In this document: positions 1 to 36,790 of the stretch, in pieces | Position numbering within the stretch: position 1 is the first letter of the stretch | How the letters are laid out: each line of letters opens with the position of its first letter | Origin: Acidobacteriota bacterium | GTDB taxonomy: Bacteria > Acidobacteriota > Terriglobia > Bryobacterales > Bryobacteraceae | Assembly: GCA_947470805.1 (NCBI GenBank) | Contig: CANIVU010000090.1 | Location: 1-36,790 of the forward strand | Direction of reading: 5' to 3' | DNA: 36,790 nucleotides | Notes under the pieces: model-generated | What the model was told of the DNA's origin: nothing | Seen by the model: the letters and a program-made list of their open reading frames with translations, nothing else | The model's database searches: none | Program-made: the position numbers and the translations under genes

Positions 1-1587
<1,587 letters not shown>

Positions 1588-1630
1588 ACGAACCCTCTAG
1601 TGTATCGTTTGCGTGGGATCATGGAGGATT

Positions 1631-2470
1631 ATGAAGATCGCGGTGTTGGGCGCAGGGAACATGGGTTCCGCTTTGCTGGGTGGAATGATCAAGACGGGCG
1701 TAGTGGCCGCCGCCGATGTGCGCGCCACCACCAAGACCGAAGCCCACGCCGCTGAGCTCCGCGAACGCCTGGGCGTTCACGCCACCGCCGGCGGTAATGC
1801 CGAAGCCGCCAACGGCGCCGCCATCGTCATCCTCGCCGTCAAACCCGGCGTCGTCCCCAAAGTGGTCAAGGAAATCCGCGACTCCCTCCACGAGTCCCAA
1901 ATCCTCATCTCCCTCGCCGCCGCCCTTCCCATCTCCGCCATCGAAGACGCCGCCCAGTGCCGCATGCCCATCTTCCGTGCCATGCCGAACATCCCCGTGC
2001 TGGTCGAAGAGGGTGCCGTCGGGATCTGTCACAATTCGCTCGCCACCGCCCTCCACCGCGAAACCGTCGAAAGTATCTTCCGCCCCGTCGGCATCACGGC
2101 CTTCGTCGAAGAAGAACACATGGACGCCGTCACCGCCCTCTCCGGCTCCGGCCCCGCCTACATCTACATGGTGATCGAAGCCATGGCCGCCGCCGGCGTA
2201 AAGATGGGGCTTCCCCGCGAAGTCTCCATGCGCCTTTCCGAGCAAACCGTTCTAGGCGCCGCCAAACACGCCCGCGAGTCCGGCCTCCATCCGGCCATCC
2301 TCCGCGACCAGGTCATCACCCCCGGCGGCACCACCATCGCCGCCATTCACGAACTCGAGCGCCACGGCCTGCGCTCCATGCTCATCTCCGCCATCGAAAC
2401 GGCCACGATTCATGCCGGCAAACGAACGGAGATCCTGCTGGCCGACATAGAAAAACAAAAACACGCATGA
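1631..2470 (+). CDS. proC: Pyrroline-5-carboxylate reductase
   Basis: Last step of proline synthesis: reduces 1-pyrroline-5-carboxylate with NAD(P)H. 279 residues, normal family length. The N-terminal Rossmann motif GAGNMG (residues 7-12) and the C-terminal dimerisation/active-site block (ALSGSGPAYIYMVIEAM, then QVITPGGTTIAAIHELE) are both complete. I chose the ATG at 1631 over the upstream ATG at 1613 because MKIAVLGAGNMG is the canonical start and GGAGG (1623-1627) lies just upstream, although the 3-nt spacing is short. The stop overlaps the next gene's start as ATGA, implying translational coupling to the PIG-L deacetylase. A functional link between the two is not obvious. Confidence 0.96.
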   Translation: MKIAVLGAGNMGSALLGGMIKTGVVAAADVRATTKTEAHAAELRERLGVHATAGGNAEAANGAAIVILAVKPGVVPKVVKEIRDSLHESQILISLAAALPISAIEDAAQCRMPIFRAMPNIPVLVEEGAVGICHNSLATALHRETVESIFRPVGITAFVEEEHMDAVTALSGSGPAYIYMVIEAMAAAGVKMGLPREVSMRLSEQTVLGAAKHARESGLHPAILRDQVITPGGTTIAAIHELERHGLRSMLISAIETATIHAGKRTEILLADIEKQKHA

Positions 2471-3219
2471 CCCATCACATCCTTTCCATTCACGCCCACC
2501 CCGACGACATGGAGATCCTCTCCGGCGGCACGCTCGCTCTCCTCGCTGAAAAAGGCCACCGCATCACCGTCGTCACCATGACCCCTGGCGACTGCGGCTC
2601 CGCCGAATACGGCCCCGAAGAAATCGCCGCCATGCGCCGCGAAGAAGCCGCCGCCGGCGCCGCCATGATCGGCGCCGAATACCAGTGCGCCGAATTCCGC
2701 GATCTGGCCATCTTCAACGACGACACCTCCCGCCGCCGCGTCGTCGAACTCATCCGCGCCATCCGCCCCGAAATCATCCTCACCTCCGCCCCCACGGACT
2801 ATCACTGCGATCACGAAGCCACCAGCGTCCTCGTCCGCGACGCCTGCTTCGCCGTCTCCGCGCCCAATTATCACACCGGCGTCGCCGCCCCGCTCGACTC
2901 GATCCCCCACCTCTACTACATGGATTCCGTCGAAGGCACCGACCGCGACGGCGCCCCCATCCGTCCCGATTTCGGCGTCAACATCGAACCCTTCTTCGCC
3001 AAGAAACGTGACATGCTCGCCGCCCACGCCAGCCAGCGCAACTGGCTCCTCCGCCAGCACGGCATGGACGATTATCTCCGCACCATGGAGGAGTGGACGC
3101 ACCACCGCGGCCAGTCCCTCGGCGTCAAATACGCCGAAGGCTTCCGCCAATACAAGCACCACCCCTACCCCACGTCCCCGCTGCTGCAGGACCTCGTCGG
3201 CGAAGCCCTACTTCGCTAA
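2467..3219 (+). CDS. PIG-L/LmbE-family zinc deacetylase
   Basis: 250-residue PIG-L (LmbE-like) N-deacetylase; the family removes acetyl groups from N-acetylglucosaminyl conjugates such as bacillithiol and mycothiol precursors, lipid-linked sugars or antibiotics. Residues 11-14 are the HPDD zinc/base motif and H113/H116 form the second metal motif in DYHCDHEA. No signal peptide is seen, so it is probably cytoplasmic. It starts inside the proC stop codon (ATGA overlap). The C-terminal end overlaps the convergent M20 peptidase gene by 12 bp. The substrate cannot be told from sequence; a bacillithiol-like pathway (BshB) is one option, but no bshA or bshC neighbour is present. Confidence 0.9.
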   Translation: MTHHILSIHAHPDDMEILSGGTLALLAEKGHRITVVTMTPGDCGSAEYGPEEIAAMRREEAAAGAAMIGAEYQCAEFRDLAIFNDDTSRRRVVELIRAIRPEIILTSAPTDYHCDHEATSVLVRDACFAVSAPNYHTGVAAPLDSIPHLYYMDSVEGTDRDGAPIRPDFGVNIEPFFAKKRDMLAAHASQRNWLLRQHGMDDYLRTMEEWTHHRGQSLGVKYAEGFRQYKHHPYPTSPLLQDLVGEALLR

Positions 3220-4554
3220 CGCAATCTCCTCCACCACCTGTAGCAACATCGCCACGCCCTCCCGCAGTGTCGATACCCGGATGCGCTCATCATTCCCATG
3301 CGCGCGTCCGGGTTTGTCGTCCCGCAGGAACACCGGCACGCCATAAACCGCCATGCCCTTCGCCCGCAGGAACGCCCCATCCGTCGCCCCGCGCGACATG
3401 TAGGGGATGATCACGGCGTTCGGATTCTTCCGCCGGATCACCACTTCCATCGCCTTGTACAAATCGGTAGTCAACGAACTCGGCTCCGTCGCCGGCATGT
3501 CCTGCCCCGGCTCCGGCAGCACTTCAATCGCGGGATCGTTGATGATCTTCCGGAACCGCTCGTACACTTCTTCCTTCGTCTCCCCCGGCAGTCGCCGCAC
3601 GTCCAACTGCGCCTCCGCCTGATTGGGAATCACGTTCACCTTCATCCCCGCCCGTAGCATCGTCGGCGACACAGTCGTCCGGAACATCGCGTCCAGCTCC
3701 CCGTCCTTATCCCCAATTTCATTGGCATTCGCCTCGAATTTCCCCAATAGCGGCCCCAGCCACTTGTACTCGTCCAACTTCGCCAGCTCCGTGAAATACC
3801 GCCGCGTCGTCGTGTTCAACTGTACCGGCATATACGCCCGCGTCAACTTGCTGATGGCGTCCGAAAGATGCGCCACAGCGTTGTCTTTCCGCGGCAACGA
3901 CCCATGCCCGGCGCTCCCCCGCGCCACCAGAATCACCCGCGTCGGCACCTTCTCCGAAGTCTGCACGTTATAAACTTCCACCCCGCCCGCCGTCACCTCC
4001 CGCCCCCCGGCCTCGTTCAAACAGAACTCCGCGTCAATCTTCCCCCACTCGTTCCGGATCAGCCACTGAATCCCCGTCGACCCCGCCTCCTCGTCCGCCT
4101 CACTCAGAAAAATGATGTCCCGACTCAGCTTCACGCCCCGCTGTTTCAACTCCACCAGCACCGCCATCTCGGCGGCGACGAGCGCCTTCGTATCCACCGC
4201 CCCGCGCCCATAAATGAAACCGTTTTTCTCCACAGCGTCAAACGCCGGCACCGTCCACAGCTTCGGCTCCACCGGCACCACATCGCTATGCGCCATCATC
4301 AGCAGCGGCCGCTTCGGCCCGCCACTCGCCAACCGCGCGACGACATTCAACCGCTGCGGATCGCCCCCCAGCAGCTCCGCCGCGATGCCCTCTTTCCCCA
4401 GCTCCGCCTGAATGTACTTCGCCACCAGCGTCTCGTTCCCGGGCGCATTGGACGTATTCAGCTTGAGCAAATCCACGAAGTACCGCTGCGTCCGGTCCGC
4501 CAGCGTCTCTGCGTGCAGCGCAAGTGCAAATACAAAAAGGGCAACAATCCTCAT
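3208..4554 (-). CDS. M20-family metallopeptidase, exported
   Basis: 448-residue zinc exopeptidase of the M20/M28 co-catalytic type (carboxypeptidase or dipeptidase). The start is ATG at 4554, giving MRIVALFVFALALHA-ET, a clear signal peptide, so it acts in the periplasm or outside. Catalytic features: H89 and D91 in AHSDVV, bridging D121 in GRGAVDTK, catalytic and metal-binding E155/E156 in EADEEAG, then the dimerisation domain beginning near SAGHGSLPR and a final zinc-ligand region RAHGNDER. TACACT (4562-4567) sits exactly 7 nt before the ATG, suggesting a leaderless message. Substrate unknown. It is tail-to-tail with the PIG-L gene. Confidence 0.92.
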   Translation of the reverse strand: MRIVALFVFALALHAETLADRTQRYFVDLLKLNTSNAPGNETLVAKYIQAELGKEGIAAELLGGDPQRLNVVARLASGGPKRPLLMMAHSDVVPVEPKLWTVPAFDAVEKNGFIYGRGAVDTKALVAAEMAVLVELKQRGVKLSRDIIFLSEADEEAGSTGIQWLIRNEWGKIDAEFCLNEAGGREVTAGGVEVYNVQTSEKVPTRVILVARGSAGHGSLPRKDNAVAHLSDAISKLTRAYMPVQLNTTTRRYFTELAKLDEYKWLGPLLGKFEANANEIGDKDGELDAMFRTTVSPTMLRAGMKVNVIPNQAEAQLDVRRLPGETKEEVYERFRKIINDPAIEVLPEPGQDMPATEPSSLTTDLYKAMEVVIRRKNPNAVIIPYMSRGATDGAFLRAKGMAVYGVPVFLRDDKPGRAHGNDERIRVSTLREGVAMLLQVVEEIALAK

Positions 4555-4561
4555 GCGGAAG

Positions 4562-4567
4562 AGTGTA
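4562..4567 (-). promoter_or_regulatory. -10-like TACACT 7 nt before the M20 start
   Basis: Read on the minus strand, TACACT is followed by 7 nt (CTTCCGC) and then the ATG at 4554. There is no Shine-Dalgarno sequence. A transcript starting at the normal distance from a -10 box would begin at or one base before the ATG. Confidence 0.45.
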
Positions 4568-4652
4568 ACCCACGCAGCAACAACTCCCACGCGGACACCC
4601 GCGTCCCGCAGGGCGGGTGTCCCCCAAACCCCGAACTCGCCCGCAAAAGAAC

Positions 4653-5681
4653 CTACTCCAGCCGCCGCACCCGTAAGTTCCGGAACCAGAACTCCGACTC
4701 ATGATGCTGCAACAGAATCGGGCTCTCCGGCGGTGTCGACTCGGCGTCGAACTCCATCACCTTCACCCCGTTCAGCCAATGCTCACTGTGCCGACCCCTC
4801 ACCACCAACCGGCTGAAGTTGTACTCACCCACCGGCTTCGGCCGCGCCCCCTTCGCCGCAATCTGGTTATACAACGATCCCGTCCGCTCCACCGGATGCC
4901 CAATCGCCCCCGGGTCCCCGTTGTCATCGGCAACTTGATATTCATACCCCGCCCCATCACTTCCTAACGCCGGCGTCTGGCTCAAATAAAACAGCCGGTA
5001 CTTCACGCCCGAATTTCCCTTCGGCGACGTCTTCCACTCAAACTCCATCTCGAAGGATCGAAACGTATCGCGAGTCCGCAGAGATCGCGCCGGCAGCACC
5101 GGCAGCGCATGAAACACGCCATTCTCCATCACCCACGACTTCGGCCAACCCGGCTCAATCGCGTCCTGAAACGCATCGGCACCCAGCGCAATCCACCCGT
5201 CCTTCCCCGCCGCCAAATGCGTCGCGGCAGGCTCCACCGGAAAATACGGCGGCTCAAAATTCGCCGGCTGGAACCGCAACTGAAAAACTTTCCAAGTCCC
5301 GCCACTCTTCACAAACGCAATGCTCACCCGCCCCGCCTGGTCGCCCCCTGCCAGCCCGATCGTCCGGAAATACCCGTCCGACAAAGTCACATCCGGCGTG
5401 GCCATATTGAACAGCCGCGCCAGCATCGTCACTTCCAACCGCACCGCCGGCGGCTGGCACATCTCCTTCGCCGGCATCAGCCGCAACGACAACGGCCGCG
5501 TCCAGCTCAGCCGCGTCAGAAAACCCGGCGCCACCGCCGCCTTCGCCGCCGCGCCATCGCAATCATTCACCGCCTGGATGTAGCGCCGCAGCACCTCCTG
5601 CATCGCAAACTGATCAGAAGGCGGAGGCTCCACAGCCCCCAAAACCAAAGGGAAAAGAACAACAGACCACCAACGAAGCAT
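4653..5681 (-). CDS. Exported DUF1080 (3-keto-disaccharide hydrolase-like) protein
   Basis: 342 residues from the ATG at 5681. MLRWWSVVLFPLVLGAVE is a signal peptide. Residues of about 35-150 resemble an NTF2/SnoaL-like alpha+beta fold (QEVLRRYIQAVNDCDGAAAKAAV, ending in WKVFQLRFQP). The C-terminal half, about 160-342, is a DUF1080/PF06439 concanavalin-like beta-sandwich: SFEMEFEWKTSPKGNSGVKY, AGYEYQVADDNGDPGA, WLNGVKVMEF. DUF1080 proteins are abundant in Acidobacteria, Planctomycetes and Bacteroidetes, and some cleave 3-keto-glycosides. The NTF2-like plus DUF1080 arrangement is less common. TACAAT lies 7 nt before the start. It is divergent from the TonB receptor 48 bp away, so both may serve uptake and breakdown of the same sugar compound; this is inference. 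Confidence 0.82.
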   Translation of the reverse strand: MLRWWSVVLFPLVLGAVEPPPSDQFAMQEVLRRYIQAVNDCDGAAAKAAVAPGFLTRLSWTRPLSLRLMPAKEMCQPPAVRLEVTMLARLFNMATPDVTLSDGYFRTIGLAGGDQAGRVSIAFVKSGGTWKVFQLRFQPANFEPPYFPVEPAATHLAAGKDGWIALGADAFQDAIEPGWPKSWVMENGVFHALPVLPARSLRTRDTFRSFEMEFEWKTSPKGNSGVKYRLFYLSQTPALGSDGAGYEYQVADDNGDPGAIGHPVERTGSLYNQIAAKGARPKPVGEYNFSRLVVRGRHSEHWLNGVKVMEFDAESTPPESPILLQHHESEFWFRNLRVRRLE

Positions 5682-5688
5682 TAGAAAA

Positions 5689-5694
5689 ATTGTA
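5689..5694 (-). promoter_or_regulatory. -10-like TACAAT 7 nt before the DUF1080 start
   Basis: On the minus strand TACAAT is followed by TTTTTCTA and ATG, the last A of the box being 7 nt before the start codon. No Shine-Dalgarno sequence is present. The opposite strand of the same 48-bp interval serves the TonB receptor. Confidence 0.45.
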
Positions 5695-5728
5695 TCAATC
5701 ACCAGCGCTGCTACAGTGGAAAGATCCC

Positions 5729-7531
5729 ATGAAGTTACGTTTTTTCGCGGCCCTGTCCATTGCCGCCAGTGTGTGGAGCCAGCAGGAACAGCCCCAACAG
5801 CAGACCCAGACGGAACAGGCAAAGACGAAGCAGACCGTCGTCGTCACCGGGGCCTATGACCCCATCCCCCTCGAAGAGTCCGAACGCACCGTCCGTGCCG
5901 TTCCCGCCCGCGAACTCGCCCCCCTCACTGCCACCATCTCCGATCTCCTCAACCTCGACCCCTCCGTCGACCTCCGCGAACGCGCCCCCGGCGCCATCCA
6001 AAGCGGCCTCTCCATCCGCGGCGGCTCCTTCGGCCAAACCCTCGTTCTCTGGAATGGCATGCGCCTCAACAGCGTCCAATCCTCGAACCTGAACATGGAC
6101 GTACCCGTCCCGATCGACGCCCTCTCCCAGGTCGAAATTCTCAAAGGCTCCGGGTCCACCCTCTACGGTTCCGACGCCACCGCCGGCGTCGTTAACTTCA
6201 TCACCCGCCCCCCCGAACACTCCGAAATCCGCCTCCGCGCCGGCCTCGGCAACTGGGGCACGCAACAGCAACGCGCCTCCCTCGCCTACGTCAAAGGCAC
6301 GCTCGCCCAACACCTCACGCTCTCCCGCGATTTCTCCACCGGCTTCCTGCCGAACCGCGACTTTCGCAACCTCTCCGTCGCCTCCACCACCGCCTGGAAA
6401 CGCACCGAAATCAACCTCGCCCACAACGATCGTCCCTTCGGCGGCGAACAATTCTACGGCAACTTCAACTCCTGGGAACGCACCAAATCCTGGTTCGCCG
6501 GCCTCCGCCAGGGGCTCGGCAAAAAGACCGAATTCGCCCTCGCCTATCGACGCCATTCCGATCTGTTCGTCCTCTACCGCGACCGGCCTCAAGTCTTCAC
6601 CAACCGCCACATCGCCGAAAGCTACCAGGCCCAACTCCGCCGTACCGACGAGCTGCCCAAGTCCAGCCGCCTCCACTACGGCGCCGAATTCCTGCACGAT
6701 TCCATCAACTCCAACAACCTCGGCAACCATTCCCGCGCCCGCGGTTCCGCCTACGCCGCCTGGGACATCCGCGCCCTCAATCGCTTCTCGCTGAACATCG
6801 GCGTCCGCGAAGAGGTCTATCGCAATCTCCAACACCAGTTCAATCCCAGCGCCGGCGCCGGCTACTGGTTCAATCCGCACGTGAAACTCCGCGCCAGCGC
6901 CTCCCGCGCCTTCCGCCTCCCCAGCTACACGGATCTGTACTACCGCGACCCCGGCAACGTCGGCAACCCGCTGCTCCGTCCCGAAAGCGCGTGGAGCTAC
7001 GAAGGCGGCGTGGATTGGAACGCCAACGCCAACTGGCGCGGTGCCTTCACGGTCTTCCAACGCCGTGAAAAAGACGGCATCGATTACGTCCGCGCCAACC
7101 CCTCCGACCTCTGGCGCGCCACCAATTTCCAAAGCCTCCACTTCACCGGCTTCGAAGCCATGGTGGCGACTGTGGTCCAACGCCATCACCGCGTCGAGCT
7201 CTCCTACACGGCCCTGAACGGCGCCCAGACCGTCTTGGGAGCCTTGCAGTCAAAGTACGTCTTCAACTACCCCCGCCACACCGGCCTGGCGACGTGGCAA
7301 GCCGCCCTCGGCAAAGGCTTCATCGCCCGCAGTCGCGTCGGCGCTATGGAGCGCCTCGGCCGCTCCCCCTACGCCATCTGGGACGTGTTCACCAGCTGGC
7401 AGCGCGGCCGCGTCCAGCCGTACCTGCAACTCACCAACCTCGCCGCCGTCCGATACCAGGAAGTGATTGGCGTGCCCATGCCCGGCCGCGGCATCACCGG
7501 CGGTGTCGAAATCGTCTTCTCCAAACGGTAA
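5729..7531 (+). CDS. TonB-dependent outer-membrane receptor
   Basis: 600-residue outer-membrane gated barrel that imports a scarce ligand using TonB energy. ATG 5729 gives a signal peptide (MKLRFFAALSIAASVWSQ); the preceding ATG at 5690 would add 13 non-signal residues. A glutamine-rich linker precedes the plug domain, about residues 35-145, with SGLSIRGGSFGQTLVLWNG, VEILKGSGSTLYGS and AGVVNFITR all typical of plugs. The rest is barrel strands, ending in EIVFSKR. At 600 residues it is short, BtuB/FepA-like rather than the 1000-residue Oar type common in Acidobacteria. The ligand is not identifiable. A -10-like TACAGT and GGAAAG lie just upstream of the start. Confidence 0.92.
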   Translation: MKLRFFAALSIAASVWSQQEQPQQQTQTEQAKTKQTVVVTGAYDPIPLEESERTVRAVPARELAPLTATISDLLNLDPSVDLRERAPGAIQSGLSIRGGSFGQTLVLWNGMRLNSVQSSNLNMDVPVPIDALSQVEILKGSGSTLYGSDATAGVVNFITRPPEHSEIRLRAGLGNWGTQQQRASLAYVKGTLAQHLTLSRDFSTGFLPNRDFRNLSVASTTAWKRTEINLAHNDRPFGGEQFYGNFNSWERTKSWFAGLRQGLGKKTEFALAYRRHSDLFVLYRDRPQVFTNRHIAESYQAQLRRTDELPKSSRLHYGAEFLHDSINSNNLGNHSRARGSAYAAWDIRALNRFSLNIGVREEVYRNLQHQFNPSAGAGYWFNPHVKLRASASRAFRLPSYTDLYYRDPGNVGNPLLRPESAWSYEGGVDWNANANWRGAFTVFQRREKDGIDYVRANPSDLWRATNFQSLHFTGFEAMVATVVQRHHRVELSYTALNGAQTVLGALQSKYVFNYPRHTGLATWQAALGKGFIARSRVGAMERLGRSPYAIWDVFTSWQRGRVQPYLQLTNLAAVRYQEVIGVPMPGRGITGGVEIVFSKR

Positions 7532-7571
7532 ACCCGCGGTCCCCCGGCCGCACGCTCCGCGCTTTCTATGC

Positions 7572-7600
7572 TTGCGAATGAACTGTACAGTTCAGATAAT
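7572..7600 (+). promoter_or_regulatory. Toxin-antitoxin promoter with perfect 16-bp palindromic operator
   Basis: TTGCGA (7572-7577) and GATAAT (7595-7600) are spaced by exactly 17 bp. All of positions 7579-7594 in the spacer is the perfect palindrome TGAACTGTACAGTTCA. GGAG at 7607-7610 precedes the ATG at 7619 by 8 nt. This is the expected layout for autorepression by a Phd/YefM antitoxin, with the repressor covering the promoter spacer. Confidence 0.75.
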
Positions 7601-7618
7601 TGAAACGGAGCATCTCTC

Positions 7619-7924
7619 ATGAGAACAACCGCCAAAGCTAAAGCCGAGAGTATTGTGGTTTCCGCGCTGAGCGTCCGTAACGGTTTGGGCAAGCTGTTGC
7701 GCCGCGTGGAAGACGAGCACCGCTCCCTCGTCATAGAGAAGCGCGGCACGCCTAGGGCGGTGCTTCTTAGCATTCGCGACTACGTACGCCTCGCCTCTCC
7801 CGAACCGGGAGTACTCAAGGCAATCGGTGAAGAATCGCAACGCAAGGGTACGGACAAGCTCTCGTCGCGCCAAATTGACCAAGTCATCAAAGCGGCCCGA
7901 GCCGACAGATCAAAGCGTGAATGA
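7619..7924 (+). CDS. Phd/YefM-type antitoxin
   Basis: 101 residues. The middle carries the Phd/YefM fold signature: SVRNGLGKLLRRVEDEHRSLVIEKRGTPRAVLLSIRDY, where the N-terminal half dimerises and binds DNA. The charged C-terminal tail (QIDQVIKAARADRSKRE) is the likely toxin-neutralising segment. The stop overlaps the toxin start (ATGA), the usual type II arrangement. The upstream promoter contains a perfect palindrome that this protein probably binds. Confidence 0.85.
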   Translation: MRTTAKAKAESIVVSALSVRNGLGKLLRRVEDEHRSLVIEKRGTPRAVLLSIRDYVRLASPEPGVLKAIGEESQRKGTDKLSSRQIDQVIKAARADRSKRE

Positions 7925-8343
7925 TCCCGCTTCGCCTCGTTATTGATACGAATATCGTTGTTTCGGCGGCGTTAAGGCCGGACGGGTCGCAGCGGACAGT
8001 GTTGCTGCTAGCGATGACCAAACCCGCTCGCATGTACGTTTCTGAGGCGGTTGTCGCCGAGTACCGTGAGGTGCTGGCGCGGCCGGAGTTCAAGATTCGC
8101 AAAGGGCTTCAGCAGCAGCTCATGCAACTGATTTTGAAACATGCTCATTCGGTCAAGCCATCGCGCACCCTCCAGGTGGCGAAGGATCCGGACGACAATG
8201 TTTTTCTCGAGTGTGCGGATGCCGCGCAGGCCGATTATCTGGTTACTGGAAATCCACGCCATTTCCCGAAATTCTGGAAGAAGACCAAGGTGATAACGTC
8301 CCGGGAGCTCATGGACATCGTAGCCCCGCACCTGATTCCTTAG
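7921..8343 (+). CDS. PIN-domain toxin (COG1569-like RNase)
   Basis: 140-residue PIN-domain ribonuclease toxin. It begins MIPLRLVIDTNIVVSAAL with D9 as first acidic ligand, then AEYREVLARPEF, KDPDDNVFLECADAAQADYLVTGNPRHFP with the remaining acidic cluster. The pattern of putative toxin-antitoxin PIN proteins of the COG1569 group fits better than classic VapC. It is translationally coupled to the antitoxin by a 4-bp overlap. It probably cleaves RNA when the antitoxin is degraded; the target is unknown. Confidence 0.85.
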   Translation: MIPLRLVIDTNIVVSAALRPDGSQRTVLLLAMTKPARMYVSEAVVAEYREVLARPEFKIRKGLQQQLMQLILKHAHSVKPSRTLQVAKDPDDNVFLECADAAQADYLVTGNPRHFPKFWKKTKVITSRELMDIVAPHLIP

Positions 8344-8429
8344 AAAGCGCCGAGTCCAGGAGCGCGGCCCCCGTGACGCCCCCCAGCATACCCCTCAACC
8401 ATTAACCCCGGTTACCACAGACACTGGGA

Positions 8430-8435
8430 TACAAT
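8430..8435 (+). promoter_or_regulatory. -10-like TACAAT 8 nt before a GTG start
   Basis: TACAAT ends 8 nt before the GTG at 8444 and no Shine-Dalgarno sequence intervenes, so the transcript is likely leaderless. No convincing -35 hexamer is seen. The 100 bp between the PIN toxin stop and this gene hold nothing else recognisable. Confidence 0.45.
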
Positions 8436-8443
8436 CAGAATCG

Positions 8444-9937
8444 GTGCTTCGCGTATTTTTTGCATGCGCTCTCGGCGCAACCCTTCTCTATTCCCAGGCC
8501 AAACCAGCCCAACCGGGCCAGTTGGACGCAAGCCCAGCTCTGTTCACCGTCATGGCCGCCCTCAACGCCGCCGGCTACGACGTCGACGCCCAATCCCCCA
8601 ATAACCATCCCCTCCGCGCCGCCGTCACCCAGCACATCCAGGCCCGCGACCTCGCCACCGTCAAGGAACTGAAGGAATACCTCGAACGCCGCAAGGTCAA
8701 CGGCCGCCCGCTCGACCTAAGCCGGTTCATCTCCTTCGCCCTCTCCGTCGACGGCCCGCCCAACTTTAACTACAAGTTCGCCGCCCACGAAATGCCCCCC
8801 GATCTGGCCCCCCTCGAAGGCTTCGATCGCCTCCTCACCCGTTTCCACAAGGAAGCCGAAATCGATAAGCTCTGGGCCGAAGCCCAGCCCGCCATCGACA
8901 AGCTCCTCGAAGGCTACCAGGATCCGTTCATCAAGACGATCTCCAACGTCAACGCCTACCTCCGCAATCCCACCAGTGGCTACGTCGGCCGGCATTTTCA
9001 AATCTTCGTCGAACTCCTCGGCCCCCCCAATCAGATTCAAACCCGCGAGTACAAAGACGATTACTACATCGTCCTCACCCCCACCCCCGAGCCCCAGCTC
9101 GACTACCTCCGCTACGCCTACATCCGCTACCTCCTCGACCCCCTGTCGTTCAAATACCTCGAACAACTCAACAAAAAGAAACCCCTCATCGACCTCGCCC
9201 AGGCCGCCCCCGCCCTTGAGGAATACTACAAGAACGACTTCCAACTCCTCACCACCGCCTGTCTCGCCAAGGCCATCGAAGCCCGCTTGAACAAAGCCGA
9301 GGGCCCAAAAATGGTGGACCTCGCGCTCAAAGAAGGCTTCATCATGGTCCCCTATTTCTACGAGGCGCTCGCCGTCTACGAGAAGCAGGAAGTCTCCATG
9401 CGGCTTTACTACCCCGACATGATCACCGCCATCGACCTCAAGAAGGAAGATAAGCGCCTCCAAGGGGTCGAGTTCGCTGCCGTCAAAACCACGAAGACCA
9501 TCAAAGTCTCCCGTACCGAACAAAAATCAGAGATCACCGGCGTCTTCAAAACCCTCGAAGATGCCGAAGATCTCTACCGTGCCAAGAAGTACGTCGAAGC
9601 CAAACCTGTCTTTCTGCGTGCCCTCCAGGAAACCCCCGAAAAGCCCCTCCATGCCAAGGCCTATTACGGGCTCGCTCGTATCGCCGCCCTCCAGCGCGAT
9701 CCCGAACTCGCCGTGAAACTATTCGAGAAGGTGCTCGATCTTGAACCTGACGACACGATCCGGTCGTTAAGCAACGTGAATCTCGGCCACTTGTGGGCCG
9801 TCAATAACGAGCAGGACAAGGCTGTAGAGCATTACAAGGCGGCCCTAGCCGTCAAAGGTATTCCCCCGGCCATCAAAAAGGCGGCCGAAAAAGCTCTGCT
9901 AGAGATTTCCCAACCAGAAAAGAAAAAGGAGAAGTAG
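8444..9937 (+). CDS. Exported TPR-repeat protein of unknown function
   Basis: 497 residues starting at GTG 8444. MLRVFFACALGATLLYSQ is a signal peptide. The central region (about 60-350) is helical with no recognised family. The C-terminal 120 residues form about three tetratricopeptide repeats: ADLYRAKKYVEAKPVFLRAL-like, AYYGLARIAALQRDPELAVKLFEKVLDLEP, and NLGHLWAVNNEQDKAVEHYKAAL. The tail is lysine/glutamate rich. It is immediately followed, with no gap, by a second exported TPR-like gene, so the two are an operon and probably co-act as a periplasmic scaffold. Function is not assignable. Confidence 0.8.
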   Translation: MLRVFFACALGATLLYSQAKPAQPGQLDASPALFTVMAALNAAGYDVDAQSPNNHPLRAAVTQHIQARDLATVKELKEYLERRKVNGRPLDLSRFISFALSVDGPPNFNYKFAAHEMPPDLAPLEGFDRLLTRFHKEAEIDKLWAEAQPAIDKLLEGYQDPFIKTISNVNAYLRNPTSGYVGRHFQIFVELLGPPNQIQTREYKDDYYIVLTPTPEPQLDYLRYAYIRYLLDPLSFKYLEQLNKKKPLIDLAQAAPALEEYYKNDFQLLTTACLAKAIEARLNKAEGPKMVDLALKEGFIMVPYFYEALAVYEKQEVSMRLYYPDMITAIDLKKEDKRLQGVEFAAVKTTKTIKVSRTEQKSEITGVFKTLEDAEDLYRAKKYVEAKPVFLRALQETPEKPLHAKAYYGLARIAALQRDPELAVKLFEKVLDLEPDDTIRSLSNVNLGHLWAVNNEQDKAVEHYKAALAVKGIPPAIKKAAEKALLEISQPEKKKEK

Positions 9938-10705
9938 ATGTTGAAGAATTTGTTCCTGCGGCTCGTTACCGGTTCCCTGGCAGCCGCCATGCTGTTTGCC
10001 CAGGCCAAACAGCCCCAGCCCAAGTCGCAGAAAGAAGTCGACGCCCTGAACGCCATGTTCCAGGCCGCCGATAATGACTCGCGCATCAAGGCCGCCAATA
10101 ACCTGTTGCAGAAGTTCGCCGACACCGATTTCAAGGGTCTGGCGCTCTACATGATCACCAACAGCTACAACGAGAAGAACGATGCCACCAACACCATCGT
10201 CTTCGGCGAACGCACCATCGAAGCCGATGGCGCAAGCGCCCTCGCCGCTCATGCCCGCATCATGATCGCCACCTCCTTGGCCAAAACCACCAAGGAATTC
10301 GATTTTGATAAGGAAGAAAAGCTCGGCCGTGCCGATAAGTTGGCCAAGGAAGCCATCGAAGTCATCAAGACGGCCCCCAAGTTCAATCCCGGTCTGACCG
10401 ATGAACAGTGGACCCAGGCCAAGAACGGCTACACCGCCGAAGCCCACGTCGCCATGGGTATGACCGCCACCATTCGCAAGAACTGGAAGGACGCCATCGC
10501 CAGCTACACCACCGCCACCACTACCGACCCGTCCAACGGCGCCACCTTCGTTCGCCTTGGCGCCGCCCAGGTCTCGGCCAATAAGTTCGACGACGCCATC
10601 GCCACCTTCGACAAGGTGCTGGCCCAGCCCGGTCTCGACCCGGCCATTGCCACATACGCCAAGTCCGAAAAAGAGCGCGCGGTGAAGGCCAAGGGAGCGA
10701 AGTAG
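9938..10705 (+). CDS. Exported TPR-like protein, second gene of the pair
   Basis: 255 residues; the ATG at 9938 directly follows the previous TAG, with AAGGAG just upstream inside the preceding gene. The signal peptide MLKNLFLRLVTGSLAAAMLFAQ is followed by a lysine/glutamine linker very like that of the upstream protein. About residues 35-250 contain degenerate TPR-like helix pairs, the clearest being WKDAIASYTTATTTDPSNGATFVRLGAAQ and KFDDAIATFDKVLAQPG. Probably a periplasmic protein-protein interaction module working with its neighbour. No enzyme motif is seen. Confidence 0.78.
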   Translation: MLKNLFLRLVTGSLAAAMLFAQAKQPQPKSQKEVDALNAMFQAADNDSRIKAANNLLQKFADTDFKGLALYMITNSYNEKNDATNTIVFGERTIEADGASALAAHARIMIATSLAKTTKEFDFDKEEKLGRADKLAKEAIEVIKTAPKFNPGLTDEQWTQAKNGYTAEAHVAMGMTATIRKNWKDAIASYTTATTTDPSNGATFVRLGAAQVSANKFDDAIATFDKVLAQPGLDPAIATYAKSEKERAVKAKGAK

Positions 10706-10715
10706 TCTTTTGCCG

Positions 10716-11438
10716 ATGCGCGCGGATCTGGATACCCTTATCGCCCGGATGGAATACTCCTTCCGCGAAAGGGATGTCCTGATCCGCGCGCTGACACATA
10801 AGTCCCACCCCGCCGAACAAACCACCCCCGAACCGGTGGCCAAAACCACCGCCTCCGACAATGAACAGTTGGAGTTCTTTGGCGACGCCATTCTCGGGTT
10901 TCTGGTCAGTGAGGCATTGTTTGAGCGTTTCCCCGCCTATTCCGAGGGGAAGCTCTCGAAGCTGAAGTCCTGGCTTGTCAGCGCGACGTATCTGCATACG
11001 GTGGCAGAGGGGTTGCATTTGGGCGACGCTCTGCGGCTCGGCCGCGGCGAAGAAATGAGTGGTGGCCGGGGCAAGAAGGCCATCCTCGCCAACGCGCTTG
11101 AAGCCGTACTGGCCGCCGTCTATCTCGATGGCGGGATGGACGCTGCCCGGGCCTTCGTCCGCGGTCGCATCCTGCCGCAAGGCGCCTGGGATTTTGAAGT
11201 ATCCCTCCCCACCGCCTTGACCGATTTCAAGAGCGCTCTCCAGGAAAAAGCGCAGGCCTGTGGGCTTCCCCAGCCCAAATACGTCATCGTGGCCGAACGC
11301 GGGCCGGAGCACGCCAAAACGTTCACCGTAGAGGTCCGCGTCGGCAAGGATAAGGCCTCCCGCGCCGACGGAATTTCCAAAAAAGACGCCGGCCAGCGCG
11401 CCGCCGAACGCATGCTGGATCTCATCGCCTCCCTCTAG
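10716..11438 (+). CDS. rnc: Ribonuclease III
   Basis: 240-residue double-strand-specific endoribonuclease that processes rRNA and structured mRNAs. The catalytic signature NEQLEFFGDAIL spans residues 49-60, with the second acidic cluster in ANALEAVLAAVYLDGG. The C-terminal double-stranded-RNA-binding domain, about 165-240, has DFKSALQEKAQACG and ends with KKDAGQRAAERMLDLI. I took ATG 10716; an in-frame TTG at 10710 would add only two residues. It follows the TPR pair by 10 bp and may be cotranscribed. Confidence 0.95.
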   Translation: MRADLDTLIARMEYSFRERDVLIRALTHKSHPAEQTTPEPVAKTTASDNEQLEFFGDAILGFLVSEALFERFPAYSEGKLSKLKSWLVSATYLHTVAEGLHLGDALRLGRGEEMSGGRGKKAILANALEAVLAAVYLDGGMDAARAFVRGRILPQGAWDFEVSLPTALTDFKSALQEKAQACGLPQPKYVIVAERGPEHAKTFTVEVRVGKDKASRADGISKKDAGQRAAERMLDLIASL

Positions 11439-11486
11439 TTTCCCCTACTATTTCTCCCCCCTCCACCGATAAGGCAAGTGAGAACT

Positions 11487-12344
11487 ATGTTTGCCATCAT
11501 CGGTATCGTCATCGTTATCGGATCCGTAGTCGGCGGGTACCTTCTTTCCCATGGAAACATGAAGGTGCTGTTTCAGCCCTACGAAATGCTGATCATCGCC
11601 GGCGCCGCGTTCGGAACTCTTTTTATCGCCAATCCGCTCCCCGTCGTCATGGGCGTTTTCAAAGGCGTCCTCGGCATTCTCAAAAGCTCCCCGTACAACA
11701 AAGCCTTCTACCTGGAGCAACTGAAGATGCTCAACGACATCTTCAACTACGCCCGCAAAAATGGGCTCGTCAAACTGGAAGCCGACGTCGAAGAACCGGA
11801 CAAGAGCCAGCTCTTCACCAAGTACCCGAAATTCATTAAAGACCATCACGCCGTCCACTTCGTCTGCGATACCTTGCGCATGAGCATCAGCGGCGGCGTT
11901 GGCCACTTTGAAATCGACCAAATGATGGAAATGGATATGGACATCCACCATCACGAAAACACCGCCCCGGTCACGGCGCTCTCTACCGTGTCCGACGCCT
12001 TCCCAGGCCTCGGCATCGTCGCCGCCGTGCTCGGCATCGTCATCACGATGGGCGCCCTCGGCGGGCCCCCGGAAGAGATCGGCCACCACGTCGCCGCCTC
12101 GCTCGTCGGCACGTTCCTCGGCATTCTGTTGAGCTATGGCTTCTTCGGTCCCATCGCCGTCAACATGGCCAGCGCCAATGCCGCCCAGCGGGAATACTAT
12201 AACTTCCTGCGCGTCGGGCTGATCAGTTTCATCCGCGGTGCCGCGCCGATTCTGGCCGTCGAGTTTGCCCGCCGCTCCATTCCCGCCCACGAACGGCCCA
12301 CGTTCAAAGAAATGGAAAAGACGTGTAAGGGAGGAGGAGCATAA
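11487..12344 (+). CDS. motA: Flagellar-type stator protein MotA
   Basis: 285 residues, four transmembrane segments, proton-channel stator subunit. The start MFAIIGIVIVIGSVVGGYLL is the standard MotA N-terminus, so ATG 11487 is preferred to the GTG nine bases upstream. The long cytoplasmic loop (about 70-165) includes a histidine/methionine-rich stretch MMEMDMDIHHHEN. The conserved last two helices PGLGIVAAVLGIVITMGALGG and LVGTFLGILLSYGFFGPIA are intact. The stop overlaps the motB start (TAATG). No flagellar structural genes are in the window; the pair could drive a flagellum encoded elsewhere or another rotary/gliding machine. Confidence 0.93.
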   Translation: MFAIIGIVIVIGSVVGGYLLSHGNMKVLFQPYEMLIIAGAAFGTLFIANPLPVVMGVFKGVLGILKSSPYNKAFYLEQLKMLNDIFNYARKNGLVKLEADVEEPDKSQLFTKYPKFIKDHHAVHFVCDTLRMSISGGVGHFEIDQMMEMDMDIHHHENTAPVTALSTVSDAFPGLGIVAAVLGIVITMGALGGPPEEIGHHVAASLVGTFLGILLSYGFFGPIAVNMASANAAQREYYNFLRVGLISFIRGAAPILAVEFARRSIPAHERPTFKEMEKTCKGGGA

Positions 12345-13228
12345 TGGCCGAAGATAATGCCAAAGAGCAGCCAATCATCATCATCAAAAAGATCGTCGGC
12401 CATGGCGGCCACCATGGCGGCGCCTGGAAAGTAGCCTATGCCGACTTCGTCACCGCTATGATGGCGCTCTTCATGGTGCTTTGGTTGTTGAACTCCAGCC
12501 AGGAAACCCAAAAGGCCATCGGCGGCTACTTTACCGATCCGGAAGGCAACGGCAAGATGATCGGGTCCGACATGGCCGGCGCCGGTGGCGACGCCATTAA
12601 CCTGGCCGCGAAGGACATGGAGCAGTTGAAGGAGAAGATCGCCCAATCCCTCAAACAATCCACCAAGTTCCAGGAGTTGCAGGACAAGATCACCATGGTG
12701 GTCACCGGCGAAGGCCTCCGCATCGAACTGATGGAATCCGACGTCGGCACATTCTTTGAAAGCGGCAGCCCCGTGCCCACCGAACAGGCCACGGAGATCA
12801 TCGGCCGCCTGGCCCAGGAAGTTGGCCAGCTACCCAACAAAGTCTTCATCGAAGGCCACACCGATTCCAAGCAGTTCGCCGGCGAATACAGCAACTGGGA
12901 ATTGAGTTCGGACCGCGCCAACACCGCCCGCCGCATCATGCAGGCCCACGGTGTCAGGCTTGACCAAGTCGCCCAGATCCGCGGCTACGCCGACCAGCGC
13001 CTGCGCAACGGCGAAGACGCCGGTGACGCTTCCAACCGCCGTATCTCCATCATCGTCCAGCACCTGCAAGGCGCCGTCAAGAAGCCCAAAGCCGAAGGCG
13101 AAGCCGCAAAAGACGAGCATGGCGAAGCCAAAAAGGACGCCCACGGCGAAGCCAAGAAAGACGAAGCCGCCCACGGCGAAGCCAAGCCCGACGAGCACAA
13201 AAAGGAACCCGCCAAAGCCGCTCACTGA
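12344..13228 (+). CDS. motB: Flagellar-type stator protein MotB
   Basis: 294 residues. The N-terminal helix AYADFVTAMMALFMVLWLL carries the essential proton-binding aspartate. A plug/linker follows, then an OmpA-like peptidoglycan-binding domain (about 155-245) with GHTDSKQF, ELSSDRANTARRIM and ASNRRISIIV. A strong GGAGGAGG-like Shine-Dalgarno lies at the end of motA. Unusual: a C-terminal extension of about 45 residues made of imperfect GEAKKDxHGEA repeats, rich in Lys, Glu, Ala and His, beyond the normal end of MotB. The gene ends 1 bp before the convergent merR stop. Confidence 0.93.
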   Translation: MAEDNAKEQPIIIIKKIVGHGGHHGGAWKVAYADFVTAMMALFMVLWLLNSSQETQKAIGGYFTDPEGNGKMIGSDMAGAGGDAINLAAKDMEQLKEKIAQSLKQSTKFQELQDKITMVVTGEGLRIELMESDVGTFFESGSPVPTEQATEIIGRLAQEVGQLPNKVFIEGHTDSKQFAGEYSNWELSSDRANTARRIMQAHGVRLDQVAQIRGYADQRLRNGEDAGDASNRRISIIVQHLQGAVKKPKAEGEAAKDEHGEAKKDAHGEAKKDEAAHGEAKPDEHKKEPAKAAH

Positions 13229-13229
13229 G

Positions 13230-13709
13230 CTAGCGCAGCATCTCCAAAATCAGCCGCAGCTCTTTCCGTAACGGATCCAACTTCTCTTTCGGTATCCCCG
13301 ATGGCTCCGGATGCAACGCAAACAGCGCGCCTTGCGCCGATGGCGGCGGTGTCTTCGGCGCCGCCGCGGCAGCCACCGCCAGGCCCTTATTCCGCTGCCC
13401 TAAATGCTTCCGCGCGCCTTCAATCGTGAACCGCTTCTCGTAGAGAAGCCGCTTGATCTCCAGCACTAACTCAACATCTTTCCGCCGGTACTGCCGCTGA
13501 TTGGTGCCGGATTTCTTCGGGCCCAGCCCGGTAAACTCCGTCTCCCAATACCGCAAAACATACGGCTTCACTCCGGTCAGCCGGGCCACTTCCCCGATCT
13601 TGAAATACAGCTTATTGGGGATGTCGGCCGGCGATGCCAGCGCGCCCTTCTCTATCCCGTTGGCGCTACCGGGGGCGTCGGCAGTTTCGATTGGCTCCTG
13701 CAATTCCAC
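13230..13709 (-). CDS. MerR-family transcriptional regulator
   Basis: 159 residues from a GTG at 13709. A disordered N-terminus of about 30 residues precedes a MerR winged-helix domain, about 34-105: [26 protein letters not shown], the [28 protein letters not shown] wing and second helix. No cysteine metal-binding motif follows; the tail is Ala/Pro rich and ends in a helix ([15 protein letters not shown]). The effector is unknown. CATAAT sits 7 nt before the GTG with no Shine-Dalgarno sequence, again a leaderless layout. It is divergent from rlmB. Confidence 0.88.
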
Positions 13710-13716
13710 TCGCCTA

Positions 13717-13722
13717 ATTATG
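13717..13722 (-). promoter_or_regulatory. -10-like CATAAT 7 nt before the merR GTG
   Basis: On the minus strand CATAAT is followed by TAGGCGA and the GTG start at 13709. The expected transcription start coincides with the start codon. A weak -35 (TGTGAA) is possible 16 bp upstream. Confidence 0.45.
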
Positions 13723-13790
13723 CCCTAGTACGAACCCTTTCACACGACCCCACATGCGCGGAAAGGAAAATCACGGGAAACTAGAGGAAA

Positions 13791-14510
13791 GTGCAAACCA
13801 TCGCAGGTATACATCCCGTCCTGGCCGCGTTGAAATCCGGGCAGCCCATTGATCGCGTCACCATCGCCAAAGGCGCCGGCGGCCCCCGCCTCCAGGAGAT
13901 CATCGATCTCTGTCGCACTCTCAAAGTTCCGGTTCGTTTTGAAACCCGCGAAGCGCTCGATCGCGCCAGTCGCGCCTCCGTCCATCAGGGCGTCATGGCC
14001 ATGGTCGCCGCCAGTCCCTATCAGTCCATCGATGACGTCGCCGCCACCGCCAAGATGTTAGTGCTGCTCGATGGCGTCGAAGACCCGCATAACTTGGGCG
14101 CTATCATCCGCACCGCCCACGCCGCCGGCGCCGACGCCGTAGTTATCCCCGATCGCCGCGCCGCCCCTGTTACCGAGGTTGTCGCCAAAGCCGCCGCCGG
14201 AGCGCTCGCCCACCTCCCCGTCGTCAAGGTCGGCAACGTCAACCAGACACTCGAACGCCTGAAAAAACAGGGCTTCTGGATCTACGGTCTTGACGAACGC
14301 GGCAAAGAAACCTATGACACCGTCCAGTACGCCGACCCCACCGTGCTCGTCGTTGGCGCCGAGGGGCGCGGCCTGCATGACCTGGTGGCCAAACACTGCG
14401 ACGTGCTCGTCAGCATTCCCATGAGCGGCCACATCGCCTCACTCAACGTATCGGTGGCCACCGGCGTGGCACTCTTTGATTGGAAGAGACGCCGAAAACA
14501 GGGGGTGTAA
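13791..14510 (+). CDS. rlmB: SpoU/TrmH-family rRNA 2'-O-methyltransferase
   Basis: 239 residues; a knotted SPOUT methyltransferase, most like the 23S rRNA Gm2251 enzyme RlmB. A short N-terminal substrate-binding domain (IAGIHPVLAALKSG) precedes the catalytic domain. The three SpoU motifs are visible: DPHNLGAIIRTAHAAGADAV, VLVVGAEGRGL, and IPMSGHIASLNVSVATGVALF. It starts at GTG 13791 with AGAGG a few bases upstream. The exact target base is inferred from family, not seen; TrmH (tRNA Gm18) is the alternative. Confidence 0.9.
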   Translation: MQTIAGIHPVLAALKSGQPIDRVTIAKGAGGPRLQEIIDLCRTLKVPVRFETREALDRASRASVHQGVMAMVAASPYQSIDDVAATAKMLVLLDGVEDPHNLGAIIRTAHAAGADAVVIPDRRAAPVTEVVAKAAAGALAHLPVVKVGNVNQTLERLKKQGFWIYGLDERGKETYDTVQYADPTVLVVGAEGRGLHDLVAKHCDVLVSIPMSGHIASLNVSVATGVALFDWKRRRKQGV

Positions 14511-14520
14511 ACTGGTAAGT

Positions 14521-16191
14521 ATGCGCCGATCGATCGCCTGCCTGCTCTTATTCACTTTGGTGTTGCCCGGGCTGGAGGCGGCCCAGCCGGTTCGCGCCCG
14601 TAAGGCCATGGTGGTTTCCCGCGAGGCGAACGCCACCGACGCCGGCGTGGCCGTCCTGAAGGCCGGCGGCAACGCCATCGACGCCGCGGCCGCCGTAGGC
14701 TTCGCCTTGGCCGTCACCCACCCCAGCGCCGGTAATCTCGGCGGCGGCGGCTTCATGCTCGTCCGCTTCGCCGACGGCCGCACCACATTCATCGACTTCC
14801 GCGAACGCGCCCCGCTCACCGCCACCCGCGACATGTATCTCGACAAGGACGGTAACCCCACGCGCGACTCGCTCACCGGCTGGCGCGCCTCCGGCGTCCC
14901 CGGCACCGCCCGCGGCCTCGAATACGCGCAGCGCAAATACGGCAAGGCCAAATGGGCCGATGTTGTGGCGCCCTCGGTCAAGCTCGCCCGCGACGGCTTC
15001 ACCATCACCTACGGTCTCGCCAACGGCCTCAAAGGCGCCAAGAACATGGCGCAGTTCCCCGAGTCCAAACGCATCTTCCAGAAGAACGGCGCGTTCCATA
15101 ACGCCGGCGACAAACTCGTCCAGCCCGAACTGGCCGGTGTTCTGGAACGCATTCAAAAATTCGGCGCTCGCGATTTTTACGAGGGCGAAACCGCCCGTAT
15201 CTTTGCCGACCAGATGGCGAAGAACGGTGGCGCCATCACCGCCGAAGACCTGAAACAGTACACGGTCTCCGAGCGCAAAACCCTCGAAGGCAACTTCCGC
15301 GGTTACAAGATCATAACCGCCCCGCCGCCCTCCTCCGGTGGCATCGGCATCCTGCAGATGCTGGCCGTGTTGGAAAAGACCGGCTACGAAAAGGCCGGCG
15401 CCGGCTCTGCCCAGGCCATCCACTACACCGCCGAAGCCATGCGCCGCTACTATGCCGACCGCGCCACCCACTTGGGCGACCCCGACTTCTGGACCGTACC
15501 CACCTCAAAGCTCCTCAGCCCCGCCTACGTCAACAAGCTCCGCGCTTCCATCAATCCCGACAAGGCCACCAACTCCGACGACGTCAAGGCCGGCGACCTC
15601 CGCACGATGGAGAGCACCGAGACGACCCACTATTCCATCGTCGACGCCGAAGGCAACTGCGTCGCTGTGACCTATACCCTCAACGGCGGCTACGGTTCCG
15701 GCGTCACCGTCCCCGGCCTCGGGTTCCTTTTGAACAACGAAATGGACGACTTTTCGGTGAAGCCCGGTGTGCCGAACATGTTCGGCGCCATCGGTGGCGA
15801 AGCCAACGCCATCGCCCCCCGCAAGCGCCCGTTGAGCTCCATGGCGCCCAGCATCGTGTTGAAGGACGGCAAGCCGTTCCTGGTGGTCGGAACCCCCGGC
15901 GGCACGCGCATCCTGACCTCGGTGATGGAAGTCATCCAGAATGTGATCGATTTCAAAATGAACGTCCAGGACGCGGTGAACTTCCCCCGCTTCCACCACC
16001 AATGGCGCCCCGACAAGCTCCAACTGGAGCCGCAGTTCTCGCCGGACACCGTGAAATTGTTAGAGCAGCGCGGCCACAAGATCGACATCGTTCGCAATAT
16101 TTGCGAGATTGCCGCCATCCAGTTTGAAGAGAACGGCTGGCTTGCCGGCGCGGCTGATCCGCGTGTCGAAGGCAAGGCCGCCGGTTACTAG
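14521..16191 (+). CDS. ggt: Gamma-glutamyltransferase precursor
   Basis: 556 residues. Periplasmic N-terminal-nucleophile hydrolase that cleaves or transfers the gamma-glutamyl group of glutathione. ATG 14521 yields a signal peptide (MRRSIACLLLFTLVLPGLEA). The precursor should self-cleave before Thr368 in ETTHYSIVDAEGNCVAVTYTLN, freeing the small subunit; GGYGSGV and LSSMAPSIV oxyanion/active-site regions follow. A large-subunit signature (NLGGGGFML) is also present. TAAACT (14508-14513), overlapping the rlmB stop, ends 7 nt before the ATG, suggesting a leaderless transcript in addition to readthrough from rlmB. Confidence 0.94.
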   Translation: MRRSIACLLLFTLVLPGLEAAQPVRARKAMVVSREANATDAGVAVLKAGGNAIDAAAAVGFALAVTHPSAGNLGGGGFMLVRFADGRTTFIDFRERAPLTATRDMYLDKDGNPTRDSLTGWRASGVPGTARGLEYAQRKYGKAKWADVVAPSVKLARDGFTITYGLANGLKGAKNMAQFPESKRIFQKNGAFHNAGDKLVQPELAGVLERIQKFGARDFYEGETARIFADQMAKNGGAITAEDLKQYTVSERKTLEGNFRGYKIITAPPPSSGGIGILQMLAVLEKTGYEKAGAGSAQAIHYTAEAMRRYYADRATHLGDPDFWTVPTSKLLSPAYVNKLRASINPDKATNSDDVKAGDLRTMESTETTHYSIVDAEGNCVAVTYTLNGGYGSGVTVPGLGFLLNNEMDDFSVKPGVPNMFGAIGGEANAIAPRKRPLSSMAPSIVLKDGKPFLVVGTPGGTRILTSVMEVIQNVIDFKMNVQDAVNFPRFHHQWRPDKLQLEPQFSPDTVKLLEQRGHKIDIVRNICEIAAIQFEENGWLAGAADPRVEGKAAGY

Positions 16192-16209
16192 ACCGACAAT
16201 ACAAACGCA

Positions 16210-17040
16210 ATGAATCACGCCGTATCGACGCACTTTTTTATCAACCACCGGCTCACCACCGCCGCCCTCGATAAGCTCCGCGATAAAGGGATCGGCTCTA
16301 TTGAGATCTTCTGCGCCCGCCAGCATATGGACTACCGGAACAAAGCGCAGTCGGACGAACTGGCCCATTGGTTCCGCGATTCGGAGTTGAAGCTGCATTC
16401 GCTCCACTCGCCCATGTACAACGACGACGTCAACGGCCGCTCCGGCCCGCAGGCCGTCGTCAACATCGCCGATCGCGTCAAGGCCAAGCGCATCGCCGCT
16501 TGCGACGAGATCAAGCACGCGCTTGAGATCGCCGAACAGGTGCCGTTCCGCTATCTGATTCAGCACCTGGGCGCGCCGGTCGATGACTACGACGACGCCA
16601 AGCTCGACGCGGCCTTTTCGAGCCTCGAAGAGCTGAGCCTCTTCGCCCGCCACCGGGGTGTGGAGATCCTGCTCGAGAACATCCCCAATGGCCTCTCCAG
16701 CGCCGAGAAGCTGAACATGTTCCTGAACCAGACGCACCTCAATCTGGGCTACTGTTTCGACACCGGCCACGCCAATGTGATGGGCGGGGTGGAGAGCGAA
16801 TTCGCGCTGATGAAGGATCGCATCCGCTCCCTGCACGTCCACGACAACGATGGGGTGAAGGACTCGCACCTGTTCCCGACGCTCGCCAAAGGCGGGACGA
16901 TCGATTGGAAAAAAGTGATGCCGATGCTCCGCGAACGGCAGCATCAGTACCCGTTGTTGTTAGAGATCAAAGAGTCGCCGGACTTCCCGCAACCGCTGGA
17001 ATCGATCCCGCAAATTTTCAAGAATCTGGAGTCCTACTAA
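16210..17040 (+). CDS. Sugar phosphate isomerase/epimerase-like TIM barrel
   Basis: 276 residues of the AP-endonuclease-2/xylose-isomerase-like TIM-barrel superfamily. Recognisable metal-binding strand ends: [32 protein letters not shown] and [17 protein letters not shown], followed by [10 protein letters not shown] and LLLEIK. The barrel is complete. The family includes epimerases, dehydratases and endonuclease IV; the specific substrate cannot be read from sequence. It precedes asnS by 2 bp, so the two are probably cotranscribed. Confidence 0.85.
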
Positions 17041-17042
17041 CC

Positions 17043-18353
17043 ATGTCCGCACCCCGCGTTCGCATCTCCGATATCGCCCGCCACGATGGCCAAACCGTGT
17101 CCATCGCCGGATGGCTCTATAACATTCGCCGGTCGGGAAAGATCTGCTTCCCGCTGCTGCGCGATGGCTCCGGCATCATCCAGTGCGTCGCCGTGAAGGC
17201 GAACCTGCCGGAGGAGCTGTTTGAGGCGTTGAAGGACCTGACGCAGGAGTCCTCGCTGATCGTCACGGGCAAGGTGCGCGCCGAGGCCCGCGCGCAGGGT
17301 GGTTTTGAGTTGGACGTGGAATCGGCCGAGATCATCCAGCGTGTTTCCGAAGCCGATCCCTACCCGATCACGCCCAAGGACCACGGCATCGATTTCCTGA
17401 TGGACCACCGCCACCTGTGGCTGCGCTCCAAGCGCCAGGCGGCCATTCTGCGCATCCGGCATGAGGTCATTAAGTCCATCCGCGACTACTTCGATAACCA
17501 GGGCTTCACCTTGGTCGATACGCCGATCTTTACCCCGGCGGCTTGCGAAGGCACGACGACCCTGTTCGAGGTGAACTACTTCGACGAAGAGAAGCTGTAT
17601 CTGACGCAGTCGGGCCAGCTGTACAACGAAGCCAACGCCATGGCGTTGGGGAAGGTGTACTGCTTCGGGCCGACCTTCCGGGCGGAGAAGTCGAAGACCC
17701 GCCGCCACCTGACTGAGTTCTGGATGGTGGAGCCGGAGATGGCCTACGCCGATCTGGAAGACGTGAAGGCGCTGGCCGAAGGGCTGGTGGTGTACTGCGT
17801 TGGCCGGGTGCTGGAGAACCGGAAGGCGGAGTTGGAAGTGTTGGAGCGGGATGTGAAGAAGCTGGAATCGGTGAAGGCGCCGTTCCCGCGGATGAGCTAC
17901 GACGATGCGGTGAAGGTGCTACAGGGCAAGGGCAGCGAGATCACCTGGGGCGGCGATTTCGGCAATACCGATGAGACGCTGTTGACCCAGGATTCCGATC
18001 GCCCGATCCTGGTGGACCGGTATCCGAGCGAGATCAAGGCGTTCTACTTCCAGCCCGATGCGGAGAACGATAAGCTGGCGCTGGGCGTCGACGTGATCGC
18101 CCCCGAAGGGTATGGCGAGATCATCGGCGGCGGGCAGCGTATTCACGATCCGGAGTTGTTGCTGCGCCGGTTGAAGGAGCACGATCTGCCGCCGGAGGCG
18201 TTCAACTGGTATATGGATCTGCGCAAGTACGGCACGGTGCCGCATGGCGGCTTCGGCATGGGCGTGGAGCGGTTTGTGGCCTGGATGTGCGGGACCGAGC
18301 ACATTCGCGAGTGCATCGCCTATCCGCGGATGCTGTACCGCACGCGGCCCTAA
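17043..18353 (+). CDS. asnS: Asparaginyl-tRNA synthetase
   Basis: 436-residue class IIb aminoacyl-tRNA synthetase charging tRNA-Asn. The N-terminal OB-fold anticodon-binding domain spans about 1-110 ([26 protein letters not shown]). The catalytic domain has class II motif 2 ([21 protein letters not shown]) and motif 3 ([14 protein letters not shown]). Motif 2 reads [11 protein letters not shown] as in AsnRS rather than the AspRS QLDxE pattern. The start at 17043 gives the standard N-terminus. A direct AsnRS implies that Asn-tRNA need not be made only by the GatCAB route. Confidence 0.93.
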
Positions 18354-18357
18354 CGGC

Positions 18358-19275
18358 ATGATGCGGCAGAGTACGATTGCGATTATAGGCGCGCCGATGG
18401 ACCTGGGCGCGGGGCGCCGTGGTGTCGATATGGGGCCGTCGGCGATCCGTGTGGCCAATATTCATAGCCGTGTGGCGGCGTTGGGCTACAAGGTGGAGGA
18501 CCTGGGGAACGTGGCGGTGGAGCAGGCCGAGAGCCTGCCCGCCGGGGCGAAGCGTGCGCGGTATCTGAAGGAGATTGCCGAGACCTGTCTGCGGCTGGCC
18601 GAGAAGGTGGAGCGGGCGGCGGGGCAGGGAAAGGTACCGCTCATTTTGGGCGGGGACCATTCGCTGGCGGCGGGGTCGATCTCGGGGATGGCGAACCACT
18701 TTCAGAAGCGTGGGGAGAAGGTGGGGGTGCTGTGGATCGATGCCCATACCGACATGAATACGCCGCGGACGTCGCCGAGCGGGAACGTGCACGGGATGCC
18801 GCTGGCGTGTCTTATCGGCAAGGGGCCGAAGGAGTTGACGCACCTGTTCGGGTGGGCTCCGAAGGTGGATCCGCGGAACGTGGCTCTGATTGGGATTCGG
18901 GATGTGGATCTGTTAGAAGCGACGCATGTGAAGCAGTCCGGGGTGCGGGCGTTCACGATGCGGGACATCGATGAGAAGGGGTTGCCGCGGGTGATGGAGG
19001 AGGCGATCGCGATCGCCTCGGCGGGGACGGCGGGGATTCACTTGTCGTTCGATATGGACTCGGTGGACCCGGATGAAGCGCCGGGGGTGGGCACGCCGGT
19101 ACGGGGTGGGATGACGTACCGGGAGGCGCATCTGGCGATGGAGATTTTGTCGGACGCGGCGAAGCTGGTTTCCCTCGAGGTGGTGGAGGTGAATCCGGTG
19201 TTGGACGTGGCGAACCGGACGGCCGACCTGGCGGTGGAGTTGATGATGTCGGCTTTGGGGAAGCGGATTCTATGA
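18358..19275 (+). CDS. rocF: Arginase/agmatinase-family ureohydrolase
   Basis: 305 residues; di-manganese hydrolase converting arginine to ornithine and urea. Metal-ligand motifs are complete: GGDHSLAAGS, IDAHTDMNTP (arginase-type DAHTDxN with SPSGNVHGMPLA after it), and SFDMDSVDPDEAPGVGTP. The SGNxHGMP loop favours arginase over agmatinase. The start is one of two adjacent ATGs at 18358/18361; no Shine-Dalgarno sequence is seen, and asnS ends 4 bp before. The stop codon overlaps the first ATG of the 102-bp-repeat reading frame. Confidence 0.92.
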   Translation: MMRQSTIAIIGAPMDLGAGRRGVDMGPSAIRVANIHSRVAALGYKVEDLGNVAVEQAESLPAGAKRARYLKEIAETCLRLAEKVERAAGQGKVPLILGGDHSLAAGSISGMANHFQKRGEKVGVLWIDAHTDMNTPRTSPSGNVHGMPLACLIGKGPKELTHLFGWAPKVDPRNVALIGIRDVDLLEATHVKQSGVRAFTMRDIDEKGLPRVMEEAIAIASAGTAGIHLSFDMDSVDPDEAPGVGTPVRGGMTYREAHLAMEILSDAAKLVSLEVVEVNPVLDVANRTADLAVELMMSALGKRIL

Positions 19276-19829
19276 TGTTGGTGGCCGCGGTGGCGGGGGA
19301 TTGTGCGTGGGGAGTCGCCGGGCTGTTTGGCGGGTGTGGGGATTCGGGTGCGCGCGGGTGCGGTGCGGGTCTGGCTGCCGGTGCGGGAGTGGTCGGCGGG
19401 CAGTTTGGTGATGCGTGCGATGGGGTGTTTGGCGGGCGTGGTGATGCCGGTGCGCGCGGGTGCGGTGCGGGTCTGGCTGCCGGTGCGGGAGTGGTCGGCG
19501 GGCAGTTTGGTGATGCGCGCGATGGGGTGTTTGGCGGGCGTGGTGATGCCGGTGCGCGCGGGTGGAGTGCGGATCTGAGTGGTGGTGCGGGGGTGGCCGG
19601 CGGGCAGGTTGGTGGTGCGCGCGATGGGGTGTTTGGCGTGAACGGGGATTCGGGTGTGCGCGGCCGGGGTGCGGATCTGAGTGGCGGTGCGGGAGTGGCC
19701 GGCGGGCCGTTTGGTCGTGCGCGCGATGGGGTGTTCGGCGAACCTCGGTATTGTGGTGCGCGCGGGGCGGGGCGGGATGGGGTTGTTGTCGGGCTGGGAT
19801 GGCGTGCCGACGGGAAAAGGATTCTATGA
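19272..19829 (+). CDS. Possible Gly/Ala-rich repeat protein (doubtful)
   Basis: 185-codon open frame that exactly fills the arginase-ddl gap: its ATG overlaps the arginase TGA and its TGA overlaps the ddl ATG. It would encode five 34-residue repeats rich in Gly, Ala, Val and Asp. Against coding: another frame is also open for much of the region. Comparing repeat units 3 and 4, differences fall 6, 4 and 6 at codon positions 1, 2 and 3, with no excess at the third position. I think it is more likely a non-coding tandem repeat. Confidence 0.2.
   Translation: MMLVAAVAGDCAWGVAGLFGGCGDSGARGCGAGLAAGAGVVGGQFGDACDGVFGGRGDAGARGCGAGLAAGAGVVGGQFGDARDGVFGGRGDAGARGWSADLSGGAGVAGGQVGGARDGVFGVNGDSGVRGRGADLSGGAGVAGGPFGRARDGVFGEPRYCGARGAGRDGVVVGLGWRADGKRIL
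19320..19819 (+). repeat. Five tandem 102-bp repeats between arginase and ddl
   Basis: Units begin at 19320, 19422, 19524, 19626 and 19728, each exactly 102 bp apart; the fifth is partial (about 92 bp). Each begins GGGGTGTTTGGC or a close variant. Units 2 and 3 are nearly identical, units 1, 4 and 5 more diverged. GGATTCTATGA, the end of arginase, recurs at 19819-19829 at the ddl start, so the array is bounded by a short direct repeat. All units are very GC-rich and G-biased on the plus strand. Confidence 0.9.
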
Positions 19830-20803
19830 AGATTACTGTGGCTGTGGTTTATGGTGGACGTTCGGGAGAACATGAGATTTCGGTGCGGTCGGCGAAGTCT
19901 ATTCTGGCGGCGCTCGATCGGGAGAAGTATGACGTCCAGGAGATTTTTATCTCCAAGTCGGGCGAATGGCAGCCCGCTCCCTTGCTTCCTCAGCCGGGGG
20001 CGAATGGCTCGATTGACGTCGTCTTCCCGGCTCTACATGGCACCTTTGGGGAAGATGGGACGATGCAGGGGTTGTTCGAGTTGGCTGACCTTCCCTATGT
20101 CGGGCCGGGGGTTTTGGCTTCGGCGCTCGCTATGGACAAGGAAGTCATGAAGCAGGTCTGTCGCGCTCATGGGCTTCCCGTCGTTGAGTTTGCTACGCAG
20201 TTTCGGGGACATCTCGACGCTGGCGCTGTCGAGGCTCAGTTTGGGTATCCGGTGTTTGTGAAGCCGGCCAATTTGGGGTCGAGCGTTGGGGTCGCGAAGT
20301 GTAAAGACCGGGCGCAGTTGGAAGAGGCGCTGCGCGTGGCGGCGGAGTATGACGTCAAGATCATCATCGAACGCGCGGTGATTGGCCGGGAGTTTGAGTG
20401 CGCTGTTTTGGGCAATGATCCGATCGAGGCGTCGATTCCTTGCGAGGTTTTGCCTTCGCGGGAGTTCTACGATTACGAAGATAAGTACCTGCTCGATAAG
20501 GCCGTGATTGAGCTGCCGGCGAAGCTGTCGGCCGAGCAGACGGCCGAGATGCGGCGGTTGGCGGTGGCGGCTTGCCGGGCTTGCGAGGTGCAGGGGATGA
20601 GCCGGGTGGACTTCCTGATGGATGGCGCCACGGGGCAGTTCTTTGTGAACGAGGTGAATACCATTCCGGGGTTCACTTCGATTAGCATGTATCCGAAGAT
20701 GTGGGAGTACACGGGTGTGCCGTATTCGGCGTTGTTGGACCGGCTGATCGGGCTGGCGTTGGAACGCCATGAAACCAAGAAGGCGACGCGCTACTCCAAG
20801 TAA
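19826..20803 (+). CDS. ddl: D-alanine--D-alanine ligase
   Basis: 325 residues; ATP-grasp ligase making the D-Ala-D-Ala dipeptide for peptidoglycan. Visible features: VVYGGRSGEHEISVRSA at the N-terminus, FPALHGTFGEDGTMQGL, the ATP-grasp strand VFVKPANLGSSVGVAKC, the omega-loop sequence FYDYEDKYL (the D-Ala-D-Ala rather than D-Ala-D-Lac type), and metal ligands in VNEVNTIPGFTSISMYPKM. The ATG at 19826 is fixed by the standard MKITVAVVYGG start. It lies in a run of four plus-strand genes with the S41 peptidase 4 bp downstream. Confidence 0.95.
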   Translation: MKITVAVVYGGRSGEHEISVRSAKSILAALDREKYDVQEIFISKSGEWQPAPLLPQPGANGSIDVVFPALHGTFGEDGTMQGLFELADLPYVGPGVLASALAMDKEVMKQVCRAHGLPVVEFATQFRGHLDAGAVEAQFGYPVFVKPANLGSSVGVAKCKDRAQLEEALRVAAEYDVKIIIERAVIGREFECAVLGNDPIEASIPCEVLPSREFYDYEDKYLLDKAVIELPAKLSAEQTAEMRRLAVAACRACEVQGMSRVDFLMDGATGQFFVNEVNTIPGFTSISMYPKMWEYTGVPYSALLDRLIGLALERHETKKATRYSK

Positions 20804-20806
20804 ACA

Positions 20807-22258
20807 GTGCGAATTCTTCTGTTCCTATTCCTGTCCGCGGCTGGCGTCCTCTGTGCGCAGGACGAGCTGGAGGCGTCTGTCCGGAAGATCTTCGGTGTTT
20901 TGAAGATTGTTGGCGACCATGGCGCCGATCCGGTGAACAGCGAGAAGGCGTTTTATGGGGGCATCATTCCGGGGATGCTGCGGCGGCTGGATCCGCATTC
21001 GGCCTTTCTGGATCCGGAGCAGTTCGCGCAGTTGAAGCGGATGCAGCGGAGCGAGGTGAAGGGGTTTGGGAGCGTCGTCAGCATCCTGCCGGGGCGGGTG
21101 ATTGTGCTGCAGACGCTCCCCGGGACGCCAATGCAGCGGAGCGGGATCAGCGCCGGGGATGAGATTTTGGCCATCAACAACATTGCGCTGGGGCCATTGA
21201 CGCCGGAGCAGTTGATGCAGGTGCTGACCGAGGCGCGGCAGGGGCAGGCGCTGGTGCATGTGCGGAAGCCGGGGAACGCGCGGCCGCTGCAGTTTACGCT
21301 GACGCCGCAGGAGATGCAGGCGCCGTCGGTGGAGCGGGCGTTCCTGTTGGAGGAGGGGATTGGGTATTTGCGGGTGGCGTCGTTTGACGAGGCCACGGCG
21401 CGGGACATGCAGGCGGCGATTGAGAAGCTGGGCGGGGCGAAGTTGAAGGGCCTGGTGTTGGATATGCGGACGAATCCGGGCGGGGCGGTGTCGTCGGCGT
21501 TGGACGCGGCGGCGCTGTTTTTGCAGCCGGGGCAGGTGGTGCTGTCGGCCAAGGGGCGGCGCGTGAGCGCGGAGGAGAAAGTCCCGGCGATTGCCAAGCC
21601 GTATACGTTCCCGATGGCGGTGATTGTGACGGGGAAGACGGCAAGCGCGGCGGAGATTTTGTCGGGCGCGTTGCAGGATCACGACCGGGCTGTGATTGTG
21701 GGCGAGCCGACCTTTGGGAAGGGGCTGGTTCAGAATGTCATGCCGCTGCGGGAGGAGACGGCGCTGGCGCTGACGACGGCGTTTTACTATACGCCGAGCG
21801 GGCGGTCGATTCAGAAGCCGTTGGAGGGGATGCAGTTGGAGCATTCGACGCAGAAGCCGGCGGCGGTTTTTAAGACCGACAAGGGGCGGCCGGTGCGGGG
21901 CGGGGGCGGGATTGAGCCGGACCTGGGTGTGCAGCCGTTGGTGACGAAGCGGTTGGAGCAGTTTTTGGAGGCGTCGGGGGCGTATACGATGTTTGCGACC
22001 GAGTATTTGCGGGGGAAGCCGGAGGTTGGAGCGAAGTTTGTGGCGCCGGCCGATATGTTGGATAAGTTCCGGGCGTTTTTGTCGGCGAACCGGGTGCAGC
22101 CGACGTTGGGGGAGTGGTTTGCGAGCGCGGACTGGATTGGGTACCGGCTGCGGCAGGAGATTGTGAACCAGGCGCTGGGGGTGGAAAAGGGGGATGAGGT
22201 GGAGGCGGAGCGGGAGCCGTTTATTCAGACGGCGTTGGGGGCGGTGAAGGGGAAGTAG
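20807..22258 (+). CDS. S41-family C-terminal processing peptidase
   Basis: 483 residues from GTG 20807. A signal peptide (MRILLFLFLSAAGVLCAQ) indicates a periplasmic location. An N-terminal helical region (20-80, LRRLDPHSAFLDPEQF) leads to a PDZ domain (about 85-165, GDEILAINN). The Ser/Lys catalytic dyad is S280 in GKTASAAEILSGAL and K305 in GEPTFGKGLVQN. The C-terminal 120 residues form an extra helical domain. Members trim periplasmic proteins and peptidoglycan hydrolase regulators. Placement next to ddl fits a cell-wall role, but that is inference. Confidence 0.92.
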   Translation: MRILLFLFLSAAGVLCAQDELEASVRKIFGVLKIVGDHGADPVNSEKAFYGGIIPGMLRRLDPHSAFLDPEQFAQLKRMQRSEVKGFGSVVSILPGRVIVLQTLPGTPMQRSGISAGDEILAINNIALGPLTPEQLMQVLTEARQGQALVHVRKPGNARPLQFTLTPQEMQAPSVERAFLLEEGIGYLRVASFDEATARDMQAAIEKLGGAKLKGLVLDMRTNPGGAVSSALDAAALFLQPGQVVLSAKGRRVSAEEKVPAIAKPYTFPMAVIVTGKTASAAEILSGALQDHDRAVIVGEPTFGKGLVQNVMPLREETALALTTAFYYTPSGRSIQKPLEGMQLEHSTQKPAAVFKTDKGRPVRGGGGIEPDLGVQPLVTKRLEQFLEASGAYTMFATEYLRGKPEVGAKFVAPADMLDKFRAFLSANRVQPTLGEWFASADWIGYRLRQEIVNQALGVEKGDEVEAEREPFIQTALGAVKGK

Positions 22259-22614
22259 GGGGGCTTGGGTTATGTTTTTGGTTTTTGGTGGGGTCGCGGG
22301 GGCTTTTGTTGGGTTTTTGCTGGGTTTCTGCGGTGAGTCCCGGTAAGGAAGTCTTTTGTTTTCAGCGTTTCTTGGGTTATTTCCACCATTTCGCGGGGGT
22401 GGGGGCTGGGCGCGTTGGGTTATGTTTTCGGATTCGTTGGGTATTCGTTCGGTTTATCGTTGGTTTATGGTGGGTTTTTTAACCCATGTCCCGAGGGTGA
22501 AAGTCTTTGTTTTCAATGACTTTTGGGTTATATCCGGTATATGGGGGATTTTGGGCCCCAGGGGGGTGAGGGGGTCGTGGTTGGCAGGTTCTGATGGGGC
22601 TGCCGGAATCGAAA
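22259..22614. other. G/T-rich intergenic region with degenerate repeats
   Basis: No gene is seen in this stretch. It is low-complexity, G- and T-rich on the plus strand, with GGGTTAT recurring (for example near 22267, 22374, 22419 and 22525). Two copies of a repeat of about 38-45 bp stand out (see separate entry). Confidence 0.6.
22347..22535 (+). repeat. Two diverged copies of a ~38-bp intergenic repeat
   Basis: Copy 1 is 22347-22384 and copy 2 is 22499-22535. Both have the order GTCTTTxGTTTTCA, about 8 variable bases, CTTxTTGGGTTATxTCC, and both are preceded by GTCCCG. Copy 2 contains the small inverted repeat AAAGTC...GACTTT with a 12-nt loop; copy 1 has lost it. Confidence 0.6.
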
Positions 22615-22647
22615 AAGGGCATGTACGCTGGTTGCGAACATGCCCTT
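22615..22647. terminator. Hairpin, probable bidirectional terminator
   Basis: Perfect 10-bp stem AAGGGCATGT (22615-22624) / ACATGCCCTT (22638-22647) with a 13-nt loop. The stem is preceded by an A-run (22612-22616) and followed by ACTCTTTCATT. On the minus strand the A-run becomes the U-tract; on the plus strand the U-tract is weaker. It probably ends the transcript from ddl and the S41 gene. Confidence 0.55.
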
Positions 22648-22768
22648 ACTCTTTCATTATAGCAGGTTGTCAAGGAATTTTGAGGTGGGTGTTTTTGTAA
22701 GTTGTTGATCTGGTGGGGGATGAGATATTTTTTGGGGTTGGGAATGGGGTTTTCTCAGCGATTTGGGG

Positions 22769-23439
<671 letters not shown>

Positions 23440-23542
23440 CCATTTGATTGGGATGGTGGTTTCACCCCGTGGGCTTTGCGGGGCTGTTATTCTGTAAACT
23501 GAAAACGCGCCGGTTGGACGCGGCCCGAACACCATACAATCG

Positions 23543-26034
<2,492 letters not shown>

Positions 26035-26058
26035 TGGGGCGTCGATTTTGGCTGGAGT

Positions 26059-26745
26059 TTAGCGGCGCTTGGCGACGGGGAGTTTCCAGCCGTTGCGAAT
26101 CGCCATGAGGCGGAGCGCGACACAGATGATGCCACCGAGGGTCGCGGCCGGTATGTAGCTGGGGAAGATGATGCCGCCGATGACGGCGACGGCGGCGCCG
26201 GCCAGCGCGGCGACGGCGTATAGTTCCGCGGTGAAGACCGTGGGGACTTGGGAGACGAGGAGGTCGCGCGCGACGCCGCCTCCGATTCCGGTGAGGATGC
26301 CCATGAGAATCGCGCCGCCGGGTTCGAGGTGAAACGAGGTTGCTTTGGCGGCGCCGGCGATGGCGAAGAGGCCGAGGCCGAAGGCGTCGAAGATTTGTAC
26401 GGGGCTTTTCATTTTGGCGATGAGCGGGTGCCAGAAGAACGTTACCAGGCCGGCGGTGAGGGAGAGCGCCAGATAGCGCCAGTCCTGGATGGCGGCGGGC
26501 GGGACGGCGCCGATCAGTACGTCGCGGACGATGCCGCCGGCGGTGGCGGCGGCGAAGGAAAGGACGAGGACGCCGAAGAGGTCGAGTCTGTTTTGGACGC
26601 CGGCGATTGCTCCGCTGAGGGCGAAGACGAAGGTCCCGACCAGGTCTAGGAGGCGCACGGACTCAGTTACGAGGACGCGTTGGTCGAGGGGCATTAGAGC
26701 TACGATATCAGGGGTGGTGGTGACTGCTGGTTGTGTTAACGACAT
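26059..26745 (-). CDS. TRIC-type/UPF0126 membrane protein (YicG-like)
   Basis: 228 residues, about seven transmembrane helices arranged as two repeats of a three-helix unit. The duplicated motif is visible: SGAIAGVQNRLDLFGVLVLSFAAATAGGIVRDVL and AGAAKATSF...ILMGILTGIGGGVARDLL, each with the glycine-rich GG(I/V)xRD element. Prokaryotic TRIC channels conduct potassium. It faces the esterase gene tail-to-tail with 24 bp between. The 236 bp upstream to the next gene hold no recognisable element. Confidence 0.92.
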   Translation of the reverse strand: MSLTQPAVTTTPDIVALMPLDQRVLVTESVRLLDLVGTFVFALSGAIAGVQNRLDLFGVLVLSFAAATAGGIVRDVLIGAVPPAAIQDWRYLALSLTAGLVTFFWHPLIAKMKSPVQIFDAFGLGLFAIAGAAKATSFHLEPGGAILMGILTGIGGGVARDLLVSQVPTVFTAELYAVAALAGAAVAVIGGIIFPSYIPAATLGGIICVALRLMAIRNGWKLPVAKRR

Positions 26746-26981
26746 TCGGCCTTGGGTTTTTTCTTGGCTGAGGTGGCCGCTGGTTGTAGTGGCGTCGTTT
26801 GGGCATTTGAGGCGGGGCGCCAGAGGTCAGCGATTTGTGGGTGGCTGAGCGGTTGGGCTTAGCTTTTGAAGGACTAGTACGAATCCTTTGAACGGTCCCG
26901 TAGAATCGCTTACATATGTAATGTGCTGGTGATATACTTCAAGTTTCCTAACGATACTGGTCCGCTGTTCCTGGGGGCGCT

Positions 26982-27260
26982 ATGCGGTTTTCTGCAATTC
27001 GTTGTTGCTGGGTGGTTTGGGTCGCGGTTAGTTCCTGCGCGTTGTTCGCGCAGGCCGATGTCCCTTTGCCAGAGACGTGCACAGAACAGGACAAGTCGTT
27101 TGTAAACACCTTCCACGCTTTTACGGTTTCCGCGGCACTTCTGGCGGCGTTTCTCTCGTTCTACGCAATCCCGCACTTCTTACGTTTCAGAGCCTGGTGG
27201 CTAACTCGGTCGCCGGAACGTGTCAACGACTTTGAGACAGTCGGCGAAAGAATTTACTGA
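26982..27260 (+). CDS. Small membrane protein, 3' end replaced by an IS
   Basis: 92 codons. It begins MRFSAIRCCWVVWVAVSSCALFAQADVPLP, a signal peptide, and has one transmembrane helix near residues 47-67 (AFTVSAALLAAFLSFYAIPHFL). GGGGG lies about 8 nt upstream of the ATG. The last nine or so codons fall inside the proposed IS3 left end at 27233, so the natural C-terminus has probably been lost. No family recognised. A weak promoter (TTGAAC 26888, TACATA 26911) is possible. Confidence 0.45.
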   Translation: MRFSAIRCCWVVWVAVSSCALFAQADVPLPETCTEQDKSFVNTFHAFTVSAALLAAFLSFYAIPHFLRFRAWWLTRSPERVNDFETVGERIY

Positions 27261-28252
27261 GTATCGTCGACCGGAGTTTGTGGTTTGTTGATCCAGGCCT
27301 GTGCGGGGGCTGGAGGAGATTTGGGCGGACGCTTCACAAATCGTTCGGGGTGAACGAGATAGGCGGCGTTGAGAACGGCCTGTCGTTTTTCGATGACGAG
27401 TGGGGCCTGGCCATGATGGAGAACCGATGGAGTCAGCAGGCTGATGCCGGAATGATGGTGTTCCTCGTTGTACCAGTGGACAAAGTCTGCGGTGAGGGCT
27501 CGGGCATCTTGGATGGAGCCAAAGCGATCCGGGTATTGAGGTCTGTACTTCATCGTTTTGAACTGGCTTTCTGAGTAGGGGTTGTCGTTGGAGACGTGGG
27601 GACGGCTATGGGTTTTGGTGATGCCCAGGTCGGCGAGCAGGAACGCCACCGATTTGGATGTCATCGAAGATCCGCGGTCGGCGTGGATGGTCAGTTCGTT
27701 CTCCTTTATGTTCTGTTTGGTGCACGTATCGGCGAAAAGCTGCTTGGCGAGTTCGGCGCTTTCGCGCGGGGCGATCATCCAGCCGACCACATAGCGGCTG
27801 TAGACATCGAGAATGACGTACAAGTAGAAGTAGGTCCACCTTGCCGGTCCCAAAAGTTTGGTGATATCCCAGCTCCAAAGCTGATTGGGAGCCGAGGCCA
27901 ACAGTTCGGGTTTGGTGTAAGCGGGATGGGCCAGTTGATCGCGGCGCTCCCGCGTTTGGCCGGCCCGGGTGAGCAGACGGTACATGGTGCGCGCCGAGCA
28001 ATGATAATGGCCTTCATCGAGCAAGGTGGCGCAGACTTCCACCGGAGAATGGTTCTGAAAGCGATCACTATAAAGGTGAGCCAGGATGGTCTGGCGTTCC
28101 AGATCCGTCAGCGCACGGGCCGGCCTGGGCCGGGCGGGAGCCGGACCATGAACGGGAGCCAGTTGGCGATAAAACGAAGCGCGGGAAAGGCCGAGGGCGA
28201 TGCAAGCCGGTGCGGTTCCCACTTGCTGGGCGAGGGCACCGGCCGCAGCCAT
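27254..28252 (-). CDS. IS3-family transposase OrfB (DDE integrase core)
   Basis: 332 residues from ATG 28252. The N-terminal HTH_21-like part (FYRQLAP...RALTDLERQTILAHL) is followed by the rve integrase core: D129 in WSWDITKL, D192 in HADRGSSM, E228 in NPYSESQFKTMKY, the DDE triad with normal spacing. The start codon overlaps the orfA stop (TAATG type). The frame also stays open upstream for 76 codons, so an OrfAB fusion by -1 frameshifting is possible. It looks intact. Confidence 0.93.
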   Translation of the reverse strand: MAAAGALAQQVGTAPACIALGLSRASFYRQLAPVHGPAPARPRPARALTDLERQTILAHLYSDRFQNHSPVEVCATLLDEGHYHCSARTMYRLLTRAGQTRERRDQLAHPAYTKPELLASAPNQLWSWDITKLLGPARWTYFYLYVILDVYSRYVVGWMIAPRESAELAKQLFADTCTKQNIKENELTIHADRGSSMTSKSVAFLLADLGITKTHSRPHVSNDNPYSESQFKTMKYRPQYPDRFGSIQDARALTADFVHWYNEEHHHSGISLLTPSVLHHGQAPLVIEKRQAVLNAAYLVHPERFVKRPPKSPPAPAQAWINKPQTPVDDTQ

Positions 28253-28740
28253 TAGAGCAGATCCTCGGGATTGGGCGTGGCCAGTGTCAGACCCAAGAGG
28301 ATAGCCACTTTTTTTTGAACATCGATGATGATTTCGGCTTTGCGTAGTTGATCGGTTAACCGCTCGTTTTGACGGCGGAGTTGTTGGATCTCCTTGGCCG
28401 AGGCATCGGCGTGCGGCTTGGGACCACGGGTTCGTGGAGTCAGCCCTTGCTTGATCCCGGCGTTTCTTTCCTGGCGCCAATGGGTGAGGTGGGAGGAGTA
28501 AAGTCCTTCCCGGCGGAGCAAGGCGCCGATGGCCCCACTCTCAGTAGCTGCGTCAGCTTGCGCCAGAATCTTTTGCTTGTAGGCGGCCGTGAAACTCCGC
28601 CGTTGGGCGCGAGGCCGCACTTCCGGGTTCGGCCGCTTTTCGGCGCCTGGAACGGGAGCCGCTGCACTCCGCGCTGCCTCGCTTCGCTCGCCACCGCTGC
28701 GTTCCGCGGCTCCCGTTCCATTTTTCAATTCGTTCGTCAT
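28252..28740 (-). CDS. IS3-family transposase OrfA (HTH protein)
   Basis: 162 residues from ATG 28740 (a GTG 12 bp upstream is an alternative). A variable, Ala/Arg-rich N-terminus leads to a HTH_Tnp_1 domain, about 52-105 (RRSFTAAYKQKILAQAD, GALLRREGLYSSHLTHWRQER), then a leucine-zipper coiled coil (KEIQQLRRQNERLTDQLRKAEIIID). It binds the IS ends and multimerises with OrfB. Near its end lies an A8 slippery run. Confidence 0.9.
   Translation of the reverse strand: MTNELKNGTGAAERSGGERSEAARSAAAPVPGAEKRPNPEVRPRAQRRSFTAAYKQKILAQADAATESGAIGALLRREGLYSSHLTHWRQERNAGIKQGLTPRTRGPKPHADASAKEIQQLRRQNERLTDQLRKAEIIIDVQKKVAILLGLTLATPNPEDLL
28309..28316 (-). promoter_or_regulatory. A8 slippery site for OrfA-OrfB frameshifting
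   Basis: On the coding (minus) strand the orfA codons CAA AAA AAA G contain eight consecutive A. A -1 slip here moves from ...DVQKK into the upstream-open orfB frame (SGYPLGS...), giving the OrfAB fusion transposase, the standard IS3 mechanism. Confidence 0.75.
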
Positions 28741-28838
28741 TTGCGAGATCACTTTGGTTCACTTTCCCACCCTGCTCTTTAATTAGCCAGGCCGGTAGTG
28801 TCTCAGCTATGTTGGCACGGAGGGCACTTCCGTCAACA

Positions 28839-29423
28839 TTATTTGGCATGTTTGGCCTTCCTCGCTGACGGCAGCGTCCGGGCAAGAAGCCTGCTGACGG
28901 TGGCCGGATGGATCTTGAACAGCCGCGCGGCGTCGGCGGCCGTCTTGTCGCCCTTCGATACCATCTTGCGGATTTCAACCTGCTGTTGAAGCGTCAGCTT
29001 CGGACGGCGTCCGCCGATGCGCCCCTCTTCGCGTGCGGCATCCAATCCGGCTTTGGTCCGCTCTTTGAGCATCGCCCTTTCGAACTCGGCGAATGCCCCG
29101 ACCATCTGCATCATCATCCGGCCTGCCGGTGTCGTCGTGTCGATGGCTTCGGTCAGACTGCGGAAGCCCGACCCGGATTCGCCGAGCCGCTCCATGATCG
29201 TAAGTACATCGCGGAGAGAGCGAGACAGCCGGTCAAGTTTCCAGACTACGAGCACATCACCCTTGCGTAGTTGGTCGAGCAGCCGGTGAAGCTCAGGCCG
29301 ATCCCAACGGCCACCAGAGGCCTTCTCACGATAGATCCGCTCGCACCCAGCTTTCTTGAGCGCCGCCACTTGGACGGCAGTGTCCTGATCGTCGGTCGAG
29401 ACTCTGGCGTAGCCGATCTGCAT
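28839..29423 (-). CDS. Serine recombinase (resolvase/invertase)
   Basis: 194 residues. The catalytic domain starts MQIGYARVSTDDQ with nucleophile Ser9; also KLDRLSRSLRD and the long E helix TPAGRMMMQMVGAFAEFERAM. A C-terminal HTH_7 domain (about 140-190) reads AADAARLFKIHPATVSRLL. It is complete, of the small resolvase/DNA-invertase type. It lies beside the IS3 element with no transposase of Tn3 type nearby, so its parent transposon is incomplete. A candidate promoter with an inverted repeat directly precedes it. Confidence 0.93.
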   Translation of the reverse strand: MQIGYARVSTDDQDTAVQVAALKKAGCERIYREKASGGRWDRPELHRLLDQLRKGDVLVVWKLDRLSRSLRDVLTIMERLGESGSGFRSLTEAIDTTTPAGRMMMQMVGAFAEFERAMLKERTKAGLDAAREEGRIGGRRPKLTLQQQVEIRKMVSKGDKTAADAARLFKIHPATVSRLLARTLPSARKAKHAK

Positions 29424-29429
29424 TGCTCA

Positions 29430-29459
29430 AATGTATCGCCAATCGAATTGGTAACGCAA
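29430..29459 (-). promoter_or_regulatory. Resolvase promoter with inverted repeat in the spacer
   Basis: On the minus strand TTGCGT (29459-29454) and TACATT (29435-29430) are 18 bp apart, and the -10 ends 6 nt before the ATG. The spacer holds CCAAT-3nt-ATTGG (29439-29451). Resolvase genes often overlap their own res site, so this could be both operator and crossover region; unproven. Confidence 0.4.
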
Positions 29460-29558
29460 TACCTTTTTGCAACGCAAGAAGCCCCGCAAATCAACTTCCC
29501 GAGACTTGTTGCGAAACCGGACGATTATGCAACGTCGATTCGTACGGTCGCACCGCTG

Positions 29559-29582
29559 GCACCGCGTTGAGAAACGCGGTGC
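29559..29582. terminator. GC-rich hairpin downstream of the PEP-CTERM gene
   Basis: Perfect 10-bp stem GCACCGCGTT / AACGCGGTGC with a GAGA tetraloop. It follows the PEP-CTERM gene's stop on the minus strand. No U-tract follows on either strand, so it may be a weak or Rho-assisted terminator. Confidence 0.4.
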
Positions 29583-29617
29583 GACAGTTCGAGATCTATG
29601 ACCGGGGGAGGAGCCGC

Positions 29618-30208
29618 TTAAGGACGGCGACGAGCTTTAGCGCCGATCAGGCCGACTCCCGCGATCACCATTATCCAGCTTGCCGGTTCGGGAACCGCTG
29701 AGGACGGGGTAAAGGTGAAATCCTTGTATAGAACGCCGCCACTGTCCGTACTCGATATCAGCAGCCGGGTGACGCCCGAAAAGCCATCGAGGTTGACCAG
29801 ATCTAAGGATAAAAAATTCCCGTCGATTACGATCACATTGGCCGTGCCTAGCAACGTGGCACCGGCAAAAAGCTGCACATCGCCGATATCGGCACCTAGA
29901 GATGTTTCGTTATTACCGACGAAGACGAAGCTGATACCAGAGCTCGGCGCATCAAACAGAACTTCGAGATTGCGCGAACAATCCCCTCCGTTGGCCGAGG
30001 ATGTTGAAGGGCAAAGCCAATTCGATCCCAAAACATTCGCAACAAAGTTGAAGCCGCTGATCGTGGTGAAGGTGGCACCCGGCAGAACGAGCGGGTTCGG
30101 ATTGTTCCCCTCCGATAGCGCCGTAAAATCGATAATTCCCGCCGATACCGCCGCCGAACAGATGAGCAGTACAAGGGGAGCAAGAGACACAGAGATAAAT
30201 GCGCGCAT
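29618..30208 (-). CDS. PEP-CTERM-anchored exported protein
   Basis: 196 residues. A signal peptide (MRAFISVSLAPLVLLICSAAVSA) precedes an all-beta secreted domain (about 24-165). The C-terminus is a canonical PEP-CTERM signal: VPEPASWIMVIAGVGLIGAKARRR, that is VPEP, one hydrophobic helix and an arginine cluster. Such proteins are sorted and cleaved by exosortase, usually for exopolysaccharide-associated surface display. No exosortase gene is in the window. AAGGA precedes the ATG by 6 nt. Function of the beta domain unknown. Confidence 0.9.
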   Translation of the reverse strand: MRAFISVSLAPLVLLICSAAVSAGIIDFTALSEGNNPNPLVLPGATFTTISGFNFVANVLGSNWLCPSTSSANGGDCSRNLEVLFDAPSSGISFVFVGNNETSLGADIGDVQLFAGATLLGTANVIVIDGNFLSLDLVNLDGFSGVTRLLISSTDSGGVLYKDFTFTPSSAVPEPASWIMVIAGVGLIGAKARRRP

Positions 30209-31123
30209 TACAGTCCTTAGCTTTAGCCGGTAGTCGCTACCAGCGGGTAGAGTAACACCAAAAGGTTGTCCAGCGTCAACTATTTCTTTTCTTCTCCTCT
30301 ACCGCATCATCAAAGGCTGGTCCACCCTCGGCGAATTCGGCGTCAACATCCAGTTCGTCAAGGAGGGCGCCATCATCTCGTCATGTCAGCAATCGAGCCG
30401 CTTGGGCCTTACGGATGGCTGTCCATAGTCTTCACAAAAGCCAATCCTGGCTATTTGTACCCAACCCCCCGAAAAGGACCAATTAGCATCGAGACGCCTC
30501 GCCCCCTGTCTGCAAACCATTGATTTATAACGTTTGGCTAAATCGACCTTAGCGTGCGAATCTGATTGGCATCTGCTCTCGTAGAGTTCGCTAACTCTAT
30601 CATTCTATTGACAATGTATGGACAATCATACCTTTTCGGGGGGTTGGGCATTAATGACTTAGCTCAGGTGGTGCCTGCGCCAGAGCTTGGCCGTTTCTCT
30701 GGCGACTTCCCCCAGGGAGTTCGCTTCCTGGTTTTGACCGCGAACTTCCTCATCCCTGGAACTGGATAGACGGCGTGGCATGCCCCAGAATATGCCGAAT
30801 AGTTCGCAGTATGTCTATTCTGCGAACTCTGCTACACCAGCCCCCGGTTTTTCATGCTCTCCTATTTTGCCGTTCCGGCCCGGAACCGGCCAGAAGTGCA
30901 TCGATAGTCGGCCCGAAACGGTGAGGAACCAGCCGACGCCGCCAGGCGCGTGACTGTCGGAGCACCCTTCCGGTCCCCTTCCGACGCTTGCCAATTTGCC
31001 CGCCCGGCCAGGCGGAAATCCCGAGTTGTACCCATCAGTTCCGATGCCTCACTGTGTCTGATAACAGATTTTATCGGACATTGTAAACATTGTCCACACT
31101 CCCCCCCCGAGTCTGTCTGTCAC
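30209..31123. other. Gene-poor, decayed accessory DNA
   Basis: No complete gene convinces me here. Short open frames (for example 30266-30523 and 30566-30769) lack coding-like codon use and known motifs. Contents seen: a coding-like fragment at 30300-30383; a 9-bp inverted repeat AGTTCGCAG / CTGCGAACT (30801-30828, 10-nt loop); and a 9-2-9 inverted repeat with one mismatch at 31076-31095 (GGACATTGT / ACATTGTCC), which may be an operator for the recombinase. Confidence 0.6.
30300..30383 (+). pseudogene. Coding-like gene fragment, about 28 codons
   Basis: Reading from 30300 gives YRIIKGWSTLGEFGVNIQFV and then KEGAIIS with an almost purely C- or G-ending codon choice, like core genes here and unlike the flanking DNA. 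There is no start codon, and the surrounding sequence loses the pattern. I take it as the remnant of a lost gene; the family is not recognised. Confidence 0.35.
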
Positions 31124-31151
31124 TTGACATGCCCCGTCAACAATATATGAT
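31124..31151 (+). promoter_or_regulatory. Strong sigma70-type promoter of the tyrosine recombinase
   Basis: Consensus TTGACA (31124-31129), 16-bp spacer, TATGAT (31146-31151). The expected transcription start is near 31158, giving a leader of about 20 nt without a Shine-Dalgarno sequence. The -10 lies inside the left arm of a 12-bp inverted repeat. Confidence 0.7.
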
Positions 31152-31171
31152 AAAGGACGTTATCATATATT
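31142..31171. promoter_or_regulatory. 12-6-12 perfect inverted repeat: operator or recombination core site
   Basis: The left arm AATATATGATAA (31142-31153) and right arm TTATCATATATT (31160-31171) are perfect complements around the 6-nt centre AGGACG. The geometry and the inner ATAA-6-TTAT edges match Xer/dif-type core sites (11-6-11). It ends 6 nt before the recombinase ATG and covers the -10 box, so binding should also repress the gene. It could alternatively be a plain operator. Confidence 0.65.
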
Positions 31172-31177
31172 AAACCG

Positions 31178-32176
31178 ATGCTTAAGAAACCACAAAGATC
31201 AGGCGGATTGATTCCAAGTTCCAGCCGACAACTCGCCGCCGTCGGCGCTTCCTCCGGCAACGTCCCGGCGATTTTTCTGCGTTCGGAATCGGCGGGAAAA
31301 CGCTTCTGGGAATTTTTCACCGCCAACATCCGGAATCGCAATACGCGCCGCGCGTATTTCGTCGCCGTCTCCCAATTTTCCAAATGGTGTGAAGTTCACA
31401 AGTTCGTGCTCGAAGAGATCGAGCCGATCCATGTTGCCAGCTACATCGAACTCCTCGGTCGCACACTTTCAAAACCAAGTGTCAAGCAACACCTGGCCGC
31501 CATTCGGATGTTGTTCGATTGGCTCGTCACCGGCCAGGTCATTCCCCTCAATCCGGCACACGCGGTTCGCGGCCCAAAGCACAGCGTCAAAAAAGGGAAG
31601 ACTTCCGTTTTGTCCACCGAGGAGATGCGGACGCTACTCGATTCCATCGACGCTAGCACTCTCATCGGCTGTCGCGATCGCGCGCTCATCGCGATGATGG
31701 GCTACACCTTCGCCCGCGTCGGCGCGGTTGTCGCGCTGAAGGTCGAGGACTACTACATCCAGAAGCGCCGCGGATGGATCCAACTCCACGAGAAAGGCGG
31801 CAAGGTCACCGAGCTCCCCTGCCACCACAGTTTGGAAACTTTTTTGGATGAATGGTTGCAGCTCTCCGGTCTTTCGGCCGAACCAGCGGCTCCCCTCTTC
31901 CCTACTCTCCGGCATGGAAAACTCGACGGGCGAGGGCACCTGGCGCAAGCCAATGTCCACATGATGATCCAGCGCCGAGCTCGCGCCGCTGGCATAGCGA
32001 CCAAGATCTCCTGCCACAGCTTCCGTGCGACCGGCATTACGACGTATTTGCAAAACGGTGGGAAACTGGAAATCGCCCAGCAGATGGCCGGGCACGAATC
32101 GGCACGAACCACAGGCCTCTACGACCGGCGCAATGATACCATTGCACTGGATGAGATCGAGCGCATCGCGTACTGA
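31178..32176 (+). CDS. Tyrosine recombinase/integrase, XerC/D-like
   Basis: 332 residues. A SAM-like core-binding domain spans about 45-130 (TRRAYFVAVSQFSKWCEV, PSVKQHLAAIRMLFDWLV). The catalytic domain has all active residues: R180 (GYTFARVGAVVAL), a beta-hairpin lysine at K206/K209 (EKGGKVTELP), H280-x2-R283 (SCHSFRATGI), H306 (AGHESARTTG) and nucleophile Y315 (GLYDRR). It is intact and of a type common on plasmids and genomic islands; it lacks the IntI-specific insertion. It probably acts on sites nearby and mobilises or resolves the region. Confidence 0.93.
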   Translation: MLKKPQRSGGLIPSSSRQLAAVGASSGNVPAIFLRSESAGKRFWEFFTANIRNRNTRRAYFVAVSQFSKWCEVHKFVLEEIEPIHVASYIELLGRTLSKPSVKQHLAAIRMLFDWLVTGQVIPLNPAHAVRGPKHSVKKGKTSVLSTEEMRTLLDSIDASTLIGCRDRALIAMMGYTFARVGAVVALKVEDYYIQKRRGWIQLHEKGGKVTELPCHHSLETFLDEWLQLSGLSAEPAAPLFPTLRHGKLDGRGHLAQANVHMMIQRRARAAGIATKISCHSFRATGITTYLQNGGKLEIAQQMAGHESARTTGLYDRRNDTIALDEIERIAY

Positions 32177-32568
32177 AGACTTGGCAAGCTGGCCCTTCTA
32201 GTGACCACCATTCATGCTCGTAAATACATAAGTTCTGTCACCGCCGCATAAGAAGGCCAGCTTGACCGAGCGGTTAGCGATGCCCGGAGAGCGTGAGTCT
32301 TCTTTTTTGAACCAGCCACCAAAATGAGTTGCATGTTCATTAACTCTCCCTGAAAGTTGAGAAGCCGCGCGTTGATATCGCGTATAGGGGCGCGGGGGCA
32401 GAGCTCACGCATTCAAACGCTCCGGCGCAGCCGTCCATTTAATTCGGCCTTACCTTCGGCTCCGGCCCGCCGATTATTCACGGCGGACTGGACAAGGCCC
32501 TGTCCCAGAGAGGGCGAGACAAAAAGAGGGTGATCTGGGGGCTTCATCTATTCCCTGCGGGAAAACGA
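32177..32568. other. Intergenic region after the recombinase with a long inverted repeat
   Basis: No convincing gene. An inverted repeat AAGCTGGCCCTTCT (32186-32199) / AGAAGGCCAGCTT (32251-32263) has one bulged C and a 51-nt loop. Outside it GAAGACT (32174-32180) can pair with AGTCTTC (32296-32302), which is followed by six T. Together this could be a large folded terminator for the recombinase transcript, or a structured recombination site. Confidence 0.45.
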
Positions 32569-32635
32569 TTGACAGGGATTCCCAGCGTGTTGCACTATGA
32601 AGCACGGTGCATCACCTTAGCTGGATTTCGGCCAC

Positions 32636-32854
32636 ATGCCAACGAACAAAAAGCGAATCTCTATAAATCTAACGGGTGCGGAGTATAGCGAGCTTTCGGC
32701 TTTGGCCGAGCGCCATAAGTTGTCAATGGCTTGGATTGGACACAAGGCCATAGCCGATTTTCTCGAAAAAACCCGAGGCGAAGCCCTTCAGCTTCCGCTT
32801 GCCTTCTCCAAACGCTCGGAGCATCCCCTATGGGCCGGAAACGAACCCCTATAA
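32636..32854 (+). CDS. Small ribbon-helix-helix (Arc/CopG-like) protein
   Basis: 72 residues. KKRISINLTGAEYSELSALAERHKLSMAWIGHKAIADFLEK matches the ribbon-helix-helix pattern: a short beta strand (RISINLT), helix A, a turn, helix B. Such proteins are DNA-binding dimers, often regulating toxin-antitoxin, plasmid or mobile-element genes. TTGACA (32569-32574) with a weak CACTAT (18-bp spacing) lies upstream; no Shine-Dalgarno sequence. It precedes the methyltransferase remnant by 54 bp and may regulate the cargo operon. No toxin partner is adjacent. Confidence 0.6.
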   Translation: MPTNKKRISINLTGAEYSELSALAERHKLSMAWIGHKAIADFLEKTRGEALQLPLAFSKRSEHPLWAGNEPL

Positions 32855-32908
32855 AAACCCTCTTTTCAAAATCAAAGCCCTCGGGCGCAACCAAGGAGAG
32901 AGGCTTTT

Positions 32909-33091
32909 ATGAATTACTCTGAGCCGGCAAACAGATTAGAAAATCCTGTGCCGGTTTCTTCAACGGGGTCATTTACTGGCAAAAGACGGACCGGGGCGAA
33001 ACCCCTGAGCGCCTTATCACTGTTTTCTGGCGGCGGGGGCCTCGACTTGGGATTTTCGGCCGCGGACTTCCGGGTGGGCTGTTCAAGCGAT
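32909..33091 (+). pseudogene. 5' fragment of a C5-cytosine DNA methyltransferase
   Basis: A good Shine-Dalgarno (AAGGAGAG) precedes ATG 32909. After about 35 variable residues comes SALSLFSGGGGLDLGFSAADFRVGC, the SAM-binding motif I of Dcm-type methyltransferases (FSGxGGxxLGF). The catalytic PCQ motif and all later motifs are missing: after about residue 60 the frame runs on to 33244 only as an out-of-frame reading of the downstream membrane-protein gene. The break coincides with the start codon of that next gene. It looks like a deletion or recombination junction that placed the methyltransferase leader in front of the tubulin-like module. Confidence 0.75.
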
Positions 33092-33446
33092 GCGATTGCG
33101 CTTCTTGGTGTTGTACGCCTCCTCGTTCCTGCTTGCTGCAATTGCGCTCCTGTTGCCTTGGCTAGAAGCGTCGTATGGCCTTGGCTTGGGCTTCTCGACG
33201 CTTGGGCTCTTCCAGGTCAGTTATCCGTACCTCGAATGTCATAAAGTTGAGTTTGCGCATCAATCGTTCTTTTGGGGTGATTTTAGCCGGGCTAGCGTTG
33301 GAGCCAGTATTTATCTGGTGGCCGCGCAAGTTTTCACCTATTCGATCGTCTTCTTAATTACCGCTGTCTTAGTCGCAATCGTGCACCAGGTTTTGGTTCA
33401 GAAGCAACTTTCAACGGCGTCCGCGCGCCTCGGAGAGAGAAAATGA
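33090..33446 (+). CDS. Small membrane protein, first gene of the tubulin-like module
   Basis: 118 residues. MRLRFLVLYASSFLLAAIALLLPWLEA is one hydrophobic helix; SIYLVAAQVFTYSIVFLITAVLVAIV forms one or two more near the C-terminus, with a polar loop between and a basic cytoplasmic tail (HQVLVQKQLSTASARLGERK). No family recognised. Its ATG lies at the methyltransferase junction and lacks its own Shine-Dalgarno; translation may depend on the upstream methyltransferase start. The stop overlaps the tubulin-like gene start (ATGA), so the two are coupled. A role as membrane anchor for the GTPase is inference from context only. Confidence 0.6.
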   Translation: MRLRFLVLYASSFLLAAIALLLPWLEASYGLGLGFSTLGLFQVSYPYLECHKVEFAHQSFFWGDFSRASVGASIYLVAAQVFTYSIVFLITAVLVAIVHQVLVQKQLSTASARLGERK

Positions 33447-33853
33447 ATCTTATTTTTGCTGTGGGCGGAACAGGTCAGGAAATACTGCATCACATCAATA
33501 CCCTTTATCTTAGCGGGTCCATTCGGGATTCATTTTCTGCCTACGTAGTGGATACCGATCGGATGTACGGCAGTTTGTCCTATCTGTCTTCGTTTTACAG
33601 ACATTCAGATGCCGTGCTTCGCGATCTTTACTTTCGAGGTCACTCTATTGCTCAACCTCCGCAAATCACACTGATGCCTGTAGGTGGATTTGGGGCTGGA
33701 ACTATCAACGAACAGCTTTCTGGAAGAACCCTTCCAGCCGTTCATAGTTATGAAAATACGCTAAACGCATTTTTCTCCAGAGGGGATTTGGCACAGCAAA
33801 CGCGGGAGGGGCTGTATGCCCGCCCGGCTTTCGAGTGTTTTGGTGGCCGATAG
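33443..33853 (+). CDS. Tubulin/FtsZ-like GTPase, N-terminal part before a frameshift
   Basis: 136 codons. MNLIFAVGGTGQEILHHINT has the nucleotide-binding T1 loop (GGTGQ, residues 8-12) after the first strand; SAYVVDTDR is the T2/T3-like strand with an acidic pair. The signature T4 loop is missing here but occurs in the next frame immediately downstream. Removing one T from the TTTT run at about 33831-33834 joins the frames as ...RPAFECLVADSVLQRLNEP. I read this as one gene (33443-34775, about 443 residues) carrying a +1 disruption: a real mutation, a sequencing error, or less likely programmed shifting. Confidence 0.65.
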   Translation: MNLIFAVGGTGQEILHHINTLYLSGSIRDSFSAYVVDTDRMYGSLSYLSSFYRHSDAVLRDLYFRGHSIAQPPQITLMPVGGFGAGTINEQLSGRTLPAVHSYENTLNAFFSRGDLAQQTREGLYARPAFECFGGR

Positions 33854-34775
33854 CGTTCTGCAGCGACTGAATGAGCCGATGCTTGCCAGTGCGAAAAGGG
33901 TTTTTGTTGTGGGTTCTATGATCGGCGGTACGGGGGGCGGTCTGATCGTACCTGTTTTGGCGAAACTTCAAGCCTTATGCGGGCCGGAGACAAGCCTTTT
34001 CTGTATCGCCTTAGGTGAATACTTTAAGCCAGATGAGGGTGTCCTTGATAACGCAGTCACACGGTTTCGATCCAATTGGCTGATGACACGTTCTCTGCTC
34101 GAAAAATCGGTACCGAAGCTTTGGAAGTATTCATTTATTGAACAGCCAAAGTTAGAAAAGAAGGTGCCGTTCCCCGAGACGGACGCTCCATTTCCAACGG
34201 AACAAAATCCGTTTTGGCGAGCCATTGTCACGTATAAGCACCTAGCGGAAGATACCACTATGGATCGCGGACACGATTTCGCGTCCAATGCCGTCGATTG
34301 GGAAACAGCCAGATCTGCACTTTCTTACGCCGCGGCTACTCAATGTATCGATAATGCGCGCGCTCAGATTTCGATCCTGCAGGAGTACAGCCCCCTGGTT
34401 TCCTACTGCCAAGAACCATTTCCTGCAGCCTGTTGGGGTAAATTTTCGGAATTCGCGTCGGCAATCATTGCCCTGCATAAAAAGGGACGTAAAGTTGATG
34501 CCAATCCGAGGGAGTTCTTGAATTCGGTACAACGGCAGATTAATTCCGGGTTACGGCTGTCAGTTGAACACCCATCCAATTACACCCTAGGGTTGTTTCC
34601 AGGGCGTGCCGTTGCTGCGTTGACGCCCACCTCTTTCCGTTCGTTAGCGTGGCCTGAGTTAGGGCCAGATCCACTCGCGGCATCCTTTGGCAGTAAAGAC
34701 GACTCAGCTATTTCTGTTGCAGCGGCTACGAGTTATTGCGCCGCACGATTGTCAAGTTCAGCGGGAGTACTCTGA
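33816..34775 (+). CDS. Tubulin/FtsZ-like GTPase, C-terminal part after the frameshift
   Basis: 319 codons from ATG 33816. KRVFVVGSMIGGTGGGLIVPVLAKL (here residues 28-52) contains the tubulin-superfamily T4 signature GGTGxG, followed by a Rossmann strand (TSLFCIALGEYF). The rest is a helical extension with no recognised domain. A near-ideal GGAGG (33805-33809) lies 6 nt before this ATG, so independent translation is possible, but without the preceding T1 loop the GTPase would be incomplete. Base composition is near 50% GC in sampled lines, below the window's core genes, indicating transfer. It ends 5 bp before the zinc-ribbon gene. Confidence 0.65.
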   Translation: MPARLSSVLVADSVLQRLNEPMLASAKRVFVVGSMIGGTGGGLIVPVLAKLQALCGPETSLFCIALGEYFKPDEGVLDNAVTRFRSNWLMTRSLLEKSVPKLWKYSFIEQPKLEKKVPFPETDAPFPTEQNPFWRAIVTYKHLAEDTTMDRGHDFASNAVDWETARSALSYAAATQCIDNARAQISILQEYSPLVSYCQEPFPAACWGKFSEFASAIIALHKKGRKVDANPREFLNSVQRQINSGLRLSVEHPSNYTLGLFPGRAVAALTPTSFRSLAWPELGPDPLAASFGSKDDSAISVAAATSYCAARLSSSAGVL

Positions 34776-34780
34776 TACTT

Positions 34781-35619
34781 ATGGAGAACTGGAACGGATT
34801 ATCGGTCGAGCCGGCCTCGATTCCTCATCTTTTGCATTGGGACTTGGCATACCTTTGGGCTCTTGAGCAGGCGCCAGACCAATTGTCGCCTGCATGGAAT
34901 CTGAGAGTTGGTGCCTGGAAGCGGCTTTTGGAACTCTTCATTGCCGGGGAGTTGGAGATTGTGGACGGTGTTGTTCCAACCAATCTTAGTGAGCTACTTC
35001 GTGGGTACGGAATCACGTCCGTTAAAGAGTTACATTACAAAGATCGCCGAGGCAAAGTTCTCGGCATTCTGAGTCCACTTACCATTGTTCGCCCACTTCC
35101 GGATGTTTCAGGGGAGGAATGTAAAGCGATCCCGGATCCGGAGTCCGGTAAGAAAGATGCTGTTATTCATCTGTTGAAATTGTTGGAACCAGCATTGGAG
35201 GATGAAGTGTCTTCGGACTCTCCTGTCCCTGCCGCACTTCACCGAATCGTCCATTCGCACCGGATACAGCTCGAAGAACGACTCGCTGTGGCCGATCTTG
35301 CCGCAGGTACAGTTCGAGCCGCCGTGAACCCCCTAGACACAGTGGAGCGAGTCTCTCTTCTTCGCGCCTGCCCTGCAATTCCGGGTACCGGGCCTGCGCG
35401 CAGTTTTATATTGAAAGTTGGAATTTTCCACAAGTTTGAGAACCGATATGTTCCAACTTGCACCCAGTGTAATGCGAGAACCGCATTGTTGTCTGGCAGG
35501 GGGCAGACCGTCATCCCTTGTAGCTCAGACACAATCGTATTGCATTGCTCCGCGTGCGGTGCATTGAATTCCGTAAGACTTGAAAAGTTGTTCTTGTCGT
35601 TCCCAACGCCGGACCGACC
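34781..35619 (+). pseudogene. Zinc-ribbon protein of the tubulin-like module, cut by IS630
   Basis: About 279 codons remain of the original gene. Residues 1-180 are a mixed helical region with no recognised family (LLHWDLAYLWALEQAPDQLSP, WKRLLELFIAGELEIVDG). Residues 227-259 form a treble-clef or ribbon-like zinc site: CTQC ... CSACG (C227, C230, C256, C259), with one extra cysteine at 247. The reading frame enters the IS at 35620 and ends at 35749 in transposon sequence, so the C-terminus is lost. GGGAG lies 13 nt before the ATG. With the GTPase gene 5 bp upstream it is clearly part of the same operon. Confidence 0.65.
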
Positions 35620-35634
35620 TAGTGTAGTGCTTCA
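35620..35634 (+). repeat. IS630 terminal inverted repeat, transposase 3' side
   Basis: TAGTGTAGTGCTTCA, a perfect complement of 36775-36789. The first TA is the duplicated target. Confidence 0.93.
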
Positions 35635-36787
35635 CACAGACCGAAGATTAAGAGCGGCGGATTTCGCGCGAATGACCTTAGCCAGAATGTCGTTGGCCTT
35701 GGCCGTCCAGATGAATGGCTTGGGATTGGCGTTGTGCTGGTCGACATAGTCGTCGAGGGCATCAATAAGTTCGAGAACGCTGTGGAAGACGCCGCGCCGC
35801 AATCGGTTTTCCGTTAGGTCGCGAAAGAATCGCTCCACCATGTTCAGCCAAGAAGAGCTCGTTGGCGTGTAGTGAACATGAAAGCGGGGGTGCTTCTTGA
35901 GCCACCGGCCGACCTTTGGATGCTTGTGTGCCGAGTAATTGTCAGCAATGAGATAGAGTTCTTTGCCTGGCGGCGTGGCGGCGTCGATGAGTCTGAGGAA
36001 CTTAATCCATTCCTGGTGTCGATGGCGCTGCTGGCAGAGACTGATCACCTTGCCGCTGGCCGAGTTGAGTGCCGCAAACAGAGTCGTCGTGCCATGTCGT
36101 TTGTAATCGTGGGTCATCGTGCCGGCTCGGCCTGGTTTCATTGGCAGTCCCGGTTGTGAACGGTCGAGCGCCTGCACCTGGCTCTTCTCGTCCACGGACA
36201 GAACAATCGCCTGCTCCGGCGGGGCGAGGTAAAGACCGACGATTGCCTCAAGCTTATCGCTGAAATTGGGATCGTTGCTGAGCTTGAATGACTCAATTCT
36301 GTGTGGTTTGAGGCCATGAGCGCGCCAGATTCGCAAGACGCTGGAATCGCTGACACCAGCGGCGGCAGCCATGCTCCGAGTACTCCAGTGAGTCGCATTG
36401 CCGGGCTTGTCTTGAGTCGTTCGACGGACGATTTCCGATACTGCCTCTTTGCTGATCGCCGGAGTTCGGCCGGGCCGGGGCGCGTCCTTCTCCAAACCAG
36501 CGAGGCCCTTGAGGAGAAACCGCTTCCGCCATCGAGCTGCCTTGGCCAACGTGATGGATAGCGCGGTGGCGATATCGATATCGCGTTTCCCTTCGGCAGC
36601 GAACAGGACGATTCTCGATCTCTCGGCTAGCCGCACCGGTGTTTTACGTCCATTGGCCCAAGCCTGCAGCGTAGTTCTTTGTTCGGCAGTCAACTCAACT
36701 TTGGGGGCAACGCGCATCGGCAACCGGCTCCTCCAGTATACGGATGCCGCCGGTCCGATATTCGTTCCTACTTCTGAAGCACTACAC
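35622..36787 (-). mobile_element. IS630-family insertion sequence, complete
   Basis: 1166 bp flanked on both sides by TA (35620-35621 and 36788-36789), the target that IS630/Tc1-mariner elements duplicate. Including the TA, both ends show a perfect 15-bp inverted repeat (TAGTGTAGTGCTTCA at 35620-35634; its complement at 36775-36789). One intact transposase. It has interrupted the zinc-ribbon gene; only one base of the far flank is in the window. Confidence 0.93.
35632..36717 (-). CDS. IS630-family transposase
   Basis: 361 residues from ATG 36717 (an in-frame TTG two codons earlier is an alternative). The N-terminal helix-turn-helix domain (LAERSRIVLFAAEGKRDIDIATAL, then GVSDSSVLRIWRAHGLKPHR) binds the ends. 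The DDE catalytic triad is D176 (LSVDEKSQ), D259 (LIADNYSAH) and E295 (SWLNMVERFF), with typical Tc1/mariner-like spacing. No interruption: it appears active. The stop codon lies inside the left terminal inverted repeat. Confidence 0.95.
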   Translation of the reverse strand: MRVAPKVELTAEQRTTLQAWANGRKTPVRLAERSRIVLFAAEGKRDIDIATALSITLAKAARWRKRFLLKGLAGLEKDAPRPGRTPAISKEAVSEIVRRTTQDKPGNATHWSTRSMAAAAGVSDSSVLRIWRAHGLKPHRIESFKLSNDPNFSDKLEAIVGLYLAPPEQAIVLSVDEKSQVQALDRSQPGLPMKPGRAGTMTHDYKRHGTTTLFAALNSASGKVISLCQQRHRHQEWIKFLRLIDAATPPGKELYLIADNYSAHKHPKVGRWLKKHPRFHVHYTPTSSSWLNMVERFFRDLTENRLRRGVFHSVLELIDALDDYVDQHNANPKPFIWTAKANDILAKVIRAKSAALNLRSV

Positions 36788-36789
36788 TA
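36775..36789 (-). repeat. IS630 terminal inverted repeat, transposase 5' side
   Basis: TGAAGCACTACACTA, the mate of 35620-35634. The final TA is the duplicated target. Confidence 0.93.
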
Positions 36790-36790
36790 G

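Follow-up and report, generated by a model that had tools for sequence, protein, structure and literature searches.

Broken first half of a conserved bacterial operon of six genes, in which a tubulin-like GTPase is paired with an actin/Hsp70-type ATPase

The window, a 36,790-nucleotide stretch of Acidobacteriota DNA, carries three same-strand genes for a membrane protein (gene 1), a tubulin-like GTPase (gene 2) and a zinc-ribbon protein (gene 3). Together they are what is left here of the first half of a six-gene operon that is conserved in other bacteria. Three breaks mark this copy: gene 1 is split, gene 2 changes frame and gene 3, which runs from 34781 onward, is cut by an IS630 element. 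The coordinates of the open reading frames (ORFs) agree with an earlier note on this DNA, which had genes 1 and 2 overlapping by 4 bp and a 5-bp gap ahead of gene 3, and its report of a base composition below that of the core genes also stands (G+C of 0.511 for the trio versus 0.611 in window positions 1-31000). The features are given below with E values against the named databases or, for genes 1 to 3, against profiles built with the window left out (seven relatives each for genes 1 and 3; four relatives for gene 2, profile A2).

26982-27225 (right edge approximate), plus strand: 5' half of gene 1; model positions 13-93, E 1.1e-7
27226-33089 (edges approximate): mobile-DNA mosaic between the halves of gene 1, from Pfam and PADLOC matches
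27254-28480 and 28252-28752, minus strand: transposase pair; Pfam rve 3.5e-21, HTH_Tnp_1 3.1e-5
28839-29423, minus strand: serine resolvase; Pfam Resolvase 2.2e-49
29618-30208, minus strand: PEP-CTERM protein; Pfam PEP-CTERM 1.8e-7
31178-32176, plus strand: tyrosine recombinase; Pfam Phage_integrase 1.5e-19
32909 to about 33090, plus strand: 5' piece of a C5 DNA methyltransferase gene; PADLOC MTase_II 3.6e-6, Pfam just 0.11
33090-33446, plus strand: 3' half of gene 1; model positions 84-181, E 6.9e-4
33443-33853, plus strand: first piece of gene 2, with a T1-like loop (GGTGQ); A2 model positions 3-127, E 1.6e-27
33816-34775, plus strand: second piece of gene 2, in another frame, with a T4-like loop (GGTGGG); A2 model positions 125-435, E 7.1e-39
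34781-35618, plus strand: first third of gene 3 alone, the N-terminal domain with its zinc-ribbon site; model positions 7-288, E 1.4e-54
35619-36790, minus strand: IS630 element interrupting gene 3, with identical 16-bp ends; NCBIfam transpos_IS630 1.4e-79
35632-36723, minus strand: IS630 transposase, within that element

The ORF at 33090-33446 has two hydrophobic segments, in keeping with the membrane protein that had been proposed, but it is only the 3' half of gene 1; the 5' half lies across about 5.9 kb of mobile DNA, at which a target-site duplication was sought and not found. Similarly, the CxxC...CxxC site described at the C-terminus of the third product is present, but is terminal only because IS630 cuts the gene: in the complete gene 3 of one relative (L010) it falls near residues 221-252 of 1018. 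The right end of IS630 is also the end of the contig, and the rest of gene 3, including the ATPase domain of the ASKHA (Hsp70/actin/MreB) family found in relatives, was sought in the assembly and not found. With this actin/Hsp70-like domain, a von Willebrand factor A-type (vWA) protein and a MotAB/ZorAB-like pair all missing from the window, the trio is neither complete nor a trio. What had been taken for a self-contained three-gene module is a decayed and incomplete fragment that cannot make the six-protein machine.

Gene 2 is divided into two ORFs by a frame change near 33,815-33,853. Because all eight window-type relatives have a single frame, a programmed frame shift is not favoured, and the change may be a sequencing or assembly error. 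The matches of genes 2 and 3 to window-free profiles are more than chance, and the loops, present in the middle product as first described, together with profile similarity, support placing the gene 2 product in the tubulin superfamily. Both loops are conserved in seven of the eight window-type relatives, the T4-like loop being altered in the eighth (L114, FGGAGTG). In profile searches of the PDB, tubulin or FtsZ accounted for 18 of 20 rows at E<=1 for gene 2 (best E 0.042) and for 26 of 28 with a sister profile (best E 0.0015), all weak matches lying mostly around T4. No Rossmann or ThiF family appeared in the Pfam or PDB searches, and a T7 catalytic loop was not identified in the alignments. 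The Pfam Tubulin_2 (PF13809) profile, a check suggested at the outset, does match the window protein (E 4.6e-4, 20 bits) but under its cut-off of 27 bits; scores elsewhere were 21.9 (L010), 21.4 (L022), 14.6 (L018) and none (L011). Weak PF13809 matches in three other genomes (G160, G186 and G198) were rejected, two loci being ordinary FtsZ plus FtsA by eye (L064, L065) and the third gene (L063) being absent from the ORF list. A further match (L007 in G117, E 1.4e-4) was dismissed as chance, as its frame of 96 aa is interrupted by a stop and lies on the strand opposite a long ORF.

On contigs that extend far enough, the operon comprises six genes: a membrane protein; a tubulin-like GTPase of about 440 aa; gene 3, of about 1000 aa, joining the zinc-ribbon domain to a C-terminal Hsp70/actin-type ATPase domain; a vWA protein with a signal sequence, an intact MIDAS motif and, in some, a lipobox; a MotA/ZorA-like membrane protein that ends in a long coiled-coil tail; and a MotB/ZorB-like protein with an OmpA-type domain and one transmembrane helix bearing an invariant Asp. 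The same order recurs in L010, L017, L114 and L022, the last gene of L022 being cut by the contig end. Genes 4-6 of L010, L017 and L022 gave leave-one-out scores of 9.2e-14 or better, and L114, which is in no profile, matched those for the tubulin (2.0e-18), ASKHA (1.1e-68), vWA (2.7e-53), ZorA (7.6e-13) and ZorB (2.7e-37) components. The MIDAS residues are invariant in four vWA proteins and the transmembrane Asp in three sequences.

Gene 3 of the complete copies can be assigned to the ASKHA family from its motifs and profile matches. Phosphate-1 (DFGTTN) and phosphate-2 (DxGGGT) motifs occur in L008, L010, L017 (as DLGGGS for phosphate-2) and L022, with near forms of both in L114, and gene 3 matches Hsp70 at E 9e-7. 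In L009 gene 3 stops after 416 aa, ahead of the ASKHA domain, so this copy may also be broken or split. A second set of loci, type B as opposed to the window's type A, encodes a different ASKHA partner that matches MreB (E 1.3e-9); a pattern search found the phosphate-1 motif in 9 of 13 of these proteins.

The tubulin-like gene precedes, or is fused to, gene 3 in 8/8 type-A relatives and an ASKHA gene in 18/18 type-B loci (about 17 of the latter being independent, because the same element seems to be present twice, as L116 and L117), and the two form one ORF in L017, L045 and L048. Across 296 genomes of one phylum, that of G539, full-length type-B ASKHA matches score high only in the seven genomes with an unfused type-B tubulin. 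The divergence of the two proteins is also correlated, with a Mantel r of 0.89 over eight type-A loci and 0.96 over ten type-B loci; branches within the type-A tree are weakly supported, and no claim here rests on trees. From adjacency, fusions and correlated divergence we infer that proteins 2 and 3 work together as a unit, the best-supported step of our interpretation. The motor is not universal, as no MotAB-like pair can be recognised in most of type B. A vWA-like protein of type B (L018) was not recognised by the type-A profile, and a DxSxS motif lies near the expected place in just 3 of 10 type-B vWA counterparts.

The nearest counterparts known are FtsZl1-vWA-OmpA operons, Zorya and GTPase-tubulin/HSP70 conflict systems, and the operon belongs to none of them. 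FtsZl1 (Tubulin_2) operons share the T1- and T4-like loops and the vWA and OmpA-type partners (genes 4 and 6 in L010, L017, L022 and L114), and in hhalign comparisons with three FtsZl1 proteins the family scored 94.4% with profile A3, which combines type A and L018, and 96.7% with type B, adding to the case for a tubulin-like GTPase. Their ORFs, however, are 897-1098 aa long compared with about 425-444 aa here, a length from which we judge that the long coiled coil and helical C-terminal domain of FtsZl1 are absent, and none of the three FtsZl1 loci inspected has the ASKHA gene that follows the tubulin-like gene here. Although FtsZl1 is the nearest relative found, membership was rejected on length and on the Pfam cut-off.

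Zorya has a MotB-like protein with a transmembrane Asp and an OmpA-type domain, a MotA-like protein with a long cytosolic coiled coil and, as is likely here, envelope anchoring. Our ZorB-like protein matches PADLOC ZorB (9.4e-12 in L010, 2.7e-9 in L017) and also MotS/MotB, although the ZorB matches fall largely in the general OmpA domain. The ZorA-like protein is a weak candidate for a MotA homologue: Pfam MotA_ExbB gave 0.024 (L010), 0.21 (L017) and no match (L022), its N-terminal part matched PADLOC ZorA in L010 (0.0087) and not in L017 or L022, and a PDB match was not obtained. The full-length L010 protein reached 6.7e-6 against PADLOC ZorA, but over much coiled coil. Tubulin-like, ASKHA and vWA proteins stand here in place of ZorC-ZorG, none of which PADLOC found among 12 L010 proteins and two neighbours each in L017 and L114; with ZorA also weak, membership of Zorya was rejected.

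The passages on GAP1-N2 GTPase conflict systems in Kaur and others 2020 describe GTPases joined with tubulin homologues, an HSP70 family protein and vWA partners (PMC7159879), which are shared themes. The TRAFAC GTPase of those systems was not recognised here: Pfam matches for genes 1-6 of L010, the gene after them and six L018 proteins included no GTPase domain family, and a Dynamin_M match (0.038) falls within the coiled coil that L010 gene 5 encodes. Section 29 of that article presents its tubulin and HSP70 themes as non-overlapping, and MotA and ExbB are mentioned 0 times in its main text. The intact six-gene operon looks new.

The genes occur together in several phyla, which answers the question of whether the trio recurs in unrelated genomes and excludes homologues that never co-occur. 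Nearby recombinases and defence genes, also asked about, were found in part. Recombinases adjoin the window copy, and L010 lies beside PDC-S41 (3.6e-281), ZacA (6.2e-140) and ZacB (3.7e-181), but this is the one locus with strong defence neighbours, the others tested giving nothing or unspecific matches. Beside type-B copies are a TerD gene (L046; PDB TerD 1.3e-50) and caspase and CHAT genes (L018). These neighbours are what favours a general stress-response complex in which a vWA protein and the NTPase pair sense stress from metals or at the envelope, much as Ter-type vWA systems do, phages not being the main trigger. We consider this improbable, as TerD is shown at one locus, similar-looking L118 proteins have no PDB match (a TerD-like name was rejected for them) and no Ter genes were recognised among the type-A neighbours tested.

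Plasmid or element maintenance, also raised in the earlier note, fared worse. Both tubulin-like and actin-like families include partition proteins, and a TubZ/ParM-like role in partitioning a plasmid or island would suit the type-B copies on two cyanobacterial plasmids, to which its support is limited: the L040 tubulin matched six plasmid records, three of which were inspected, the third being a 1.77 Mb Prevotella "plasmid" that is probably a chromosome. However, partition has no use for vWA, MotAB-like or OmpA components, and type-A queries (P0002, the L022 tubulin and L010 genes 3 and 5) found no match in the plasmid set, nor did type-B L018 gene 3 or the L045 fused protein. TubZ-like partition thus found little support and is highly improbable. 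In virus searches, type-A P0002 and the type-B L040 tubulin had no phage match and profile A2 none among viral contigs; type-B profile A12 placed five loci on contigs classed as viral.

A third possibility is that the operon is a relative of FtsZl1-vWA-OmpA that shapes the membrane or cell wall and has no defence role. Its parts are envelope proteins, FtsZl1 proteins are the nearest to it in sequence among those found, and where Makarova and Koonin 2010 treat FtsZl1, a role in membrane remodelling with vWA and OmpA partners is proposed (PMC2875224). Such upkeep nonetheless seems unlikely. The distribution is patchy, with the type-A gene-3 domain in 4/396 genomes of the phylum surveyed, and type-B copies on plasmids and viral-classed contigs, the decay of the window copy amid mobile genes and the defence neighbours of L010 fit conflict better.

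Tentatively, and at a little under an even chance, we favour the view that the complete operon encodes an envelope-anchored, ion-driven sensor of Zorya-like layout that triggers tubulin/actin-like assembly, probably in conflict with phages. By analogy with the Zorya motor, as described in PMC11890865, proteins 5 and 6 would be an ion-fed stator anchored on peptidoglycan, like ZorAB. Together with the exported vWA protein, it could sense envelope disturbance such as a phage injecting DNA, and the signal would travel down the coiled-coil tail to cytosolic proteins 2 and 3. Fuelled by GTP and ATP, these might then assemble at the membrane, where protein 1 holds them, and so block the invader or shut the cell down. 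Ion flow, polymerisation and a defence role are each inferred for the complete copies, and defence is the weakest step; a nuclease or other clear effector was not found in the operon. It is possible, if more doubtful, that the family represents a new class of prokaryotic conflict machine in which a dedicated, sometimes fused tubulin-like/actin-like NTPase pair answers to a peptidoglycan-anchored ion motor and an exported vWA sensor. It would be a defence complex built on two cytoskeletons, with a wreck of it in this window and a motor-poor sister type in other phyla.

Because the two NTPase genes are neighbours in every locus inspected, and a single ORF in three, joint assembly of a tubulin-like and an actin/Hsp70-like protein is directly testable. 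The window itself is an example of how such systems die, and of how a wreck can mimic a neat three-gene module. In the complete copies, a family related to the FtsZl1-type tubulins, for which multi-gene membrane machines were predicted in 2010, takes the form of a compact operon. If the motor link is true, force sensing of the Zorya type and cytoskeletal assembly would be brought together in one system.

The trio occupies about 33090-35619 on the + strand of the window, a single whole contig of 36,790 bases in an 8.7-Mb genome. The earlier note gave its open reading frames, the overlap of genes 1 and 2 and the gap before gene 3 accurately, as it did the lower base composition (G+C 0.511 in the trio against 0.611 in window 1-31000). 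On the question that note raised, the three genes do co-occur elsewhere, but they are not the self-contained module it envisaged: this copy is broken three times, once in each of genes 1, 2 and 3, and six genes are present where the contigs of relatives reach far enough. The features involved in the damage are as follows.

~26,982-27,225: the lost 5' half of gene 1, ~5.9 kb upstream (E 1.1e-7, profile of seven relatives without the window)
27226-33089: mosaic of mobile genes splitting gene 1 (transposase pair, serine resolvase, PEP-CTERM protein, tyrosine recombinase and the first part, at the 5' side, of a gene for a C5 methyltransferase)
35619-36790: IS630 element with identical 16-bp ends (terminal repeats)

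The first product is a membrane protein, as had been claimed, although not a complete one: aligned to its relatives, which have 181-233 aa and, in the five checked, 4 or 5 hydrophobic peaks, the window ORF starts mid-protein. This 3' half matches the same seven-relative profile at E 6.9e-4. The methyltransferase piece ends where the gene-1 remnant begins, and no target-site duplication was found around the DNA separating the halves. In gene 2 the reading frame shifts somewhere between about 33,815 and 33,853; scored with a profile of four relatives that excludes the window, its two ORFs are adjacent halves of one protein (model positions 3-127, E 1.6e-27, and 125-435, E 7.1e-39). Gene 3 is interrupted at 35,619 by the IS630 element, at which the contig ends. 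At least five other contigs of the genome (C54, C116, C168, C192 and C195; 40 of 51 candidates scored) end in 148-149 bases of IS630, a pattern consistent with three genomic copies. Three right-hand IS630 flanks of 1.5 kb each held no continuation of gene 3, and profile searches of the assembly returned nothing for the vWA gene and, for gene 3, no more than the copy in the window plus two matches that are short and weak (0.0026 and 0.0125).

Relatives of the window type (type A) came from 151 close genomes, in which six matched (the genome itself, four true relatives and one discarded), from 396 genomes of the phylum, with four matches each for the tubulin profile and the gene-3 domain, and from a scan of genome contigs, in which only L022 of six loci was new. 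They total eight (L008, L009, L010, L011, L017, L019, L022 and L114), and the neighbourhood analysis suggested earlier finds the tubulin-like and gene-3 N-terminal domains together in all of them. The gene-1 profile matches seven; in L114 the position is held by a putative membrane protein, judged by appearance, outside that profile. Gene 3 extends to an ASKHA (actin/Hsp70-type ATPase) domain in five. The contigs of L011 and L019 stop before it, and gene 3 of L009 (18655-19905), with a stop after 416 aa, ahead of the domain and 95 bases from the contig end, may be a second damaged or split copy. A vWA gene comes next in all five loci with the ASKHA domain (in L008 the contig stops within it), followed by ZorA-like and ZorB-like genes in all four contigs reaching further (L010, L017, L022 and L114, with ZorB cut in L022). 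In L017 a single 1478-aa ORF contains the tubulin-like and gene-3 parts.

Most of these loci contributed to the profiles that score them. L114, which lies outside every profile, matches five (tubulin 2.0e-18, ASKHA 1.1e-68, vWA 2.7e-53, ZorA 7.6e-13, ZorB 2.7e-37), and leave-one-out scores for genes 4-6 of L010, L017 and L022 are all 9.2e-14 or better. The tubulin profile A2 missed the L114 genome (G398), which was recovered through its gene 3; among the 396 phylum genomes, a tubulin-like gene adjoins the gene-3 domain in all four carriers, G398 included. Although the L114 operon is complete in other respects, the T4-like loop of its tubulin-like protein (8643-9950) is changed to FGGAGTG, and GTP binding by this protein may differ.

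Profile comparisons support the prediction that the middle product is tubulin-like. Of the PDB rows at E<=1, 18/20 and 26/28 are tubulin or FtsZ, with best E-values of 0.042 and 0.0015 and with the similarity lying chiefly near the T4 loop, and hhalign places the tubulin-like profiles with three FtsZl1 (Tubulin_2) proteins at 94.4% and 96.7%; type B, the sister type, aligns with ordinary FtsZ at 17%. One further locus (L061, 598-6798) has two adjoining genes for long proteins of FtsZl1 type, of 897 and 1081 aa, each scoring above the Pfam Tubulin_2 cut-off. Type-A gene 3 matches Hsp70 at 9e-7 and the type-B ASKHA partner matches MreB at 1.3e-9. MIDAS residues are invariant in four vWA proteins; the vWA protein has no PDB match at E<=1. 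The ZorB-like protein matches MotS (5.6e-9), MotB, PomB and Pal, and ZorB in PADLOC (9.4e-12), and the ZorA-like protein is a candidate ZorA/MotA homologue with weak matches. MIDAS, T1, T4, T7, phosphate-1 and -2 and lipobox motifs were assigned, and signal sequences called, by eye or pattern.

Type B includes an acidobacterial member, L018, found by A2 at E 6.4e-7; an alignment between the profiles of the two types spans 233 columns (hhalign 98.1%). In 296 genomes of the phylum of G539, a type-A carrier, a profile of type A plus L018 (A3) found nine distant proteins besides L022's genome. A type-B query matches six plasmid records (three examined: Gloeothece, Picosynechococcus and Prevotella), and profile A12 matches five loci in viral contigs. 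Close to the type-B copies L118 (4941-5897) and L119 (53-1732), in contigs classed as viral, are genes that by inspection resemble a relaxase and a terminase. An ASKHA-type gene follows, or is fused to, the tubulin-like gene in all 18 type-B loci examined, truncated by the contig end in L043. The fusions, L045 (7097-12142, 1681 aa) and L048 (548-5395, 1615 aa), diverge more than the remaining copies, and the type-A profile recognizes them (1.3e-13 and 3.1e-11). A15, built from ten of the 18 ASKHA-type proteins, also recognizes proteins outside it (L043 1.4e-61, L115 2.9e-176, L116 1.1e-109, L117 5.9e-110, L118 9.8e-142, L119 3.8e-32).

Wherever the locus extends far enough, two genes come before the pair, one for a small membrane protein and one for a protein with an export signal, the latter on the opposite strand in L057. 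Of ten such exported proteins, three carry DxSxS about where it would be expected and nine show a loose lipobox pattern; that of L018 does not match a vWA profile built without it, so the exported protein is at most a candidate homologue of type-A gene 4. A ZorB-like gene lies downstream in L041 (5.4e-5; PADLOC ZorB 7.4e-8) and, judged from weak matches or inspection alone, in L045, L048, L116 and L117. Elsewhere among the type-B loci scanned there was no match at E 0.01.

For type-B ASKHA proteins at full length, scores of 207-1257 bits occur in seven of the 296 genomes, the same seven that carry the unfused type-B tubulin, and the next-best row is G539's own type-A protein at 46 bits. As these seven contributed to the profiles, the real test lies in the other genomes, in none of which either gene occurs without its partner. 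All 296 genomes pass E 0.001 through a short motif common to ordinary actin-like proteins, and the two fused copies went unseen because just two candidates per genome were scored. Divergence of the two partners is correlated (Mantel r 0.89, p 0.0004, 8 loci; r 0.96, p 0.0002, 10 loci), as shared descent alone would also yield.

The expectation of recombinase or defence neighbours holds in part. Recombinases and the methyltransferase piece lie beside the window copy, and PADLOC names PDC-S41, HNH, ZacA and ZacB 3' of the complete operon in L010 (11463-20000), a stretch that also has a metallo-beta-lactamase-fold gene; one PADLOC paper makes no reference to Zac. Caspase and CHAT/TPR genes lie beside the type-B operon of L018 (12507-19595), which itself shows no MotAB-like genes, and a TerD gene adjoins L046, with a second by eye. 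For the remaining neighbours tested there was either no match or an unspecific one to an ATPase, a protease, a TPR protein or a regulator.

A literature search, in a collection with few subscription papers and lacking the PMC2875224 supplement, found no paper pairing a tubulin-like protein with Zorya, MotA, vWA or actin-/Hsp70-like partners in this way; among the matches listed for ZorA with FtsZ, titles and abstract openings had no such operon, and tubulin, vWA and anti-phage together turned up jumbo phage work alone. Systems that combine GTPases with tubulins and HSP70 were already named in PMC7159879, so we treat the operon as a variant of something already known in kind. What the loci establish is its anatomy; its proposed working is drawn from Zorya, in which, according to PMC11890865, defence requires ZorB peptidoglycan binding, the ZorA tail and ion flow. 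By this analogy, proteins 5 and 6 would be what couples the NTPase pair in the cytosol to disturbances of the envelope.
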